From NCBI RefSeq assembly GCF_013390595.1, contig NZ_JACAWV010000023.1, forward strand, positions 62,001 through 126,000: a stretch of 64,000 nt of DNA. Reading direction: 5' to 3'. Within the stretch, counting starts at the first letter, position 1. Each line of letters opens with the position of its first letter. Shown in pieces: positions 1-64,000 of the stretch. Both the position numbers and the translations under genes were made by a program. The notes below the pieces were generated by a model. The model made no database searches. It saw nothing but the letters and a program-made list of their open reading frames with translations, and was not told the origin of the DNA. This DNA comes from Rhizobium sp. RM (GTDB lineage: Bacteria; Pseudomonadota; Alphaproteobacteria; Rhizobiales; Rhizobiaceae).

Positions 1-1714
1 TGTGTAATGGTTTGACGACGCCACCCGCGAACTCAACGTCCTCAAGCGAGATGGTGAAGGCCTCTGTGGTAGACAGCGCAACTTTTGCGCGCTCTACCTC
101 TCGCTCTAAGCTGAGCTCAGAATAGCTTATTACGGGCGACACACCGAGCCGCCTAGATTTGATCAACCCAACAACAAAGTCCTTAAGCGCAAGATCAAAA
201 TCGATACCTCCGAGCTTTGCATCGCCACTCGACGCAAGAACCTTAAATTCGATGCGCCTAGTGAGAGCATCCTCACTATTGAGGTCGATACTCAGCGCAT
301 CGTCTTCGAGTTCCCATTCTATATCCTCAACCTTGGCGTAAACCACTGCCACGTCAAGCGTGCCCCCTCCCATATCGACAACCAAAACATGTTTATCGGA
401 GTAAGACACTTCACTGGCGCGCTGTCCGGTTTGGAAGGAGGATAAGACGTTGAATGCGGCAGCCGTCGGTTCAGGTATGATTCTTTCGACCCGAACGCCG
501 GTAGCCTGGACGCAATCGACAATTCGCGACACGTCTAGAATATTGTAGTCGGTTGGAATTGAAAGAACGCAACGCCGGGCTTTTGTTCCCGTTGTGTGCT
601 GGAAGGTGTCAATGAGCGAGCGTATGACAAGCATTGCATACTGATCGGGTCGCAGCCCCTTATCGTCAGCTGCGTCTTCGAAAACGCGCGATAACAAACG
701 CCTCTTCGCATATCGGGATGTAACACCAGAAAAGTGGTCAACGCCAACCTCGTAGTTCCCATCCCCAAAAAACCTTACCGTGGAAGGCATGCAAATTTTG
801 CCGCTACCATCTCTGATAAACTCGTAGCCGGAAGCCGTTCCATATGCCAAAATCGATTTGGTCGTTCCAAAATCAATAACTACAGGTAACGGGAAGTCTG
901 GAAGAAATGTCTCCTCCTGCCTGAGCTTCACCTCTCGGCCCACCCACGGTGGCAAATAAAGGCGATCCGAGAGCTTCGATATCGGGAGGACGAAATCTCT
1001 AGCATTATCGCCCAAGATCGAAACTGGCGTTTGAGAAGGAATACGTAGCCGAGCGCAGGTGCTGGGCACGTGCCTTGCCAAAAAGTCTCCGAGTTCGTGC
1101 AATCGGCGGCAGTCAAATTCCAGTTCAAGCGCTTCTGATAGACAGTAAGTAAAGACACCCCCTTCAATATTGCCGTGCTCGCGAGCCGCCGCCCTAGCAT
1201 CCGTAGAGAAGAACACCGCGAGGTTCGAACCTTCCGCGAATGAGATGAGTGGAATTAGCGGTTCAGTCGCTGCCGGATAATTGAAGTTATCCCGGCAGGC
1301 ATCAATGAAAACGAGAATCGTCTTTGCGTTGATCTCGCAACATTTTCGTATCAGTGTGGCAAGTGAAATCGACGTTTCAGGAAGGGCGCCATAAACTGCG
1401 TCCTGAGGGATCAGATAGTCTTGACCTTGATCCGATCGGAAGCCGTGTCCACTGAAGTAGAAAACGAAAGCCTCCAGCGGTGGACCATTCCGAAACTGTT
1501 CGAACGCATCAAGACGCTTAAATATGGTGCTGCGACTTGACAAAAAATCTATCTGATTATTATCGCTCGTACAACAAACCGCAGCCTCCTTGTCGAAGCT
1601 CGAGGTTTTAATGAATTGTCCGCGCGCCTTTCTTGCGTCGGCGTCGGCGTACGATAGAGATGGTATCCGAGGGTCACTATATTCAGCGACACCGACAAAA
1701 AGGCCCGCCCTCAT
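1..1714 (-). CDS. Caspase-like peptidase fused to Hsp70-type ATPase (C-terminus beyond window edge)
   Basis: The frame is open without a stop from an ATG at 1714 to the left edge (571 codons seen). The N-terminal third reads as a C14 caspase/metacaspase fold: it starts with a GLFVGVAEY strand, has the catalytic His in FYFSGHG (His90) and the catalytic Cys in IDACRDN (Cys140). After about residue 275 an Hsp70/DnaK nucleotide-binding domain follows: phosphate-1 IDFGTTKS (280-287), EPTAAA (415-420), phosphate-2 VVDMGGGT (445-452) and GDAKLGGIDFD (497-507). GAGG lies about 10 bases before the ATG and an in-frame TAG lies just upstream, so the start is firm. It sits 10 bp behind the small gene at 1725, an operon. 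Inference: a chaperone-like ATPase gates a death protease. The substrate-binding part of Hsp70 is outside the window. Codon use looks more A/T-rich by eye than in the pectin genes, hinting at transfer. Confidence 0.85.
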   Translation of the reverse strand, partial: MRAGLFVGVAEYSDPRIPSLSYADADARKARGQFIKTSSFDKEAAVCCTSDNNQIDFLSSRSTIFKRLDAFEQFRNGPPLEAFVFYFSGHGFRSDQGQDYLIPQDAVYGALPETSISLATLIRKCCEINAKTILVFIDACRDNFNYPAATEPLIPLISFAEGSNLAVFFSTDARAAAREHGNIEGGVFTYCLSEALELEFDCRRLHELGDFLARHVPSTCARLRIPSQTPVSILGDNARDFVLPISKLSDRLYLPPWVGREVKLRQEETFLPDFPLPVVIDFGTTKSILAYGTASGYEFIRDGSGKICMPSTVRFFGDGNYEVGVDHFSGVTSRYAKRRLLSRVFEDAADDKGLRPDQYAMLVIRSLIDTFQHTTGTKARRCVLSIPTDYNILDVSRIVDCVQATGVRVERIIPEPTAAAFNVLSSFQTGQRASEVSYSDKHVLVVDMGGGTLDVAVVYAKVEDIEWELEDDALSIDLNSEDALTRRIEFKVLASSGDAKLGGIDFDLALKDFVVGLIKSRRLGVSPVISYSELSLEREVERAKVALSTTEAFTISLEDVEFAGGVVKPLH

Positions 1715-1724
1715 TGGCAGAACC

Positions 1725-2021
1725 TCAACGAGGGGCTAGCTTTACTTCTATTGCTCCTTTCGCTTCCGCGCCTGCCGCAGCGACGAGGCGTACTTCCCCT
1801 TTGACCGTGATCTCAAATTTTAAAGAGATTTCTTTCAAAGTCAGGCTTTTAGCACCAAGCTCAGAGCTATCGAATACGGTAGAAACTGTCTGCAAGGCTG
1901 CTCTGAATTGATCCCTCAATGTTTCGGAGCTGATTTGGGTGAGAACACCCTCAGCGCCTCGCTGAGCCATTGATTTTGTGCCTTCATTATCTGCACCGGC
2001 AATTACGTTTATCATCGGCAT
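1725..2021 (-). CDS. Small Pepco/Trypco-like protein partnering the caspase-Hsp70 gene
   Basis: 98 aa, no signal peptide or membrane segment. An N-terminal helical part is followed by a C-terminal beta-rich stretch (LKEISLKFEITVKGEVRL, then AAAGAEAKGAIEVKL). This pattern resembles the small peptidase-co-occurring domains (Pepco/Trypco families) described in bacterial NTP-dependent conflict systems next to caspases or trypsin-like proteases. AAGG stands 7 bases before the ATG at 2021. It is the first gene of the two-gene unit with the caspase-Hsp70 fusion, 10 bp apart, so the two are probably co-translated. Family assignment is by eye only; a profile search could instead leave it as an orphan. 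No enzymatic residues are apparent, which suits a binding or adaptor role. Confidence 0.6.
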   Translation of the reverse strand: MPMINVIAGADNEGTKSMAQRGAEGVLTQISSETLRDQFRAALQTVSTVFDSSELGAKSLTLKEISLKFEITVKGEVRLVAAAGAEAKGAIEVKLAPR

Positions 2022-2386
2022 ATTAAAACCTTCTCGTTTGGCTGGCTTTTGTCTATCGTGGGATGAGTAAAATCGAATTAAACACGCGCTGTGATTCTAT
2101 GCAAAGCAGATGATATCTTTACGAGGTTTGTAAAGCCCAGGCGATGCAGATCGTGTGACACCGGCGATTGGGTTGCAAGGCATTGCCAAGTGTTCGCACC
2201 AAAGGCCGGGCATTTCTTGGCAGACCGGCGATTTATTCCTTCGAAGACCAATGTAAATTTCGAAAAATTAGCCGCCAGATTCTTGGACTGATCCTCGAAG
2301 CTCGGCTAGAAGACCAGGTCCGCTTCTTGCGCATCCCGGCCAAGCCGAAAAGGTTGCCAAATCGCGCAAAAACCCCGCCCAATCAG
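2022..2386. other. Intergenic stretch upstream of the caspase-Hsp70 unit
   Basis: No convincing gene on either strand. The part next to 2021 should hold the promoter of the Pepco-caspase unit (A/T-rich around 2040-2130). No tRNA, integrase or clear direct repeats that would mark an island end were seen. Short plus-strand open frames here lack a good ribosome site and resemble nothing. Confidence 0.5.
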
Positions 2387-2572
2387 TCATTCTGTCTCAT
2401 CGGGCGTAGGTCCACTTTCAGAGAATTTGGAATAAAACTGGACGACAAAATCGAGGGCACGGTCCAGCCAATAGGGCTGTTGGAACAGATAGGAAGTCCA
2501 CATTCGGCCCTGCCGACTGAATATGAACTGCGGAAGGCACCTCCCGCAATTCAACTCAAGGCACGATGTCAT
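2387..2572 (-). CDS. Possible small protein, translationally coupled to GH105
   Basis: 61 codons whose ATG overlaps the GH105 stop in the form ATGA, the arrangement used repeatedly by real gene pairs in this window. The product has an aromatic-rich middle (MWTSYLFQQPYWLDRALDF). I recognise no family. It may be a real short gene, a decayed downstream cistron, or chance; only the coupling and fair codon use support it. Confidence 0.3.
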   Translation of the reverse strand: MTSCLELNCGRCLPQFIFSRQGRMWTSYLFQQPYWLDRALDFVVQFYSKFSESGPTPDETE

Positions 2573-3675
2573 CGCAGGCGCAAACTTTCCGCGTAAGCCA
2601 TCATCAACGGCCCCACGCCTTTTGCATCGTCAGAGACAACCGGCTCAGTCAGATAATATTCCGGAGTACCGCTCCGGTAGTTGCCTTCGAAGCCACCTAG
2701 TCCAGCCACATGCACGATGCCGGACAGCCTTGTGATGCCGTCCTCATCCTGGACCAGTTTCGTGTCGAGGAGTGCGTCGAGCGCACGTCGGCCAGCAACG
2801 ATTACCGCTTTCGCCTCGTCCCCATCGACAAGATTGAGACGGGCCGCTCTTAACAAGGCGTATGAGAACATCGCAGATGCAGAGGTCTCTTCATAGTTTC
2901 CGACCAAATCAGGCGCGTCGAGCACCTGCATCCAGAGACCATTACTCGTCTGCCGCGCCACGATATCCGCAAGAAGGTGACGTGTACGCTTCCGCAGGGA
3001 CGCCGTTCCCGTATCGTCAGGCAAAATGGCAAGTACGTCGACAAGCGCCATCGACAGCCAGCCAACGGCACGTGCCCACAATGCCGGAGAATGCCCGGTG
3101 ATGGGGTCAGCCCAGCGCTGATCGCGGCTCTCGTCGTAGCCATGCACATAAAGCCCAGCGGGATTAGCGGTCAGGGCGAGCGCTGTCGAGAATTGCTGCA
3201 AGGCATCGACGATGAGCTCGGGCCGGCCGGTCGCCTGGGCATATTCGATCTGGAACGGAAGCCCCATATAAAGCCCATCCAGCCAGACCTGATGCGGATA
3301 GCGTTTTTTGTGCCAGTAATTTCCCGAGCGGATACGCGGATGATTTGCCAGCTGTCCCGCCAGGTGATCGGCCGCTGCGAGATAGCGTGGATCCTTTGTT
3401 TCTTCCGCCAATGGGAAGAGTACCCGACCGGCGAGAATATGGTCAATGTTGAACTCCTCGGGCGAATATCCCGCAAGTTTACCGTCTTCGGCTATCTGCG
3501 CGTCAGCGAGGCGATGCAGATGGTTCTTCCAGCGTGCCTCGCCCGTCGCATCGGCGAGAAACTGGAGTCCGCGATAAACGCATCCGTCCTCGTAACACCA
3601 GCTCCCGCCTTTGTAATGCTGGTAGCGATTGGCAAACTTGTCAAAGTAATCAGTTGGTTTCATATCTTTGCTCAA
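2569..3675 (-). CDS. Unsaturated rhamnogalacturonyl hydrolase, GH105 family
   Basis: 368 aa, the usual size for GH105 (YteR/RhiN type), with no signal peptide, so cytoplasmic. These enzymes hydrate and release the unsaturated galacturonyl residue from the non-reducing end of oligosaccharides left by pectin or rhamnogalacturonan lyases. Family features are the [10 protein letters not shown] motif with the putative catalytic Asp133, GYDES near 180, and [12 protein letters not shown] near 195-206. The start is a TTG overlapping the GH28 stop (TTGA); an ATG four codons in (position 3663) is an alternative. It is the last clear gene of the ABC-GH28-GH105 operon. The released 4-deoxy-5-keto-uronate would feed kdgF, kduI and kduD 15 kb away. 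Confidence 0.88.
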
Positions 3676-5225
3676 TCATTTTCTGATGTAACGGTGGCAG
3701 AACTTAGCAATGCGGGATCATCGCATCTGACCTCCGCCTGTTCGAAGACGATTGCCTCGTGCTGCATTGGACGGATCCGGTCCGCCATGATGGGGGGCAT
3801 CGGTACAGCGGATGGGTCACGAGACAGAATGGTGAGGCCGCGAATATCGACGTTGCGAATGGGGGCTTCCGGAAGCCCGAGAAACGCACCCGCAGCGTGA
3901 GCGAGCGTTTGGATTCTGACATCCTCGACAACAATACCGTCAATGACCGGCGTTCCCTTGCCGACGGCAGCCGGTTCTCTGGACTGTACCCAATCATCAT
4001 GCCCGTCAGCATCGCAATGGTAATGCGCATTGGCTGACAAGGCGGTTTGGACACCGTTCAACAGCACGCGCCGCATGGCAATATTGGTAACGGAACCGCC
4101 TCGCCCACGCCGTGTCTTGAGACGAAGGCCCCGATCGGTCCCGATCATTTCACAGTCCTCGATTGTCACGTCGTGGACACCGCCCGACATTTCCGAGCCA
4201 ATCACCAGCCCGCCATGGCCACGCTCCATCAGGCAGTGCTTGACGTGCACACCCCGCGTCTCGGCCAGATGGTCATCTTCGCCATTTGGCCCGCGCTTGC
4301 CTGCCTTAACGGCAATGCAATCGTCACCGACAGAGAAACGAATGCCGGCAATCGTGACGTTACGGCAGCTCTCGGGGTTGAAACCGTCCGTGTTGGGGCT
4401 GTCGTGAGGTGCCAGGATGGAGAGACCGGCCGCGGTGAGGTCGTTGCACCCTTGAGGATGGATCGTCCACGAGGCTGCGTTGCGAATGGAAAACCCGAAA
4501 AGCTTTACGTTACGGCAGGAAACAAGGTGCAGTCCGCGTGGGCGGCGCGCGCCGTTGCGCGTTTCCTTTGGCCATTGCCACCAGTCTCCCTTATCGCCGG
4601 AGCCGTCGAGAACACCATGGCCTTCAATCGTAAGGTTCTCTGCGGCGACGGCATGAACGGGTGCGGCAAAACAGGCATCAGGAAGCCCTTCCCAGCTTCC
4701 AAGCATCCTGCCGTGTTCGTCGCGTGCCGCCAGAATTGGCCACCCGTCACGGAGAGACGGTGCGCGAAGCACGGCATCCTTTTGAAGCCGCAGGGTCATG
4801 TTGCTTTTCAGCCGGATGGGAAAGGCCGTCCAGTTTCCTGGGCCAAGGCAGAGTGTGCCTTGAGCGGGGACACTGGAGACCGCCTCCTGAAGAGCTACTG
4901 TGTTTTTTCGTGCAGCCTCAAGGTCATCGAGCGCGATATCGGAGAGAATTCCAAAGTCTGTCGCATTGACAAGACCGGCGCAGGCCGATGTCGAAAAATA
5001 GAACGGCTCTAACCCATCCGCTTCGAACAGATATTGCGTCGACGGCTCAAGGTCGTGCAGAAGTATGATGACCGTATCTGCCTCACCCAGCCGCTCCTCA
5101 CTTTCTCGACCCGGCACGCTAAGCCGCCACGCCATTTTTGAAGGCAGGGTGTAGAGTGCACCAGGTACCGGTAGACATAGAGCTGCCGTTCGCGCGGACT
5201 GCGCGATTAAAGTAGGTCGAAGCAT
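3672..5225 (-). CDS. GH28 polygalacturonase/rhamnogalacturonase-type hydrolase, cytoplasmic
   Basis: 517 aa. An N-terminal beta-sandwich (about 1-80, fibronectin-III-like) precedes a right-handed beta-helix. All GH28 catalytic signatures are present: NTD (278-280), GDD (300-302), GHGG (336-339) and RLK (368-370). There is no signal peptide, so it likely acts as an exo-enzyme on imported galacturonate oligomers rather than on the wall polymer. It is separated from the binding-protein gene by a 15-bp perfect hairpin (5259-5292) and overlaps GH105 by 4 bp. An exo-polygalacturonase of the PehX type or a rhamnogalacturonan-specific enzyme are both possible; GH105 next door favours branched or rhamnose-containing pectin. 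Confidence 0.9.
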
Positions 5226-5258
5226 GATTTGGTCTCGTGTTTTCCCTTATGGGCTTCC

Positions 5259-5292
5259 ACAGTCCCGCCACGGCTTCCCGTGGCGGGACTGT
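5259..5292 (-). promoter_or_regulatory. Intercistronic hairpin between binding-protein gene and GH28
   Basis: Perfect 15-bp inverted repeat (ACAGTCCCGCCACGG with its complement) around a 4-base loop, GAAG on the transcribed strand. No T-run follows, so it is more likely an mRNA 3'-end stabiliser or processing signal for the upstream binding-protein message than a full terminator. Confidence 0.75.
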
Positions 5293-5302
5293 TCTGCCTG
5301 TG

Positions 5303-6568
5303 TCAGTCGAACTTCGCCAGAACGTCGTTGACCGTATCGATGATCTGTTCAGCTGCCTCGTCAGCCGGGATCTGGCCGTAAGCGTACTCCTCGAGCGTGT
5401 CGATGAACGCGGACCGGATTTCCGGATGCTCGTTGAACGGTGAGACGGTTGGACCAGATGCTGCCATAACGATTGCATTTGCGGCGCGCACTTCCGGCTC
5501 GCCCTTGTCTCCGAGGCGTGCAGCTGCAGCCTTGGAGGCTGGAAGGCCACGCGACGTCCCGAGTGCATCAATGCCCTCCGGTTCGTTCAGCAGGCAGTTG
5601 AGGATCTGGGCCGCGGCCTCCTGGTTCTTCGAGTTTTTCGATATCGAAAAGACCATGGAAGGCTTTCGGTACACGCCTTCCGTGACACCGTCTGTGAGTT
5701 TCAGCATTTTAACCGGCTTGAGCACCTGACCGTCCTTCAACGGGTCGGCATATTTCGAATAGGTGGAATCCCATTCATAGGATCCGGCAATTTTGCCCTC
5801 CGACCATGAGGGTTTTTCGAAGAGGTTGACGTTGCCGTCAGCAGCCTCTTCCTTTTGAGACCGGATCGCGCCGGTTTCGACCAGCTTGCCAAGGAAGGAA
5901 ATGCCCTCCGCCAGTTCTTCAGGTGTCCAGGCAACACGGTTGGTCTTTGTGTCCACCAGATCCTTGCCGGTCTTCTGGACGACTGCCAGCGTCACCAGAA
6001 GCTGCGCCGTTTCCTTCACGGCATTGAAGGTATAGTGGTCCTTGCCTAGCTTCTCTTTAATGGTCTTCGTTGCTGCAAAGAACTCATCCCAGGTCGCTGG
6101 AACGGCAACACCCGCCTTTTCAAAGGTTGTCGCGTTGAAGAAGAACACGCGACCCGTTGTCGAGACGGATAGGCCTTGGAGAACGCCGTTCATCGATCCT
6201 GCGTCAAGATCGGAAGCATCCCACTGCGACAGATCCAGCGGTTTCAGCTGACGTAGATCGGCAAATCCTTCGCCATTCTTCGAAAAAAGCGGTAGCCACG
6301 GCCAGTTGACCTGCACAATGTCCGCCTCGGTCTTGCCTGCCATCTGAGTAGTCAGCTTTTCAAGGTAACCATCAAAGCCCGTAAATTCACCTTTGACGGT
6401 GTGACCGTATTTTTCGCCGCAAGCGGCAATCGCCTTCTGCGTCGCGACGTGGCGGCTTTCGCCACCCCACCAGGACATGCGCAGCTCAGCTGCACTGACA
6501 GGGCTCGAAACGGCCATTGCCGCATAGGCGACACCCGCAAGCATTGCCATCGTTTTTGCTATTTTCAT
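5303..6568 (-). CDS. Periplasmic sugar-binding protein, TogB-like (oligogalacturonide type)
   Basis: 422 aa from the ATG at 6568, preceded by GGAGGAG; a longer upstream frame has no such site. A signal peptide (MKIAKTMAML to SPVSA-AE) is followed by a family 1 extracellular binding fold. The mature start RMSWWGGESRHVATQ and the stretch VNWPWLPLFSKNGEGFADL resemble TogB, the oligogalacturonide receptor of soft-rot enterobacteria. It is followed by a strong hairpin and then by GH28 and GH105, so the likely ligand is a pectic oligomer. The order ATPase gene first, then binding protein, then enzymes is slightly unusual for such operons. Confidence 0.88.
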   Translation of the reverse strand: MKIAKTMAMLAGVAYAAMAVSSPVSAAELRMSWWGGESRHVATQKAIAACGEKYGHTVKGEFTGFDGYLEKLTTQMAGKTEADIVQVNWPWLPLFSKNGEGFADLRQLKPLDLSQWDASDLDAGSMNGVLQGLSVSTTGRVFFFNATTFEKAGVAVPATWDEFFAATKTIKEKLGKDHYTFNAVKETAQLLVTLAVVQKTGKDLVDTKTNRVAWTPEELAEGISFLGKLVETGAIRSQKEEAADGNVNLFEKPSWSEGKIAGSYEWDSTYSKYADPLKDGQVLKPVKMLKLTDGVTEGVYRKPSMVFSISKNSKNQEAAAQILNCLLNEPEGIDALGTSRGLPASKAAAARLGDKGEPEVRAANAIVMAASGPTVSPFNEHPEIRSAFIDTLEEYAYGQIPADEAAEQIIDTVNDVLAKFD

Positions 6569-6611
6569 TGTGTTTCTCCTCCACGAAATATCAGGCACGC
6601 AGGTCTCTTCC

Positions 6612-7712
6612 TCACAGCGAGACATTGCGGCCGTCGGCCTTGTCAAAAATATGCAGTTTCTCCGGGTCGGGTCGAAGGTGGACGACGCCGTCCGAACCGA
6701 GCGCCTCGAATTCCGCTGCCCCGACGACGCTCACGAGCTTCTGGCCCTGTAGATCGGCATGCAGATAAACCTCATGGCCCATGAACTCTGCATTGGTCAG
6801 CTTAGCGCTGAGGACGGGACCGTCGCCTTTTGCAGCAAGCGAAAAATGCTGCGGGCGGATCCCGATGACAGCATCGGCAGGACGGCGCGAAAGTCGATTT
6901 TCGAGGTGTTCCCCAATCGGCAGGCGTTGACCGGCAATAACGAATTCTCCGCCTTCGATCCCGATGTCGATGAGGTTCATTTCGGGGCTACCGATGAAAC
7001 CTGCGACGAAGAGATTGGCCGGATGATTGTAGAGCTCTTTCGGCGTCGCAACCTGCATGATGCGACCCGTCTGCATAACGCAGATACGATCACCCATCGT
7101 CATGGCTTCGGTCTGATCGTGCGTCACATAGATGACCGTCGATGAAAGCCCTTCCGCCTTCAATTGACGATGCAGGTCGGTGATCCGCACCCGCATGGAG
7201 GCGCGGAGTTTCGCATCGAGGTTGGAAAGAGGTTCGTCGAAAAGGAAGACCCCGGGCTTCTTGATAAGCGCACGACCGAGAGCTACGCGCTGGGCCTGAC
7301 CACCGGAGAGTTGCTTCGGTAACCGGTCAAGCAGCGGTTCAATCTCTAGAATGCGGGCAACATTGTCGATTGCCTTTTCGATGTCCGGCTTGGCAACGCC
7401 TGCGATCTTCAGGCCGAAAGCGAGATTTCCGCGCACCTTCATGTGCGGATAAAGTGCGTAATTCTGGAAGACCATGGCAATGGATCGCTTGCCCGGTGGC
7501 AGGTCGTTGACCCGCTGGTCACCGATGACGATATCCCCGCCGCTGATTTCTTCGAGGCCCGCGACCATGCGCAGCGTGGTAGACTTCGCACAACCGGATG
7601 GACCGACGAACACCATGAATTCGCCGTCCTCGATATTGAGATTTATGCCATGCACGGCCTTGAAGCTGTTGCCGTAGGTCTTTTCGAGGTTTTTGAGTTG
7701 AACGCGTGCCAT
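6612..7712 (-). CDS. Sugar ABC importer ATPase (MalK/UgpC type)
   Basis: 366 aa from the ATG at 7712, whose neighbour permease stops at 7714. Q-loop VFQNYALYPHM, signature LSGGQAQRVALGRAL, Walker B FLFDEPLSNLD and switch THDQTEAMTMGD are intact; the C-terminal TOBE region is present. The Walker A reads GPSGCAKST, so the Gly before the invariant Lys is Ala (codon GCG). The other three sugar ATPases of the window have GCGKST or GSGKST. This A-for-G form occurs in some MalK-like proteins and need not be inactivating. It powers the permease pair 7714-9484. Confidence 0.9.
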   Translation of the reverse strand: MARVQLKNLEKTYGNSFKAVHGINLNIEDGEFMVFVGPSGCAKSTTLRMVAGLEEISGGDIVIGDQRVNDLPPGKRSIAMVFQNYALYPHMKVRGNLAFGLKIAGVAKPDIEKAIDNVARILEIEPLLDRLPKQLSGGQAQRVALGRALIKKPGVFLFDEPLSNLDAKLRASMRVRITDLHRQLKAEGLSSTVIYVTHDQTEAMTMGDRICVMQTGRIMQVATPKELYNHPANLFVAGFIGSPEMNLIDIGIEGGEFVIAGQRLPIGEHLENRLSRRPADAVIGIRPQHFSLAAKGDGPVLSAKLTNAEFMGHEVYLHADLQGQKLVSVVGAAEFEALGSDGVVHLRPDPEKLHIFDKADGRNVSL

Positions 7713-7713
7713 T

Positions 7714-8598
7714 TTAACCTTTGACCCCGCCAGACGAGATCCCTTCAATGAAATACCGTTGGGCTGCGAAGAAGACGATCAGCGCAGGTGCGATCGTCAG
7801 GACCGACATCGCCAGGATGCGGTTCCATTCGAACGCCTCGGTGGTATCGATGGAGAGTTTGAGCGCGAGGCTCACCGGATATTTGTCGACCGAAGACAGG
7901 TAGATCAGCGGCCCCAGGAAGTCGTTCATCGTCCACATAAACTGGAACAGACATACTGAAATCAGCGCCGGCGCCAGCATTGGTACGACAATGTAGACGA
8001 GGGTCTGCAGACTGTTTGCTCCGTCCACGCGAGCCGCCTCTTCCATGTCGGACGGGAGAGAACGAAGAAATTGCACCAGCATGAAGACAAAGAACGCGTC
8101 ACCGGCCATTGCCGAGGGAACCCAAAGCGGAAGGAAACTGTCCAGCCAGCCGAGATCGCGGAAGAGGATATATTGCGGGATACGTGTGACGACATTCGGC
8201 AGAAGCAGAATGGCGATGACCGAGCCGAACAGGATCTTCTTCAATGGAAAATCGAAACGGGCGAAAGCATATGCTGCCATCGTGCACGAAATCGCCGTTC
8301 CGATAACCTTCGGCAAGATGATCAGGAACGAGTTCCAGAAGAACCTGCCGAACGTATAGGGCGTCGAGGTTTCCCAGCCACGGATATAACCCTCGAGGGT
8401 CGGATTTTCAGGGATGAAGCCGGCTCCGGAGAAGATCTCCGAATTGGTCTTGAAGCTTGCTCCCACCAGCCAGATGAGCGGGTAGAGCATCAAAAGTCCG
8501 ACCGCAAACAACAGCACATAGCGAATGCTGGTGGAAATCAGGTTCAGCTTTGCGCGGCGGGCGGCCTGGACTTCGTTGAGGGTTAAAACATCCGTCAT
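7714..8598 (-). CDS. Sugar ABC importer permease, MalG/TogN-like
   Basis: 294 aa from the ATG at 8598 (5 bp after the partner gene; longer frames would run into it). Six predicted membrane segments and the cytoplasmic EAA loop EEAARVDGANSLQTLVYIVVP that contacts the ATPase. Forms the translocation pore together with the 8603-9484 product. Confidence 0.88.
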   Translation of the reverse strand: MTDVLTLNEVQAARRAKLNLISTSIRYVLLFAVGLLMLYPLIWLVGASFKTNSEIFSGAGFIPENPTLEGYIRGWETSTPYTFGRFFWNSFLIILPKVIGTAISCTMAAYAFARFDFPLKKILFGSVIAILLLPNVVTRIPQYILFRDLGWLDSFLPLWVPSAMAGDAFFVFMLVQFLRSLPSDMEEAARVDGANSLQTLVYIVVPMLAPALISVCLFQFMWTMNDFLGPLIYLSSVDKYPVSLALKLSIDTTEAFEWNRILAMSVLTIAPALIVFFAAQRYFIEGISSGGVKG

Positions 8599-8602
8599 GA
8601 GA

Positions 8603-9484
8603 TCAGTTCCGCTTGTCGCCGGCGTAATAGACCCACTTCTTCGAAGACCAGAAGGCAACGAGGGTCAGCACGGTGATGATGGTGAAAAGGACCCATGCGA
8701 TGGCAGAGGCATAGCCCATGTTGAACTTCTTGAACGCCTCGTCATAGATGTAGAGGGGTAGAAGATAAGTCGACTTCAAGGGTCCGCCCTGGGTGATGAT
8801 GTAGGGCCCGTTGAACTCCTGGAACGCCTGAACCATCTGCATGATGAGGTTGAAGAAGATCACCGGCGTCAGAAGAGGCAAGGTTATGAAGATGAATGTC
8901 CTGACCTTCCCGGCACCGTCGATCGCCGCCGCCTCATAGAGCGACTTGTCGATGGATTGCAGCGCCGCCAAAAAGATCACCATTGCCGAGCCGAACTGCC
9001 AGCAACGCAGAAGCGTGATGGTAAAGAGCGCGTTTGTCGGGTCACCGAACCAGTCGACCGGACCCAGTCCGACATAACCCAGCGCCATGTTGACGAGCCC
9101 TTCTGAGGCAAACATGTAGCGCCACAACACGGCAATCGCGATCGAGCCGCCGAGGATCGACGGAACGTAGAAGGCCGTGCGGAAGAAATTGATGAACTGC
9201 AATCTGTAATTGAGTATCGCGGCAATGAAGAGCGCGAAGGCAAGCTTGAGCGGCACGGTCAGAAAGACGTAGAACAATGTCACGTTCAACGACTTTATGA
9301 AGGTGCGGTCACGGGTAAACAGGCGCTCGTAATTCGCAAGCCCCGCCCATGTTGGGTCGCTCATCAGATCGTAGCGCGTGAAGCTGAGGTAGAGGGAGCC
9401 GAGAAACGGAATTGCGGTAAAGACCAGCAGTCCGATGATATAAGGCGCGAGATACCCCAGCCCCAGTAGGCGTTGAGATTTCAT
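8603..9484 (-). CDS. Sugar ABC importer permease, MalF/TogM-like
   Basis: 293 aa from the ATG at 9484, which has a G-rich site (GGGGGGAG) in front; the frame is open further upstream but without a ribosome site. Six membrane helices; the EAA loop is YEAAAIDGAGKVRTFIFITLP. First gene of the pectic-oligomer operon, transcribed away from the AraC-type gene at 9694. Confidence 0.88.
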   Translation of the reverse strand: MKSQRLLGLGYLAPYIIGLLVFTAIPFLGSLYLSFTRYDLMSDPTWAGLANYERLFTRDRTFIKSLNVTLFYVFLTVPLKLAFALFIAAILNYRLQFINFFRTAFYVPSILGGSIAIAVLWRYMFASEGLVNMALGYVGLGPVDWFGDPTNALFTITLLRCWQFGSAMVIFLAALQSIDKSLYEAAAIDGAGKVRTFIFITLPLLTPVIFFNLIMQMVQAFQEFNGPYIITQGGPLKSTYLLPLYIYDEAFKKFNMGYASAIAWVLFTIITVLTLVAFWSSKKWVYYAGDKRN

Positions 9485-9693
9485 AACGCTCCCCCCCGCG
9501 CCTCGAAGAGGCACGTATTCCTGAATACAATTTCGTACAAGTGATTCTCCCGAAGCGGCCAGCGAAGCACATGCCAATGCGCGGTTCGCCGCACTCCATC
9601 TCCTCCCGGATCGATGCAGCGCTGATAGGCGGTTTATGTTGTATAAAAACCAAAATTCGCTAGGAAGGTGAATTAACAAAGAGGAGGAAAAAG
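9485..9693. promoter_or_regulatory. Divergent promoter region, pectin operon / AraC regulator
   Basis: 209 bp between two divergent starts. Around 9631-9651 lies GGTTTATGTTGTATAAAAACC, with short inverted arms GGTTT/AAACC and an A/T core, a candidate operator or -10 region. The inner TTATGTTGTATAA loosely resembles the palindrome before kdgD (16659-16681). Placement of -35/-10 boxes is not certain by eye. Confidence 0.4.
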
Positions 9694-10623
9694 ATGGACG
9701 AAATCGAAGGTGGAATTCTATCCACCATTCCGCCTGCCGCTCTCACGCTCAACCTGACGCGTGCCACGATCAAGATGGAACATTCACGTACCTGGCAAAT
9801 CGACAAGTCCAATCAGGTCGATGACCTCATCATCTGCCTTGAAGGACAGGGACACTATCTGGTGGACGGTGAGCCGCGTGTGCTCGAGCCAGGTGACGCC
9901 ATGTTGATTTCCAGGGGACAACGTTTTGTCGGCTGGAATGAGAAGACGACGACCTATCGGGGTATCGCCCAGCATTTCACGCTGGACATTTATGGCCGGC
10001 ACAACCTGATCGCGCAGATGGATCTGAAGCCAAAGTTTCACCTCAGTCGCTGGCCGTTGCTCGAACCACTTGCCCGCCATTATCGCCAAAGCGCACCGCC
10101 GTCCTCCGTCACCCTTCTCCAGCACCATCTCTTCATGGTGCTGTTGATCGCATTCATCGATGATGCGTTCCTCGGCTGGATCGACCGCCCGAGCTTTCAG
10201 CCGGAAGGGGCGGAAGCACTTGATCTCGCCGTCATGAAAGCTGTCACGATGATCTCGGCCAACCCGCTCGATCCGGACATCGCTTTAACTGCGACCGAGG
10301 CTGCGCCGTACAATCGGGACTATTTCCTGCGGGAATTCCAGAAGCGCGTCGGGAGGACGCCGAGAAAATATCAGGAGTTCAAACGTATGGAACGTGCCAT
10401 GCATTTCCTCGAAGCGGGGCTTTCAGTTGCTTCGGCGGGAGTGGAGGTCGGCTACACCGATCCCTATTATTTTTCACGTATGTTCAAGAGAACACTTGGG
10501 CTCAGCCCACGCGACCATATGAACAAGATCAGACGAAGCAGGCACGGTAACCTTTTGCAACTCGACGAGCGCGAACAACAGGAAGCGCTGGCCCAACAAA
10601 CTGAAAAAGCCCCGCTGGTTTAG
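9694..10623 (+). CDS. AraC-family transcriptional regulator of the pectin operon
   Basis: 309 aa with GAGGAGG before the ATG. The N-terminal cupin-like sensor domain (about 1-170, with LEPGDAMLISRGQRFVGW) probably binds a pectin-derived sugar. The C-terminal double helix-turn-helix includes TATEAAPYNRDYFLREFQ and VGYTDPYYFSRMFKR. Being divergent from the ABC-GH28-GH105 operon, it most likely controls that operon. Its 3' end overlaps a terminator serving the convergent gaaM gene. Confidence 0.85.
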   Translation: MDEIEGGILSTIPPAALTLNLTRATIKMEHSRTWQIDKSNQVDDLIICLEGQGHYLVDGEPRVLEPGDAMLISRGQRFVGWNEKTTTYRGIAQHFTLDIYGRHNLIAQMDLKPKFHLSRWPLLEPLARHYRQSAPPSSVTLLQHHLFMVLLIAFIDDAFLGWIDRPSFQPEGAEALDLAVMKAVTMISANPLDPDIALTATEAAPYNRDYFLREFQKRVGRTPRKYQEFKRMERAMHFLEAGLSVASAGVEVGYTDPYYFSRMFKRTLGLSPRDHMNKIRRSRHGNLLQLDEREQQEALAQQTEKAPLV

Positions 10624-10629
10624 CGAGGC
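10604..10629 (-). terminator. Intrinsic terminator after gaaM, overlapping the AraC stop
   Basis: On the minus strand an 8-bp stem GCCTCGCT/AGCGGGGC (one G-U pair) with a 5-base loop is followed by TTTTT. The AraC stop codon at 10621-10623 lies inside the structure. Confidence 0.7.
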
Positions 10630-10653
10630 TTCTGATTTGAAGTCGATAATGGC

Positions 10654-11934
10654 TTACCGGAAAAGTGAGGGAAGCCAGAGCGAAAGCGCGGGGATATAGG
10701 TGACGGCAAGAAGAACCGCGACGCTTGCCCCGAAGAACGGCCAGATGGTGCGCATCGCCTCGCGGATTGAAATGCCCCCCACGGCACATCCGACGAACAG
10801 AACCGTCCCAACGGGCGGTGTGTTGAGACCGATACCGGCGTTCAGGATCATGACGACGCCGAAATGAACCGGGTCAATGCCGAAGGCTTTGACGACCGGC
10901 AATAGAACCGGTGTCGAAATAATCACCATCGGTGCCATGTCCATGAACGTTCCCAGCAGAAGCAGGATCACGTTTATGACCAGGAGAACGATGATCGGAT
11001 TGTCGGAGATCGCACTGATTGCCGCAATCATCAGCGTCTGCACCTGGAGGAACGCCATCAGCCAGCCGAAGGATGCAGCCGTGCCGATGACAAGCAACAC
11101 CATTGCAGTTGTGCGCACGGCGCCCATGACGGCTTCGACAAAACCGTGCCAGTCCAGCTCCCGATACACAAGCATCGCGACGAGAAAAGCATAAAGCACG
11201 GCAATGCATGAGCTTTCCGTCGCAGTGAAGACGCCGGAGCGTACACCACCGAAGATGATGCCAATCAGAAGAATTCCTGGGAAAGATGCCAGGAGATAAT
11301 ACATCAGCTTCGAAAAGCCCGGGAACGGCTCAGACGGATACCCCTTGCGACGCGCAACGATATAAGCCGTGACCATGAGCGCCAACGCCAGGAGAAGTCC
11401 TGGAACGATGCCTGCCGTGAAAAGATCGGCAACGGAGACGTTACCGCCCGCGGCAATCGAATAGAGGATCATGTTGTGGGATGGCGGGATCATCAAGGCA
11501 ATGATGGCGGCGTTAACAGTGACGTTGACGGCATAGTCGCGATCGTAACCGCGCTTGGCCATTTGCGGGATCATCAACCCACCAACGGCCGATGCGTCGG
11601 CAACGGCTGATCCCGAGATCCCGCCAAAAAGCGTCGAGGCCACGATGTTGACCTGTCCAAGTCCACCTCGAAGATGGCCGACGAGCCCGGCTGCAAACCG
11701 GATCAGCCGGTGGGCGATACCGCCACGAACCATTAGGTCGCCTGCGAAGATGAAAAACGGGATCGCCATCATGGCAAAGACATTCATCCCGGAATTCATC
11801 TGCTGGAACACCACGATGGGTGGCAGCCCGAGATATAGGACCGTGGCAAAGGAGGCGATACCCAGGCAAAATGCGATCGGAGTGCCGATCAGCATCAGCA
11901 AAGTGAAGACACCGAAAAGGATAGCGTAGGCCAT
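10654..11934 (-). CDS. gaaM: TRAP transporter large membrane subunit (DctM family)
   Basis: 426 aa, very hydrophobic, about a dozen membrane segments, with the DctM motifs IPFFIFAGDLM and FGGISGSAVADASAVGG. It is the ion-coupled translocator of a TRAP importer. Together with the genes at 11934 and 12528, and placed next to udh, gci and gli, it matches the A. fabrum GaaPQM galacturonate transporter. Its ATG shares one base with the stop of the small subunit (TAATG), indicating coupled translation. Ends at the terminator 10604-10629. Confidence 0.9.
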   Translation of the reverse strand: MAYAILFGVFTLLMLIGTPIAFCLGIASFATVLYLGLPPIVVFQQMNSGMNVFAMMAIPFFIFAGDLMVRGGIAHRLIRFAAGLVGHLRGGLGQVNIVASTLFGGISGSAVADASAVGGLMIPQMAKRGYDRDYAVNVTVNAAIIALMIPPSHNMILYSIAAGGNVSVADLFTAGIVPGLLLALALMVTAYIVARRKGYPSEPFPGFSKLMYYLLASFPGILLIGIIFGGVRSGVFTATESSCIAVLYAFLVAMLVYRELDWHGFVEAVMGAVRTTAMVLLVIGTAASFGWLMAFLQVQTLMIAAISAISDNPIIVLLVINVILLLLGTFMDMAPMVIISTPVLLPVVKAFGIDPVHFGVVMILNAGIGLNTPPVGTVLFVGCAVGGISIREAMRTIWPFFGASVAVLLAVTYIPALSLWLPSLFR

Positions 11935-12455
11935 TATGCCGCCTCCTGCACGAGAACGTCAGCTGCAATATCTTCACCGATGGCGAGATCGACGAAACGT
12001 TCTGCCGCAAATAGCGCAATCAGGAAGCCACCGCCAATCAGGGGGAAGAAATCAACTCCTCCCGGCCAGCCCAGAACCGGGATCGTCGCCGTCCAGGTCC
12101 CCATGGAAAGCGACGTGCCGTACCACGCCATGCCGACGCCAAAAAAGAAGATCAGCGCAAGGCTTGTCATGTCCATACCGACCTGCACGCGTGGCGGCAT
12201 CAGATACCGCACGATATCCAGCCCCAGATGGACGCTCTCACGAACGCCTACAGCGGCACCCAGCATGATGAACCATGACATCAGATGCAGGGAGAGCGGT
12301 TCGGACCAGCTTGGAGAGTCATTCAGGATGTAACGAGCAAAGACCTGCCATCCGACGATCAGCGTCATGGCGATCATGCCGATCCCGGCAATATAAAGGG
12401 ATGCTCGGCTAAGGACACCAAGCACCGGGCGTATCGCCCTCATAAAATGTCGCAT
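11934..12455 (-). CDS. gaaQ: TRAP transporter small membrane subunit (DctQ family)
   Basis: 173 aa with four membrane segments and the DctQ-typical pattern QVFARYILNDSPSWSEPLS. It holds the large subunit and links to the binding protein. AGGAGG precedes the ATG at 12455. A terminator-like hairpin (12489-12521) separates it from gaaP, so the two membrane subunits are probably made in smaller amounts than the receptor. Confidence 0.9.
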   Translation of the reverse strand: MRHFMRAIRPVLGVLSRASLYIAGIGMIAMTLIVGWQVFARYILNDSPSWSEPLSLHLMSWFIMLGAAVGVRESVHLGLDIVRYLMPPRVQVGMDMTSLALIFFFGVGMAWYGTSLSMGTWTATIPVLGWPGGVDFFPLIGGGFLIALFAAERFVDLAIGEDIAADVLVQEAA

Positions 12456-12488
12456 TGTGTTTTTCCTCCTCTATTGAGGCACGCCAAG

Positions 12489-12521
12489 AAAAAACCGGCC
12501 CTGTCCCCAGAGCCGGCTTTT
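12489..12521 (-). terminator. Attenuating terminator between gaaP and gaaQ
   Basis: Minus strand AAAAGCCGGC, 12-base loop, then GCCGGTTTTTT: a 10-bp stem with one G-U pair ending in a T-run. In this position it should trim most transcripts after the binding-protein gene and let some read into gaaQM. Confidence 0.75.
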
Positions 12522-12527
12522 CTGTGA

Positions 12528-13505
12528 TCACTTGACCGCTTTGACGCGTTCCAGAAGATCTTTCATCTTCGGATCGGTGACGAACTTGTCGTAGACCGGC
12601 GCCATCGCGGCGGCGAACTCCTCCTTGTTCACCTTGATGACGTTGGCGCCACCGGCACGAACCTTCTCCTCGGACGCTTTTTCGCGGGCGCTCCACAATT
12701 CGCGCATTTTGCCGACAGAATCCTTGGCAGCCTGACGAACAAGCGACTGGTCTTCAGGCGTCAGCTTGTCCCAGGTGACCTTGGAGATGACGAGAATTTC
12801 CGGATTAAGCGAATGTTCCGTCAGAGTGTAATTCTTGGCGACTTCGTAGTGACGCGCGGACTCGTAGGACGGCCAGTTGTTTTCAGCACCGTCGACGACA
12901 CCTGTCTCAAGCGAAGAATAAACCTCACCCATCGGCATCGGCGTCGGGTTGGCACCAAAAGCCTGCATCATCGAGATCCAGAGGTCTGACTGCTGGACCC
13001 GGATTTTCAGGCCCTTGAGGTCTGCCAGTTTCTCGATCGGCTTTTTCGTGGTGTAGAACGAGCGCGCACCGGAATCATAAAACGCAAGACCGATAAGGCC
13101 ATGCGGTTCGAACGCTGCAAGGACCTCGTCACCGATCGGACCATCCACTGTGTTGTGCATGTGCTCGGTCGAGCGGAACAGGAACGGCAGACCGAGGACG
13201 GTTGTTTCCTTGACCAGGTTGTTGAAGGGCGCTGCGTTAACGCGGTTCATATCGATGACGCCGAAACGGGTCTGTTCGATCGTGTCCTTTTCACCACCAA
13301 GGACGGAGTTGTTCATGACCTGAACCTTGATGCGTCCCTTGGATCGCTCGGCGAGGAGCTCACCCATGTATTTCACCGCTTCGACTGTTGGATAACCGTC
13401 AGGGTGAATGTCGGCGGAGCGCAAGGTAATTTCCTGCGCCTGTGCCGAAATGCTGGAAAGCGCCATCCCCATGGCGACACAAAGCATGCCTGCTATCTTT
13501 TTCAT
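12528..13505 (-). CDS. gaaP: TRAP transporter substrate-binding protein (DctP family)
   Basis: 325 aa from the ATG at 13505 with GGAGGAGGAAG in front. Signal peptide [10 protein letters not shown] to ISAQA-QE. The mature protein has the DctP fold with the substrate-carboxylate Arg in [14 protein letters not shown] and the selectivity loop [21 protein letters not shown]. Location beside uronate catabolic genes and agreement with A. fabrum GaaP point to D-galacturonate (possibly other hexuronates) as ligand. Transcribed after a terminator (13597-13633) that ends the catabolic operon, so it probably also has its own promoter in 13506-13596. Confidence 0.9.
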
Positions 13506-13577
13506 TTTCTTCCTCCTCCGTTGTACGGCCAGACCCTCCCCAGGGTCAGTGACCGAATTTTCCCGCCCGTCCGGGCC

Positions 13578-13590
13578 GGTATGCAATACC
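13578..13590. promoter_or_regulatory. Palindrome in the gaaP promoter region
   Basis: GGTATGCAATACC, 5-bp arms around GCA, between the gaaP start and the terminator behind gli. It has the form of a repressor half-site pair but could be chance. Confidence 0.3.
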
Positions 13591-13596
13591 TTTCAT

Positions 13597-13633
13597 AAAA
13601 ATTCGCCGGTGGAAGCCATTCCCCTTCCACCGG
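13597..13633 (-). terminator. Terminator behind gli
   Basis: Perfect 10-bp stem CCGGTGGAAG/CTTCCACCGG with an 8-base loop, followed on the minus strand by CGAA and TTTTT. It separates the catabolic genes kdgD-gci-gli from the TRAP genes. Confidence 0.65.
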
Positions 13634-13645
13634 TATCAAAATCCA

Positions 13646-14524
13646 TCAAACCGCCGAAAACGGCGGCAACTTGAACAACGCTTCCGGGTTCTCCACCAGT
13701 GCCAGATGTCGCGCCTTTTCATCCGGCAGCCATCCGAGGACGAGATCTGCCAAGCGCGCGTCATCAGGATAGAGCGTCGTCTCCCTGATCGAATTATGTG
13801 GCCAGTTGGTCCCCCAGACGATCCGCTCTGGTGCGTGGCGGGCGATCCGGCGCGAAAACGCGGCGACATCGTCATAGGGCCAGGCCTGGCGTGCGCTCTC
13901 GTAAACGCCGGCGAACTTGAACCAGACATTTCCGCGGTCGATCAGCTTCAGAAGCGCTGCAACCTCCGGGCCATCCGGGTCGATCCCCTTGAAGAATTTG
14001 CCATGGTGATCGAACACCCAACGTGCACGCACATTCTCCAGCCGCGGCAGATGTTCGAGAAGATTGTTGCCGTCGAACTGGATCGCAATCATCCAGTCTG
14101 CCGAAACCGCCCGTGCATCGACGGTTTCCAGATAGGAAAGATCTACCGCTCCTCCCGGCAAATCCATGATCCGGGCACCAACTGCGCCGGCAGCCGAAAG
14201 ACGCTCGATATCGGCATCCGTCGTCGTGTCATCGATGATCACCACGCCCCGTGCAACATCCCCCATAGCCGCAACGCAAGCCAGAGTGTTGTCGTTGTTG
14301 CGCTGATGGGCGTTGCCCTGCGTGATAATCACCCGGTCAACACCGAGCCATGTCATCAGCTTGCGATAATCGTCCGGCTGCGGTAACGCGCCCGGCGGGA
14401 GGCCTGGACCGCCGGCAAGCGCCGGATATCCGGGAAGATACATATGCATCTGTGCGTCGACCGCCCCCCTCGGAAAGGCAGGGGACGGTGCAACGCCAGA
14501 GAGTTTGCGTTCGAGAGCGCTCAT
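13646..14524 (-). CDS. gli: D-galactarolactone isomerase (amidohydrolase superfamily)
   Basis: 292 aa of the COG3618 metal-dependent hydrolase group: DAQMHMYLPG near the N-terminus (HxH-like variant QMHMY), FDGNNLLEHLP, WVFDHHGKFFKG, and WGTNWPHNSIR near the C-terminus. In A. fabrum the gene between gci and the TRAP genes (Atu3138) converts galactaro-1,5-lactone to the 1,4-lactone that Gci uses. Gene order and overlap (ATGA with gci) are the same here, so the call rests on both fold and context. Cytoplasmic. Confidence 0.85.
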   Translation of the reverse strand: MSALERKLSGVAPSPAFPRGAVDAQMHMYLPGYPALAGGPGLPPGALPQPDDYRKLMTWLGVDRVIITQGNAHQRNNDNTLACVAAMGDVARGVVIIDDTTTDADIERLSAAGAVGARIMDLPGGAVDLSYLETVDARAVSADWMIAIQFDGNNLLEHLPRLENVRARWVFDHHGKFFKGIDPDGPEVAALLKLIDRGNVWFKFAGVYESARQAWPYDDVAAFSRRIARHAPERIVWGTNWPHNSIRETTLYPDDARLADLVLGWLPDEKARHLALVENPEALFKLPPFSAV

Positions 14525-15657
14525 GCGTCAGGCATCCTGAACTGTTGAAGTGCCTCGCGATTGATCTCAATGCCGAGGCCAGGCGCATTCGGGATGGCGA
14601 CAACACCGTCCACAGCCTCAATTGGCGTCTTCAGGATCGCCTGCCGGAAAGGATTATGTGTGCGATCGAATTCCATGATCGGTTCGATCGGGTTAACGCG
14701 AACCGGGTCCGGCGTCATGGCTGCCATGAATTGCAATGCGGCCGCAATCTGCACGCCCGTGCCCCAGACGTGCGGCACGATACGCACACCGTGCAGTGTC
14801 GCAAGTGTCGCTATTTTCTGCGTCTCGGAAAAACCGCCACATCCGCAAAGATCAGGCTGCAGAATATCGACGGCGCCGCTCGAAAGAGCCTGCCACATGC
14901 CGTAGCGGGAATGCCACGTCTCGCCGCCTGCAACCGGAATTGGCTGTCCGGCGCGAACGCGAGCATAGGCATCGAGCTGCTCGGGAACGACCGGCTCTTC
15001 AAACCAGTCAATGCCATATTCCGCTGCCCGGTTGCCGACCGTGATGGCTTCCTGAACCGTATAACCGTGATTGCCGTCGATCATCAGACGCATATCGGGA
15101 CCGATTGCTTCGCGCACAGCCTTGATCACCGCCAGATCTTCTTCAAGACCGAAACCGATCTTGATCTTGCAGGCATGAAACCCCTGTTTGCGGCGTTCGG
15201 CCATTTCGGCCGCGTTGTCAGAAACGCGGTCGACACCATCGCGCTTGAAGCTTCCGGTCGCGTAGGCCTTTACACTTTCACGCCAGCGACCGCCAAGCAG
15301 CATCGAAACGGACGCACCGTAATGTTTGCCTTTGATATCCCAAAGCGCGATGTCGATACCGGACAGCGCAGTCAAAGTCAGACCGCGCTGCCCCTGATCA
15401 CGTAGGGCATTGTAGAGGATTGCCCAGATCTTTTCTGTCTCACGCGGATCCTTGCCGATCAGCCAGCCGGAGTAGGCTGCGACGGTGGCCGCATTCGGAC
15501 GCGCCGGACCGAGGCATTCGCCCCAGCCGACGGTTCCGTCGTCGCATTCGATTTCCACCAGGACATGGGCCCGCCGATCGAACCGCATGGATGCGCTTTC
15601 GAAAGGCGTATCCAGGCGGTGTTCGAGCAAATGCGTACGGACAGCGGTGATCTTCAT
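14521..15657 (-). CDS. gci: D-galactarolactone cycloisomerase (enolase superfamily)
   Basis: 378 aa, the length of A. fabrum Gci (Atu3139). N-terminal capping domain, then the mandelate racemase-type barrel: Lys164-x-Lys166 (KIKIG), metal ligands Asp194 (MIDGN), Glu220 (WFEEP) and Glu246 (AGGE), and catalytic His296 (VPHVWGTG). It opens galactaro-1,4-lactone to 3-deoxy-2-keto-hexarate, the substrate of kdgD. Stop overlaps the gli start (ATGA) and kdgD lies just upstream, one operon. Confidence 0.92.
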   Translation of the reverse strand: MKITAVRTHLLEHRLDTPFESASMRFDRRAHVLVEIECDDGTVGWGECLGPARPNAATVAAYSGWLIGKDPRETEKIWAILYNALRDQGQRGLTLTALSGIDIALWDIKGKHYGASVSMLLGGRWRESVKAYATGSFKRDGVDRVSDNAAEMAERRKQGFHACKIKIGFGLEEDLAVIKAVREAIGPDMRLMIDGNHGYTVQEAITVGNRAAEYGIDWFEEPVVPEQLDAYARVRAGQPIPVAGGETWHSRYGMWQALSSGAVDILQPDLCGCGGFSETQKIATLATLHGVRIVPHVWGTGVQIAAALQFMAAMTPDPVRVNPIEPIMEFDRTHNPFRQAILKTPIEAVDGVVAIPNAPGLGIEINREALQQFRMPDA

Positions 15658-15682
15658 GGGCTCTCCTCCCCTTTCACCCCTA

Positions 15683-16627
<945 letters not shown>

Positions 16628-16658
16628 TTAAGCAGCCTACCCTACCTTTGTCAACAAC

Positions 16659-16681
16659 TCATCATACAACTTATATGATGA
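16659..16681. promoter_or_regulatory. 23-bp palindromic operator upstream of kdgD
   Basis: TCATCATA, 7-base spacer CAACTTA, TATGATGA: perfect 8-bp arms in the 103-bp kduD-kdgD gap. Size and layout fit a FadR-type GntR dimer, and such a regulator is encoded at 19331. A related sequence lies in the kduI-udh gap (18320-18333), sharing 11 of 14 positions. Confidence 0.55.
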
Positions 16682-16697
16682 ATTTTTTGTTGGCGCA

Positions 16698-17441
16698 TCA
16701 ACGCGCCAACCAGCCTCCGTCGACATTGAGAATTGCGCCGTGAATGTAGTTCGCAGCCGGCGAGGACAGGAACACAGCCGCACCGGCGATATCTTCGGGA
16801 CGACCCCACCGGTTGGCAGGGATACGCTCGAGAATGGCCTTGCTACGCGCAGCATCGGCACGCAGGGCTTCGGTATTGTTCGTTTCGATGTAACCTGGCG
16901 CGATGGCATTGACGTTGATGCCCTTGCCCGCCCATTCGTTTGCAAGGAGCTTGGTCAAACCGGCGACACCATGTTTGGCAGCCGTATAGGCTGGAACACG
17001 GATGCCACCCTGGAACGACAGGAGCGAGGCAATATTGACCACCTTGCCGGTTTTCTCCGATGCCAGAAGTTCCTTTGCGAAGGCCTGGGTCGTGAAGAAC
17101 AACGCCTTGAGATTGACGTCCATCACGTCATCCCAATCCGCCTCCGAATATTCGACCGAATCGGCACGCCGGATGATGCCAGCATTGTTGATCAGGATAT
17201 CGAAACCAGCGCCTTCAAAGACATCCTTCGCCGCAAGCGGGTCAGCGAAGTCAATGAGGAGCGCGCTCGCCTTACCGCCCTCTTTGGCAATGATCTCGAG
17301 CGTCTCGTCGGGCGCACGGCGCGCAGCGCAGACCACCTCCGCACCGGCAGCCGCCAATCCGATCGCTATCGCTTGCCCAAGACCGGTGTTTGCACCTGTT
17401 ACAAGCGCCTTACGCCCTTGAAGCGAAAAGGTATTTGTCAT
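16698..17441 (-). CDS. kduD: 2-dehydro-3-deoxy-D-gluconate 5-dehydrogenase (SDR family)
   Basis: 247 aa classic short-chain dehydrogenase: nucleotide motif TGANTGLG (15-22), NNAG (INNAGII), catalytic Ser in ASLLS and YTAAK, and the KduD-like C-terminus NVDGGWLAR. It reduces 2,5-diketo-3-deoxygluconate to 2-keto-3-deoxygluconate. ATGA overlap with kduI makes the pair co-translated and supports the specific call over a general SDR. Kinase and aldolase for keto-deoxy-gluconate are outside the window. Confidence 0.88.
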   Translation of the reverse strand: MTNTFSLQGRKALVTGANTGLGQAIAIGLAAAGAEVVCAARRAPDETLEIIAKEGGKASALLIDFADPLAAKDVFEGAGFDILINNAGIIRRADSVEYSEADWDDVMDVNLKALFFTTQAFAKELLASEKTGKVVNIASLLSFQGGIRVPAYTAAKHGVAGLTKLLANEWAGKGINVNAIAPGYIETNNTEALRADAARSKAILERIPANRWGRPEDIAGAAVFLSSPAANYIHGAILNVDGGWLAR

Positions 17442-18262
17442 TTCAGGTCCCCTGGCTGAATGAAGTCCATGTCGGTATAGTCGACGTTATCGCCGGCCAT
17501 GGCCCAGATGAACGTGTAGGAGCCAATGCCCGCGCCGGAATGAATGGACCAAGGCGGCGAAATCGCACCTTCTTCGTTGGAGATGAAGAGGTGCCTCGTC
17601 TCCTGCGGCTCGCCCATCAGATGCAGCACGCGAGACTTCTCATCCATGCCGAAATAGAGGTAGGCCTCCATGCGGCGATCATGCACGTGCGAAGGGATCG
17701 TATTCCAGACCGAGCCCTCTTCAAGCATTGTGTATCCCAGCACGAGCTGGCAGCTTTCCATGACGAGCGGGTGGATGAACTGGTTGATTGTACGCTTATT
17801 CGATGTTTCGACCGCACCCAGTTTGACTTCCTTGCTGTCAGCAATGGTGACGAGCTTGGCCGGAAGACTGCGGTGGGCCGGGCATGACGTGATGTAGAAG
17901 CGACCTTGGCCAGCAAATGTTACGGCACCGGAGCCTGCACCAAGATAAAGGACATCACCGCGGTGCAAGGTGTAGGTTTCACCGCCAGCACTCACGGTTC
18001 CGGTCTCGCCAACGTTGACGATACCCATTTCGCGCCGATCCAGGAATGACGGGGTCTTCGTTTCTTCGACCTTATCCAATGTCAGCGACGCACCATCTGG
18101 CACCGCGCCACCCATAACGAAGCGGTCGTAATGGGTATAAATAAGCCGGATTTCGCCCGAGCGGAACATGTCATTTGCGAGGAAATGCTTGCGAAGCCCT
18201 TCCGTATCGAGCGTTTTGGCAAACTCTGGATTGACGGCCTGCCGCGTTTCGACGGTTAGCAT
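17438..18262 (-). CDS. kduI: 5-dehydro-4-deoxy-D-glucuronate isomerase
   Basis: 274 aa from the ATG at 18262 (GGAGG nearby), close to the 278 aa of E. coli KduI. Bicupin fold with metal-site stretch SHVHDRRMEAYLYF and the later His in WSIHSGAGIGSY. It isomerises the ring-opened unsaturated uronate to 2,5-diketo-3-deoxygluconate for KduD. Sits divergent to udh; the shared 131-bp region carries A/T-rich palindromes. Confidence 0.92.
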   Translation of the reverse strand: MLTVETRQAVNPEFAKTLDTEGLRKHFLANDMFRSGEIRLIYTHYDRFVMGGAVPDGASLTLDKVEETKTPSFLDRREMGIVNVGETGTVSAGGETYTLHRGDVLYLGAGSGAVTFAGQGRFYITSCPAHRSLPAKLVTIADSKEVKLGAVETSNKRTINQFIHPLVMESCQLVLGYTMLEEGSVWNTIPSHVHDRRMEAYLYFGMDEKSRVLHLMGEPQETRHLFISNEEGAISPPWSIHSGAGIGSYTFIWAMAGDNVDYTDMDFIQPGDLK

Positions 18263-18293
18263 GAAACTCCTCCTTGGGGTTGTTGCAAGAAAC

Positions 18294-18333
18294 ACATAAT
18301 ATATGTTATCCACTTATTGTACGATATATATGA
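18294..18333. promoter_or_regulatory. Operator-like sites in the kduI-udh divergent promoter
   Basis: Two elements: ACATAATATATGT (18294-18306, 5-bp arms) and, on the minus strand, TCATATATATCGTA (18320-18333). The latter shares the pattern TCATATA-N4-GTA with the kdgD palindrome, suggesting a common regulator, probably the GntR protein at 19331. Confidence 0.45.
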
Positions 18334-18393
18334 CAAGGTCAATAGGCCCACTGGACCGAATGACCGCATCCTGTTTGCTGGAGGAAAATTGCA

Positions 18394-19191
18394 ATGAAAC
18401 GGCTTCTTGTTACCGGAGCGGCAGGTCAGCTTGGCCAGGTTATGCGACAGCGCCTCGCACATCTTGCCGACGTCATCCGGGTTGCCGACATCGCACCTCT
18501 GGAAAAGCCGGGCCTGAATGAGGAATGTGTTCAATGTGACCTTTCCGATGCGGCCGCGGTCAAGGACATGGTGGCTGGTTGCGACGGCATCATCCATTTC
18601 GGTGGCGTTTCGGTGGAGCGCCCCTTCGAACAGATCCTTCAGGGCAACATCATTGGCCTTTACAATCTTTATGAAGCTGCACGGGCGCACGGACAGCCTC
18701 GTATCGTGTTTGCAAGTTCCAATCATACGATTGGCTACTACGCGCAGACCGAGCGGCTGACACACGACGTTCCGTTTCGCCCTGACGGGCTCTATGGTGT
18801 TTCCAAATGCTTCGGCGAGGCGCTGGCGCGCATGTACTTCGAAAAATTCGGCCAGGAGACCGCACTGGTGCGGATCGGTTCGTGCACACCCGAACCGGCA
18901 AATCACCGGATGTTATCGAGCTGGTTTTCACACGATGATTTTACGTCGCTGATCGAAGCCGTGTATCGCGCACCCATTCTCGGCTGCCCTGTCATCTGGG
19001 GCGCATCCGCCAATGACGCCAGCTGGTGGGACAATTCGCATGTCGGTTATCTCGGATGGAAACCGAAAGACAATGCGGAAAGCTTTAGACAGCACATCGA
19101 TGCAACTGTACCCAGACCGGCTGCAACGGACGCTGTGGCACGGTTTCAGGGCGGCGTATTTATCGACAATCCGATTTTTACCGAGAATTGA
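18394..19191 (+). CDS. udh: Uronate dehydrogenase
   Basis: 265 aa extended SDR with TGAAGQLG (7-14), GNIIGLYNLYEAARA, and YGVSK (Tyr134, Lys138); length, motifs and the ending FVDNPIF-like tail agree with A. fabrum Udh (Atu3143). It oxidises D-galacturonate or D-glucuronate with NAD to the aldaro-1,5-lactone, the first step of the oxidative route continued by gli, gci and kdgD. GGAGG lies 9 bases before the ATG. Divergent from kduI. Confidence 0.93.
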   Translation: MKRLLVTGAAGQLGQVMRQRLAHLADVIRVADIAPLEKPGLNEECVQCDLSDAAAVKDMVAGCDGIIHFGGVSVERPFEQILQGNIIGLYNLYEAARAHGQPRIVFASSNHTIGYYAQTERLTHDVPFRPDGLYGVSKCFGEALARMYFEKFGQETALVRIGSCTPEPANHRMLSSWFSHDDFTSLIEAVYRAPILGCPVIWGASANDASWWDNSHVGYLGWKPKDNAESFRQHIDATVPRPAATDAVARFQGGVFIDNPIFTEN

Positions 19192-19330
19192 AACCATGAC
19201 CACACGCGTCTGCGGCATCGGAACGAAGACTTGAGTAAAATTTGCAGCGACTGAAGATTGCGCGTCGTGGCGCGATTGGCGTATCCGAAGGCTTCAACGA
19301 ACCCTGTTCCTCCATGAAACGGCCCTGACC

Positions 19331-20074
19331 ATGACAAAAGCGATCGTATCCGAACCAGTAGCACCGCAAGGCAGGACCCTTGTGGTGAAGGTGTCGGACG
19401 AACTGCGCAGCCAGATTGTCAAAGGCCGTTACAAAACCGGTGACCGCCTGCCGTCCGAGGCACAATTGACGCAGGAGTTTGGCGTCAGCCGGACCGTCGT
19501 CCGTGAGGCCATCGCCGCCTTGCGGTCTGATGGTCTTGTTGAGCCCCGTCAGGGTGCCGGAGTTTTTGTGCTGGAGCCGCCAGCTGCCGAACGCCGCCCG
19601 TTCGACAATGTGGACCTCGCTCGTGTCTCATCGTTGATTGAAATGCTGGAACTGCGGACAGCCGTGGAAGGTGATGCTGCAGGTCTTGCCGCAGTTCGCC
19701 GTTCTCCCGCGCAGGAAGAGAAGATCATCGAGGCTTTTGACGCCTTTCGCAGCAGCGCCGCAAAAGGATCGCCGACAGCAGAGGCAGACTTTGCCTTTCA
19801 TCTTGCCATCGCGAATGCAGCCAATAACCCCCGCTTCAGCGAGTTCCTCGAAGTCCTCGGAGCGACACTAATTCCGCGCCGCGCCGTCTCCAAAGACGGC
19901 GCCGAAAAGGTGCTGTCACCTGAGGACCTCGAACGCCTCGTTGGCGAACATGAAGCTATCCTGATCGCCATTCAGGATGGCGATGAGGAAGCGGCCCGCG
20001 CAGCAATGCGCCTTCATCTGAAAAACAGCCAGATGCGGTATCGCGCCATGCTGCGAACACCGCGTTCGATTTGA
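19331..20074 (+). CDS. GntR/FadR-family regulator of uronate catabolism
   Basis: 247 aa. N-terminal winged helix (about 20-85: GDRLPSEAQLTQEFGVSRTVVREAIAAL-type recognition region, then GLVEPRQGAGVFV) and a C-terminal all-helical FCD ligand-binding domain. It lies between udh and kdgF, and is the best candidate to bind the palindromes at 16659 and 18320. It may correspond to the GntR-type repressor (GguR) described for the A. fabrum locus, but I cannot confirm that from sequence. No strong ribosome site precedes the ATG. Confidence 0.85.
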   Translation: MTKAIVSEPVAPQGRTLVVKVSDELRSQIVKGRYKTGDRLPSEAQLTQEFGVSRTVVREAIAALRSDGLVEPRQGAGVFVLEPPAAERRPFDNVDLARVSSLIEMLELRTAVEGDAAGLAAVRRSPAQEEKIIEAFDAFRSSAAKGSPTAEADFAFHLAIANAANNPRFSEFLEVLGATLIPRRAVSKDGAEKVLSPEDLERLVGEHEAILIAIQDGDEEAARAAMRLHLKNSQMRYRAMLRTPRSI

Positions 20075-20101
20075 TCAGCATTTCTATAGAGGAGAATGAA
20101 T

Positions 20102-20416
20102 ATGCAGCTTCCCGCCTTCCCGACGGTGTCCCCGGATCAGGGTGTCCAGCGAACCGTACTCTCGGAAGCGGCCGAATTGATGGTCGTTTCGTTTCGTTTT
20201 GAAAAGGACGCCGAAGGCAAGTTGCACAGCCATCCCCATGTTCAGTCCACCTATGTTGCCAGCGGTCGCTTCCGGTTTTTCCGCAATGGCGAAGCCTACG
20301 AGCTGAAGCAGGGCGATAGTCTGGTTATCCCTGGCAATGTCGAGCATGGTTGCCTCTGCCTGGAACAGGGCGAACTGATTGACTGCTTCACCCCGCGTCG
20401 GGATGACTTCCTGTAA
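20102..20416 (+). CDS. kdgF: KdgF-like cupin, ring-opening of unsaturated uronates
   Basis: 104 aa single cupin. Metal ligands fit KdgF: His42, His44, Gln48 (LHSHPHVQSTYV) and His82 (NVEHGCL). KdgF turns 4,5-unsaturated monouronates from pectin or alginate lyases into the linear keto-deoxy-uronate used by KduI. The start is the second of two close ATGs: GAGGAG is 7 bases before 20102 but only 1 base before 20096. Follows the GntR gene by 27 bp, likely the same transcript. Confidence 0.85.
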   Translation: MQLPAFPTVSPDQGVQRTVLSEAAELMVVSFRFEKDAEGKLHSHPHVQSTYVASGRFRFFRNGEAYELKQGDSLVIPGNVEHGCLCLEQGELIDCFTPRRDDFL

Positions 20417-20424
20417 GACGTCAT

Positions 20425-20466
20425 AAAAACGTAGCCTCAGCGCAGAGAAAGATCTCTCAGGCTACG
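20425..20466 (-). terminator. Terminator between kdgF and the M24 peptidase gene
   Basis: Stem CGTAGCCT/AGGCTACG with an inner AGAGA/TCTCT pairing; on the minus strand it is followed by TTTTT. The peptidase stop codon lies within the outer stem. Without a plus-strand T-run it serves kdgF less well. Confidence 0.65.
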
Positions 20467-21669
20467 TGGCAGGCTCGTCATGCATTCGGCCCCGGTGGCC
20501 GTTATGAGGAATTGATCCTCAATCATCAGGGCACCCAGCCCTTCGCCGTAAAAAGGCGCTTCAACAGCAACGACCATGCCGGGTTCGATGATCTCGGCAT
20601 TGTCGCTCGAGAAAAACGGCCACTCCTCGATACCAACGCCGCCGCCAACCGAATGGCCGAAATGCCCCCGGAAATACTCACCAAACCCATTGCTCCGCAT
20701 GGCCGTCAGCATTGTGGCATGGACGGCGCCAAAACTGTTGCCTGGGCGCAGCGCATCAACGCCGTCTGCAAATGCATCTTCCAGTGCTGCGAAGACATCC
20801 GCGGCAAGAGAGCTGACCGGACCGAAGGAGAAGGTTCTCGCGCCATCCGACGAATATCCGTCGACCAGCGTTCCGACATCCGCCTTGATCAGCGCGCCCG
20901 GCGTGACAACTGCCGTCATGTCAGACAAGGCAGGTCCAACCGAAATATAATCCCAATGGCCACTCAACGAAAATCCGTTCTTGCTGGCATAGGCTTGCGC
21001 ACCGGCTTTCCACGCGGCTGAAAGGCTGGAGAGCGTCGCACCTGGGCGGACTTCCTCTGCCAGGCTGACGAGACCCGCTTCTGCCGCACGCGCCGCCCGC
21101 CGCAGACGTTCTATCTCCACCGACGATTTTATGACACGCAAACGGCGCAGTGTTTCTGATCCATCGACCCAGACAACGTCGGGCAGAGCACGTTTCAGCG
21201 CATCGAAATCAGCCGCTGGCATGAATTCGAGATCAGCCCCGATACGCCCCTTTGCAAGCCCACGCTCGTTGAGCACCTCGCGTAACAGCGTAAAACAAGC
21301 CGAACGGTCGAACGTCTCAGGCCGAAAGCCACCACTGTGGGAACGCCGGTAGGCGTCATCGATCTGCGCCAACTCTTCAACACCGGAAAAGTCGACGATA
21401 TCAATCCAGATGCGATGGCTGCGAATGTCGACGTTTGGCGCAACCTTTCGGACTGATGGAGCAGCATGGTCGCTGACAATGGCTGCGAGAGGGGCGGTCG
21501 CATCGGAAGGAACGAGTGCAATGGCTGAGCCTGCCCTGCCCCACATGGTTGCGACACCAGCCTGGGCACCAATTGCATAACGGAAAGCCTCTGGCTGGAA
21601 GAGCACCAGCGCATCAAGCCCGGCTTCGCGCATCAAGGTTTCGGCACGGTTCCGGTTGATATCGCTCAT
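20437..21669 (-). CDS. M24-family aminopeptidase/creatinase-fold hydrolase
   Basis: 410 aa. N-terminal creatinase-like domain (about 1-170) and C-terminal pita-bread domain with candidate metal ligands: two Asp in KADVGTLVDGYSSDG, His in HFGHSVGGGVG, Glu in VAVEAPFYGE and Glu in LMIEDQFL. Xaa-Pro peptidase or another C-N hydrolase (creatinase-like) are both possible. It stands alone on the minus strand between kdgF and the next operon, with its own terminator. Confidence 0.8.
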   Translation of the reverse strand: MSDINRNRAETLMREAGLDALVLFQPEAFRYAIGAQAGVATMWGRAGSAIALVPSDATAPLAAIVSDHAAPSVRKVAPNVDIRSHRIWIDIVDFSGVEELAQIDDAYRRSHSGGFRPETFDRSACFTLLREVLNERGLAKGRIGADLEFMPAADFDALKRALPDVVWVDGSETLRRLRVIKSSVEIERLRRAARAAEAGLVSLAEEVRPGATLSSLSAAWKAGAQAYASKNGFSLSGHWDYISVGPALSDMTAVVTPGALIKADVGTLVDGYSSDGARTFSFGPVSSLAADVFAALEDAFADGVDALRPGNSFGAVHATMLTAMRSNGFGEYFRGHFGHSVGGGVGIEEWPFFSSDNAEIIEPGMVVAVEAPFYGEGLGALMIEDQFLITATGAECMTSLPRSLRDLSLR

Positions 21670-21748
21670 GAAGCCTCCGCAAGCCTGTTCTACTCGCAGC
21701 GCGAGCAGAGTTCATCCGGCTTTCGCTTTAGCAGCCATCAGAAATATT

Positions 21749-21775
21749 AAAAAGGCGGGAGATCGCTCTCCCGCC
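21749..21775 (-). terminator. Terminator behind the oxidoreductase fusion
   Basis: Stem GGCGGGAGA/TCTCCCGCC with a 4-base loop followed on the minus strand by TTTTT, 7 bases after the stop at 21783. A textbook intrinsic terminator ending the 21783-27980 operon. Confidence 0.85.
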
Positions 21776-21782
21776 TATTGTT

Positions 21783-23786
21783 TTAAGCCGCCAGGCGTTT
21801 GAGCTGATCTTCGGTTAGGCTGATGTCGAGTGCGGAAAGGCTATCCTCCAGCTCGGCAATAGTGCGTGGGCCAATCAGCGGGATAACCGGGAACGGCTGA
21901 GCAATCACATAAGCCAAGGCAATGTGGATCGGCAGGCGACCGAGTTCCTGCCCAAGCTCGATTGCCCTGTCACGACGCTCGAAATTGCGATCCGAATACC
22001 AGACACGCACGATTTCCTCGTCGTCCCGCTTGTCTCGACCGGCCCGATCCGTGAAGAAACCGCGCCCTTGGCTGGACCATGCAAAATTGGGAACGTTGCG
22101 GGCGTTCAGCCACGTTTTCCAGTCGTCATTGGATGCGGCTACACATCCGGCCCAGATCGGGTCCAGCATCTCGGCGAGTGAAAAGTTGTTGGAAAGTGCG
22201 GCCGGCTGCTGCTTGCCATTCTTCTGGGCGTAGGCAGCCGCTTCGTCCATCCGCTCCCGCGTCCAGTTCGAGCCACCGAAGATGCCGCGAATGCGTCCAC
22301 GCCTTACCTCGGCGTCCATCGCGTCGACGAATTCACCGACCGGCACCTCAAGATTATCGCGATGCATGAAATAAACATCGACGTAGTCCGTCTTCAACCT
22401 TTCCAGTGACTGATCAAGTTGCTTGGAGATCATGTCAGGATAGCAAAGCGGCGAATGGGCGCCTTTGCCGATCAGGACAATCTCCTCGCGCGGCACGTTC
22501 CGGCTCGTATGCCAATCGCCAAAGATCGCCTCGGTCTTGCCACCACCGTAGACGTAGGCGGTATCAAAAAGATTGCCGCCTGCCTCGTAAAAGGCATCGA
22601 GTGTCAGCGAAGCGGATGCAAAATTCGGGAAAAATTCAAATCCGAGCGCGACGACGGAAGCCGGTTTTGAAATCCCCGGGATCTGGCGTTTCGGCACGGC
22701 GTTGCCTGCTTCGACCTTGCCTCCGGCGATATTGGTGGTCCGCATGGACGCCTTCTCGACCCCGTATTCAAGTCCAACGGCTGCACGCCACTGATCCATG
22801 ACCCTGAGATTGCCGAGGGTGTCCGCCCATGTCATGCCGGGGGCTTCAAACTCCTGCCTGCCCTCACGGATCGCCTTGCCCGCAGCATCGACCTCAAATG
22901 AATAAAGCCAACGATCCTCCGGCACCTCTATGGTTTCCGTCTCCGACCCCTTGATGATGTCGATCCGGCCAACGCCACCCTTATGACCCGAGGCAAACCA
23001 GAAGTCCTTGACCTCGATGCGCCCCTCAGACCCGATGATCCGAAGCACGTTATCCTGTGAAGCCATGATCGAGCATGAGACCTCCGCGACAATGCCATTT
23101 GGAAATTTCAAAACCGCCGAGGCCCATTCATCAACGCCGGATTGGCCGAGATAAGCCGCGCCAGAAACCTTATCCGGCTCTGCAAAAGCTTTTCCATCGG
23201 CAACTCCAGCCACAAGTCTTGCCATCGACACGGGGTAGCCACCGACATCGAGGATACCTCCTCCGGCCATCGCGTTGGCAAAAAGCCTGTGGTCAGGTCG
23301 GAAGGTGCCCATATTGAAGCCGAAGCTCGAGCGGATGATGCGGATGTCGCCGACAGCACGCTTCCTGATCAACTCGACCAATTTGGCAGTCTGTGGATGC
23401 AGGCGGTACATATAGGCCTCACCTGCAAAGACGCCGGCCTTTTTCGCCTCGTGGAAAATCGCGTCCGCATCATAGGCTGAAAGCGCGATCGGCTTTTCGA
23501 CAAGGACATGTTTGCCCGCCCTGATTGCCTTGATTGCCCACTCCGCGTGGCCCGTATGGGGCGTGGCGATATAAACGGCGTCGATCAGCGGATCAACGAG
23601 CAGAGCCTCATAGCCCTTGATGATGCGGGCACCGGCGAAAGCCTCTGCGAGCCCCGGCTTATCAGGGTTGCGTGTCGCTATTGCCTCAAGCTTACCCGTA
23701 GTGGAGTGCGCTATACCGTCTGCAAAAGTCCGCGCGATGGTACCTGGACCAATAATGCCCCAGCGGATCGGTTGGTCGGTCGTCAT
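21783..23786 (-). CDS. Fusion: Gfo/Idh/MocA oxidoreductase plus aldo/keto reductase
   Basis: 667 aa, two complete enzymes in one chain. Residues 1-340 are Gfo/Idh/MocA: Rossmann start WGIIGPGTIA, EKP (97-99), and the dimer domain with GGGILDVGGYPV. After a 30-residue linker, about 370-667 form an aldo/keto reductase with the full tetrad Asp408, Tyr413, Lys441 and His475. No frameshift is needed. Both halves use NAD(P)H, so the protein may carry out two successive oxidation-reductions on one sugar, or recycle its cofactor. Last gene of a sugar ABC operon (23826-27980), so the substrate is presumably the imported sugar. Confidence 0.88.
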   Translation of the reverse strand: MTTDQPIRWGIIGPGTIARTFADGIAHSTTGKLEAIATRNPDKPGLAEAFAGARIIKGYEALLVDPLIDAVYIATPHTGHAEWAIKAIRAGKHVLVEKPIALSAYDADAIFHEAKKAGVFAGEAYMYRLHPQTAKLVELIRKRAVGDIRIIRSSFGFNMGTFRPDHRLFANAMAGGGILDVGGYPVSMARLVAGVADGKAFAEPDKVSGAAYLGQSGVDEWASAVLKFPNGIVAEVSCSIMASQDNVLRIIGSEGRIEVKDFWFASGHKGGVGRIDIIKGSETETIEVPEDRWLYSFEVDAAGKAIREGRQEFEAPGMTWADTLGNLRVMDQWRAAVGLEYGVEKASMRTTNIAGGKVEAGNAVPKRQIPGISKPASVVALGFEFFPNFASASLTLDAFYEAGGNLFDTAYVYGGGKTEAIFGDWHTSRNVPREEIVLIGKGAHSPLCYPDMISKQLDQSLERLKTDYVDVYFMHRDNLEVPVGEFVDAMDAEVRRGRIRGIFGGSNWTRERMDEAAAYAQKNGKQQPAALSNNFSLAEMLDPIWAGCVAASNDDWKTWLNARNVPNFAWSSQGRGFFTDRAGRDKRDDEEIVRVWYSDRNFERRDRAIELGQELGRLPIHIALAYVIAQPFPVIPLIGPRTIAELEDSLSALDISLTEDQLKRLAA

Positions 23787-23825
23787 GAAAAACCTCGTAT
23801 GTTCCTGGATGGTTCTTGGGAAAGT

Positions 23826-24911
23826 TCAGCGCAAACGCGCGCCATTGCTGTCGAAAAGAAATGTTTTGCGAGCCATCAGGCCCACGGTCAGTTGATCGCG
23901 CTTGCCAACGTCGCGCGATTCAGGCCGTTCAACGATGAGTGGCTCACCGCCTGCCGTACCGGCATAGACATAGCTGGTATTGCCGAGATGCTCGGCCACA
24001 TCGACATGAAGCGGGAGGTCGGCATCGCCAGAACCGGCTTCGGTGAAATGTTCGGGCCTAATTCCCAATGCAACCTTTGTCCCCTCGGGGATTGGGCTTT
24101 CAACAGCAAGCGAAAGCCGCACTGTGGGGTCGCTCGTCAACGCGACGGTCGCATCATTCATGCCGCTGGCAATGACTGTCGCATCGAGGAAGTTCATTTT
24201 TGGCGAACCAACAAAACCTGCAACAAACCGGTTGGTGGGATCATCGTAAAGATCGAGTGGAGCACCCACCTGCTCGATATTTCCGGACCGCAACACGACG
24301 ATCTTGTCGGCCAGTGTCATGGCTTCCGTCTGATCGTGGGTGACATAGATCATCGTCGTGCCGAGTTGCTTGTGCAGGCGCGAAATTTCCACCCGCATCT
24401 GGACGCGCAGTTCTGCATCGAGGTTTGATAACGGCTCATCAAAAAGAAAGACCTGCGGTTCGCGGACGATCGCTCTGCCAATCGCCACACGTTGCCTCTG
24501 ACCGCCAGAAAGCTGTTTGGGCCGGCGTTCCATCAACTCATTGATTTGCAAAATCTCGGCCGCGCGTGCGACACGCTTTTCGGTATCGGCTTTCGGGTTG
24601 CCGTTCATCCTGAGGCCGAAAGAGAGGTTTTCCCTGACAGTCATGTGCGGATAAAGCGCATATGACTGAAAGACCATGGCAATGCCGCGATCAGCCGGAT
24701 CAGCATCGTTGACGGTCCGTCCAGCGATGCTGATATCGCCGTCCGAGATATCCTCCAAACCGGCAATCATGCGCAGCAGCGTCGACTTCCCACAGCCGGA
24801 CGGGCCGACAAAAACCACAAATTCACCATCCGCGATTTCCAGATCGGCACCATGGATAACCTCAAGCGCACCGTAGCGCTTGATGACCTTTTTGAGCGAA
24901 AGTTCCGCCAT
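23826..24911 (-). CDS. Sugar ABC importer ATPase (MalK/UgpC type)
   Basis: 361 aa with canonical Walker A GPSGCGKST, Q-loop VFQSYALYPHM, signature LSGGQRQRVAIGRAI, Walker B FLFDEPLSNLD, and a C-terminal TOBE domain. AAGGAGG precedes the ATG. Energises the permeases 24924-26617. Confidence 0.92.
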   Translation of the reverse strand: MAELSLKKVIKRYGALEVIHGADLEIADGEFVVFVGPSGCGKSTLLRMIAGLEDISDGDISIAGRTVNDADPADRGIAMVFQSYALYPHMTVRENLSFGLRMNGNPKADTEKRVARAAEILQINELMERRPKQLSGGQRQRVAIGRAIVREPQVFLFDEPLSNLDAELRVQMRVEISRLHKQLGTTMIYVTHDQTEAMTLADKIVVLRSGNIEQVGAPLDLYDDPTNRFVAGFVGSPKMNFLDATVIASGMNDATVALTSDPTVRLSLAVESPIPEGTKVALGIRPEHFTEAGSGDADLPLHVDVAEHLGNTSYVYAGTAGGEPLIVERPESRDVGKRDQLTVGLMARKTFLFDSNGARLR

Positions 24912-24923
24912 GCGGCCTCCTTC

Positions 24924-25760
24924 TTACTTGACCGCACCGGCGGAGATGCCGGCGATGAAATGACGTTGCAGAAAGACGAACACCACGAGGATTGGTGCGG
25001 TGAGCAGGACAGCCCCCGCCATGATGCCGCCCCATGAAACCTTGGTGAGCCCGATGAGGGTGCCAAGAGCCACGGGTGCGGTCATCATTCCTGGGCGGGA
25101 ATTGATGAGGAGCGGCCAGAGGTAGTTGTTCCATGACGCCAGAAAGAGAATGATCGATAAGGCAGCCATGGTGGGCCGTGCGAGTGGCAGGGCAACGCGC
25201 AGGAATATCTGCCATTCCTTTACACCTTCGACACGCGCCGCATCGAAAAGCTCAGTCGGCATCATGGAGAAGGATTGGCGCATGAAGAGCACGCCAAGCG
25301 AGTTGAACAGAGGCGGTACGATCAATGCCACCCATGTGTTGGCGAGCTTGAACTCGCGCGCCACCATGATGAACTGCGGGATGACGACAACGGCGAAGGG
25401 CAGTGTGATTGTCCCGAGAATAATTGCGACGACAACCGTCTTGCCTGCAAAGCGGTAGCGCGCCAACGCCCAGCCCGCCATTGATGTCAGGAAAACAGAA
25501 AGGATCGTATAGATCACCGCGACGGTGATCGAGATGAACATGGCCCTCAAAAAATTCGTATCTGCCTGAAGGTTTCTGAAATTCTCGAGGAAGTTCGTGG
25601 AGGGCACCAGCACGATATCGGGGCTGAAAATGCCGTAGTCCGGCATCGTTGAAAACACGAACATCATCCAGAGCGGAAACAGCCAGATAATAGCAAGAGG
25701 CGTCAGAACTGCATGCAGACTGAGTTTCTGCCAGAACAGGGATTTCGACTTCGATCTCAT
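24924..25760 (-). CDS. Sugar ABC importer permease, MalG-like
   Basis: 278 aa from the ATG at 25760, which overlaps the partner stop as ATGA (a start seven codons earlier is not needed). Six membrane segments; EAA loop FDAARVEGVKEWQIFLRVALP. Confidence 0.9.
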   Translation of the reverse strand: MRSKSKSLFWQKLSLHAVLTPLAIIWLFPLWMMFVFSTMPDYGIFSPDIVLVPSTNFLENFRNLQADTNFLRAMFISITVAVIYTILSVFLTSMAGWALARYRFAGKTVVVAIILGTITLPFAVVVIPQFIMVAREFKLANTWVALIVPPLFNSLGVLFMRQSFSMMPTELFDAARVEGVKEWQIFLRVALPLARPTMAALSIILFLASWNNYLWPLLINSRPGMMTAPVALGTLIGLTKVSWGGIMAGAVLLTAPILVVFVFLQRHFIAGISAGAVK

Positions 25761-26617
25761 TTCGGCTCCCTCCCGATCCATAGGTTGAGAAGCGAAATGG
25801 CGATGGCAAGCGCTGCCATTGTGTAGGCGATCGCAGACGCGTAGCCGAAATTCAAAGAGGTAAAGCCCTGTCGGTAGAGGAAGAGCCCCAGCGTTTCGGT
25901 ACCGCCGCCTGGTCCGCCACGATTGGTGATCAGGAATGGCTCGGCGAAGAGCTGCATTGTGCCGATGACGGAAAGAACCACGCAGAACAGGATGATCGGC
26001 TTCAAAAGTGGCAGCGTAATGTGAAAGAACTGCTGTCTCTTGCTGACCTTATCGAGTGTGGCTGCCTCGTAGACGTCGCCTGGAATGGATTGCAGCCCGG
26101 CCAGAATGATTATGGCGTTATAACCTGCCCAGCGCCATGTAACGGCAATAATAACAAGTGCCATGGCAGCGTTGGCATTGTCGAACCAGGAGATGGGTGA
26201 CAGGCCAACGGAGGTGATCAGCTTGTTGACGATACCGAAATCGGCACTGAACATCAGCCGAAACACCGCAGCGTAGGCAACCTCACCGACGACGACAGGT
26301 GCAAAGAACGCAAAGCGATAGAGTGGACGCACTTTCAGCAATGGCGAATTCAGCAGCACCGCCATGACCGTCGCTAGTGCGATCATCACAGGCACCTGAA
26401 TGACGAGTATGATCAGTGTGTTGTAGAGAGCATTGTAAAAGGCCGGATCGGCAACGAGCCTCCCCCAGTTGAGCGAGGGCGCGAACCGCCATGGATTGAT
26501 GCGCGTGTTCTGGAACGACAGCAAAAACGAACTGATGATCGGCCAGAGCCAGAAAGTTGCGAAGATCAGAAGATAGGGCGCAAGGAACGCGTAAGCGATC
26601 CTGTTCCTTGACGGCAT
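25757..26617 (-). CDS. Sugar ABC importer permease, MalF-like
   Basis: 286 aa, six membrane segments, EAA loop YEAATLDKVSKRQQFFHITLP. GGGAGG before the ATG. Separated from the binding-protein gene by a hairpin-bearing 91-bp gap. Confidence 0.9.
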   Translation of the reverse strand: MPSRNRIAYAFLAPYLLIFATFWLWPIISSFLLSFQNTRINPWRFAPSLNWGRLVADPAFYNALYNTLIILVIQVPVMIALATVMAVLLNSPLLKVRPLYRFAFFAPVVVGEVAYAAVFRLMFSADFGIVNKLITSVGLSPISWFDNANAAMALVIIAVTWRWAGYNAIIILAGLQSIPGDVYEAATLDKVSKRQQFFHITLPLLKPIILFCVVLSVIGTMQLFAEPFLITNRGGPGGGTETLGLFLYRQGFTSLNFGYASAIAYTMAALAIAISLLNLWIGREPK

Positions 26618-26672
26618 GACGACCTCCCGTTGCCGGTTCAGTAGATTGGGCCGGATGAATGACTTCGAACGC

Positions 26673-26700
26673 GGCGCCTGCCCGTATGGGAGCAGGCGCC
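26673..26700 (-). promoter_or_regulatory. Intercistronic hairpin behind the second binding-protein gene
   Basis: Perfect 9-bp arms GGCGCCTGC/GCAGGCGCC, with a further CCC/GGG pairing near the loop. No T-run follows, so a stabiliser of the binding-protein message is more likely than termination. Confidence 0.65.
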
Positions 26701-26708
26701 GTCCAATG

Positions 26709-27980
26709 TCATTGCGTCTGCGGGAGGCCTGTTGCCGTTTCTATCTGCTTGGCGGCATCATCGAGTGCAGCCTTTGCATCGGGATAACCACCAGCGAAGT
26801 ACTTCGTCTGTGTGGCCTTGTAGATTGCGTCGGCGTCAGACTGGAACGCCGTGCCTCGGCTCGGGACAATTTTCGGCAAGGTCGCGAGGATATCGGTCCA
26901 GACAGCCTGGCCGCCCCAATAGGGCTGCGCCTGTTTGACGAACGGATCATCAATGGCCGAGAGAAGCGATGGTACCAGACCGAACGACTTCAGCATCGTC
27001 ACCTGGCCTTCGTTCGTGGTAAGTGCGTAGTCCACGAACTTCCATGCTGCTTCCTTGTTTTCAGACACGGAACTGATGGCGAGTGAAGAGCCACCGAGAT
27101 TGGCCGCATGCGGACCATCCGCCGTCAGGCTGGGCATGAGATAGGTGCCCCATTTTCCGGAGAGATCGGGCGAGCCGGAACGCACCGTGCCCTCATACCA
27201 TGCACCGTACATCTGGCTCGCTGCCTTGCCGGCAGTGTTCGCCTGGATTTTTTCGTCCCAGATTGCCGCCGTGATAATCCCGGCGTCTTTCATCTCCTTC
27301 ACCTTTTCCAGCGTCGCAACGCAGGCAGGCTGGTTGATGGTGATGTTTTGTCCGTCAGTCGAAAAGTAACCGCAACCCTGCTCGTTGGCGATCATGCGAA
27401 ACCATTCGCTGTCGCCATTGAAATCCGCCTGTGCCATGACCGTACCAGGATTGGCAGCCATGACCTTCTTTCCGGCAGCGATGAAATCGTCCCATGTCTT
27501 GATGGTTGCAGGGTCGACGCCCGCCTTCTCATAGAAATCGCGACGATAGAAAACGGCGACCGGGCCAGAATCCCACGGAACCGCATAGGCTACACCGTCG
27601 ACCTCAAGTTCCGTTCGCTTGAAATCCGGGAAAAGGGCTTGTTTCTCAGGCGTGTATCCGAGTGCCGTTACATCGGTGAAACAATCCGGAAAGCGGCTCC
27701 AGAAGAGTTCGGCCTCAAAATTCTCAACCGTCACGATATCGGGCAGGCCATCGCCGCCAGCCGCACACGCTGCAAGCGTCTTATCGAAAACCTGATTGTT
27801 TCCAAGATCTTCAACAACGATCTTAATGTCAGGATTTTTCTTATTGAACCCTTCGACTGTGGACTTCAACGCAGACGCGGCGACGTTCCAGCTCCAGATC
27901 GTAACAGTGGTCGATTGCGCAAATGCCGGAGCGGCCAGCAGCATTAGAGCTGTCGACGCGCCAAGAAATTTAGAGCACAT
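26709..27980 (-). CDS. Periplasmic sugar-binding protein (family 1)
   Basis: 423 aa; signal peptide MCSKFLGAST to PAFAQ-ST, then a family 1 binding fold (VTIWSWNVAASALKS, YAVPWDSGPVAVFYRRD). Resembles lactose/arabinose-type receptors of rhizobia, but the ligand cannot be fixed by eye. AGGGAGG before the ATG. First gene of the operon, divergent from the AraC gene at 28073. Confidence 0.88.
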   Translation of the reverse strand: MCSKFLGASTALMLLAAPAFAQSTTVTIWSWNVAASALKSTVEGFNKKNPDIKIVVEDLGNNQVFDKTLAACAAGGDGLPDIVTVENFEAELFWSRFPDCFTDVTALGYTPEKQALFPDFKRTELEVDGVAYAVPWDSGPVAVFYRRDFYEKAGVDPATIKTWDDFIAAGKKVMAANPGTVMAQADFNGDSEWFRMIANEQGCGYFSTDGQNITINQPACVATLEKVKEMKDAGIITAAIWDEKIQANTAGKAASQMYGAWYEGTVRSGSPDLSGKWGTYLMPSLTADGPHAANLGGSSLAISSVSENKEAAWKFVDYALTTNEGQVTMLKSFGLVPSLLSAIDDPFVKQAQPYWGGQAVWTDILATLPKIVPSRGTAFQSDADAIYKATQTKYFAGGYPDAKAALDDAAKQIETATGLPQTQ

Positions 27981-28072
27981 TGAAAACCTCCCTTTTTCAA
28001 TTGCCGTTCTTTAGCGAACGTGGGCAGATTAGCGACGGCAGGAAATCTGTCTCGTAAAAAGGGAACATCGAT

Positions 28073-28963
28073 TTGGCGGAAAGTAAGATTGCCGAAAGAG
28101 CGGTTTATCAACCCGGCGCGAGCAGCATCGAAGGCATGCCGACAACCCTGCAGTTCTTCCACAATCACCCGCCGATCATGCTGAGACCCCACTGGCATGC
28201 GCAGGTTGAGGTGAATTACGTGATGGAAGGATCGGTCCATTACCGCATCGGTGACCACAATTTGAAACTGAACGCGGGCGAGATCTGTCTCTTCTGGGGC
28301 GGGCAGCCACATCAGATGGACGACTCATCGGACGATTCGCTTTATGCCGGGGCGCACCTGCCGCTTGTACACTTCTTTCGCATGCGGCTGCCTGCTGCGG
28401 TATCGGGCATGTTGATGGGAGGTGCGACCATGGTTACGTCAGCAACAGACGGAGCCGACCGGGAGAATTTTCCTCGTTGGTTCCGTTACGCAACGTCCGG
28501 CGATCCGGCCAAGGCGCAGCATGCGGTCGAAGAACTCCGGTTGCGCGTAGAGCGCATGTTCCTGGAGCCCTACTCCATTGTGTCATCTGCGGCGGACGGA
28601 AAGCGCGCGAAAGACGATGAAGGCATGGCACCATCGGCCGGAGTTGTGCGCATGTGCGACTATATCGCGGCAAATTTTCTCGACGATATCGATGCAGCAG
28701 ATATCGCGCGCGCAGCATCACTGCATCCGAAATACGCGATGAACCTCTTTCGCAAATCGACGGGCATGACACTGATCAAATACCTTACGCTGCTCAGACT
28801 TTCGCGTGCGCAGGCAATGTTGATGAATGGCTCTGACAATATCCTGCAGATCGCCATGGAAAGCGGTTTCGGTTCTGTCAGCGCGTTCAACAAGGCCTTC
28901 CGCCAGATTGCCGGCATGTCTCCGTCAGATTTTCGTCGGGACATGCGTGCGACGGCGGCCTGA
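28073..28963 (+). CDS. AraC-family regulator (MelR-like), divergent from sugar ABC operon
   Basis: 296 aa. N-terminal cupin sensor (RPHWHAQVEVNYVMEGSV, then GEICLFWGGQPHQM) and C-terminal double helix-turn-helix (AADIARAASLHPKYAMNLFRK; ESGFGSVSAFNKAFRQ). The cupin pattern is like MelR. The start is a TTG at 28073 with AAAGGGAA upstream; the ATG at residue 22 would remove part of the sensor. The 92-bp gap to the binding-protein gene is the presumed target. Confidence 0.82.
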   Translation: MAESKIAERAVYQPGASSIEGMPTTLQFFHNHPPIMLRPHWHAQVEVNYVMEGSVHYRIGDHNLKLNAGEICLFWGGQPHQMDDSSDDSLYAGAHLPLVHFFRMRLPAAVSGMLMGGATMVTSATDGADRENFPRWFRYATSGDPAKAQHAVEELRLRVERMFLEPYSIVSSAADGKRAKDDEGMAPSAGVVRMCDYIAANFLDDIDAADIARAASLHPKYAMNLFRKSTGMTLIKYLTLLRLSRAQAMLMNGSDNILQIAMESGFGSVSAFNKAFRQIAGMSPSDFRRDMRATAA

Positions 28964-28986
28964 TTTTCCCGTCTTGCTCGAGCTAC

Positions 28987-29826
28987 TCAGGCATCCGTCA
29001 TAGAGATTGTCTCGCTTACTGTCCGTTTTCCGTAGGCGCGCGGGGAACTCCCCAGCATGCGCCGGAACATCGTGGTGAAGGCGGAGATGTTTTCGTAACC
29101 GGCGTCAAGCGCCACAGTTGTCACCGATTCACCTTCTGCAAGCCGTGGAAGCGAAGCGAAAATGCACGCCTGCTGGCGCCAGGTTACGAAACTTACGCCC
29201 AGCTCGCTACGGAAAAGCCGTGTAAACGACCGGCGGCTGATCCCCATTGCTGCCGCCCAGTCGTCAATCTCGATCTTCACGACGGGTCTCTTCAGGAAAT
29301 CCCGGCAGAGCGCCGCCAAACGTGCATTTCGCGGGAACGGCAAGCCGAGCGGACGCTCCGGCAAACCATTGATTTCATCCAGCAGTAACGCCCTGACAAG
29401 ACCTTGCCGGTGGAACGCTGACGGTTTTTGTTCTTCGCTCAGCAATTCGAGGATCAGGCTGGAAGCCAATCCGGTAATTTCCACGACCTTGGGCGTTTCC
29501 GGAAAGAAGAGGTCCGGATGCACGTAGATTGAATACATCTCCACCGTGCTGATTGCATCCGCCTCATGTTTCATGCCTGCGGGAATGATCAGTCCATGAT
29601 CCGGTGGTATCATCCAGCGCCCGCCGGCAGTACTGACCAACACGACACCCTTGCGGGCACACCAAATCTGCGCCCGCGCGTGATGATGCAGTGGCGTATG
29701 GTGACCGCTCTGGTAGATCCGGTGCAACGCCAGCACAGGTTCATTCGTGCCCTCGATCAATCGCAGGCTGGTTTCGTGGTCAACAAGGGTCAGGTCTATC
29801 ATTTCGCGCGGCTTGATTTTCGTCAT
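28987..29826 (-). CDS. AraC-family regulator next to MFS exporter
   Basis: 279 aa from the ATG at 29826; the frame is open for 73 more codons upstream, but this runs across the divergent MFS promoter and lacks a site. N-terminal cupin (HHTPLHHHARAQIWCARKG) and C-terminal AraC helix-turn-helix (WAAAMGISRRSFTRLFRSEL; ALDAGYENISAFTTMFRRML). Divergent to the Fsr-like exporter, whose expression it probably controls. Confidence 0.82.
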   Translation of the reverse strand: MTKIKPREMIDLTLVDHETSLRLIEGTNEPVLALHRIYQSGHHTPLHHHARAQIWCARKGVVLVSTAGGRWMIPPDHGLIIPAGMKHEADAISTVEMYSIYVHPDLFFPETPKVVEITGLASSLILELLSEEQKPSAFHRQGLVRALLLDEINGLPERPLGLPFPRNARLAALCRDFLKRPVVKIEIDDWAAAMGISRRSFTRLFRSELGVSFVTWRQQACIFASLPRLAEGESVTTVALDAGYENISAFTTMFRRMLGSSPRAYGKRTVSETISMTDA

Positions 29827-29950
29827 TTGGCCCACTCTCGAAGATAACAGTCCAAAACACAAAGGCAGGCCAGAAACAATAGCGATAAAAGCAGATCGAA
29901 ATAAAGATGTACTCCCGCCAGCCAGGCGGGGAGCCGAAAGAGGAAATACA

Positions 29951-31147
29951 ATGGCTACCGTGACCGGCACTGGGTTCAGCCCCCAACGCACGACGTTTTC
30001 CATCATTGCAGCGGCGAGCTTCTGCCACATGCTCAACGACATCATGCAATCGCTGCTGACGTCGCTTTATCCGCTATTGAAACAGAATTATGCGCTGGAC
30101 TTCGTGCAAATTGGCCTTCTAACCTTTGCCTTCCAGGTTACCGCGTCACTGCTCCAGCCTGCTGTCGGTCTCGTCACCGACAAGTACCCCATGCCATTCT
30201 CCCTGCCGGTGGCAATGCTTTCGACCTGCGCCGGTCTGATCACACTGGCCTTCGCGCATAGCTTTGCTGTTCTGGTCGCAGGCGCCTGCCTGATTGGCAT
30301 CGGTTCGGCGATCTTCCACCCTGAAGCCTCCCGTGTTGCCCGTGTTGCTTCAGGCGGCAGACACGGACTGGCTCAGTCGTTTTTCCAGGTCGGTGGGAAC
30401 ACCGGCACGGCAATTGGCCCGCTGCTTGCAGCCTTTATCGTCATTCCGCTCGGCCAGCAGAGCCTAAGCTGGTTTTCGTTGATTGCGCTGGCTGGTTTTG
30501 CCGTACTTTCCTGGGTGGGCGTCTGGTACAGCCGTCATCGCCGGACCACAGCCGGCAAGGCGACGATCAGCCGCGCATTGCCACTGTCGCGCGGAACCGT
30601 GATGATGACGCTCGGCGTTCTCGTGGTCCTCACTGCGACGAAGAATGCCTATCTTGCAAGTCTCTCCAGCTACTTCACCTTCTACACGATCGAGAAGTTC
30701 GGTATCGGCGTGCAGGACGCACAATTGCTTCTGTTCCTGTTCCTTGGAGCCTCTGCAGCGGGTGTATTCTTCGGTGGTCCCATCGGTGACCGATTTGGAT
30801 CGCGCGTTGTCATCTGGTTCTCGATCCTCGGTGTCATTCCTTTTGCGCTGCTTCTGCCCTACGCAAATCTGTTCTGGACCGCGGTTCTCGTCGTTGTGAT
30901 CGGTTTCGTATTTTCTTCGGCGTTCTCCGCGATCGTTGTTTTTGCCCAGGAACTGGTTCCAGGCCGCGTCGGTCTGATTGCCGGCATGTTCTTCGGCTTC
31001 GCCTTCGGCTTCGGCGGTATTGGCGCAGCCGTACTCGGTATCTTCGCGGATCGCGAAGGCATCGAATTCGTCTATCGCATCAGCTCATACATGCCTCTGC
31101 TTGGCTTGCTGACGGTGCTCCTGCCGAAGTTGCCGAGCCACCGCTAA
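29951..31147 (+). CDS. MFS exporter, fosmidomycin-resistance (Fsr)-like
   Basis: 398 aa from the ATG at 29951 (GAGGAAA in front). Twelve predicted membrane segments. Family signatures of Fsr-type transporters: FCHMLNDIMQSLLTSLYP, GIGSAIFHPEASRVAR and FFQVGGNTGTAIGPLLAA. Proton-driven efflux of a small drug or metabolite; the real substrate is unknown. Convergent with the ABC operon ending at 31165. Confidence 0.85.
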   Translation: MATVTGTGFSPQRTTFSIIAAASFCHMLNDIMQSLLTSLYPLLKQNYALDFVQIGLLTFAFQVTASLLQPAVGLVTDKYPMPFSLPVAMLSTCAGLITLAFAHSFAVLVAGACLIGIGSAIFHPEASRVARVASGGRHGLAQSFFQVGGNTGTAIGPLLAAFIVIPLGQQSLSWFSLIALAGFAVLSWVGVWYSRHRRTTAGKATISRALPLSRGTVMMTLGVLVVLTATKNAYLASLSSYFTFYTIEKFGIGVQDAQLLLFLFLGASAAGVFFGGPIGDRFGSRVVIWFSILGVIPFALLLPYANLFWTAVLVVVIGFVFSSAFSAIVVFAQELVPGRVGLIAGMFFGFAFGFGGIGAAVLGIFADREGIEFVYRISSYMPLLGLLTVLLPKLPSHR

Positions 31148-31182
31148 AAAACGCGGGTAGGAGATCAAGTGTCTCCTACCCG
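31146..31182 (-). terminator. Terminator of the third ABC operon, overlapping its stop codon
   Basis: Perfect 11-bp stem CGGGTAGGAGA/TCTCCTACCCG with a 7-base loop, then CG and TTTTTT on the minus strand. The ATPase stop at 31165-31167 lies in the loop. Confidence 0.8.
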
Positions 31183-32241
31183 ATCTCCGTTCCTGTCGAA
31201 GACATGAAGACGTTCCTGCGGGAACCCCACCCACAAAGACTTTCCTGGCTGAAGAAGTGCACGATCAGAAGAGAATAGCTTGAAGGGCAGGCCGTGCACT
31301 GTCAGGTGCAGGATAACGCCCAGTCCTGTCGGCTCGACGAGATCGACGGCCGCCTCGACGCCGTCATTAGAGGGCGCCACCGAAACATGCTCAGGCCTGA
31401 TGCCGAGCGTAACCTGCTCCTCGTTGCCGACCGGCACAACGCGTCCAAGCGCCAGACGCGTGCCATTCGGTAGAACGACGAAACTTGTGCCTGCTTCGTG
31501 AATGCAGCGGCCTTCAAGAAAATTCATCCCGGGCGACCCGATAAAACCCGCAACGAAGAGATTGGCGGGACGATCATAAAGATCGAGCGGCGCGCCGATT
31601 TGCTGGACGTAACCTGCGTTCATGGCAACGATACGCGATGCGAGCGTCATTGCTTCGATCTGGTCGTGTGTCACGTAAACGGATGTTGCACCGAGGTCGG
31701 CATGCATGCGCTTGATTTCAGCGCGCATCTGTTCGCGAAGGCGGGCGTCGAGGTTCGAAAGCGGCTCGTCGAAAAGAAATGCCTTCGGTTGGCGCACAAT
31801 GGCCCGGCCCATGGCGACGCGCTGCCGCTGGCCTCCCGAAAGCGCCTTTGGACGCCGTGCTAGGTAAGGATCAAGCCCAAGCTTTGCAGAAGCGCCGGAG
31901 ACGGCAGCGGCGATCTTTTCTTTTGGACTCCGTCGCAGCCGCAACGAGTAGCTCATATTGTCCGCGACGCTCATGTGCGGATAAAGCGCATAGGACTGGA
32001 ATACCATGGCGATATCCCGGTCTTTTGGTTTGCGGTCGTTGACGCGTTGACCATCGATAGAAAGTTCCCCGGACGAGATTTCTTCAAGGCCGGCGATCAT
32101 ACGAAGCAAGGTTGATTTTCCGCAGCCGGATGGACCGACAAGAACAATGAACTCGCCGTCATCAATCTTGAGGTCAACTCCGTGAAGGACCGGATGGTCG
32201 CCATATGTTTTGACGATCTTCTTCAGCTCGATTGAAGCCAT
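31165..32241 (-). CDS. Sugar ABC importer ATPase (UgpC/MalK type)
   Basis: 358 aa with Walker A GPSGCGKST, VFQSYALYPHM, LSGGQRQRVAMGRAI, FLFDEPLSNLD and a TOBE domain. AAGGA before the ATG. Last gene of the GntR-PLP enzyme-ABC operon. Confidence 0.92.
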   Translation of the reverse strand: MASIELKKIVKTYGDHPVLHGVDLKIDDGEFIVLVGPSGCGKSTLLRMIAGLEEISSGELSIDGQRVNDRKPKDRDIAMVFQSYALYPHMSVADNMSYSLRLRRSPKEKIAAAVSGASAKLGLDPYLARRPKALSGGQRQRVAMGRAIVRQPKAFLFDEPLSNLDARLREQMRAEIKRMHADLGATSVYVTHDQIEAMTLASRIVAMNAGYVQQIGAPLDLYDRPANLFVAGFIGSPGMNFLEGRCIHEAGTSFVVLPNGTRLALGRVVPVGNEEQVTLGIRPEHVSVAPSNDGVEAAVDLVEPTGLGVILHLTVHGLPFKLFSSDRALLQPGKSLWVGFPQERLHVFDRNGDRVGDT

Positions 32242-32247
32242 GGGTAA

Positions 32248-33078
32248 TTATCCTTTCACCGCGCCGGCCGTCAGGCCCTGCACGAGGTAACGTTGAATGA
32301 GCAGGAAGAAGAGGCAGGCCGGAATGAGTGCCAGCACGCCCGCAGCCATCATCTGCCCGAAATCGACGGAGAATTTAGAAACGAAGGTCAAAAGTCCGAC
32401 CGGGAACGTCGCGCTTTGGTTGCCTGAAATCAGCATGAGGGCAAACAGCAACTCGCTCCATGCGGCGGTAAAGACAAAACCAAGCGTTGCCGCAATCCCG
32501 GGAAGCGTGAGTGGAAGGATGATTTGCCGAAACGCCACGAAGCGGCTTGCACCGTCGATCATGGCCGCCTCTTCCAGATCCTTCGGAATGCCATCGAAGA
32601 ACGATTGCATCAGGAAGGTGGCGAACGGTACGTTGAAGGCGGTATAAACGATGACGAGGCCGGTCAGACTGTTGGTTAATCCGAGCGGCGACAGCATTTT
32701 GAAGATTGGTGCTACCAGCATGACCAGCGGGAACATCTGCGTAATCAGCATCAGGGCGACGATCCAATACTTACCCTTGAAGTGAAAACGAGACAGAGCA
32801 TAGCCCGACAGCGAAGAGAGTAACGTGACGGCAAGTGCCGTTGAGCCCGCAACAATGACACTGTTCTTAAAAAACGTGGGGAAGGCACTGTTTTCTATGA
32901 CGAAACGGTAATGATCCAGCGTCGCTTGCGACGGCCAAAGTCTTACCCCTTCGCTGTAGAGGAGGTCATTTGGCGTCACAGACACCTTTAGCAGCCAAAA
33001 GAGCGGGAAAAGCGCAAAGACGATATAGGCAAGAATTGCCAGGCGATGCGCCAGTGTGAGGAAAATCCGGCTAGCCAT
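32248..33078 (-). CDS. Sugar ABC importer permease, MalG-like
   Basis: 276 aa, six membrane segments, EAA loop EEAAMIDGASRFVAFRQIILP. Three bases after the partner permease stop, so tightly coupled. Confidence 0.9.
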   Translation of the reverse strand: MASRIFLTLAHRLAILAYIVFALFPLFWLLKVSVTPNDLLYSEGVRLWPSQATLDHYRFVIENSAFPTFFKNSVIVAGSTALAVTLLSSLSGYALSRFHFKGKYWIVALMLITQMFPLVMLVAPIFKMLSPLGLTNSLTGLVIVYTAFNVPFATFLMQSFFDGIPKDLEEAAMIDGASRFVAFRQIILPLTLPGIAATLGFVFTAAWSELLFALMLISGNQSATFPVGLLTFVSKFSVDFGQMMAAGVLALIPACLFFLLIQRYLVQGLTAGAVKG

Positions 33079-33081
33079 CGT

Positions 33082-34014
33082 CTAGTCCTTTTCAATCAGG
33101 CGCTGACGCATGATCACGATGACCATCGAGTATGCCAGCAAGAGCACCAGCAAAACGAGCGCGATTGCCGATGCGTAACCGAAGTCCAGGCGCTTGAAAG
33201 CCTGCGTGAAAATGTAACTTGCAACGATCTGCGTCCGGTCCGCTGGTCCGCCATTTGTCATAACGATGATGAGATCGGCGAAATTGGCAATCCATACGGT
33301 TCGAAGCAGGACGGTGATCGCAATCGTCGGCGCGAGAAACGGCAAGGTGATCGAGGTAAAACGCTGCAACGGATTGGCGCCATCGATTGAGGCTGCCTCG
33401 TAGAGGTCGCGCGGGATTGCCTGTAGCGCTGCCAGAAGGGTGATTGCGAAGAATGGAATTCCCCACCAGACATTGGCGATGATCGGGCCCCACATGGCAA
33501 GCTGCGGGTCTGCAAGAATATTGTTGGGCGCTGACAGCAGACCAAGCGATACCATCCAGTGCGGCAAAGGTCCGATAACGGGGTTAAAAAGCCACGCCCA
33601 GTTCAGCCCGGCGAGAAATGTCGGAACGGCCCAGGGAAGGAAAACGAGAGCCTGTGCAATTCCCCTGCCCGCAAATGGCTTGTCCAGCAGCAATGCCAGG
33701 ATGAGGCCGAAAAAGAACTGCAGGAAGACCGAAGCGCCCGTCCACCAGAGGGTGTTTTTAAAGGCGCGATAGAAAGCGGCATCCTGGGAGAGCGTCTTCA
33801 GGTGCTCGAGCCCGACAAATCCGCCGGAAAACGGGTTGAGGAGCTGCACATCCCGGAAGGCATAAGACAGGCCCAGCACCAACGGTACCAGCATGACGGC
33901 AACGATCAACACAAGAACGGGCGCACTGTAGAGCCAGGGCTCTGCCCAATCGGCAAAACGCTTGAGCGCCGGTTTGCGCGCGACCACTGGCCCAGCGCCA
34001 AGGGCATAAGACAT
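33082..34014 (-). CDS. Sugar ABC importer permease, MalF-like
   Basis: 310 aa, six membrane segments after a basic N-terminus, EAA loop YEAASIDGANPLQRFTSITLP. Follows the binding-protein gene after a 153-bp gap with a strong hairpin. Confidence 0.9.
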   Translation of the reverse strand: MSYALGAGPVVARKPALKRFADWAEPWLYSAPVLVLIVAVMLVPLVLGLSYAFRDVQLLNPFSGGFVGLEHLKTLSQDAAFYRAFKNTLWWTGASVFLQFFFGLILALLLDKPFAGRGIAQALVFLPWAVPTFLAGLNWAWLFNPVIGPLPHWMVSLGLLSAPNNILADPQLAMWGPIIANVWWGIPFFAITLLAALQAIPRDLYEAASIDGANPLQRFTSITLPFLAPTIAITVLLRTVWIANFADLIIVMTNGGPADRTQIVASYIFTQAFKRLDFGYASAIALVLLVLLLAYSMVIVIMRQRLIEKD

Positions 34015-34125
34015 AGTTTCGCTCCCCGATCGGCCATCGGTCGAGAACGACTGATCCAGCGATCAACCGTGCCGATCTACAAAATCTGGAAAATGAGGCC
34101 GATGGCCCGAGGGCCCCGGCGAGAG

Positions 34126-34156
34126 GGCCACACGGGGTTGGAAAACCCGCGCGGCC
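34126..34156 (-). promoter_or_regulatory. Intercistronic hairpin behind the third binding-protein gene
   Basis: GGCC arms extended by GCGCGGG against CCCGTGT with two G-U pairs give an 11-bp stem on the minus strand. No T-run. It has the same position relative to the binding-protein gene as the hairpins at 5259, 12489 and 26673. Confidence 0.5.
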
Positions 34157-34167
34157 GTTATTGTCAG

Positions 34168-35427
34168 TTACTTGGACGCCAAAAACTTCTGTTGCGCCTT
34201 GGTCATGTAGTCTGCCCACTGTTTGGCGAGGTCTTCAGGCGTAATATCGCCAAGCAGCGCTTCCTGCGACGTCTTGATGACGAGCGAATCCTTGAAGAAG
34301 GCAAACTCCTCCAGATAGGTCGGCATCGTGGTCGGCACGGCATTCTTGTCAGCAAGCTCATCGAACCAGCCCTTGAACTGTTCGCTCGCATAGAAAGGAT
34401 CCTTTTCAGCCGACTTGTGCACTGGCAGAGCACCCGTCTTCTTGTTCCACTCGATATTGCCTTCCGGCCCTTCGAGGGTTTCGATCAGCTTCCAGGACAA
34501 GTCCTTGTTCTCGGATTTGGCCATCATTGACCAGCCCGCAAAACCAATCGTCGGGAACGTCTTTCCGTCTGGGCCCTTTGGCATGGTCATCACACCGAAG
34601 TCCTCGGCCTTCATGCGCTGAGCAATTGCGATCAGTGCGTCAGGATCCTGATCGAGGAATGCGCAGGTGCCAGAGTAAAAACCGGCGACGATCTCGTTGA
34701 AGCCCCAGTTTACGCTGTCCTTTGGAGCGTAACCGTTCTTGTAAAGATCAACCACATAGGTGAGACCCTTTACCCAGCCTGGGCTGTCGAAGGTCGACGT
34801 TCCATCCTTGGTAAAGAACTCATTGGAGCCAGCCATCGAAGCGCCGAACATCACCCAACCGTTCAGTCCGCCAGGTCCACCGCGCATGCAGTATCCGTAT
34901 TTGCCTGGCAGGGCGGCAACCTTCTTCGACGCGTCGGCAAATTCGTCCAGCGTCTTCGGCGGCTCTTTCACACCGGCCTGCTCCAGGAGTTTCTTGTTGT
35001 AGAACATGGCCCTCAGATAAAATCCGTAGGGCAACATGTAGGCCGTGTCCTTTACATCGCGGCCAAGCTCAAGTGTCCGGTCACTGAGGCCCGGCGTATG
35101 CTCCCATTTGGCGAGGTAAGGCTCCAGGCTTTCGAGCATGCCATTGTTGGCGTAGAGCGACAGCCAGGTATCGGGCATTTCCATGACATCCGGTACATCT
35201 CCGGCCGACACCATGGTTGCGAATTTCTGGAAGGCTTCGCTCCAGGGCAAGGAGATGATTTCGACCTTTGTCCCCGGATTGGCGGTTTCAAATTTCGAAA
35301 CGATGCCTTTGAGCGTTTCCGTGCGCTCTGGGCTTGTAATGACCTCAACTAGTTTCAAGGTCGTGTCCGCCATAGCCGTTCCGGCCATCATGGCGGTGAA
35401 GAGTGCTGCGGTTACCAGTTTTTTCAT
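34168..35427 (-). CDS. Periplasmic sugar-binding protein (family 1)
   Basis: 419 aa from the ATG at 35427 (AGGGGAGA in front; a 63-codon upstream extension lacks a signal peptide and site). Signal peptide MKKLVTAALF to GTAMA-DT. Family 1 fold with LPYGFYLRAMFYNKKLLEQAG and GPGGLNGWVMFGASM. The ligand is unknown; the adjacent Cys/Met-type PLP enzyme argues for an amino- or sulfur-bearing substrate or a sugar conjugate. Confidence 0.87.
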   Translation of the reverse strand: MKKLVTAALFTAMMAGTAMADTTLKLVEVITSPERTETLKGIVSKFETANPGTKVEIISLPWSEAFQKFATMVSAGDVPDVMEMPDTWLSLYANNGMLESLEPYLAKWEHTPGLSDRTLELGRDVKDTAYMLPYGFYLRAMFYNKKLLEQAGVKEPPKTLDEFADASKKVAALPGKYGYCMRGGPGGLNGWVMFGASMAGSNEFFTKDGTSTFDSPGWVKGLTYVVDLYKNGYAPKDSVNWGFNEIVAGFYSGTCAFLDQDPDALIAIAQRMKAEDFGVMTMPKGPDGKTFPTIGFAGWSMMAKSENKDLSWKLIETLEGPEGNIEWNKKTGALPVHKSAEKDPFYASEQFKGWFDELADKNAVPTTMPTYLEEFAFFKDSLVIKTSQEALLGDITPEDLAKQWADYMTKAQQKFLASK

Positions 35428-35464
35428 GTTGTTCTCCCCTTTTGTCGTCAGTTTCAAGAAGCGG

Positions 35465-36637
35465 TCAGGCGGCTGAGGCCTCCTTGATCGCCGGTTCAAG
35501 GTCCTTCCAGAGTGCCTCGGTGCCTTCGAGCCCGACATGCAGGCGCACCGAACGTTCGCTGATGCCGAACGTATGGGCAGAGTTTGGCTGCGCCTTCTGT
35601 TCAAGCACCACTTCACCGGGGACGATCAGGCTTTCGTGTCCTCCCCAGGAAACACCGAGTTTGAAAAGCTTGAGCTGGTTCGCGAAAGCGCGCACATCAA
35701 CTCCAGGCTTGAAGATGAAAGAAAACAGACCCGACGTTCCGTTGAGGCCGGGCGGCAGACGGTTGGCGAGGCCTGGGTGGCAAACCGTTTCAACCACATC
35801 GAGCGCTTGCAAGCGGTTGGCAATTTCCAGTGCCGATTCTTGATGCGCCTTCATGCGGATAGGCAGTGTGCGCAGCCCTCGGATGAGGAGCCAAGCATCG
35901 AATGGTGACATCTTGCCACCGAGATAGGGGTAGGTTTCGGCGCGAATGCGATCAATCATCGCCTTGGAGCCTGCGACCACACCGGAGACGACATCGCTAT
36001 GGCCGCCAAGATATTTCGACGCGGAATGCAGAACGAGGTCGACGCCGAGCGAGATCGGTTTTTGGAAGATGGGGCTCGCCCACGAGTTATCGATGACGGT
36101 TATAGCGCCGTGACGGCGTGCGATAGCAGCAAGCGCGCCGACATCATGCGCTTCCATCACCCAGCTTGTCGGACTTTCCATGTAAAAGAGTTTTGCGCCC
36201 GGCATCGCTTTTTCAACGGCAGCCTCATCGCGACCATCAACATAGACGACCTCGATATTCATGCGCTTCATGTAGGTGCCGAAAAGACGGAACGCATCGG
36301 GGTAAACATGGCGAACCGCCACGATGCGATCACCCGGGGAAACAAACGACAGGACGGTCGATGAAATGGCCGACATGCCACTTGCAAAACCGAGCGCATC
36401 CTCCGCACCTTCAAGCTTGGCGAGCATTTCCTCAAACAGACGGACGGTCGGATTAAGACCACGCGTATAGACGGGACGCGTCTTTTCACCGCGATAGGTC
36501 GAGACCATCTCGTCATAGCTGGAGAAGGTGAATAGCGACGTCTGCACGAGCGGTGGCACCACCGCTTCGAAAGCATGGGTCTCATCGTGTGCAACGATCA
36601 GGGAGGCGGGATCAAAGAGATCGTTGCCTTGGCTCAT
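35465..36637 (-). CDS. Cys/Met-metabolism PLP enzyme (cystathionine lyase family)
   Basis: 390 aa fold-type I enzyme of the MetB/MetC group: TRGLNPTVR (phosphate-binding Tyr/Arg region), FASGMSAIS, ESPTSWVMEAHD, DNSWASP and PLP-lysine HSASKYLGGHSD. Cystathionine beta- or gamma-lyase, methionine lyase, or another C-S or C-X lyase are possible. It is translationally coupled to the GntR gene (ATGA) and lies 37 bp before a sugar-type binding-protein gene, so it likely acts on the compound imported by that ABC system. Confidence 0.88.
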   Translation of the reverse strand: MSQGNDLFDPASLIVAHDETHAFEAVVPPLVQTSLFTFSSYDEMVSTYRGEKTRPVYTRGLNPTVRLFEEMLAKLEGAEDALGFASGMSAISSTVLSFVSPGDRIVAVRHVYPDAFRLFGTYMKRMNIEVVYVDGRDEAAVEKAMPGAKLFYMESPTSWVMEAHDVGALAAIARRHGAITVIDNSWASPIFQKPISLGVDLVLHSASKYLGGHSDVVSGVVAGSKAMIDRIRAETYPYLGGKMSPFDAWLLIRGLRTLPIRMKAHQESALEIANRLQALDVVETVCHPGLANRLPPGLNGTSGLFSFIFKPGVDVRAFANQLKLFKLGVSWGGHESLIVPGEVVLEQKAQPNSAHTFGISERSVRLHVGLEGTEALWKDLEPAIKEASAA

Positions 36638-37353
36638 TTCGACATGTCCTTGATATCTTCCTCGACCACGGCGAGGATTTTAAGTGTTTCTTCGCGGGCA
36701 GCATCAGCATTGCCGGACGCGATTGCGTTAAAAAGCGTCCGGTGAAACGGAAAGGATCGCCCTGCGAAATCCGGACGATCAAAAGGCTTGGACCAGAAGC
36801 GTTCGAACCCTTCACGCATTTGCTCAAGTAGCTGTTTGAAAAGCGGGTTGTGCGTGGCGTCATAAATCGAGAGGTGGAAGGCAAGGTCTGCTTTGCCGGA
36901 AGTTCCTTCTGCAAGATGGACACGTTCCATCTCGTCGAGCCGCGCTTCCATCGTTGTGATATCATCAGCCGTGCGCCGGCGCGCCGCTGCCATCGAGGCT
37001 TCGACCTCGATGCCACGCCGAACCTCGAGGGTCATCAGCAAGGCATCACGGAGGCTTTCGGCCTCAATGGAAATAGGCATATGCACGGTGGCCGCAGAGA
37101 TCGGCTTGAGCAGATAATTGCCGCTACCCTTACGGCTATCGATGACACCCAGCGCCTGAAATTTGCGAATAACTTCACGGATTGTGGAACGGCCAACACC
37201 AAGTGCTGCCATCAATTCTCGTTCGGCTGGAAGCCGATCGCCGGCTTTAAGATCAGCCCGCTCGACATAATCGGAAAGGGCAGCTTCGACCTGGCGCACA
37301 CGGTCGCTCGGCGGTATCGGCTGCATCAATTCCCGGCTGCTGGTCCTGTCCAA
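36634..37353 (-). CDS. GntR/FadR-family regulator
   Basis: 239 aa. Winged helix at the N-terminus (GDRLPAERELMAALGVGRST-type region, then GVIDSRKGSGNYLL) and C-terminal FCD domain. The start is a TTG at 37353 with AAGGAG 6 bases upstream, better placed than for the ATG at residue 10. First gene of the operon with the PLP enzyme and ABC genes, so probably an autoregulating repressor. Confidence 0.86.
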   Translation of the reverse strand: MDRTSSRELMQPIPPSDRVRQVEAALSDYVERADLKAGDRLPAERELMAALGVGRSTIREVIRKFQALGVIDSRKGSGNYLLKPISAATVHMPISIEAESLRDALLMTLEVRRGIEVEASMAAARRRTADDITTMEARLDEMERVHLAEGTSGKADLAFHLSIYDATHNPLFKQLLEQMREGFERFWSKPFDRPDFAGRSFPFHRTLFNAIASGNADAAREETLKILAVVEEDIKDMSK

Positions 37354-37368
37354 GACGACTCCTTAAAT

Positions 37369-37386
37369 TGGTCTGACATCTTACCA
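37369..37386. promoter_or_regulatory. Candidate operator upstream of the GntR gene
   Basis: TGGT, 10-base spacer, ACCA, just upstream of the ribosome site; TGGT/ACCA arms are usual for FadR-type GntR proteins. Short arms, so chance is possible. Confidence 0.35.
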
Positions 37387-37442
37387 TTTCAAACAGAAAA
37401 TCGGTTGTCAACTGGCAAGCGTGATGCAGTAAGCAACTCTGG

Positions 37443-37883
37443 CTAGGCCCGAAACTCGGGTTTCGTGTCCCGAAAGGAAGTCTCACGCGCCGCAAAGTGA
37501 TTTCGGTGTTGGTTTGCACGCAGAACTGATCCGGTTAAGCGCATAATTTCCATTGAGAATTGAGCCATGTGAACCTTCCCCCAACGCGGAGAGCGACGGG
37601 GGCAACGGAGTGAACCACATGGGACTTTCAAATGTCATCCGTCGGATGGCGCTGCGTGAGAAGCAGTCGATTTTCCGACAAGTTGGCGGCCTGGCTGAAT
37701 ACAGAGGCCGGAATGTCGCGCAAGCAGCGACGAACACCGAAGCAGATTCTTGCCGATCCGGTGGCTCTCGGCTTTACCGGCTTTTATGGTCGGGTTGCCG
37801 CCTTCGCCCGTGATTGGCGAGCAGAACGACAGCGTTAGCACCAGACGACGGGCCGCGGCATATTCGTTCCGCTGTCCTTCCGC
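37443..37883. mobile_element. Decayed IS21-family fragment region
   Basis: On the plus strand the right part (37680-37883) encodes an IstA-like fragment (separate entry). On the minus strand, about 37443-37570 reads MAQFSMEIMRLTGSVLRANQ, a peptide I associate with rhizobial IS-linked frames, though I am not sure of this. No terminal inverted repeats or target duplication were found, so only debris remains. The surrounding 37387-38146 has no intact gene. Confidence 0.45.
37680..37883 (+). pseudogene. IS21-family transposase (IstA) remnant
   Basis: Translation gives KLAAWLNTEAGMSRKQRRTPKQ, then GFTGFYGRVAAFARDWRAERQR, a TAG stop at 37836, and in the same frame HQTTGRGIFVPLSFR. This matches the helix-turn-helix to catalytic-domain junction of IS21 IstA proteins (SYGRVAAFARDWR, TTGRGTFVPL). 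Both ends are missing and the rest of istA and istB is absent. Confidence 0.65.
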
Positions 37884-38146
37884 GGCCATTAGCTCGAAAT
37901 TTAACGACTTTCAAAATCTCAACGTAATCGCCGCCACCTATAATTGTGACCTGATTGATTTTTCACTTTTGGTCATCGCGTCTTCGGCGGCCGCCTTCCT
38001 TGCGGGAGGCGCATATTCTCTGGTTCCACGTGAATTGTATGATCCCGAATGCAATATCAAAGGCAACAATCATTCGTACTGAATTGGCGAGCGGTGGTTC
38101 TGTTCCGAAGCAGAGCGCGCGAGGCTGGTTGGAGGAAAGCGTCGAG

Positions 38147-38608
38147 ATGATAGTCACAAGGGGCACGATATTGCGAAGGGTCATTGGGTTCTTTTGTTTT
38201 ATGGCAATAGCGTTTGGCGCTTTAACCCAAGTGAGGGCTGACCAGTCCCATTTTACAGGGAACTGGCAACAGATCGTTTCAAATGCCGGGCAATGCGACC
38301 GTTGCCAGATTGCCATCGAGCAGCAAGGCTCTGTGTTGCGAATAACGTCAAGTAATGGCTGGTTTGCTGTTGTTGATGTCGATCAGAGCGGAGCCTCTGA
38401 GACAGTGAGTGGTATAGGGCGATGGAAACCCGGGCATGGAGGCGTTTACGGCAGCGCGCCATTTACTGTTGATTTCACAATGACGGATGGACAGCTTTAT
38501 ATGAACATGAGCGTCCCGGACGCAGACAAGCATACCCGTGTTATCAAGGCGATTTTTGATAAATTGCCACCAACCAACAGTGACCTTAGCCCGTCGATCA
38601 AGGCCTAA
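38147..38608 (+). CDS. Secreted hypothetical protein
   Basis: 153 aa from the ATG at 38147 (GGAGGAA upstream). A signal peptide MIVTRGTILRRVIGFF to QVRA-DQ is followed by a small domain starting SHFTGNWQQIVSNAG with two Cys (QCDRCQ), possibly a disulfide or metal pair. The GNW start and beta-rich look recall lipocalin-like or DUF-type periplasmic proteins, but I recognise no family. It stands alone downstream of the IS21 remnant. Confidence 0.6.
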   Translation: MIVTRGTILRRVIGFFCFMAIAFGALTQVRADQSHFTGNWQQIVSNAGQCDRCQIAIEQQGSVLRITSSNGWFAVVDVDQSGASETVSGIGRWKPGHGGVYGSAPFTVDFTMTDGQLYMNMSVPDADKHTRVIKAIFDKLPPTNSDLSPSIKA

Positions 38609-38935
38609 TGGTCGGCCGTTAAATTGGCATTGTTTCACGGTTTTCTCCAACAGACCAAGCCTCAACCGGCGATGAGTGAGAACCACGTTGGTGAGGATTT
38701 TTACCTACGCAGCGAGTTCAAACCGCGCTGGCAGACCAGCCCAACCCATTGGAAAAGAAGGATATCCAGCCACTCGGTCAAACCACGGCTTCGTTGGGCG
38801 AGCCCGGTTCCTATTAAACATCGCCTGCGGAAGAAATGGATCAGAAGAAAAACTATCTGGTGGGGATCGTGGTGCCTCGGAACCGAACGACCCACTATCC
38901 GTTTTGCCTTGAAAGGATTTCTCGGGAGAAAGGTC

Positions 38936-39250
38936 ATGAAACTCAAGCTGGTTCTGAGCACGATAATCGGCCTCACCTGCGCGGCAACTATAGCCGAAGC
39001 ACGGAACGACTGGCACCTTTACGGCGCGGTCCAAGTTGCCGGTGATCGCGTACTTGAGACGGCATATCGAAACGCGCTTTATCAGTGCGGTTACGACGGG
39101 TATCCTTCACCCACTCGCATCGGCGCTTATCACAACCCGAATGCCTCTCCAGAGATGCGCATATGCCTGTCCCGCATGGGGTTCATCCTGGAATATGGTG
39201 TACCCTTCGCCTACCCCGTACGTAAAGTGGTTTACCACTCCACATATTGA
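38936..39250 (+). CDS. Small secreted hypothetical protein
   Basis: 104 aa; start chosen at the ATG 38936 with GAGAAAGG nearby, because it gives a clean signal peptide (MKLKLVLSTIIGLTCAATIAEA-RN). The mature part (about 80 aa) has two Cys (QCGYDG, RICLSRMGF), likely a disulfide, and many Tyr. No family recognised. Confidence 0.6.
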   Translation: MKLKLVLSTIIGLTCAATIAEARNDWHLYGAVQVAGDRVLETAYRNALYQCGYDGYPSPTRIGAYHNPNASPEMRICLSRMGFILEYGVPFAYPVRKVVYHSTY

Positions 39251-39438
39251 TCCCCCGGATCACATTGGGTGGCTGCGTTTGAAGTGAAATGGTCCTGGCG
39301 ACAGGCTGGCGTCGACGCATACGACACCAACGGAGCCCTCATGTCCTCATCCCTGAAGCCTGTCTGATGTGCTGAGCGCTGCTGCATATTGAAAAATGTG
39401 CCGGGAGTGCCGACCTACAGGATAGCCTGGAGGTCAAG

Positions 39439-39828
39439 ATGTTTTACGTTTCCCTAGCACTATGCGCTGTCGTCACGGCATTTTTTGTTTGCCGATACTA
39501 TGCCGCAAAGACACTCCTTGTCGAAAAAGATATCGAGAAAGCTATCTCGCGCAAACTTGCGTCGAGCGGGATAAAGCTCGAGCTGGCAAATGTCCAAGAG
39601 GAAAACGCCGTAATGCGGAACCTCTTGCTTGACCTTCTCGAGAACGAAGCAGCGTTACCGATCAAGCAATCCACTGTGTCTAGGGATGAGTTCGTTCGCA
39701 TGAAAACAGCCAAGATCCAGCGGTACCGTGAGATTTTGGCAGAAAGTGCACATGTTTTGCGACAGAGCCAGGCCAGCCATGTTGCCCAGCCCTCCAGTTC
39801 GATCAATTCCGACGATCGCAGCCCATGA
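39439..39828 (+). CDS. Small membrane-anchored hypothetical protein
   Basis: 129 aa with GGAGG before the ATG. One N-terminal membrane segment (FYVSLALCAVVTAFFVCRYY), then a charged helical region (coiled-coil-like, about 25-110) and a Ser-rich tail. No known family; probably an inner-membrane protein with its helical part in the cytoplasm. Confidence 0.55.
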   Translation: MFYVSLALCAVVTAFFVCRYYAAKTLLVEKDIEKAISRKLASSGIKLELANVQEENAVMRNLLLDLLENEAALPIKQSTVSRDEFVRMKTAKIQRYREILAESAHVLRQSQASHVAQPSSSINSDDRSP

Positions 39829-40039
39829 AGTTTAGCGGATATTACGGTGTCGTAGACTGGTCAAAATGCAGGCCCCAAAGGCACCTAGGTTGCAATGGAG
39901 ACAGCATCCGGCGCCGATAGGTGGAGCCCAATATGAGCGAGTAGGATCAATAACGCAGAAGAACGCAACCTCAGCTGCCTTCGAAACGAAGGCAACTAAA
40001 ATCGTTCCTCTTTGCTCATCGCATTTGCAGATACATCGT

Positions 40040-41980
40040 TCAGAAAGTTCTGATGATCTTGCCCACTTTCGCTGTAAAATCGTCTAGAATTTTTCGCTGT
40101 TCGACCCGCTGCCCCTCGATTGAAGTGAGCTTGTCTTCCAGAAGGTTCAGCTGCTTGTCGAAGCGATTTTTAGTATCGCCGTCTCCAACAGCCTGCAGAT
40201 TTTCGCGAACCCTCGCCTGCTCCTGCGATGCCCGGTCGTAGTCCTGATCGAGCAACTGCAGTCTCAGTTGAGCGTCATTCTCGCTCCGGCGCGCATCTGC
40301 CAGTTCTATGAGCTTCGCCTTCGTCTCGTCATCGACAGCCGCTTCTTGCCAGGCGACCAAAGTGAACGCGTCCGCGTCGACGAGGGAAATGGTTTCATCG
40401 TTGATCAATTCAAACCGTGTTGAGACAGTCTTCGTCTCGGCGGCTTTCAGTTTTGTCTTTATTCGATAATCACTGACGGTTGGATCATCCTGTCCCTCGG
40501 CCTTGAACGTCCAGCCGCTCCGTTTTGGAACCTCAATCATGACGGTACGCTCACCATCCTGAGCGCCCGTGATAGTGTAGGTCGCCTCTTCAACGGTTGA
40601 TGACTTTGCGTGCATCATGCCATCGATGACCTTGAGATTGACGATGTTCTGGCTGGTCTTAACCGCTGTGTCTACATTCACCTTCTGATCGACCGCAAAG
40701 CTCACCGATTGTTTTTCGTCCCGTGGCAGTCCATTTATTTGCGCGTCACCGACATATCCGACACTCTCATCATAAACAGTCATGATGCCGGGCGGCAGAC
40801 TGATCCCGGCATTGTTTTCAATCAGTGCAGCCGCTACCGGGTGGTCACTCACCATTCCGGCCCGATAAAGTGAGACCATGTCAGCCTTCACTCCCTGATC
40901 GATGATCGGAACCGAAATCGTATCGCCGTTCTTGATGTCGTAAGTGCCATTCAAAGCGAATGTCGACGTAACATCCTGTTCGGCAGCGCTCGCTTCTTGA
41001 CCCGCAGCTATTGCGAAAGGAGCTGGCGCGGCCTCACCAGCCATTGCATCTGCGGCGGGCGAGGAAAGGAGATTTGAAATCTCAAAGTTGTGTCTAGCCA
41101 TCATTGGTTTCGCCATAACTCCGCGCGGAAGACTGGCTGCCGCCGTATCAACTGGCACCTCGGTGCGCTCACGCATGAAGTGTCGATGAAGCGCTTGCTT
41201 GAGGGTGACCGGCTTTCCGGAAGAAAGTGTCACGCCGACACCGTTCCAATCTTCTCCTGACGCATTTTCGAATACTGCCCAGGCCTGGAGGCGGACTTCA
41301 CCATCCTTGCTCGTTACAAGGCGGTATGAAGTCTTCCAGATCGGAGCTGGTACGACATATGAGATATCAACTTCCCGGGAAGCAGCGCCGTCCAGCTTCA
41401 GGGTTACAGTGCGCGCTCCATCTGTATTGCCTTTTGCAATCACGTCCATCGCGGTCTTGAGTTTGGCTTTGACAGAAGGGTCCAGAATTTCAACCTTGGT
41501 GCCCGGCAACGGAACCATTGCAACTTCACCGTTGTCCATCATCAGGGATAACTGCCAGCTTTTGGATGTTTTTTCATTTTCGCTCGCCGTAACACCAAGA
41601 ACGACGCCATCCTTATCCCCTGCCCTGACCCGTGCTCCCTTGATCGCATCCAGTAGCCTGGGCATTGAAGTAAGGTCAGACGCCTTGAACGGCAGTGTAC
41701 GGAAAGTCTCTTCAAGCGGGTTGGGTCCAGCAAGTGACAGGTTCTTGACCCCACCTTCCTTATCCCGGACAACGAGGCTTTTAAGGACATCATCGATCTG
41801 ATCGAGCGGCACCTCGATGGTCACCTCGGAATCCTGACCAACTTCAGCGGACCTGACAATTTCGGCTAGCCCACCAGAAGACAAGGTCACGGATTTAACT
41901 GGTCCGTTCACGGCGGCAAAGGCAGTTGATGAAACGAGTAAAAAGAACAGTGCTGGCAGAACGCTCTTGGTGGTGGTCAT
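40040..41980 (-). CDS. DUF4139 domain protein, secreted
   Basis: 646 aa; signal peptide ending AFAA. N-terminal DUF4140-like part, then the DUF4139 core with ISYVVPAPIWKTSYRLV and ENASGEDWNGVGVTLSSGKP, and a C-terminal coiled coil (about 560-640: RRSENDAQLRLQLLDQDY onward). Related to MuiA-type mucoidy-inhibitor proteins, whose role is unclear. Single gene with its own flanking gaps (39829-40039 and 41981-42136 hold nothing recognisable). Confidence 0.8.
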   Translation of the reverse strand: MTTTKSVLPALFFLLVSSTAFAAVNGPVKSVTLSSGGLAEIVRSAEVGQDSEVTIEVPLDQIDDVLKSLVVRDKEGGVKNLSLAGPNPLEETFRTLPFKASDLTSMPRLLDAIKGARVRAGDKDGVVLGVTASENEKTSKSWQLSLMMDNGEVAMVPLPGTKVEILDPSVKAKLKTAMDVIAKGNTDGARTVTLKLDGAASREVDISYVVPAPIWKTSYRLVTSKDGEVRLQAWAVFENASGEDWNGVGVTLSSGKPVTLKQALHRHFMRERTEVPVDTAAASLPRGVMAKPMMARHNFEISNLLSSPAADAMAGEAAPAPFAIAAGQEASAAEQDVTSTFALNGTYDIKNGDTISVPIIDQGVKADMVSLYRAGMVSDHPVAAALIENNAGISLPPGIMTVYDESVGYVGDAQINGLPRDEKQSVSFAVDQKVNVDTAVKTSQNIVNLKVIDGMMHAKSSTVEEATYTITGAQDGERTVMIEVPKRSGWTFKAEGQDDPTVSDYRIKTKLKAAETKTVSTRFELINDETISLVDADAFTLVAWQEAAVDDETKAKLIELADARRSENDAQLRLQLLDQDYDRASQEQARVRENLQAVGDGDTKNRFDKQLNLLEDKLTSIEGQRVEQRKILDDFTAKVGKIIRTF

Positions 41981-42136
41981 AAGATCTCCCTGGCCGGCTT
42001 ATGGCAGAGTGCCAGGCAACTTCCGGCTGCAATTCATCGACTATCGTCGTCGTTTTGGAGCAATTTGAGGCGAGCCTTGCATAGCCGCTGATTTTGCAGC
42101 GCTCGTTGCAAGGCGATCCCCTGACGCACTCGACGG

Positions 42137-42553
42137 CTAGATCAAAACAAGCGTCTTTTCATCACGTCTTCCGTGACAGAAGTGCTGGAGGGCTTGTTCG
42201 TACAATGATCCGTCTCGACTGATGGCCGCGAACAAGGTCATAGATGAACAAAATTTCAAATCGTCTGGTGACCCGAGAATGGTGGTGGCGGAGCGACTAG
42301 AATGCCGCAGCATGGCCTGCGTACATTCGGCAAGCCGTGGTCCGAGGACAACGTGATCAAGATAGGCTTGCGCTTCATCGCGGCCAGACAGCGCGTAAAA
42401 GCGCGCAATATCAGAACGACCAAGGCCCTTTATCTGCGGAAAGATGAACCACATCCAATGTGAGCGCTTGGAACCGGCCAGAAGCTCATTTAGGGCAGTG
42501 CTGTAAACGTCGCGCTGCGCCAGGACAAATCGCTCGAGATCAAATGACGGCAT
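42137..42553 (-). CDS. DUF1810 (calpastatin-like) protein
   Basis: 138 aa, full length for DUF1810: FDLERFVLAQ, SHWMWFIFPQIKGLGRS, FYALSGRDEAQAYLDH and the DDLKFCSSMTLF core. Cytoplasmic; function unknown. Confidence 0.88.
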   Translation of the reverse strand: MPSFDLERFVLAQRDVYSTALNELLAGSKRSHWMWFIFPQIKGLGRSDIARFYALSGRDEAQAYLDHVVLGPRLAECTQAMLRHSSRSATTILGSPDDLKFCSSMTLFAAISRDGSLYEQALQHFCHGRRDEKTLVLI

Positions 42554-42643
42554 GGGCTACTCCCACGTTTTGTCAGTCAAGCGACCAACACGAAGCCTCC
42601 TGCGAGCAGAAGACATTCAAACCAATTTCGATAGAATAGCGAC

Positions 42644-42874
42644 ATGAGCACATTTAACGAGACTGAAACCGCACTTTTCGAGCGACTTCGCGCCTTGAAA
42701 GCGAAGCCGGAAATGGCAATCAATCTTTACGACATTGGCGTACCGATGACCGCCGCAGGCTTTACGGAAGACGAAATCATGAGCGTCCTCACAGCTCTTG
42801 AACAGGACAAGATCGTCGCATTCTCACCGGGGAACCGTCTGCTGATCCTGAAAGATCTTCCCGATACAGTATGA
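42644..42874 (+). CDS. Small hypothetical protein
   Basis: 76 aa, acidic, mostly helical with a C-terminal beta pair (KIVAFSPGNRLLILKDL); looks like a short winged-helix-type fold. No strong ribosome site. Codon use supports a real gene; function unknown. Confidence 0.55.
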   Translation: MSTFNETETALFERLRALKAKPEMAINLYDIGVPMTAAGFTEDEIMSVLTALEQDKIVAFSPGNRLLILKDLPDTV

Positions 42875-42923
42875 GAATACGCAAGTCGCAGCACAGGACT
42901 GAAAGTCGGGTGACGCCAATCAC

Positions 42924-43526
42924 TCAGAACTTGTAACGAACGCCAAAAACATTGGCATTCGTTGCCCCCTTCATGTTTCCAAGTGTTTTTCCCCCACCGG
43001 ACCGATGATGGAGGCGCCAGAAGAACTCGGTCGAAGAATCCTCGCTGAAGGAGACGTTGATTTCCGGGCCGAGATAGAAAAGGACATTAGCGTTGCCGTC
43101 GTCCTTGATCTCCTGCTCGCGTTCCCGGCCTGGTTGCGCATCTGTGACAAGACTGAGGCCGGCTGTAAAACTCGGTGTTATGAAGAGCCGTTCGCCAAGT
43201 TTGATCTGCTCATAGCGCGCAACGGGACCTGCCCAAATTTCGCCGGTAAAACCTTTGCCAAACCTCGCGGCTACCCCGATTTCCCCTCCCAGTCTCAGAT
43301 TGCCGATCTGATAGGGATAGAACTGATAACCGCCGCCGAGAATGGCATTGCGCTCGTAGTCGACCGGGACAAGGGCCGCACTCTTCAGCATATCTTCCGT
43401 GGTCAGCGCGCCGGCAAAACCGAAAATTGCCTCTTGGGTCGGTTCTGCCATGTCCTCGGACGCAAAGGCTTGCGTTGTCGCCATCGTTAACATGGTTGCC
43501 AGCATCAAACCGTGCACAATCTTCAT
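42924..43526 (-). CDS. Outer-membrane beta-barrel, PagL/acyloxyacyl-hydrolase-like
   Basis: 200 aa from the ATG at 43526, with signal peptide MKIVHGLMLATM to AFAS. Alternating hydrophobic strands fit an 8-stranded barrel ending in FGVRYKF (C-terminal Phe). Near the end FFWRLHHRSGGGKT carries a His-x-Ser pair with a preceding Glu (STEFFW), as in lipid A 3-O-deacylases. If active it would trim acyl chains from lipid A; a plain porin-like protein is the alternative. Confidence 0.5.
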   Translation of the reverse strand: MKIVHGLMLATMLTMATTQAFASEDMAEPTQEAIFGFAGALTTEDMLKSAALVPVDYERNAILGGGYQFYPYQIGNLRLGGEIGVAARFGKGFTGEIWAGPVARYEQIKLGERLFITPSFTAGLSLVTDAQPGREREQEIKDDGNANVLFYLGPEINVSFSEDSSTEFFWRLHHRSGGGKTLGNMKGATNANVFGVRYKF

Positions 43527-43661
43527 GTCTGTACTCCTGAACGTACCCGCATAGGCATGATCCAATAGGGACATTTCCATGATCCTAACATCCCGCAACC
43601 GAACACAAAAAGTTCAATGCCGAACGAAGGAATGGTTTCTCGAACCAAACTCAGTCGTGCA

Positions 43662-44780
43662 TCAGCGCAGGAATGTCCTGAAACGTCGCAGGGCAAGGTA
43701 GAACATGACACCACCGATCGCCGCAAGCGCCATGAGTTGCGGCCAGACGATGTCAATCCCCGCCCCCCTGAACAGAATGGACTGCGCAAGGATGACGAAA
43801 TGGGTATTGGGTGCGAGCAGCATAATGTACTGAATGATGTCGGGCATGCTCTCTCGCGGCGTTGTCGCGCCTGAAAGCACCTGAAGCGGCAGGAGAACCA
43901 GGATCAGCAACATACCGAATTGCGGCATGGAACCGGCCACAGTCGCCATGAAAATACCCATTGATGTCATGGCGAACAGTTGGAGCGCAGTACCCAAAAG
44001 AAAGAGCCAGAGCGAGCCCTCAATGGGGATGCCGAGCAGCCCTTGGACCACGACGAAGAGAGAAAACGCCGATGCCACGAGGACGACAAGTCCCATCGAC
44101 CAGACTTTGCTCAGCATAATCTCCAATGGCGTGACTGGCATGACGAGGAGATGCTCGACCGTGCCGTGCTCCCGCTCCCGGATCAGCGCGGCTCCCGTCA
44201 GCACGATAGAGAGCATCGTGATGGCAGTGATGATGTTGTTGATCGACCCGAACCAGGATTTATCCAGTTCCGGGTTGAAACGCGCCCTTAATGTCAGATC
44301 CACCGGGACAGACGTTGCGCCTCTATAACGGTTCACATATTCCTGAACTTCACTCGAGATGATGGTCTGGACATATCCACCACCGCTGAACGCCTGGCTC
44401 ATACGCGTCGCGTCGATATTGAGCTGGATCGCCGGCTGCTGGCCTGCCATCAATCGGCGCTGAAAATCGGGCGGGATGTTCAGAGCAAACGTATCGAGAC
44501 CCGCATCCATACGCTTGTCCATTTCGGCAATCGAAATCTGTTTTGGAGGCGCAAAGTATGGCGGGTAGAACGCGGTGCTGATACGTCCGGAAAGCGGCGA
44601 CTGATCCTCGTCGACAATGGCAATCGCCGCATTGTTCAGCGTTTCCGGCAGGGCACTCGAGCCGGTGTAAATCTGCAGCGTGAAGGCATAGACGATCAGG
44701 ACAAGCAACATTCCGTCGCGGGCAAGACCACGCAACTCCTTGATGCCCAGTTGAAAGATGTTGGAGGAAAAAAACGTCAT
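43662..44780 (-). CDS. ABC-2 type permease, YhhJ-like
   Basis: 372 aa: one N-terminal membrane segment, a large periplasmic loop (about 45-180) and five C-terminal membrane segments with [29 protein letters not shown], the ABC-2 hallmark. Overlaps the upstream gene stop (ATGA). Forms an exporter with the fused protein 44777-47551 and the HlyD protein. Confidence 0.88.
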
Positions 44781-47551
44781 GACGCCTGCTTCCTCAAAAG
44801 TGCGGCTCCGGCAACAAGCAGGACCGGCACGGCAATCAGCAGGGGCACGAAGGACCCGTATAGTCCGGCAAAATCAAGTGCCTTCGAGAAAGTGCCGCGT
44901 GAAATCGTCATGAAGTAGGTCGCGGGATAGATCTCGCCGATAACAGCGCCAGCTCCGCGCAATGACGAGACGGGATCTATCATGCCGGAATACTGGGTCG
45001 CAGGGATCAGTGTCAGAAGTGCAGTCCCGAAGATCGCGGCAATCTGGCTCTTCATGAACGACGACATGACGAGACCGATCGATGTGGCGATGATGACGAA
45101 GAGCAGCGCCCCTGTCGCATAGGCGAGATAGCTTCCAGTAAACGGTACCCGGAAAATAAAGATCGCAAAGGCCGTCAAAAGCAGGAAGTTCAGCATGCCG
45201 AGAGCGACATATGGTAGCTGCTTGCCGATCAGAAACTCCAGTCGCGTCGTTGGCGTGACGTACAAATTGACGATCGACCCCAGTTCCTTCTCGCGTACAA
45301 CGCTCAATGCCGACAACATGGCCGGAATGAGCATGAGGAGGAGCGGAATGACTGCCGGCACCATGGCCACCAGGCTCTTCACATCAGGATTATATCGGTA
45401 GCGAGTTTCGATGCTGAAGGAATTCTGTGTCGCAGCACTACCATAAAGTTCAGTCGCTTTGCGCGTCAGCCACCCTTGGTGCATTCCCTGAACGTAACCG
45501 CGCACGGTCTCCGCGCGTTGCGGCATGGCGCCATCGATCCACGCCCCGACTTCAACCGTTTTGCCACGCAAAACGTCACGCCCGAAACCAGGCGGAATTT
45601 CAATGGCTAGGCTCAGTTCACCATCGCGCATTCGCCGGTCCATATCGGCATAGTCACGAATTGGCTCTTTCTCGATGAAGTACCGGGAACCGGCGATATC
45701 CAGGACATAATCTCGACTGATCGTGGAATCATCGCGGTCCAGAACAGCAAAGGTCAAATCCTCGACATCGAGGTTGATGCCGTAGCCAATAACAAACATC
45801 AGGATCACGCTGCCAAGGACGGCAAGTGTGCCGCGGATCGGGTCGCGTTGGAGTTCCAGAGCCTCGCGACGGGTATAGCTGAACATCCGCCTGAAATCGA
45901 AAAACCGCTTTTTTGAAGGGGGTGCGTGGGTTGTCTGGACAACGGCGACTGGAGGCGCGGCAGCGGCGTCCGTTTTCGTGATGCCCGAAGCATCTTCAAG
46001 ATAGGCGATAAATGCGTCTTCGAGCGTCGCTGCATTGCGGCTTTTCGTGATCCCTTCCGGGGTATCACTAATCAGCACCTTGCCGGCATGCATCAACGAA
46101 ATGCGGTCACACCGTTCCGCCTCGTTCATGAAATGGGTCGAGATGAAGATCGTCACATTGTCGTTGCGGGACAGCTCGGCAAGGATTTGCCAGAAACCGT
46201 CGCGCGCCACCGGATCGACGCCCGACGTCGGCTCGTCAAGGATCAGGATGTCGGGAGAGTGGATCATGGCAACAGCAAGAGACAATCTCTGGCGGATCCC
46301 GAGTGGCAGGTCATCCGGAAGATTTTCCATGACGTCACCGAGATCAAAGCGCTTCGCCATCTCCTCTATGCGGGGCCCAATGGTTTTTTCCGGCAACTTG
46401 AAAAGTCGCGCATGCAGATCGAGGTTTTGACGTACCGTTAGCTCTGAGTAGAGTGAAAATGCCTGACTCATGTAGCCGACGCGGTGGCGGATCGCCATGT
46501 CGCTGGCATCTACGGTGTGGCCGAACAGCTTCGCTTCGCCCTCGCTGGCGGCAAGCAATCCCGTTAGCATCTTCATGGTGGTGGATTTGCCGCAGCCATT
46601 CGAGCCAAGAAAGCCGAATATCTCGCCGCGCGGGATTTTGAAGCTGACATTGTCGACCGCTGTAAAATCCCCGAAACGCATGCTCAAATGCGAGGCTTCA
46701 ATCGCATAATCGCCGTCATCTGACGCCTGGCGCGGTGCAATATGCACCTCCTGGTACCCCTGTCGCTTCGTCTCTGGCAGAAGGGCAATAAATGCTGCGT
46801 CGAGATTGGCGGCCGACGTGCGCTTGAGGAGTTCGTCTGGCGAACCCGTAGCCAGGATTTTGCCCGCATCCATCGCGACAAGCCAATCGAAGCCGGCGGC
46901 TTCCTCCATGTAGGCGGTGGCGACAATCACGCTCATGCCTGGGCGACCAGCGCGAATTGTGTCGATCAATTCCCAGAATTGCCGGCGCGAGAGCGGGTCG
47001 ACACCTGTCGTCGGTTCGTCGAGGATCAGAAGGTCCGGATCGTGGATCAGGGCACAGCAAAGACCGAGCTTCTGTTTCATGCCGCCAGAAAGTTTCATGG
47101 CTGGCCTGTCGGCGAACGGTTCAAGTCCGGTACTTTTCAGAAGATCGGCAATACGCGCCTGGCGCTCCTTGCCGTCCTGGCCAAAAAGCCGGCCGAAGAA
47201 GTCAATATTTTCGAACACCGACAATGTTGGATAGAGGTTCTTTCCAAGGCCCTGCGGCATGTAAGCAATGCGTGGGCAGGTATCTTCGCGGTGGCGGGCG
47301 CTCGACATATCACCGCCCAGCACCTCAACCTTACCGGCTTGGATAGCCCTCGCACCCGACACCAACGACAGAAGAGACGATTTTCCAACGCCATCGGGAC
47401 CGATCAGGCCAATCATGCGTCCGGCTGGAATTTCGACGGAAATGCTGTCGAGCGCCACTGTATTCTTGAAGGCCAGCCGCACACCACTCAGTCGCGCGAC
47501 CGGTTCAATTTCCATTTTCGCTTCCAAACGCTCAGCCATGGCGGAAACCAT
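44777..47551 (-). CDS. Fused ABC exporter: two ATPases plus ABC-2 permease (RbbA-like)
   Basis: About 924 aa. ATPase 1 (about 15-250: Walker [10 protein letters not shown], signature [24 protein letters not shown]), ATPase 2 (about 280-510: [36 protein letters not shown]) and an ABC-2 membrane domain (about 560-925: [18 protein letters not shown]). The second signature is degenerate (LPLGIRQRL). Same domain order as E. coli RbbA/YhhH. ATG at 47551 shares a base with the HlyD stop; GTG at 47554 and ATG at 47539 are alternatives. Confidence 0.88.
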
Positions 47552-48615
47552 CACTTGACGAGGTTGCGTTCAAGGTTCTCCGGCCAGGCGGCATTCGGAT
47601 CAAGCCGGACGTAAGCCATGCCAGGCAGACCTGTTTTCACGTACTGGATATATTTCTGCAGCAGTTCCAGGGGAATCTGGGCACGGACGCGGAACGTCAG
47701 TTTCTGGCGCTCCTCCTCGGTTTCGACCGTTTTTGGTGTGAATTGCGCGACATCCGCCACGAAAGACACCTTGGCCGGGATCGTGTATTGCGGCGCGGCA
47801 TCCAGAATGAGGCGAACATCGGAACCGATCGATGTCCGACCAGCCTCCGCTGTCGGGAGGAAGAACGTCATGTAGACATCGCCGAGGTCGACAAGATTGA
47901 GGACCCGCCCGCCGGCCGAAAGAACCTCGCCGGGCTGCGCGATCCGGTACTGGACGCGGCCATCACGCGGCGAGACCAGCGTAGCATCCTTGATATCTGT
48001 CTCAATGCTTTCGATATCAGCCTGTGCGGCGTCAACGGCCGCCTCAGCATCGACAATCTGAGCCTTGGCTGCATTGATTGCGGCATCGGAGGCTGCAAGC
48101 GAGGCCTCTGCCGAGGCGAGCGTAGCACGTGCCGAGAGCTCGGCCGCCTCGTTATCATCGACAATCTGTTGCGAAACCGCATTACCGGTCAGCAACTGTC
48201 TGGAGCGCGTGTAAGTCTTTGAAGCAGAATCGAGCTGCGCCTTACGTTGCTCCACCACAGCCAAAGCTGATGTCTTCTCCGCTTCCCGCTGCGCAACAAG
48301 GCTATGGGCTGTATCGATCGCGATTTTCGCCCGGCGAAGCTGGGCTTCCGCCTGTCGTTTCTTGGCTTCGAGCTGGGCAGTATCCATTTGCGCCAAAACC
48401 TGACCGGCCTTGACGAAATCACCCTCGCGCACAACGATATCCTGAAGGCGTCCTGCAGTTTTCGTGGAGATGTCGATTTCGACTGCTTCGATACGGCCAT
48501 TGCTGGCAATGAAGCCGGAAGGTAATCCCTCACCTGTCAATTTTGACCAGGAAACATATGCGACGGCAGCAAGAACAAGAACTGCCAGACCAATGAGCAA
48601 GCCTTTTTTCGACAT
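47551..48615 (-). CDS. HlyD/YhiI-like membrane fusion protein
   Basis: 354 aa: N-terminal anchor ([18 protein letters not shown]), lipoyl half-motifs ([21 protein letters not shown] and [19 protein letters not shown]), and a long central coiled coil (about 80-210). Links the inner-membrane exporter to an outer-membrane channel such as TolC. First gene of the YhiI-RbbA-YhhJ-type operon; the substrate is unknown. Confidence 0.9.
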
Positions 48616-48810
48616 TCGTCTTCCCCAAAAACCCCTCGGAATTCAACCATAGTACGTTAAAATCCGAGAAGCCAGCCACCATAGCTTTTAAAATCCGCCT
48701 CCAATTCCTCATCCTTTTCATGGTGAGGAAGGTCCTTCGAATTTTGTCTAAGCCGTGTTCTGACGCATCACATTGACACAAGTCAAAATGGGCTGCGGTT
48801 TTTAAAAGTA

Positions 48811-49860
48811 TCAGACCGTGCTCGTGGAGGCCCTTTGAGACGGGCGCATCAGGTAATGACCGACACCCCAGACATTGCCGTTCTCATGACCGAACAATCC
48901 GGCCGTCGCAAAGAAGAACAGTCGCCACCGGCGGTTCCAGAGTACAGCGTCTTCGCCGTAGGTTTCATTCAGTATTGGCTCGATCTGCGCTGCTTTTCGA
49001 TCGAAATTCTCAAGCCAGTGCAGCGCTGTGCGTTGATAGTGGACACCAGACCAGCGCCACTCTTCCTCGACGCGAAAGAGATCGCCAAACCGGCGCGGCA
49101 GATCGAAAGCGGGCATGATACCGCCTGTGAAAAAGTGGCGAGCGATCCAGTCTGCGGGATTGTTATGGTCGAACCGGTAGGACCGATTTCTATGGTTGAA
49201 TACGTGAAGGAAGAACTTGCCCTCCGGCTTCAGCCAGCCATGGACCCGTTCGAACAACGCCCGCCAGTTCGACATATGTTCGAACATCTCGACTGAGACG
49301 ACCCGATCGAATTTTCCCTCTGTTGCAAAGTCATTCATATCGGCCGTCACCACGGAAAGATTTGACAGCCCGCGTGCCGCGGCGAGGTCGAGGATGTATC
49401 GACGCTGAGATTTGGAATTCGACACAGATGTGATACGCGCATTTGGATAGCGGGCAGCCATGTAAAGCGACAGCGAGCCCCATCCACACCCAAGCTCCAG
49501 GATATCCATGCCGTCAGCGAGACCGGCGTGATCCACGGTCTCTGCCAGTGCCGCAATTTCAGCTCCGTCAAGGCTGGTGGTCTCATCGGCATAGAAGCAG
49601 CAGGAATATTTGCGATGCGTGCCGAGTACTAGCGAAAAGAACTCCGGCGGGACCTCGTAATGCTGCCGGTTCGCGTCATTGGTATGGGTCGCGACAGGAA
49701 AGCCTGCCATGCCGACAACAAAAGCAGCTTCGGCTTCGGGAGAAATACGGGCAAGCCTTCGCTTCGTTCTTGCACAGAGATAATCTATTCCGGCAAGGGT
49801 CACGCTATCACTTAAGGGGGCGCGTTCAGCAGCGTTGATGGCAAAAGCAAGCATGTTCAT
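48811..49860 (-). CDS. SAM-dependent methyltransferase, cyclopropane-fatty-acid-synthase-like
   Basis: 349 aa. SAM motif LELGCGWGSL (about 121-130), NDANRQHYEVPPEFF lipid-binding approach, VSVEMFEHM and HHF-type residues HVFNHRNRSYRF. It lacks the N-terminal domain of classical Cfa and shares only part of the sequence of the second CFA-type enzyme at 53015, so it probably makes a different methylated or cyclised acyl chain. Coupled to the DUF1295 gene by ATGA. Confidence 0.83.
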   Translation of the reverse strand: MNMLAFAINAAERAPLSDSVTLAGIDYLCARTKRRLARISPEAEAAFVVGMAGFPVATHTNDANRQHYEVPPEFFSLVLGTHRKYSCCFYADETTSLDGAEIAALAETVDHAGLADGMDILELGCGWGSLSLYMAARYPNARITSVSNSKSQRRYILDLAAARGLSNLSVVTADMNDFATEGKFDRVVSVEMFEHMSNWRALFERVHGWLKPEGKFFLHVFNHRNRSYRFDHNNPADWIARHFFTGGIMPAFDLPRRFGDLFRVEEEWRWSGVHYQRTALHWLENFDRKAAQIEPILNETYGEDAVLWNRRWRLFFFATAGLFGHENGNVWGVGHYLMRPSQRASTSTV

Positions 49861-50648
49861 GGACGACCTCCGGTCTTGCGTGGTCCAGGGAAAAAGGCAT
49901 TCACACGACTTTGCAGGTCACGGAACCTGGTGCCGCGGGATTTCAGCATATGCTCCTCCAGAGGCGGGATGCCGGAAACATGGACCAGCAGCCAGTACAT
50001 CATCAAAGGAGCGGCGAGCGAAAGCCATGACAACGGCTGAGCACCGACTGCCAGAAGCGGTAAACTGCACCAGAACAACCATTCAAAAAAGTAGTTTGGA
50101 TGTCGGGAATACCGCCAGAAGCCAGTCTCGCATATCTCGGTTTTTGCCTGCGGTGTTTTCTTGAAAGCCGATAGCTGGGCATCGGATGAAGCTTCGCCGG
50201 CCACTGCGAATGCTCCGATCAGCAGCGCGGTGATATCGATGAGCCGCGGAAATGCAGCTGTGTTTGAAGCAGCGAGGTAGACCGCAAGAACCAGAACGAA
50301 GGCAGCCAGCGCCTGCACCTGCAGGAAAAAGAAGAGCCGCATGCTAGCTTTCTCGCCCCACTCCTCCAGCAAACGTGCATAACGTGGATCTTCGCCACCG
50401 CCGCTGGTGCGCGTGCCGATGTGACTTGCGAGCCTTAAGGACCAGGCGATCACGAGCGCAAGAACAGCGAAATTTCGCCAGTCCGCACCTTCTGCAAGAA
50501 CAGCAGCCACAGCACCTGCAAAACCGACACCGGCAGACCAGATTGTGTCAATCCAACCGCTTGCGCCTGTGATCCGTTGAACCGCGAATGCCGCCGCCAT
50601 GAGGAGCGACAGGAATATCGCGAGAGATGCCAGTACCTGCCAATCCAT
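49857..50648 (-). CDS. DUF1295 membrane protein (steroid-reductase-like)
   Basis: 263 aa, six or seven membrane segments, with the family motif GFWRYSRHPNYFFEWLFW. Relatives are steroid 5-alpha-reductase and isoprenylcysteine methyltransferase-like enzymes acting on membrane lipids. First gene of the minus-strand lipid operon, divergent from the amine-oxidase operon. Confidence 0.87.
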   Translation of the reverse strand: MDWQVLASLAIFLSLLMAAAFAVQRITGASGWIDTIWSAGVGFAGAVAAVLAEGADWRNFAVLALVIAWSLRLASHIGTRTSGGGEDPRYARLLEEWGEKASMRLFFFLQVQALAAFVLVLAVYLAASNTAAFPRLIDITALLIGAFAVAGEASSDAQLSAFKKTPQAKTEICETGFWRYSRHPNYFFEWLFWCSLPLLAVGAQPLSWLSLAAPLMMYWLLVHVSGIPPLEEHMLKSRGTRFRDLQSRVNAFFPGPRKTGGRP

Positions 50649-50839
50649 TCCTTCACCACTCTACTTGAGAGCATCCGATACCGCTCCTGGTGCAACACAT
50701 ACGGGAATGGGCGCTAACAGGTTTCAGGCAGCGCGAAAAAAAATCAAAAAACGTTCCGGCCCATGAAACTCATCAGACCAGTTCCTCGTAGTTGTTCTTG
50801 CATATGCGCAAACACTTTATGCGTGACCAAGAGGACCCC
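50649..50839. promoter_or_regulatory. Divergent promoter region of the lipid-modification operons
   Basis: 191 bp. Contains GGGAATGGGCGCTAAC (50703-50718), which closely resembles GGGATGGGAGCTTAC (55164-55178) upstream of the ECF sigma gene, a possible shared promoter element. An A-run at 50738-50756 may bend DNA. Exact -35/-10 positions not assigned. Confidence 0.35.
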
Positions 50840-52213
50840 ATGACCGAAACTGGAACGTCCGATCAGAAACGAGGCCTTAAAATAGCGGTCATCGGTACGG
50901 GTATCTCCGGCCTCTCTGCCGCGTGGCTGCTCTCCAAGCGTCACCAGGTGACGGTGTTTGAGGCCGCGAGCCGGATCGGCGGCCACAGCAACACTGTTGA
51001 TTTCGAAAGTGTGAGTGGCCCGGTTTCGGTCGACACAGGCTTCATTGTTTACAATGAGGTGACATATCCCAATCTGACGGCTCTTTTCAAAGAACTCGAC
51101 GTCCCAACGACGGCATCCAACATGTCCTTCGCCGTATCACTGAACGAAGGTGCGTTCGAATATGCTGGCGGAACCCGTTTTGGGCTCTTCGCACAAAAGA
51201 GCAATTTGCTGCGGCCACGGTTCTGGAACATGCTGGCAGATCTCTTGCGGTTTTACCGCGATGCCCCCGGCGACCTGCCAGAGATGGGCAATATGTCAAT
51301 CGACGAGTATCTCACACGCCATCGATATGGCTCTGCATTTCGTGATGATCATCTCTATCCGATGGCAGCTGCCATATGGTCTACACCTGCGATGGACGTC
51401 GGGCGCTACCCGGCAGCGCAGTTCGTGAAGTTCTGCCACAACCACGGCCTGCTTTTGCTGCGCAACCGCCCCCAGTGGCGCACTGTTACCGGTGGAAGTC
51501 GCGAGTATGTCAGACGCATCACCACGGGTTTTAGTGACAGGATTCGGCTTTCGACCCGCGTGACGGAGATCCGCCGGACACCGGATGGTATTGCGATAAC
51601 AGACGGTTTCGGACGAAGACATCAATTCGACGACGTGGTGATCGCAACCCATGCGGACCAGGCGCTTGAGATGCTGTCGGATGCCACACACGCCGAAAAG
51701 AACATTCTTGGGGCCTTCAGCTACACAAAAAACCGCGCAGTTCTGCACACGGACGCGGAACTGATGCCCAAACGGCGGGCCGCGTGGTCGAGTTGGAATT
51801 ACGTCACCCATACGAACAACACCAACCGCCAGCCGACCATCACCTACTGGATGAACAGGCTCCAACCTCTGGGCCACGCGCCCGAGACGTTCGTCACACT
51901 CAACCCCGTTCGCGAACCCTCGGCGCAGAGCGTCGTTTGCGAAGAGATTTACGATCATCCCGTATTCGATGAACACACCGAGCGCGCACAACGTCATTTG
52001 TGGGCTCTTCAGGGCTACCGGAACACGTGGTTCTGCGGCGCGTATTTCGGTTCCGGTTTTCATGAAGATGGCATTCAGGCAGGTCTTGCCGTCGCTGAAG
52101 ACCTTGGCGGCGTCAGACGCCCCTGGCAGGTCGCAAACGAAAGCAGCCGCATTGTCCGGCATCCCATTGCTGGAAGGCCAAACCGCGAGGAATGGATGGA
52201 GGCACCGGCATGA
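50840..52213 (+). CDS. FAD/NAD(P)-binding amine-oxidase-type protein
   Basis: 457 aa from the ATG at 50840 (AAGAGGA in front; earlier ATGs lack a site). N-terminal dinucleotide fold IAVIGTGISGLSAAWLL, then EAASRIGGHSNTVDF, and a C-terminal FAD-binding end (WFCGAYFGSGFHEDGIQAGLAVAEDLG). Related to phytoene-desaturase-like flavoproteins; in other bacteria it clusters with DUF1365 and CFA synthase under ECF control. First gene of a plus-strand operon to 56495. Confidence 0.87.
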   Translation: MTETGTSDQKRGLKIAVIGTGISGLSAAWLLSKRHQVTVFEAASRIGGHSNTVDFESVSGPVSVDTGFIVYNEVTYPNLTALFKELDVPTTASNMSFAVSLNEGAFEYAGGTRFGLFAQKSNLLRPRFWNMLADLLRFYRDAPGDLPEMGNMSIDEYLTRHRYGSAFRDDHLYPMAAAIWSTPAMDVGRYPAAQFVKFCHNHGLLLLRNRPQWRTVTGGSREYVRRITTGFSDRIRLSTRVTEIRRTPDGIAITDGFGRRHQFDDVVIATHADQALEMLSDATHAEKNILGAFSYTKNRAVLHTDAELMPKRRAAWSSWNYVTHTNNTNRQPTITYWMNRLQPLGHAPETFVTLNPVREPSAQSVVCEEIYDHPVFDEHTERAQRHLWALQGYRNTWFCGAYFGSGFHEDGIQAGLAVAEDLGGVRRPWQVANESSRIVRHPIAGRPNREEWMEAPA

Positions 52214-53028
52214 GCGAGCCCCTCGCCTCAGCGATTTTTCCAGGACATGTCACGCATGTGCGGTTCAAACCCAGGGAACACCGGCTTAGCTACCGGATTT
52301 ACTCGCTTCTTATCGACCTCGATGAACTGGGCACACTCAACAGGCGTTTGAGGCTGTTCTCGGTTGACCGTTTCAATCTGTTTTCGTTCTTCCCTAGAGA
52401 TCGAGGCGACAGAAGTGGCGATGACCTGCGCGGGCAGATCGAAAATGCAATGAAAGCGGCGGGTATTGAGCCAGACGGCGGACCGATCAGATTGCTGACC
52501 ATGCCACGCCTCCTCGGCTGGTCTTTCAATCCACTTTCTGAGTTTTTCTGCTACAGGCGCGACGGTTCACTGGCCGCAATTTTATGGGAGGTCGACAACA
52601 CCTTCGGTGAGCGTCATTCCTACCTCATCCCGGTTGAGACAGCTAATGGCAACGACATCGTCCAACGCTGCGAAAAACGGTTTTATGTCTCTCCCTTCAT
52701 GGAGATGGATCTTCACTACACGTTTCATGTAAGCCCACCCGGTGAGACGCTTAAAATCCGTATCGACACCTTCGACGCTGAAGGAATTGTCCTGAGAGCG
52801 CGCCACCTAGCCCGCCGTGCGCCGCTGACAGATGGTGCTCTTTTGAGAGCGTTTTTCATGATCCCGTTTCTGACGCTAAAAGTCATCGGCGGCATTCACT
52901 GGGAAGCTTTGAAAATCTGGCTCAAAGGCGTGACGTTGAAGAAACGTCCTCCGCCTCCTCGAACCCCCATTTCCTTTATCCGCCCTTCACCAAACCAAAC
53001 CGAGGCCAAAATCCATGACCCCGTTTGA
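52210..53028 (+). CDS. DUF1365 protein
   Basis: 272 aa from the ATG at 52210, which overlaps the upstream stop (ATGA). Family signatures GHVTHVRFKPREHRLSYRIYS, MPRLLGWSFNPLSEFFCY and FYVSPFMEMDLHYTFH. Function unknown; nearly always beside CFA-type methyltransferases, and may act on the same membrane fatty acids. Confidence 0.88.
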   Translation: MSEPLASAIFPGHVTHVRFKPREHRLSYRIYSLLIDLDELGTLNRRLRLFSVDRFNLFSFFPRDRGDRSGDDLRGQIENAMKAAGIEPDGGPIRLLTMPRLLGWSFNPLSEFFCYRRDGSLAAILWEVDNTFGERHSYLIPVETANGNDIVQRCEKRFYVSPFMEMDLHYTFHVSPPGETLKIRIDTFDAEGIVLRARHLARRAPLTDGALLRAFFMIPFLTLKVIGGIHWEALKIWLKGVTLKKRPPPPRTPISFIRPSPNQTEAKIHDPV

Positions 53029-54295
53029 AAACCTGACTGAAATATCTGCTGCAAATCCAGGGAGCACACGGCCGATGGGCATGGGTGGCTGGTTGATGAA
53101 GCGGCTCTTGAACAGAATTACCACTGGAAGATTGCGTGTCATCTTGCCGGATGGAGCATCGGTGGAAAAATGCGGTGAAAAGTCGGGTCAGGAGGCCACC
53201 TTCATAATCCATCGCTGGCGCGCGCTGAGACGACTGGTGCTCAATGGTGATATCGGGTTCGCAGATGGTTACATAGCCGGCGACTGGACTACCCCTGACC
53301 TCACGGTCCTTATCCGTTTTGCCGCCCAAAATCGCCAAGCACTAAGCGGTTCAATGCGCGGCAGCCTGCCGATGCGCCTGGCAAACCGTCTCGCCCATAG
53401 TCTGAACGCCAACACCAAGAATGGCAGTAGGCGGAATATCGAAGCGCACTATGACCTCGGCAACGAGTTTTATCGCCAGTGGCTCGACCCCTCAATGCTC
53501 TACTCTTCTGCTTTTTTTGACGAGACCACATCGACGCTGGAAGATGCCCAGGCGAGCAAACTTCGGCGAATTACGGAAAAGCTTCACTTGTCCGGGGGCG
53601 AGACCATTCTTGAAATCGGTTGCGGATGGGGAGCGCTTGCGGCGCACCTGGCACGCGAACATGACGCGAAGGTCACCGGTATCACGCTTTCACCGTCACA
53701 ACTGGCTTTTGCGAACGATGCCGTTAAAAAAGCAGGTCAATCTGACCGCATTGATCTCAGGCTCCAGGACTATCGCGATACACATGGGCGTTTTGATCGC
53801 ATCGTCTCAATCGAAATGTTCGAGGCTGTCGGCGAAGCATACTGGCCGAGCTATTTCGAAACGCTGAAAAGGTGCCTGAAGCCTGGCGGTCGGGCGGTGC
53901 TGCAAGTGATTTCCATTGACGAAGATCGCTTTGAAACCTATCGGCGCAAGGCTGATTTCATCCAGCGCTACATTTTCCCTGGCGGCTTCCTCCCATCGCA
54001 GAACGCTATTGAGAAATCGGTCGAAAAATCCGGTCTAAAACTTTGTGAAAAAGAGCTTTTTGGGATTTCCTATGCACGAACTTTGGCTGAGTGGCGGCTG
54101 CGTTTTGATGCTAAATGGCAGACGATTGCGCTGCTAGGCTTCGATGATCGTTTCAAGCGTCTCTGGGACTATTATCTCTGCTACTGCGAAGCGGGTTTTG
54201 CAGAGGGAGCGATCGACGTCGGCTTTTACGTCATCGAGAACAGTGAGCGCTATCAGACTTCGTCAAGCATTGAGCATGAGAGAGGCGTGTCATGA
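53015..54295 (+). CDS. Cyclopropane-fatty-acid synthase-type methyltransferase
   Basis: 426 aa, the length of full Cfa proteins: N-terminal lipid-binding domain (about 1-130, FADGYIAGDWTTPDL) and SAM domain with LEIGCGWGALA (about 197-207), SIEMFEAVGEAYW and FIQRYIFPGGFLPS. Methylates double bonds of phospholipid acyl chains; members of this type also make methyl-branched and furan fatty-acid precursors. Overlaps DUF1365 by 14 bp. Confidence 0.9.
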   Translation: MTPFENLTEISAANPGSTRPMGMGGWLMKRLLNRITTGRLRVILPDGASVEKCGEKSGQEATFIIHRWRALRRLVLNGDIGFADGYIAGDWTTPDLTVLIRFAAQNRQALSGSMRGSLPMRLANRLAHSLNANTKNGSRRNIEAHYDLGNEFYRQWLDPSMLYSSAFFDETTSTLEDAQASKLRRITEKLHLSGGETILEIGCGWGALAAHLAREHDAKVTGITLSPSQLAFANDAVKKAGQSDRIDLRLQDYRDTHGRFDRIVSIEMFEAVGEAYWPSYFETLKRCLKPGGRAVLQVISIDEDRFETYRRKADFIQRYIFPGGFLPSQNAIEKSVEKSGLKLCEKELFGISYARTLAEWRLRFDAKWQTIALLGFDDRFKRLWDYYLCYCEAGFAEGAIDVGFYVIENSERYQTSSSIEHERGVS

Positions 54296-54669
54296 AACGC
54301 GTTATCGTGATGGGAACAGTTGCGATCCTGCTCGCGTCAGCCGCGACCAGCATCCATGCGAGTGAACTTGATGGAGATTGGGCGCGTGGCGATGGCAACG
54401 CCAAAGTCCGCATTGCTCCTTGCGGCGAAAATATCTGTGCCACCAACACCTGGATCAAGCCAGGAACGCCTCGTGAAAAAGCGGGCGACCAGCTCATTAT
54501 GGATATCAAGCCGGATGCCGGAGGCGGATATTCGGGAACTGCCTTCGATCCCCAGCGCGATAAATCCTACCGGCTATCCATCACCATTTCGGGAAGCAGC
54601 ATGACGACAAAAGGCTGCATTGTCGCAGGACTTCTTTGCAAAGGGATCAATTGGACACGGATCGACTGA
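54292..54669 (+). CDS. DUF2147 secreted protein
   Basis: 125 aa: signal peptide to IHAS, then DGDWARGDGNAKVRIAPCGENICATNTW and GKS-like end MTTKGCIVAGLLCKG, typical of the DUF2147 periplasmic family with four Cys. ATGA overlap with the CFA gene. Function unknown. Confidence 0.8.
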   Translation: MKRVIVMGTVAILLASAATSIHASELDGDWARGDGNAKVRIAPCGENICATNTWIKPGTPREKAGDQLIMDIKPDAGGGYSGTAFDPQRDKSYRLSITISGSSMTTKGCIVAGLLCKGINWTRID

Positions 54670-54685
54670 ACGAAGGAGGACAAGG

Positions 54686-55114
54686 ATGAAAACCGCTCTC
54701 GTATCTTACGTCTCGACACTCATCGCCTTTCTGGTGATCGATTTCATCTGGCTTAGTGCCATGGCATCAAGGCTATACCGCCCGGCGATCGGCGACCTTT
54801 TGGCTGACACCTTCAGGGTGGGTCCGGCGATCGCATTTTATTTGATCTACGCCGCAGGCCTTGCTTTTCTCGCGGTAAAACCGGCACTGGTTTCAGGGCA
54901 GTGGAATACTGCCTTGCTTTACGGCGCCATTGTCGGGTTCATGGCCTATGCCACGTATGATTTGACCAATCAGGCAACGCTGAAAAGCTGGTCAACGACA
55001 CTCACCATCGCTGATCTGGCATGGGGAACGTTTGTCTCGGCAGCAGCTGCAACGATTTCCTATCTCATCACCATGCGCCTGGCCGCTCCAGATACAACTC
55101 AGGCAGGTCTATGA
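54686..55114 (+). CDS. DUF2177 membrane protein
   Basis: 142 aa from the ATG at 54686 (GAAGGAGGA in front). Four membrane segments with FLVIDFIWLSAMASRLYRP and YATYDLTNQATLKSW, the DUF2177 core. Travels with ECF-controlled CFA operons. Confidence 0.86.
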   Translation: MKTALVSYVSTLIAFLVIDFIWLSAMASRLYRPAIGDLLADTFRVGPAIAFYLIYAAGLAFLAVKPALVSGQWNTALLYGAIVGFMAYATYDLTNQATLKSWSTTLTIADLAWGTFVSAAAATISYLITMRLAAPDTTQAGL

Positions 55115-55239
55115 TGATAGAGGCGCTCCCGCTTTCATGGCCATTGTCCCCTTTCACACGGAAGGGATGGGAGCTTACTTTTTCCTCAACCTTGCTTTCG
55201 CGCCGGAATGAATTCTATAAAGGAAAAACAGCAGGGTAT

Positions 55240-55788
55240 ATGCGAATGCAGGGTAATGAGATCGCTACTCTTATCAACCGCGTCGGGATGGGCGATCGCG
55301 CAGCATTCGCGTCACTCTATCGAGCCACCAGTCCTCGGCTCTTTGCAATCTGCTTGAAAATCCTGCGCGACAAAACAGATGCTGAAGAGGCTCTTCAGGA
55401 GATATATATCAAGGTGTGGCAGCGTGCCAAAACCTTCGCCGTCAGCGCCGGGACAGCGACAACCTGGCTGGCGACAATTGCGCGCAATCACGCGATAGAT
55501 ACGATAAGGGCGCGTAAACCTGAGGCCGACGACATCGATGAGGCTTACGATCTGGCAGACGATAGCATTCGCTCGCCCGAGCAACAGGTTGTTCTTGCGG
55601 ATGAAGGGCGAAGGATTGACGATTGCATGCGGCAGCTCGACACCGCACATGCGCAAGCCGTACGCCGCGCCTATGTCGAAGGATTGAGTTATCTCGAGCT
55701 TGCCGACGAATTAAGGGTCCCGTTGAACACCGTCAGAACATGGCTGAGACGTAGCCTCCTCAAACTGAGGGAGTGCATGCAGCGATGA
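55240..55788 (+). CDS. ECF sigma factor
   Basis: 182 aa from the ATG at 55240; the frame is open further upstream but that would extend into the DUF2177 gene and give an atypical N-terminus (an ATG at 55246 is as likely). Region 2: ASLYRATSPRLFAICLKIL, DAEEALQEIYIKVWQ, TWLATIARNHAIDTIR. Region 4: GLSYLELADELRVPLNTVRTWLRRSLLKL. SigK/RpoE-like. The anti-sigma gene overlaps its stop (ATGA). Presumed targets are the flanking lipid genes and itself. Confidence 0.9.
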   Translation: MRMQGNEIATLINRVGMGDRAAFASLYRATSPRLFAICLKILRDKTDAEEALQEIYIKVWQRAKTFAVSAGTATTWLATIARNHAIDTIRARKPEADDIDEAYDLADDSIRSPEQQVVLADEGRRIDDCMRQLDTAHAQAVRRAYVEGLSYLELADELRVPLNTVRTWLRRSLLKLRECMQR

Positions 55789-56495
55789 GCGAGGGATCAC
55801 ACAGCGGCGGTATGGAATCGCGCGACGAAATCCTCGCCGGAGAATACGTTCTTGGGGTCCTGGCGGTTGCGACGCGTCGCGCGCTCGAAGAGCGGATGAA
55901 GGAAGACAAGGCGTTTGCGCACCTCGTTGAGCGCTGGCAACAGGAACTCGCTTCTTTCAACGATGAGTATCTGGAACAGATGCCAGACGCCGCGATTTTC
56001 GCGCGCATCGAGGCACGCCTCTTTGGCTCGAAAGAAGAGGCCGTCAAGCAAGGTCTATGGAACTCGATCCGGTTCTGGCGCTGGACTGCGCTCGGGACTG
56101 GCGCGCTTGCCGTGGTTGCGTTGGCTCTTGCTGTATTGCCTGTCATTCAACCCAAACCGACAGCGCTCGTGGCAGAACTCGCGACGACCGACAGTCAGGT
56201 TAATCTCCTTGCCTCTTACGATGCTGAGAGCGGGCGAATGCGCATCGTGCCTGTTGCGGTCGGCAAACCTGACGAGAAGTCGCTGGAACTCTGGCTTGTT
56301 CAGAAGAATGGCTCCACTCGCTCGCTTGGTGTGTTTCAGCCCGGCGCGAGTGGTGACCTGATCATCCCGGCTGACATGCGTTCCGACATCGCAGAAGGCA
56401 CAACTTTTGCAGTGAGTGTGGAGCCGTTCGGCGGTTCGCCAACCGGTCAGGCCACCGGTCCGGTTATTGCTGTGGGTACGGCCCGTCATCTCTAG
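55785..56495 (+). CDS. RskA-type anti-sigma factor
   Basis: 236 aa from the ATG at 55785. N-terminal cytoplasmic sigma-binding part (about 15-85: EILAGEYVLGVLAVATRRALEE), one membrane segment (about 100-122), and a periplasmic C-terminal RskA domain (ELWLVQKNGSTRSLGVFQP). It lacks the zinc-binding HxxxCxxC of ChrR/ZAS anti-sigmas, so it senses something at the membrane or periplasm rather than through that zinc site. Confidence 0.88.
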   Translation: MSEGSHSGGMESRDEILAGEYVLGVLAVATRRALEERMKEDKAFAHLVERWQQELASFNDEYLEQMPDAAIFARIEARLFGSKEEAVKQGLWNSIRFWRWTALGTGALAVVALALAVLPVIQPKPTALVAELATTDSQVNLLASYDAESGRMRIVPVAVGKPDEKSLELWLVQKNGSTRSLGVFQPGASGDLIIPADMRSDIAEGTTFAVSVEPFGGSPTGQATGPVIAVGTARHL

Positions 56496-56539
56496 TGGAG
56501 ATGATCCAATTATGGTGAGGCAACCTCCTTCGGCAGAAT

Positions 56540-57427
56540 TCACGCCGCAAACAGGTTGGCTGCCATGAAGTCTACGAACGCCCTGACCTTCGGTGACAGA
56601 TAGCGGCTGGTCGGCCACAACACGCGAAACTGACCAGTTCCTGCCAGATAATCATCGAGCACCGGTACCAGGCTTCCCCCAGCAATTTCGGATGTTACCG
56701 CGAAGGGGGGAAGACAGGTAATGCCGAACGAGCGCTGCGCGAGAAAGATCAGCGGCTCAAGTGTGCTGGCAACGGTGCTGACAGGTAAATCGAGTTTGAT
56801 GTCGCGACCGTTACGAACCAGCGGCCATGGTTCGAGCTTGCCGGAATTGGCGAAACGGTGGTGGAGGCATTGATGCTGAAGGAGATCTTCAGGCAGCTGC
56901 GGAGTGCCGTTTTTCGCGAGATAATCAGGCGAAGCGACGATAACATGCCTGAACGTCCCAAGCTTGCGGCTCATCAGTCGGGTATCTTTGACGTCCCCGG
57001 TGCGGATTACGGCATCGAAACCTTCTTCGATGACGTCAACAATACGATCCGTGAAATCGAGATCCAGATTGACCTCAGGGTAGATTTTCATGAAATCGGC
57101 GATTGTTGGCATCAGCAACATGCCGGCTAAGGGCAGGCTGACACGCAGTTGTCCACGAGGCGTAGCGTGCGACCGTGACAGTCTCGCTTGTACCTCTTCA
57201 TATTCTGCTTGAATGCGGCGGCACGTATCGAGAAAGAAGCTGCCTTCCTCCGTTAGCGCCATGCTACGGGTAGAGCGATTGAACAGGCGAACACCCAGCT
57301 CATCTTCGAGCCTCGCTATTGCCTTGCCCACGGCAGAGCCGGAAATCCCAAGACGATGCCCGGCCGAAACGAAGCTTCCGACCTCTGCAACCTGCACGAA
57401 GATACTGAGCGTTCCGAGCTTGTCCAC
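56540..57427 (-). CDS. LysR-family regulator
   Basis: 295 aa from a GTG at 57427 with GGAGGGG upstream. N-terminal winged helix (FVQVAEVGSFVSAGHRLGISGSAV) and C-terminal substrate-binding domain. Divergent to the monooxygenase-fold and MFS genes (57552-59110), the likely targets. Confidence 0.88.
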   Translation of the reverse strand: MDKLGTLSIFVQVAEVGSFVSAGHRLGISGSAVGKAIARLEDELGVRLFNRSTRSMALTEEGSFFLDTCRRIQAEYEEVQARLSRSHATPRGQLRVSLPLAGMLLMPTIADFMKIYPEVNLDLDFTDRIVDVIEEGFDAVIRTGDVKDTRLMSRKLGTFRHVIVASPDYLAKNGTPQLPEDLLQHQCLHHRFANSGKLEPWPLVRNGRDIKLDLPVSTVASTLEPLIFLAQRSFGITCLPPFAVTSEIAGGSLVPVLDDYLAGTGQFRVLWPTSRYLSPKVRAFVDFMAANLFAA

Positions 57428-57551
57428 GGCCCCTCCATTGCGGAAATTTTTTCCGTTATATCAAGAATTCAAGCTCATTTATCCGACATCTGCATCGAGA
57501 TATCCAGATCATGCACGCCAATCAGGGCGGCAAATTTCAGTGGAGATTTCG

Positions 57552-57917
57552 ATGGTAACGACCACATCAGCCGGTTTTGCAATCCAACCCGTACCGACGA
57601 CTTTCATCGTCAACGTCATCCACGTTCACCCTGAAAAACAGGATGAAGCGTTTGAAATCATTCAAGACGTTGTCCACTACGTTGCTGAACGCAAGGAAGG
57701 GTTCTTATGGAGTAGCCTCGCAAAAAGCACCGACGGGCTGACGGTCGTCAATATCGAAGCGATCCAGGGTGCCGACAATGTTGGAGAGTTCTTTTCAGAC
57801 CCGGTCTTCGTCGAGAAGTTTGCGCGACTGGATACGATCTCAACCAGCGAATTTCACACTTATAAAGTGGATGACCTCGTCCTGCCCAAGCGGACGGCCG
57901 GCGAGGACGCAAGATGA
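57552..57917 (+). CDS. ABM-fold (antibiotic biosynthesis monooxygenase-like) protein
   Basis: 121 aa from the ATG at 57552 (GGAG in front). A single ferredoxin-like ABM domain: FIVNVIHVHPEKQDEAFEIIQDV, GFLWSSLAKSTDG, VNIEAIQG. Small monooxygenase or quinone-modifying enzyme. Coupled to the MFS gene by ATGA, suggesting modify-and-export of the same compound. Confidence 0.82.
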   Translation: MVTTTSAGFAIQPVPTTFIVNVIHVHPEKQDEAFEIIQDVVHYVAERKEGFLWSSLAKSTDGLTVVNIEAIQGADNVGEFFSDPVFVEKFARLDTISTSEFHTYKVDDLVLPKRTAGEDAR

Positions 57918-59110
57918 CTGATCTCGCTTCCCGGCACGACACACGTGGAGATTCGCATAGCACGAAAGATGCCTTTCCTTTGGCGGCGTTGATCGCCCTG
58001 GCACTATCGGGGTTCATTACCATCCTGACCGAGGCACTTCCCGCTGGACTTTTACCTCAGATATCCAGCGACCTTTCAGTCTCTCAGGCATCCGTTGGTC
58101 AGATGGTCACGGTCTACGCGATCGGTTCACTCGTCGCGGCGATCCCTCTGACCCGTGCGACGCAAAACATGCGTCGACGCCCATTGCTTGCTGTGACCAT
58201 CGCAGGCTTTGCATTCGCAAACCTCATCACGGCTATCTCAACCTCCTACAGCCTGACTATGGTTGCCCGTTTCCTTGCAGGTATTTCAGCTGGACTGTTG
58301 TGGGCACTGCTTGCGGGCTACGCAGCCCGCATGGTTCCGGACGCGCAAAAAGGCCGCGCGATCGCTATCGCCATGGCTGGTACGCCCCTGGCGCTATCGA
58401 TCGGGGTTCCCGCAGCGACACTTCTGGGAACTGTCGTTGGGTGGCGAACCTGCTTTCTTCTCATGAGCATAACGGCAGTTCTACTCACCCTTTGGATCGC
58501 TACTCAGCTCCCCGATTTTCAGGGACAGAATTCCAAAGACAAGCTGTCACTCGGCCAAACAGCACGCATACCGGGTGTCCGCCCGATCCTGTTCGTTACG
58601 CTGACATTCGTGCTGGCGCACAACATCCTCTATACTTACATCGTTCCGCTTCTGCGGCCTGCCGGTCTTGAGCACCGGGTCGACGCCGTTTTATTCCTCT
58701 TCGGGTGTGTTTCACTCATAGGAATTTGGTTTGTCGGCGTATTCGTTGATCGTTGGCTATGGCTGCTTGCTGTCACGAGTTGCCTCACATTCCTCCTCGC
58801 CTCCGCTGGCATGGGAATATGGCCGACGGAACGGACTGGGGTCTACGCTTCAGTCGGTTTATGGGGGCTCGCCTTTGGAGGGGCCGCGACTATTTTCCAA
58901 ACGGCCATGGCGCGGAGCGCAAGAAAGCAGACGGATGCGGCACAATCGATGCTGGTTACTGTCTGGAACATTGCCATAGCCGGCGGCGGGCTTCTGGGCG
59001 GCGGAATTCTCAACCATGTTGGCGTGGAGGGCTATGTCCCTGTTACCCTTGCACTCCTGTTTCTATGCCTCGCCGCGATCGTGGTTCGCCGCAACGCCTT
59101 CAGATCGTGA
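57914..59110 (+). CDS. MFS exporter, DHA1 family
   Basis: 398 aa, twelve membrane segments; motif A-like region ATQNMRRRPLLAVTIAGF and motif C-like GTPLALSIGVPAATLLGTVVGWR, as in sugar-efflux/drug-proton antiporters (AraJ/YdhP-like). Presumably LysR-controlled. Confidence 0.87.
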   Translation: MTDLASRHDTRGDSHSTKDAFPLAALIALALSGFITILTEALPAGLLPQISSDLSVSQASVGQMVTVYAIGSLVAAIPLTRATQNMRRRPLLAVTIAGFAFANLITAISTSYSLTMVARFLAGISAGLLWALLAGYAARMVPDAQKGRAIAIAMAGTPLALSIGVPAATLLGTVVGWRTCFLLMSITAVLLTLWIATQLPDFQGQNSKDKLSLGQTARIPGVRPILFVTLTFVLAHNILYTYIVPLLRPAGLEHRVDAVLFLFGCVSLIGIWFVGVFVDRWLWLLAVTSCLTFLLASAGMGIWPTERTGVYASVGLWGLAFGGAATIFQTAMARSARKQTDAAQSMLVTVWNIAIAGGGLLGGGILNHVGVEGYVPVTLALLFLCLAAIVVRRNAFRS

Positions 59111-59115
59111 CTTTG

Positions 59116-59153
59116 CAGGCCGCGCACCGCTTGGTAACGCGGCCTGAAATTTT
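59116..59153 (+). terminator. Terminator behind the MFS gene
   Basis: Perfect 9-bp stem CAGGCCGCG/CGCGGCCTG with a 13-base loop, followed by AAATTTT on the plus strand. Lies in the convergent gap before the IMPase-type gene. Confidence 0.6.
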
Positions 59154-59170
59154 CGATCAAACAACGAAAG

Positions 59171-59983
59171 TTAAGAGGCAGAGTTTTTCGGCGGCGCGCT
59201 GCGTAAATTGTCGAGAAGATAGGCATGGGTGGCAGGATTGGCGACAATCAGGGTGCCGGTCTTTTCGTAAACATCTGCCCCACGTCCCCACCAGTCGGTG
59301 ACAATGCCTCCTGCCTCCTCGACAAGCAGGATGCCTGCCGCCGTATCGATGAAACCAGTTTCCTCGTAATACCCCGTCAGCCGACCGCATGCGACGTATG
59401 CGCAGGAGTTCGCAGCACTCCCTACTACGCGCACCGCACCGATGGGTGCTCGGATTGCGTCAAGACGCTGATAGGCCCCAGCATGCAGCGAGAGATTTGG
59501 TGTCGGCAACCCGGTACCAACGCACATCAGGGCGACGTCCTCGCTGGCACTGACCTTGAGCCGCACCCCGTTCAGATAGGCGCCCTCCCCCTTCATTGCC
59601 GTGAACATTTCGTCCGCCACCGGATTATAGACCAGACCGCAGATTGTTTCGTTGCCGCGGCGAAGCGAAATCGTAATCGTATAGTGCTGCCCATAGATAA
59701 AATTCGTTGTGCCATCGATAGGATCGACCAGCCAGCGATGATCGTTATTCGAGCCGTCGACAGGGGCAAACTCCTCACCCGTCAGTCCCCAGGGGTACTG
59801 GCTCAGCAAACGATCGCGGATCAGTGTCTCAGACTGCATATCCGCATCCGAGACAAAATCGCCAGGGCCCTTGATGCCGATTTCAATATCCCGGAAGCGC
59901 TTGAAGTGCTCAAGGGTCAATGCACCGGCTTCGCGCGCCGTGGCAACCATGTGGTCGAGGATCGTACTGTAGTTGATTGTCAT
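59171..59983 (-). CDS. Inositol-monophosphatase-family phosphatase
   Basis: 270 aa. Metal-binding motifs GEEFAPVD (Glu), WLVDPIDGTTNFIYG, and the C-terminal IDTAAGILLVEEAGG (usual W-D replaced by I-D). Mg-dependent sugar- or inositol-phosphatase. Last gene of an operon with a glycerophosphodiesterase and an ABC importer, coupled by ATGA; may dephosphorylate the product of the diesterase. Confidence 0.87.
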   Translation of the reverse strand: MTINYSTILDHMVATAREAGALTLEHFKRFRDIEIGIKGPGDFVSDADMQSETLIRDRLLSQYPWGLTGEEFAPVDGSNNDHRWLVDPIDGTTNFIYGQHYTITISLRRGNETICGLVYNPVADEMFTAMKGEGAYLNGVRLKVSASEDVALMCVGTGLPTPNLSLHAGAYQRLDAIRAPIGAVRVVGSAANSCAYVACGRLTGYYEETGFIDTAAGILLVEEAGGIVTDWWGRGADVYEKTGTLIVANPATHAYLLDNLRSAPPKNSAS

Positions 59984-60816
59984 GGATTGAAGACCTTGGC
60001 TAACCCTTGCGGGTCGTCTGTTGTTATTTGGTCGACCTTCAGCCGCAAAAGCCTCTCGATCTGGGGGATTGTCTGAGGTGATACTCGGTTGATCGTCCAG
60101 GCATCGACGCGACGTCCCGATGCGTGAACGGGCGCGATGAGGTCTACCCCGGCGTCTTCGGCATGAAGGACGATGCGGTAATCGAGATAGATCATTCGAG
60201 CATCTGGTGCCGTGTTCAGCGCTTCCTCTATGAAGCGCATGTAATCACCGTCAGCCTGCAATCGTTGGAGGCTCTCCCCATAACAGGGATCATAACCCGT
60301 CGCGATCCCTGGGGCGGCTTCCGCAAGGACTGAGATCGCATCAAAGTCGCCACCAGATAGGATCAAAGACTTCGCTACTGGGAAAGAACACTTTGCGAAA
60401 TTTGCAATAACCTCTGGATTGAGCGCCTGAAGGTCCTGCTTGAAGTCGAGTTGCAGCAAAGCATCGGGGTGAGCCCCTTGCCTGGAAAGCAAGGTGCACA
60501 GGTCTTCGAGGAGCATGACGTTTTCATCGATCGGATGACCATCGTTGTCGCGCAGGAAGAGCCCACGCAGATCGTCGGCAGATTTAGCTTGCACCTTTCC
60601 TCGACCCGTCGTTTCCCGCTCTAACGTCAAGTCATGCAGGACCGCAAAGCCCGCACCGCCGTGCACAACAAGATCCACCTCGACACTCGCACCGAGTTGC
60701 ATTGCCTCGATGATGCGCTTTCCGGTGAACACGGGGTCACTGGCTTTCCGGCGTCCACGATGCCATTTTATCCAGGTTCTATGACCATTACGTTCGATAT
60801 GGAGAGGCGCGCTCAC
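59980..60816 (-). CDS. Glycerophosphodiester phosphodiesterase-family protein
   Basis: 278 aa from a GTG overlapping the ATPase stop (GTGA). GDPD barrel with HRG (residues 19-21), EVDLVVHGGAGFAVLHD and LERETTGRG, then LQLDFK and the late WTIN. No signal peptide, so it works on imported substrate: a glycerophosphodiester is split to an alcohol and a phosphomonoester. Confidence 0.87.
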   Translation of the reverse strand: MSAPLHIERNGHRTWIKWHRGRRKASDPVFTGKRIIEAMQLGASVEVDLVVHGGAGFAVLHDLTLERETTGRGKVQAKSADDLRGLFLRDNDGHPIDENVMLLEDLCTLLSRQGAHPDALLQLDFKQDLQALNPEVIANFAKCSFPVAKSLILSGGDFDAISVLAEAAPGIATGYDPCYGESLQRLQADGDYMRFIEEALNTAPDARMIYLDYRIVLHAEDAGVDLIAPVHASGRRVDAWTINRVSPQTIPQIERLLRLKVDQITTDDPQGLAKVFNP

Positions 60817-61853
60817 ACTTCGCTCCGATGGATTTGCTGGTTGTTTCGATAGGCCGCAACTGCGCGCGGCAGAAGCTCCACACCTTGCCCGGCCCGGAAA
60901 AGATCGGGATGGTCCACCATGGATTTCAGCCTCGTCCCATCGGCAAGATCGATATCGACGAGACCATGCGAACCGTAGTCGGTGACGCGATGGACCTTAG
61001 CCTTCGCATGTTGCGAAACCTCGATATCAAGCGCTTCAGGGCGGATCGCAAGTGTGGCCGGACCGTCTCCCACGGGTACCCTGACTGCAAGGTCTGCACG
61101 CAGGAAGTGGCCGTCCGCCACATGACCCTCGATCAGGTTCATCGTACCGATGAAACCGGCTACAAACGGCGTCTGTGGATCGCGGTAGACGGTATCTGGC
61201 CGGCCAATCTGCTCGGTCTTGCCATTGGCCATAACGACGATCCGGTCCGCCATGGATAGCGCCTCATCCTGACCGTGCGTCACAAAAAGGGTCGTGATGC
61301 CGAGACGTTGCTGGATGTCACGAACCTCTTCTCTCAACCGCTCACGCAAGTGCTGGTCAAGACTGGCAAAAGGTTCGTCCAGCAACAGGATCTTTGGCTC
61401 GAGGACAAGAGAGCGTGCGAGTGCGACGCGCTGCTGTTGACCGCCAGAAAGCTGGGTGGTCATGCGTTCGCCGTATCCGGCAAGCCCCACCAGCTCAAGG
61501 ACGGCCTCAACCTTTTCCTTGATTTCGGCATGAGACATCCGCCTCAATTTCAGACCAAAGGCGAGGTTCTTGAAGACGTTCATATGGCTCCACAGCGCAT
61601 GGCTCTGGAAAACCATCCCGGTGGGCCGGCGCTCTGGCGGAAGGTGGGTAACGTCCTCACCGTCGATGGTGATGCGCCCCCCTGTCGGCTGCTCAAAGCC
61701 GCCAACCATACGCAACAGCGTGGATTTTCCCGACCCGGATGGGCCAAGGAGGCAAACCAGTTCACCATCGGCGACATCGAGCGAAAAGCTGTCCACTGCC
61801 TTGCTGCCGCCAGAGAAGCTTTTCGTAACCTTGGAGATTTGAAGTAGAGACAT
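60813..61853 (-). CDS. ABC importer ATPase (PotA/FbpC/PhnT-like)
   Basis: 346 aa with Walker A GPSGSGKST, VFQSHALWSHM, LSGGQQQRVALARSL, LLLDEPFASLD and a TOBE domain. Belongs to the polyamine/iron/phosphonate-type group rather than the MalK group of the other ATPases here. Confidence 0.9.
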   Translation of the reverse strand: MSLLQISKVTKSFSGGSKAVDSFSLDVADGELVCLLGPSGSGKSTLLRMVGGFEQPTGGRITIDGEDVTHLPPERRPTGMVFQSHALWSHMNVFKNLAFGLKLRRMSHAEIKEKVEAVLELVGLAGYGERMTTQLSGGQQQRVALARSLVLEPKILLLDEPFASLDQHLRERLREEVRDIQQRLGITTLFVTHGQDEALSMADRIVVMANGKTEQIGRPDTVYRDPQTPFVAGFIGTMNLIEGHVADGHFLRADLAVRVPVGDGPATLAIRPEALDIEVSQHAKAKVHRVTDYGSHGLVDIDLADGTRLKSMVDHPDLFRAGQGVELLPRAVAAYRNNQQIHRSEV

Positions 61854-61861
61854 GATAATTC

Positions 61862-62686
61862 CTAACCGCCGAACCCGCGGGCAAATGCACCACCACCGAT
61901 GATGCGGCGCGCGAAGATGAGGGCGACGAATGATGGGACCCAGAGCAGGACCGAAAGAACGGCGCCATACTGGATGACCATCTGATTGTTGATGTAGCTG
62001 ATCATCAGCACCGGCATGGTGCGGATAGCTGGAGCACCAATCAGCCAGGCGCCTTCGGTTTCATAAAACGTCCCGACAAAGCTGAGGAGAATAGCGGCAG
62101 CAATGGTAGGACCTGCCTGCGGAAGGGTAATCGACCAGAAGACCCGCAACGGGCTGGCGCCAACATCACGCGCAGCCTCTTCCATACGCCGATCAACCGC
62201 CTGAAACGCCGCAACCGGTATCCAGATCATGAACATCAGCGTACCGACGAGCTGGATGAGGACCACGCCCCAAAACGTTCCGATCAAATTGAGCTGTAGA
62301 AAAATGGCCGCAATCGCGACGAGTAGACCGAATTTCGGGAATGCGTGGCCGGCGAGAAACGAGAAGAACAGGATGTCGCGGCCTGGAAACTGCATGCGTG
62401 CAAAGGCGTAGGCAGCAGGAAGGCAGATCAACGCAGACAGAAGCGTTACGACTGTGGACAATTGCAGGCTGAGGGTCAGCGCATTCCAGACATCGGGGCG
62501 CCCGAGAGTTTGTCCCCAGAAGCGGAAACCGAATTGCTGCGGAACGATGTTGGGATACCGCCAGACCTCGGTGAAGGCCCAGGTACCAACAACAAGAAGA
62601 GGCCCAACGATGACCAGGGTCAAAAGGGTCGCAAATAGAAACCCGGACCAGTCAACATGGCGGCGCGTGGGAGCTAAAGTCGACAT
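61862..62686 (-). CDS. ABC importer permease (PotC-like)
   Basis: 274 aa from the ATG at 62686, directly behind the partner stop. Six membrane segments; EAA loop EEAARDVGASPLRVFWSITLP. Confidence 0.88.
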   Translation of the reverse strand: MSTLAPTRRHVDWSGFLFATLLTLVIVGPLLVVGTWAFTEVWRYPNIVPQQFGFRFWGQTLGRPDVWNALTLSLQLSTVVTLLSALICLPAAYAFARMQFPGRDILFFSFLAGHAFPKFGLLVAIAAIFLQLNLIGTFWGVVLIQLVGTLMFMIWIPVAAFQAVDRRMEEAARDVGASPLRVFWSITLPQAGPTIAAAILLSFVGTFYETEGAWLIGAPAIRTMPVLMISYINNQMVIQYGAVLSVLLWVPSFVALIFARRIIGGGAFARGFGG

Positions 62687-62687
62687 C

Positions 62688-63572
62688 TCATTTCCCCCGA
62701 TTACGCGCCACGGAGCGTACATAAAAAAGGCCGAACAGGATGCAGAAACCAAAGGCAACAACAGCCTGGGTCATGGCACCTATCGGATCCTGAACATCGC
62801 GGAGCGTGCGTTGCATGAAAGGTCCAATCATCTCGGGCGACGCGGGGCCAAGCAGATAGGGCAGCGTGAATGAGGAAAAGATCCCCAGCACCGAAAAGGA
62901 AAGAGCGACGAGAATGGAGTTGGAAATTTTCGGCAAGATGATGTGCCAAAAGACGCGCAATGCGTTTGCACCAACATCGCGTGCGGCTTCGATCGACTGA
63001 TTTGCGACGCTACCCAGACCGGAAAGCAGGATCAGGACAGTCAGTGGAATATTGTCCCAGACAAGACCGATCACCGGCCCCCATGGTGTGAGATAGGGCG
63101 TTCGGATCTTGGGTAGTCCAACGGCATTCAAGAGGATGTCGAGCATTCCGTTCGGCCCAAGGACACGGATGAATGCAAACGCCAGAATGATCGATGGAAC
63201 GAACATAGGCAGAATGGCGAGCGCCTGAACGTAGGCGGGCAAGCGACCGTGCGAAAAGCGCAGATAAAGCGCAATCGGAAGGCAGATCACCAGCAACAGC
63301 AGCGCACAGACGAGCGTGGTCCAGAGCGTTACGACGAGATTGTCGAGGCTGTAGCGGTCCGAAAAGAAGAATGCATAGCTTGAAAGGTCAAAGCCTACTC
63401 GCCCATCCGCGTTTGTGCGCCAGACTGTGCGACTGATGGCATTGATCGCTGGCCAGATAACAAGCCAGATCACCAGAAAGACGGGTATGGCGACGAGCAG
63501 GAGACCAATTGGCCTCCTGCTTGCTGCCGTTTGTTCAAGCGGTGTGTCCGCTTCGTCGAGAGCCTGTGTCAC
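62688..63572 (-). CDS. ABC importer permease (PotB-like)
   Basis: 294 aa from a GTG overlapping the binding-protein stop (GTGA). Six membrane segments; EAA loop IEAARDVGANALRVFWHIILP. Confidence 0.88.
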   Translation of the reverse strand: MTQALDEADTPLEQTAASRRPIGLLLVAIPVFLVIWLVIWPAINAISRTVWRTNADGRVGFDLSSYAFFFSDRYSLDNLVVTLWTTLVCALLLLVICLPIALYLRFSHGRLPAYVQALAILPMFVPSIILAFAFIRVLGPNGMLDILLNAVGLPKIRTPYLTPWGPVIGLVWDNIPLTVLILLSGLGSVANQSIEAARDVGANALRVFWHIILPKISNSILVALSFSVLGIFSSFTLPYLLGPASPEMIGPFMQRTLRDVQDPIGAMTQAVVAFGFCILFGLFYVRSVARNRGK

Positions 63573-64000
63573 GACTTGCGATCAATGCTCGGAGCAACGT
63601 TGCGATACCAGCCGTCATTGATGGCAGCTTCCCACTTGCCGCCCGGGAATGTCGGGATGCTTTGTGGAATGATGTCGGCGAATTTTTCGCGCAGATCAGC
63701 CGAGACGTGATCCCAGGAAACGCCAGGAAAACCGCCAAGTTCGGTGAGGATGGCGCTCTGCATCTCTTCCGACAACATGAAGTCGGCAAGCTTGAGCGAT
63801 GCTTCGTGGTTTTTGCCGTTTGCGATCACGACAGAGCGGGTAAAGCCGCCGCACAGTGCCAGATCCTGCAACTGAACGAGGCCAGTTTCCTTTGGTAGAA
63901 CACCCTGGTCAATCGCTTGCAGCACCTGGTCAGACCAGACCGGGATCATGGTCACAACGCCCTGAGAAAGCAGTTGCAGGGATTGCGTGTTGCCGGAAGA
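63569..64000 (-). CDS. ABC importer binding protein, C-terminal part (runs off right edge)
   Basis: 144 codons, open to the edge. C-terminal lobe of a PotD/FbpA-type binding protein: VTMIPVWSDQV, LCGGFTRSVVIANGKNHEASLKLADFMLSEEMQSAI. No hairpin follows it, in contrast to the other binding-protein genes; it overlaps the next permease by 4 bp. Signal peptide and ligand site are outside the window. Confidence 0.82.
   Translation of the reverse strand, partial: SSGNTQSLQLLSQGVVTMIPVWSDQVLQAIDQGVLPKETGLVQLQDLALCGGFTRSVVIANGKNHEASLKLADFMLSEEMQSAILTELGGFPGVSWDHVSADLREKFADIIPQSIPTFPGGKWEAAINDGWYRNVAPSIDRKS

Follow-up and report, generated by a model that had tools for sequence, protein, structure and literature searches.

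A caspase-Hsp70 fusion encoded beside the small protein Pepco in Rhizobium sp. RM, a possible chaperone-gated caspase module

At the left edge of the window, by which we mean the whole stretch of 64,000 nucleotides analysed (G000:C22:62001-126000), two genes were found adjacent to each other, the first encoding a protein of the Pepco family and the second a caspase fused to an Hsp70. On balance we favour the reading that the two genes form a module of conflict or regulated cell death in which a chaperone unit gates a caspase, and that this module is rare among genomes and was probably gained by horizontal transfer. The domains, the catalytic residues, the gene order, the swapping of partners, the rarity and the GC anomaly on which this reading is based were all observed directly.

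The gene pair and its domains

The gene encoding Pepco (98 aa, Pfam PF24393) is the first of the pair and lies at 1725..2021 on the minus strand (L008:18725-19021). The caspase-Hsp70 gene corresponds to the open frame 2-1714 (minus strand), which crosses the left edge of the window, so that its 5' two thirds are within it (1..1714, 571 of 845 codons) and the remainder extends leftward to G000:C22:61177. The left flank, fetched from the parent contig G000:C22, completes the gene at 845 aa without an internal stop (L008:16177-18714, minus strand). The two genes are separated by a 10-bp spacer, which together with the Pepco stop codon occupies 1715..1727 (minus strand). This stop codon, TGA, is inside a TGAGG stretch directly 5' of the caspase ATG, a stretch that could serve as the ribosome-binding site of the caspase gene and couple the translation of the two. 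Together with the AGAAGG placed 5' of the Pepco ATG and the short spacer, it makes a coupled two-gene operon likely.

Just left of the window (L008:15625-16051, G000:C22:60625-61051) there are short overlapping frames with a weak match to alpha/beta-hydrolases (Abhydrolase_6, 0.0083, below the cut-off). They end shortly before the caspase-Hsp70 gene and look like a decayed gene beside an acquired pair.

The caspase domain comprises approximately residues 1-240 (995..1714, minus strand) and is recognized by Pfam as Peptidase_C14 at residues 5-216 (1e-9, 38.9 bits against a cut-off of 21.4). The first-pass annotation had located a catalytic dyad at His90 and Cys140, and it is exactly there, in the motifs SGHG (codon 1445..1447, minus strand) and DACRD (codon 1295..1297, minus strand); moreover it is kept in 10 of the 10 caspase-bearing rows of the window's clade. 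In the model these N-terminal 240 residues have mostly high pLDDT, and the fold-search lists for the whole protein were filled by Hsp70.

The Hsp70 nucleotide-binding domain, also proposed in the first-pass annotation and confirmed here by Pfam (1.1e-29, 103.6 bits against a cut-off of 20.6) and by the model, starts at residue 276 (2..889, minus strand) and ends outside the window. Its ATPase residues are conserved: five positions, which we take to be the catalytic residues of DnaK, are invariant in 27 of 27 alignment rows. According to sequence and model, the Hsp70 unit consists of this ATPase domain, a linker and a beta substrate-binding domain, the last placed by the model and by fold alignments at approximately residues 676-805 (outside the window, within L008:16177-17000, minus strand). 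The helical lid (SBD alpha) is absent, as the chain ends about 40 residues past the beta domain, its last 22 residues have pLDDT below 50 and the fold alignments end near DnaK 505. Without a lid, client trapping of the usual type is unlikely. The presence of the beta domain nevertheless makes the unit a possible client sensor, beyond a mere NTP switch.

The 98-aa protein passes the Pfam cut-off for Pepco (2.7e-15, 57.3 bits against 27) and stays just below that for Trypco1 (24.3 bits against 24.6), and Pfam, searched up to E 1, gave no match to EACC1 (PF19953). The size, the spacing and the Pepco-like character given earlier for this protein therefore stand; its description as beta-rich finds little backing in the AF2 model, which is poor (pLDDT 55.4) and has one 21-residue helix plus strands. 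A chance open reading frame or a misreading was ruled out by the curated cut-offs and by the conservation across phyla.

Relatives and conservation of the pair

A search of 5.8 billion proteins with the large protein gave 453 matches. Among the best 120 of these, P0001-P0008 (the query included) stand out with E values of at most 4e-45, and relatives listed there align over 97% of the length with 47-50% identity. Seven of these eight proteins have the caspase; P0005 (572 aa) has an Hsp70 within the window's clade and no caspase domain at all. In a scan of genome contigs, in which the best 80 of 126 loci were mostly Hsp70 without caspase, the only clear relatives among those were L010 and L011 (Streptomyces) and L012 (Streptacidiphilus). 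In all three Pepco is directly upstream, overlapping by 4 bases in L010 and L012 and 3 bp apart in L011, and the pair is thus kept between Alphaproteobacteria and Streptomyces/Streptacidiphilus. In addition, the Pepco proteins P0122 and P0123 are very likely encoded next to P0003 (Bradyrhizobium sp. GM2.2) and P0002, respectively, because the lengths of their longest contigs agree. For P0004-P0008 (5 of the 11 clade proteins) no partner was matched among 105 Pepco proteins, a weak test in which the contigs of L010 and L012 are missing as well. The first-pass annotation had named three outcomes that would speak against it, and the opposite was found for each: both domains have homologues, the two genes are neighbours in relatives such as L010-L012 and the dyad is conserved.

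In L010 (Streptomyces melanogenes) the pair shares its contig with an EACC1-type caspase gene (L130) situated about 5 kb away, which makes a small cluster of conflict genes.

The partners of Pepco

In the Streptomyces sample 34 Pepco places were found, of which 31 were read (G1248:C28, G1347 and G1166 were left out). The partners in these 31 loci are caspase-Hsp70 (2), caspase-Hsp90-like proteins (14, and one broken), other caspases (4), CHAT proteases (9) and one unassigned (L209). Pepco adjoins the caspase or CHAT gene in 29 of the 31, with the caspase gene of L198 beginning 1.3 kb away; the nine CHAT proteases (Pfam 9/9) stand upstream of Pepco. The four other caspases are those of L202-L205 (Pfam 4/4), and in the one at L202:2293-3801 the C-terminal part matches DnaG_DnaB_bind (38.1 bits against a cut-off of 29.1), a further kind of C-terminal module.

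In the 14 caspase-Hsp90-like proteins the caspase is followed by iHD-CE (Pfam 14/14) and then by the Hsp90-like module. This module has wHTH-HSP90_Na-assoc in 12 of the 14 and the N-box/DNG-G-M motif pair in 13, the fourteenth being assigned through 55% identity. HATPase_c_3 was matched in three of the 14 only, each time below the cut-off, so that "Hsp90-like" is a name of fitting strength. The caspase is called by Pfam in 11 of the 14 and was recognized in L193, L206 and L208 by a custom profile and the dyad; in L200, where Pfam calls the caspase, the scripted dyad search caught another S-A-H-G and hence gave no Cys. Two Pepco-linked loci of this kind, L196 with a broken reading frame and L199, which is broken and has no recognizable caspase, may represent sequencing errors or decay.

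Pepco is not confined to peptidase neighbours. In the proteobacterium G462 (L100) it adjoins a gene encoding a patatin-like phospholipase (Pfam 1.9e-37), with PADLOC matches to phospholipase effectors. Pepco thus accompanies the effector enzyme regardless of the kind of switch joined to it, and even where there is none. Mainly for this reason we assign it to the protease rather than to the Hsp70, and its role is more probably that of a partner, a regulator or a substrate of the protease than that of a co-factor of Hsp70. The first-pass annotation had assigned the Hsp70 the role of NTP switch or sensor of protein damage and the small protein that of adaptor or activator; this is supported in part, the Hsp70 being a possible client sensor besides an NTP switch and Pepco going with the protease.

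Separate origins of the caspase-Hsp70 fusions

With custom profiles, 38 of 124 proteins were found to carry both caspase and Hsp70. Three such proteins from outside the window's clade were tested (P0015, P0046 and P0017) and all pass the cut-off of 140 for the EACC1-associated caspase (NF047832), as does the caspase-DnaK protein of L133 (166.6 bits), whose upstream gene encodes EACC1 (31.4 bits against a cut-off of 23.6). The window's clade fails the same cut-off, with 43 bits for the window's protein, 73.1 for L010 and 72.0 for L012.

In a quick-type Hsp70 tree of a subsample of 58 of 209 rows, the window's clade is a single group (SH-aLRT 99) with 11 Pepco-type rows, and the EACC1-labelled fusions are apart from it, near ordinary DnaK. 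The latter label denotes rows outside the Pepco clade that combine a caspase with Hsp70, and only in L133 was EACC1 actually seen as the partner; P0012, labelled as being without caspase, groups among them. Forcing the two kinds of Hsp70 into one clade costs 184.8 log units (AU p 5.6e-77) in a quick-type tree of 40 rows, from which the long-branched PT_P0008, HS_L006, HS_L016 and HS_L057 were dropped and for which the groups were chosen after the first Hsp70 tree. The caspase tree (58 rows, likewise subsampled and of the quick type) also places the Pepco-linked and the EACC1-type caspases on two sides (97), the row L010_2415, labelled Pepco_Hsp70, being actually the EACC1-type caspase of L130. 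On the Pepco-linked side, with which the TPR caspase P0031 groups, the Hsp90-like fusions group together with the other ones (96), beside the Hsp70 fusions (87 with P0031). Given the model and the sampling, the trees point to at least two separate fusions of Hsp70 with caspases.

At the EACC1-type loci L103-L132 no fused Hsp70 was found within their short flanks (0 of 30), and 82 Streptomycetaceae genomes gave one full-length caspase-DnaK match (G1054). A different arrangement was observed in P0037 (1290 aa), which combines a caspase, the central and C-terminal domains of DnaJ and a near full-length HSP70 in a single chain.

Distribution and acquisition

Pepco of the window type was found in 1 of 397 genomes of the order, which is the window's own genome. 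The family as a whole is present in 2 of 398 genomes of the phylum, in 4 of 246 Actinomycetota genomes (2 above the cut-off) and in 33 of 343 Streptomyces genomes (32 above the cut-off). Weak Pepco-like matches in G871 and G947 (L101 and L102) are below the cut-off, as is one in the control genome of Methanosarcina acetivorans.

The GC content of the pair is 0.503, against 0.561 +/- 0.018 in 197 surrounding segments of 2,845 bases, of which one, counting the pair's own stretch, is as low. Moreover, the third-position GC amounts to 0.54 and 0.43 in the two genes, whereas three neighbours have 0.60-0.62. The low GC of the pair, whose Pepco was found in a single one of the 397 genomes of the order, makes its acquisition probable. 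Linkage to an island, raised in the first-pass annotation as a point to check, is borne out as far as an atypical GC stretch that fits acquisition; of the markers of an island, no tRNA was found in the window, L008 or L009, and no defence or mobility gene was recognized at the locus, where PADLOC, run on the two proteins only, gave a generic caspase match. No plasmid match was obtained for the large protein at E 1e-20, and no plasmid or phage match for Pepco at E 0.01. No empty site came to light in 81 genomes of the family; the left flank had only short matches (50-153 bases) in four other genomes, while for the right flank one genome gave a GH88 match (about 1 kb, 69%) and three more gave short pieces.

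Comparison with known systems

The EACC1 systems (System 4 of Kaur et al. 2020, PMC7159879, in the part of the text available) resemble the window pair in that a small 5' gene precedes one whose product has a caspase at its N-terminus and a variable domain at its C-terminus, and the small partner is proposed there as activator of the caspase; Hsp70 is not mentioned as such a C-terminal domain in the available System 4 text. A caspase-DnaK version does exist (L133), from which the window pair differs in that the trees place its caspase as well as its Hsp70 outside the EACC1 groups. An assignment of the pair to the EACC1 two-gene system was rejected, the caspase having 43 bits against the 140 of NF047832 and the partner being Pepco. 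The small genes encoding Trypco1, which accompany trypsin-like peptidases (PMC7159879 and PMC10907252, available portions), are like Pepco partners of a protease, although with Pepco the protease is a caspase or CHAT and no MoxR-vWA ternary core stands beside the window pair.

In the Pepco caspase-iHD-CE-Hsp90-like proteins of Streptomyces the arrangement is that of the window pair, with Pepco first, a caspase from the same side of the tree and then a chaperone-type ATPase. They differ in having the Hsp90-like module, iHD-CE and wHTH repeats in the place of Hsp70 and in their size of about 1,500-1,770 aa. HSP90- and HSP70-related modules were reportedly described by Nicastro et al. 2023 as analogues of STAND and GTPase switches that are tied to proteolysis-linked effectors; those systems reportedly couple a chaperone-type ATPase to an effector, as the window protein does according to Pfam and the model. 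Pepco, HD-CE, iHD-CE and wHTH-HSP90_Na-assoc, Pfam families of the PF243xx-PF244xx range that recur in the loci found here, presumably derive from that work.

CnuD and CnuCD of the CoCoNuT systems (PMC11090510, accessible part) also contain Hsp70-like NBD/SBD units and belong to a predicted defence system; as described in that part they are fused to McrB/McrC-type proteins, their ATPase motifs are variably degenerate and they have no caspase protease. Canu (PMC12799240, text available in part) is a small operon with a bacterial caspase whose catalysis was shown to be necessary for defence, but there the caspase is MALT1-like and comes with an Ig-like fold, a pro-nuclease partner and no Hsp70. 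An Hsp70 in the position of the switch is not as uncommon a design as the first-pass annotation supposed, given the EACC1 caspase-DnaK proteins, the NBD/SBD units of CoCoNuT (PMC11090510, as far as its text was accessible) and the more frequent Pepco caspase-Hsp90-like proteins. Experimental work on Pepco or on the caspase-Hsp70 pair did not surface among the literature matches listed, in which subscription papers are thinly covered.

Proposed working and alternatives

The manner in which the pair would work, including the direction of the switch, the ATP-gated sensing of clients, the release of the caspase, the role of Pepco and the outcome for the cell, is inferred from the features described above. 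In the resting, ATP-bound form the two lobes of Hsp70 would be docked and the caspase off. Infection by phage or damage to proteins would expose a client peptide, which would bind to the Hsp70 unit, perhaps after delivery by a J-protein of the host; ATP would be hydrolysed, the lobes would undock or the protein assemble, and the caspase would be freed. The freed caspase would then cut one or a few chosen proteins, and the cell would be arrested or die. Pepco, which the shared transcript also encodes, would be the constant partner of the protease, as an adaptor, a brake or a first substrate.

The same proteins could instead serve protein quality control, the Hsp70 unit bringing misfolded proteins to the fused protease for trimming with no immune role. 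An ATPase and a beta substrate-binding domain that are intact in sequence and model, and the resemblance of P0037 to a chaperone machine, would suit this explanation. We nevertheless think it unlikely, considering the very patchy distribution, the GC anomaly and the occurrence of Pepco with CHAT and patatin that have no chaperone unit; moreover caspases are limited endopeptidases rather than degraders. Somewhat less credence is given to a toxin-antitoxin arrangement, in which Pepco would be an antitoxin-like inhibitor whose loss is sensed by the Hsp70 unit. The small gene does come first, on the same strand and at 10 bp, and Pepco is the constant small partner of varied hydrolases, the patatin phospholipase included, but a plain antitoxin system needs no conserved catalytic Hsp70 engine, and P0124 and several metagenomic Pepco genes are on contigs too short for judgement.

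It is also conceivable, though improbable to a further degree, that the Hsp70 unit senses RNA or ribosomes instead of peptide clients, as proposed for CnuD of CoCoNuT, whose Hsp70-like NBD/SBD units are suggested to bind RNA (PMC11090510, available part). The divergent and lidless substrate domain of the window protein would agree with this, whereas the catalytic residues are here invariant (27 of 27 rows) and the ATPase motifs of CnuD are variably degenerate in the same part of that source. Least probable of all appears a decaying or inert acquisition without present function: the decayed-looking alpha/beta-hydrolase gene adjoins the pair and Pepco occurs in only 1 of 397 genomes of the order, yet both frames are intact and all the catalytic residues are kept.

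Meaning of the finding

Pepco has already been named by Pfam and NCBI, and the EACC1-type caspase-Hsp70 proteins by NCBI, and Hsp70 and Hsp90 modules had reportedly already been predicted as immune switches (Nicastro 2023). This analysis adds the substrate domain that lacks a lid, the pair in Alphaproteobacteria, the count of Pepco's partners and the two origins of caspase-Hsp70 fusions. The independent capture of Hsp70 by two caspase lineages whose small partners differ, along with the exchange of Hsp70 and Hsp90 behind one partner family, suggests a design rule and not an accident. With only two genes in 2.8 kb, the alphaproteobacterial pair is compact and would be convenient to express in a laboratory strain.

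If the Hsp70 unit gates the caspase as favoured here, a well-understood ATP-driven peptide sensor would be wired straight to a death protease. This would offer a testable route by which infection is sensed through protein folding, comparable with the guarding of DnaJ by bNACHT25, whose sensing of phage depends on DnaJ (PMC12169576, as stated in its available part). A broader idea, which we put forward tentatively and regard as rather doubtful, is that chaperone ATPases were recruited independently and several times as the sensor-switch of caspases, in Pepco caspase-Hsp70, Pepco caspase-Hsp90-like and EACC1 caspase-DnaK, with Pepco and EACC1 exchangeable and with the binding of clients, from proteotoxic overload or phage assembly intermediates, as the trigger. 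If this were true, such proteins would be "chaperone inflammasomes" responding directly to damaged protein rather than to a pathogen molecule.
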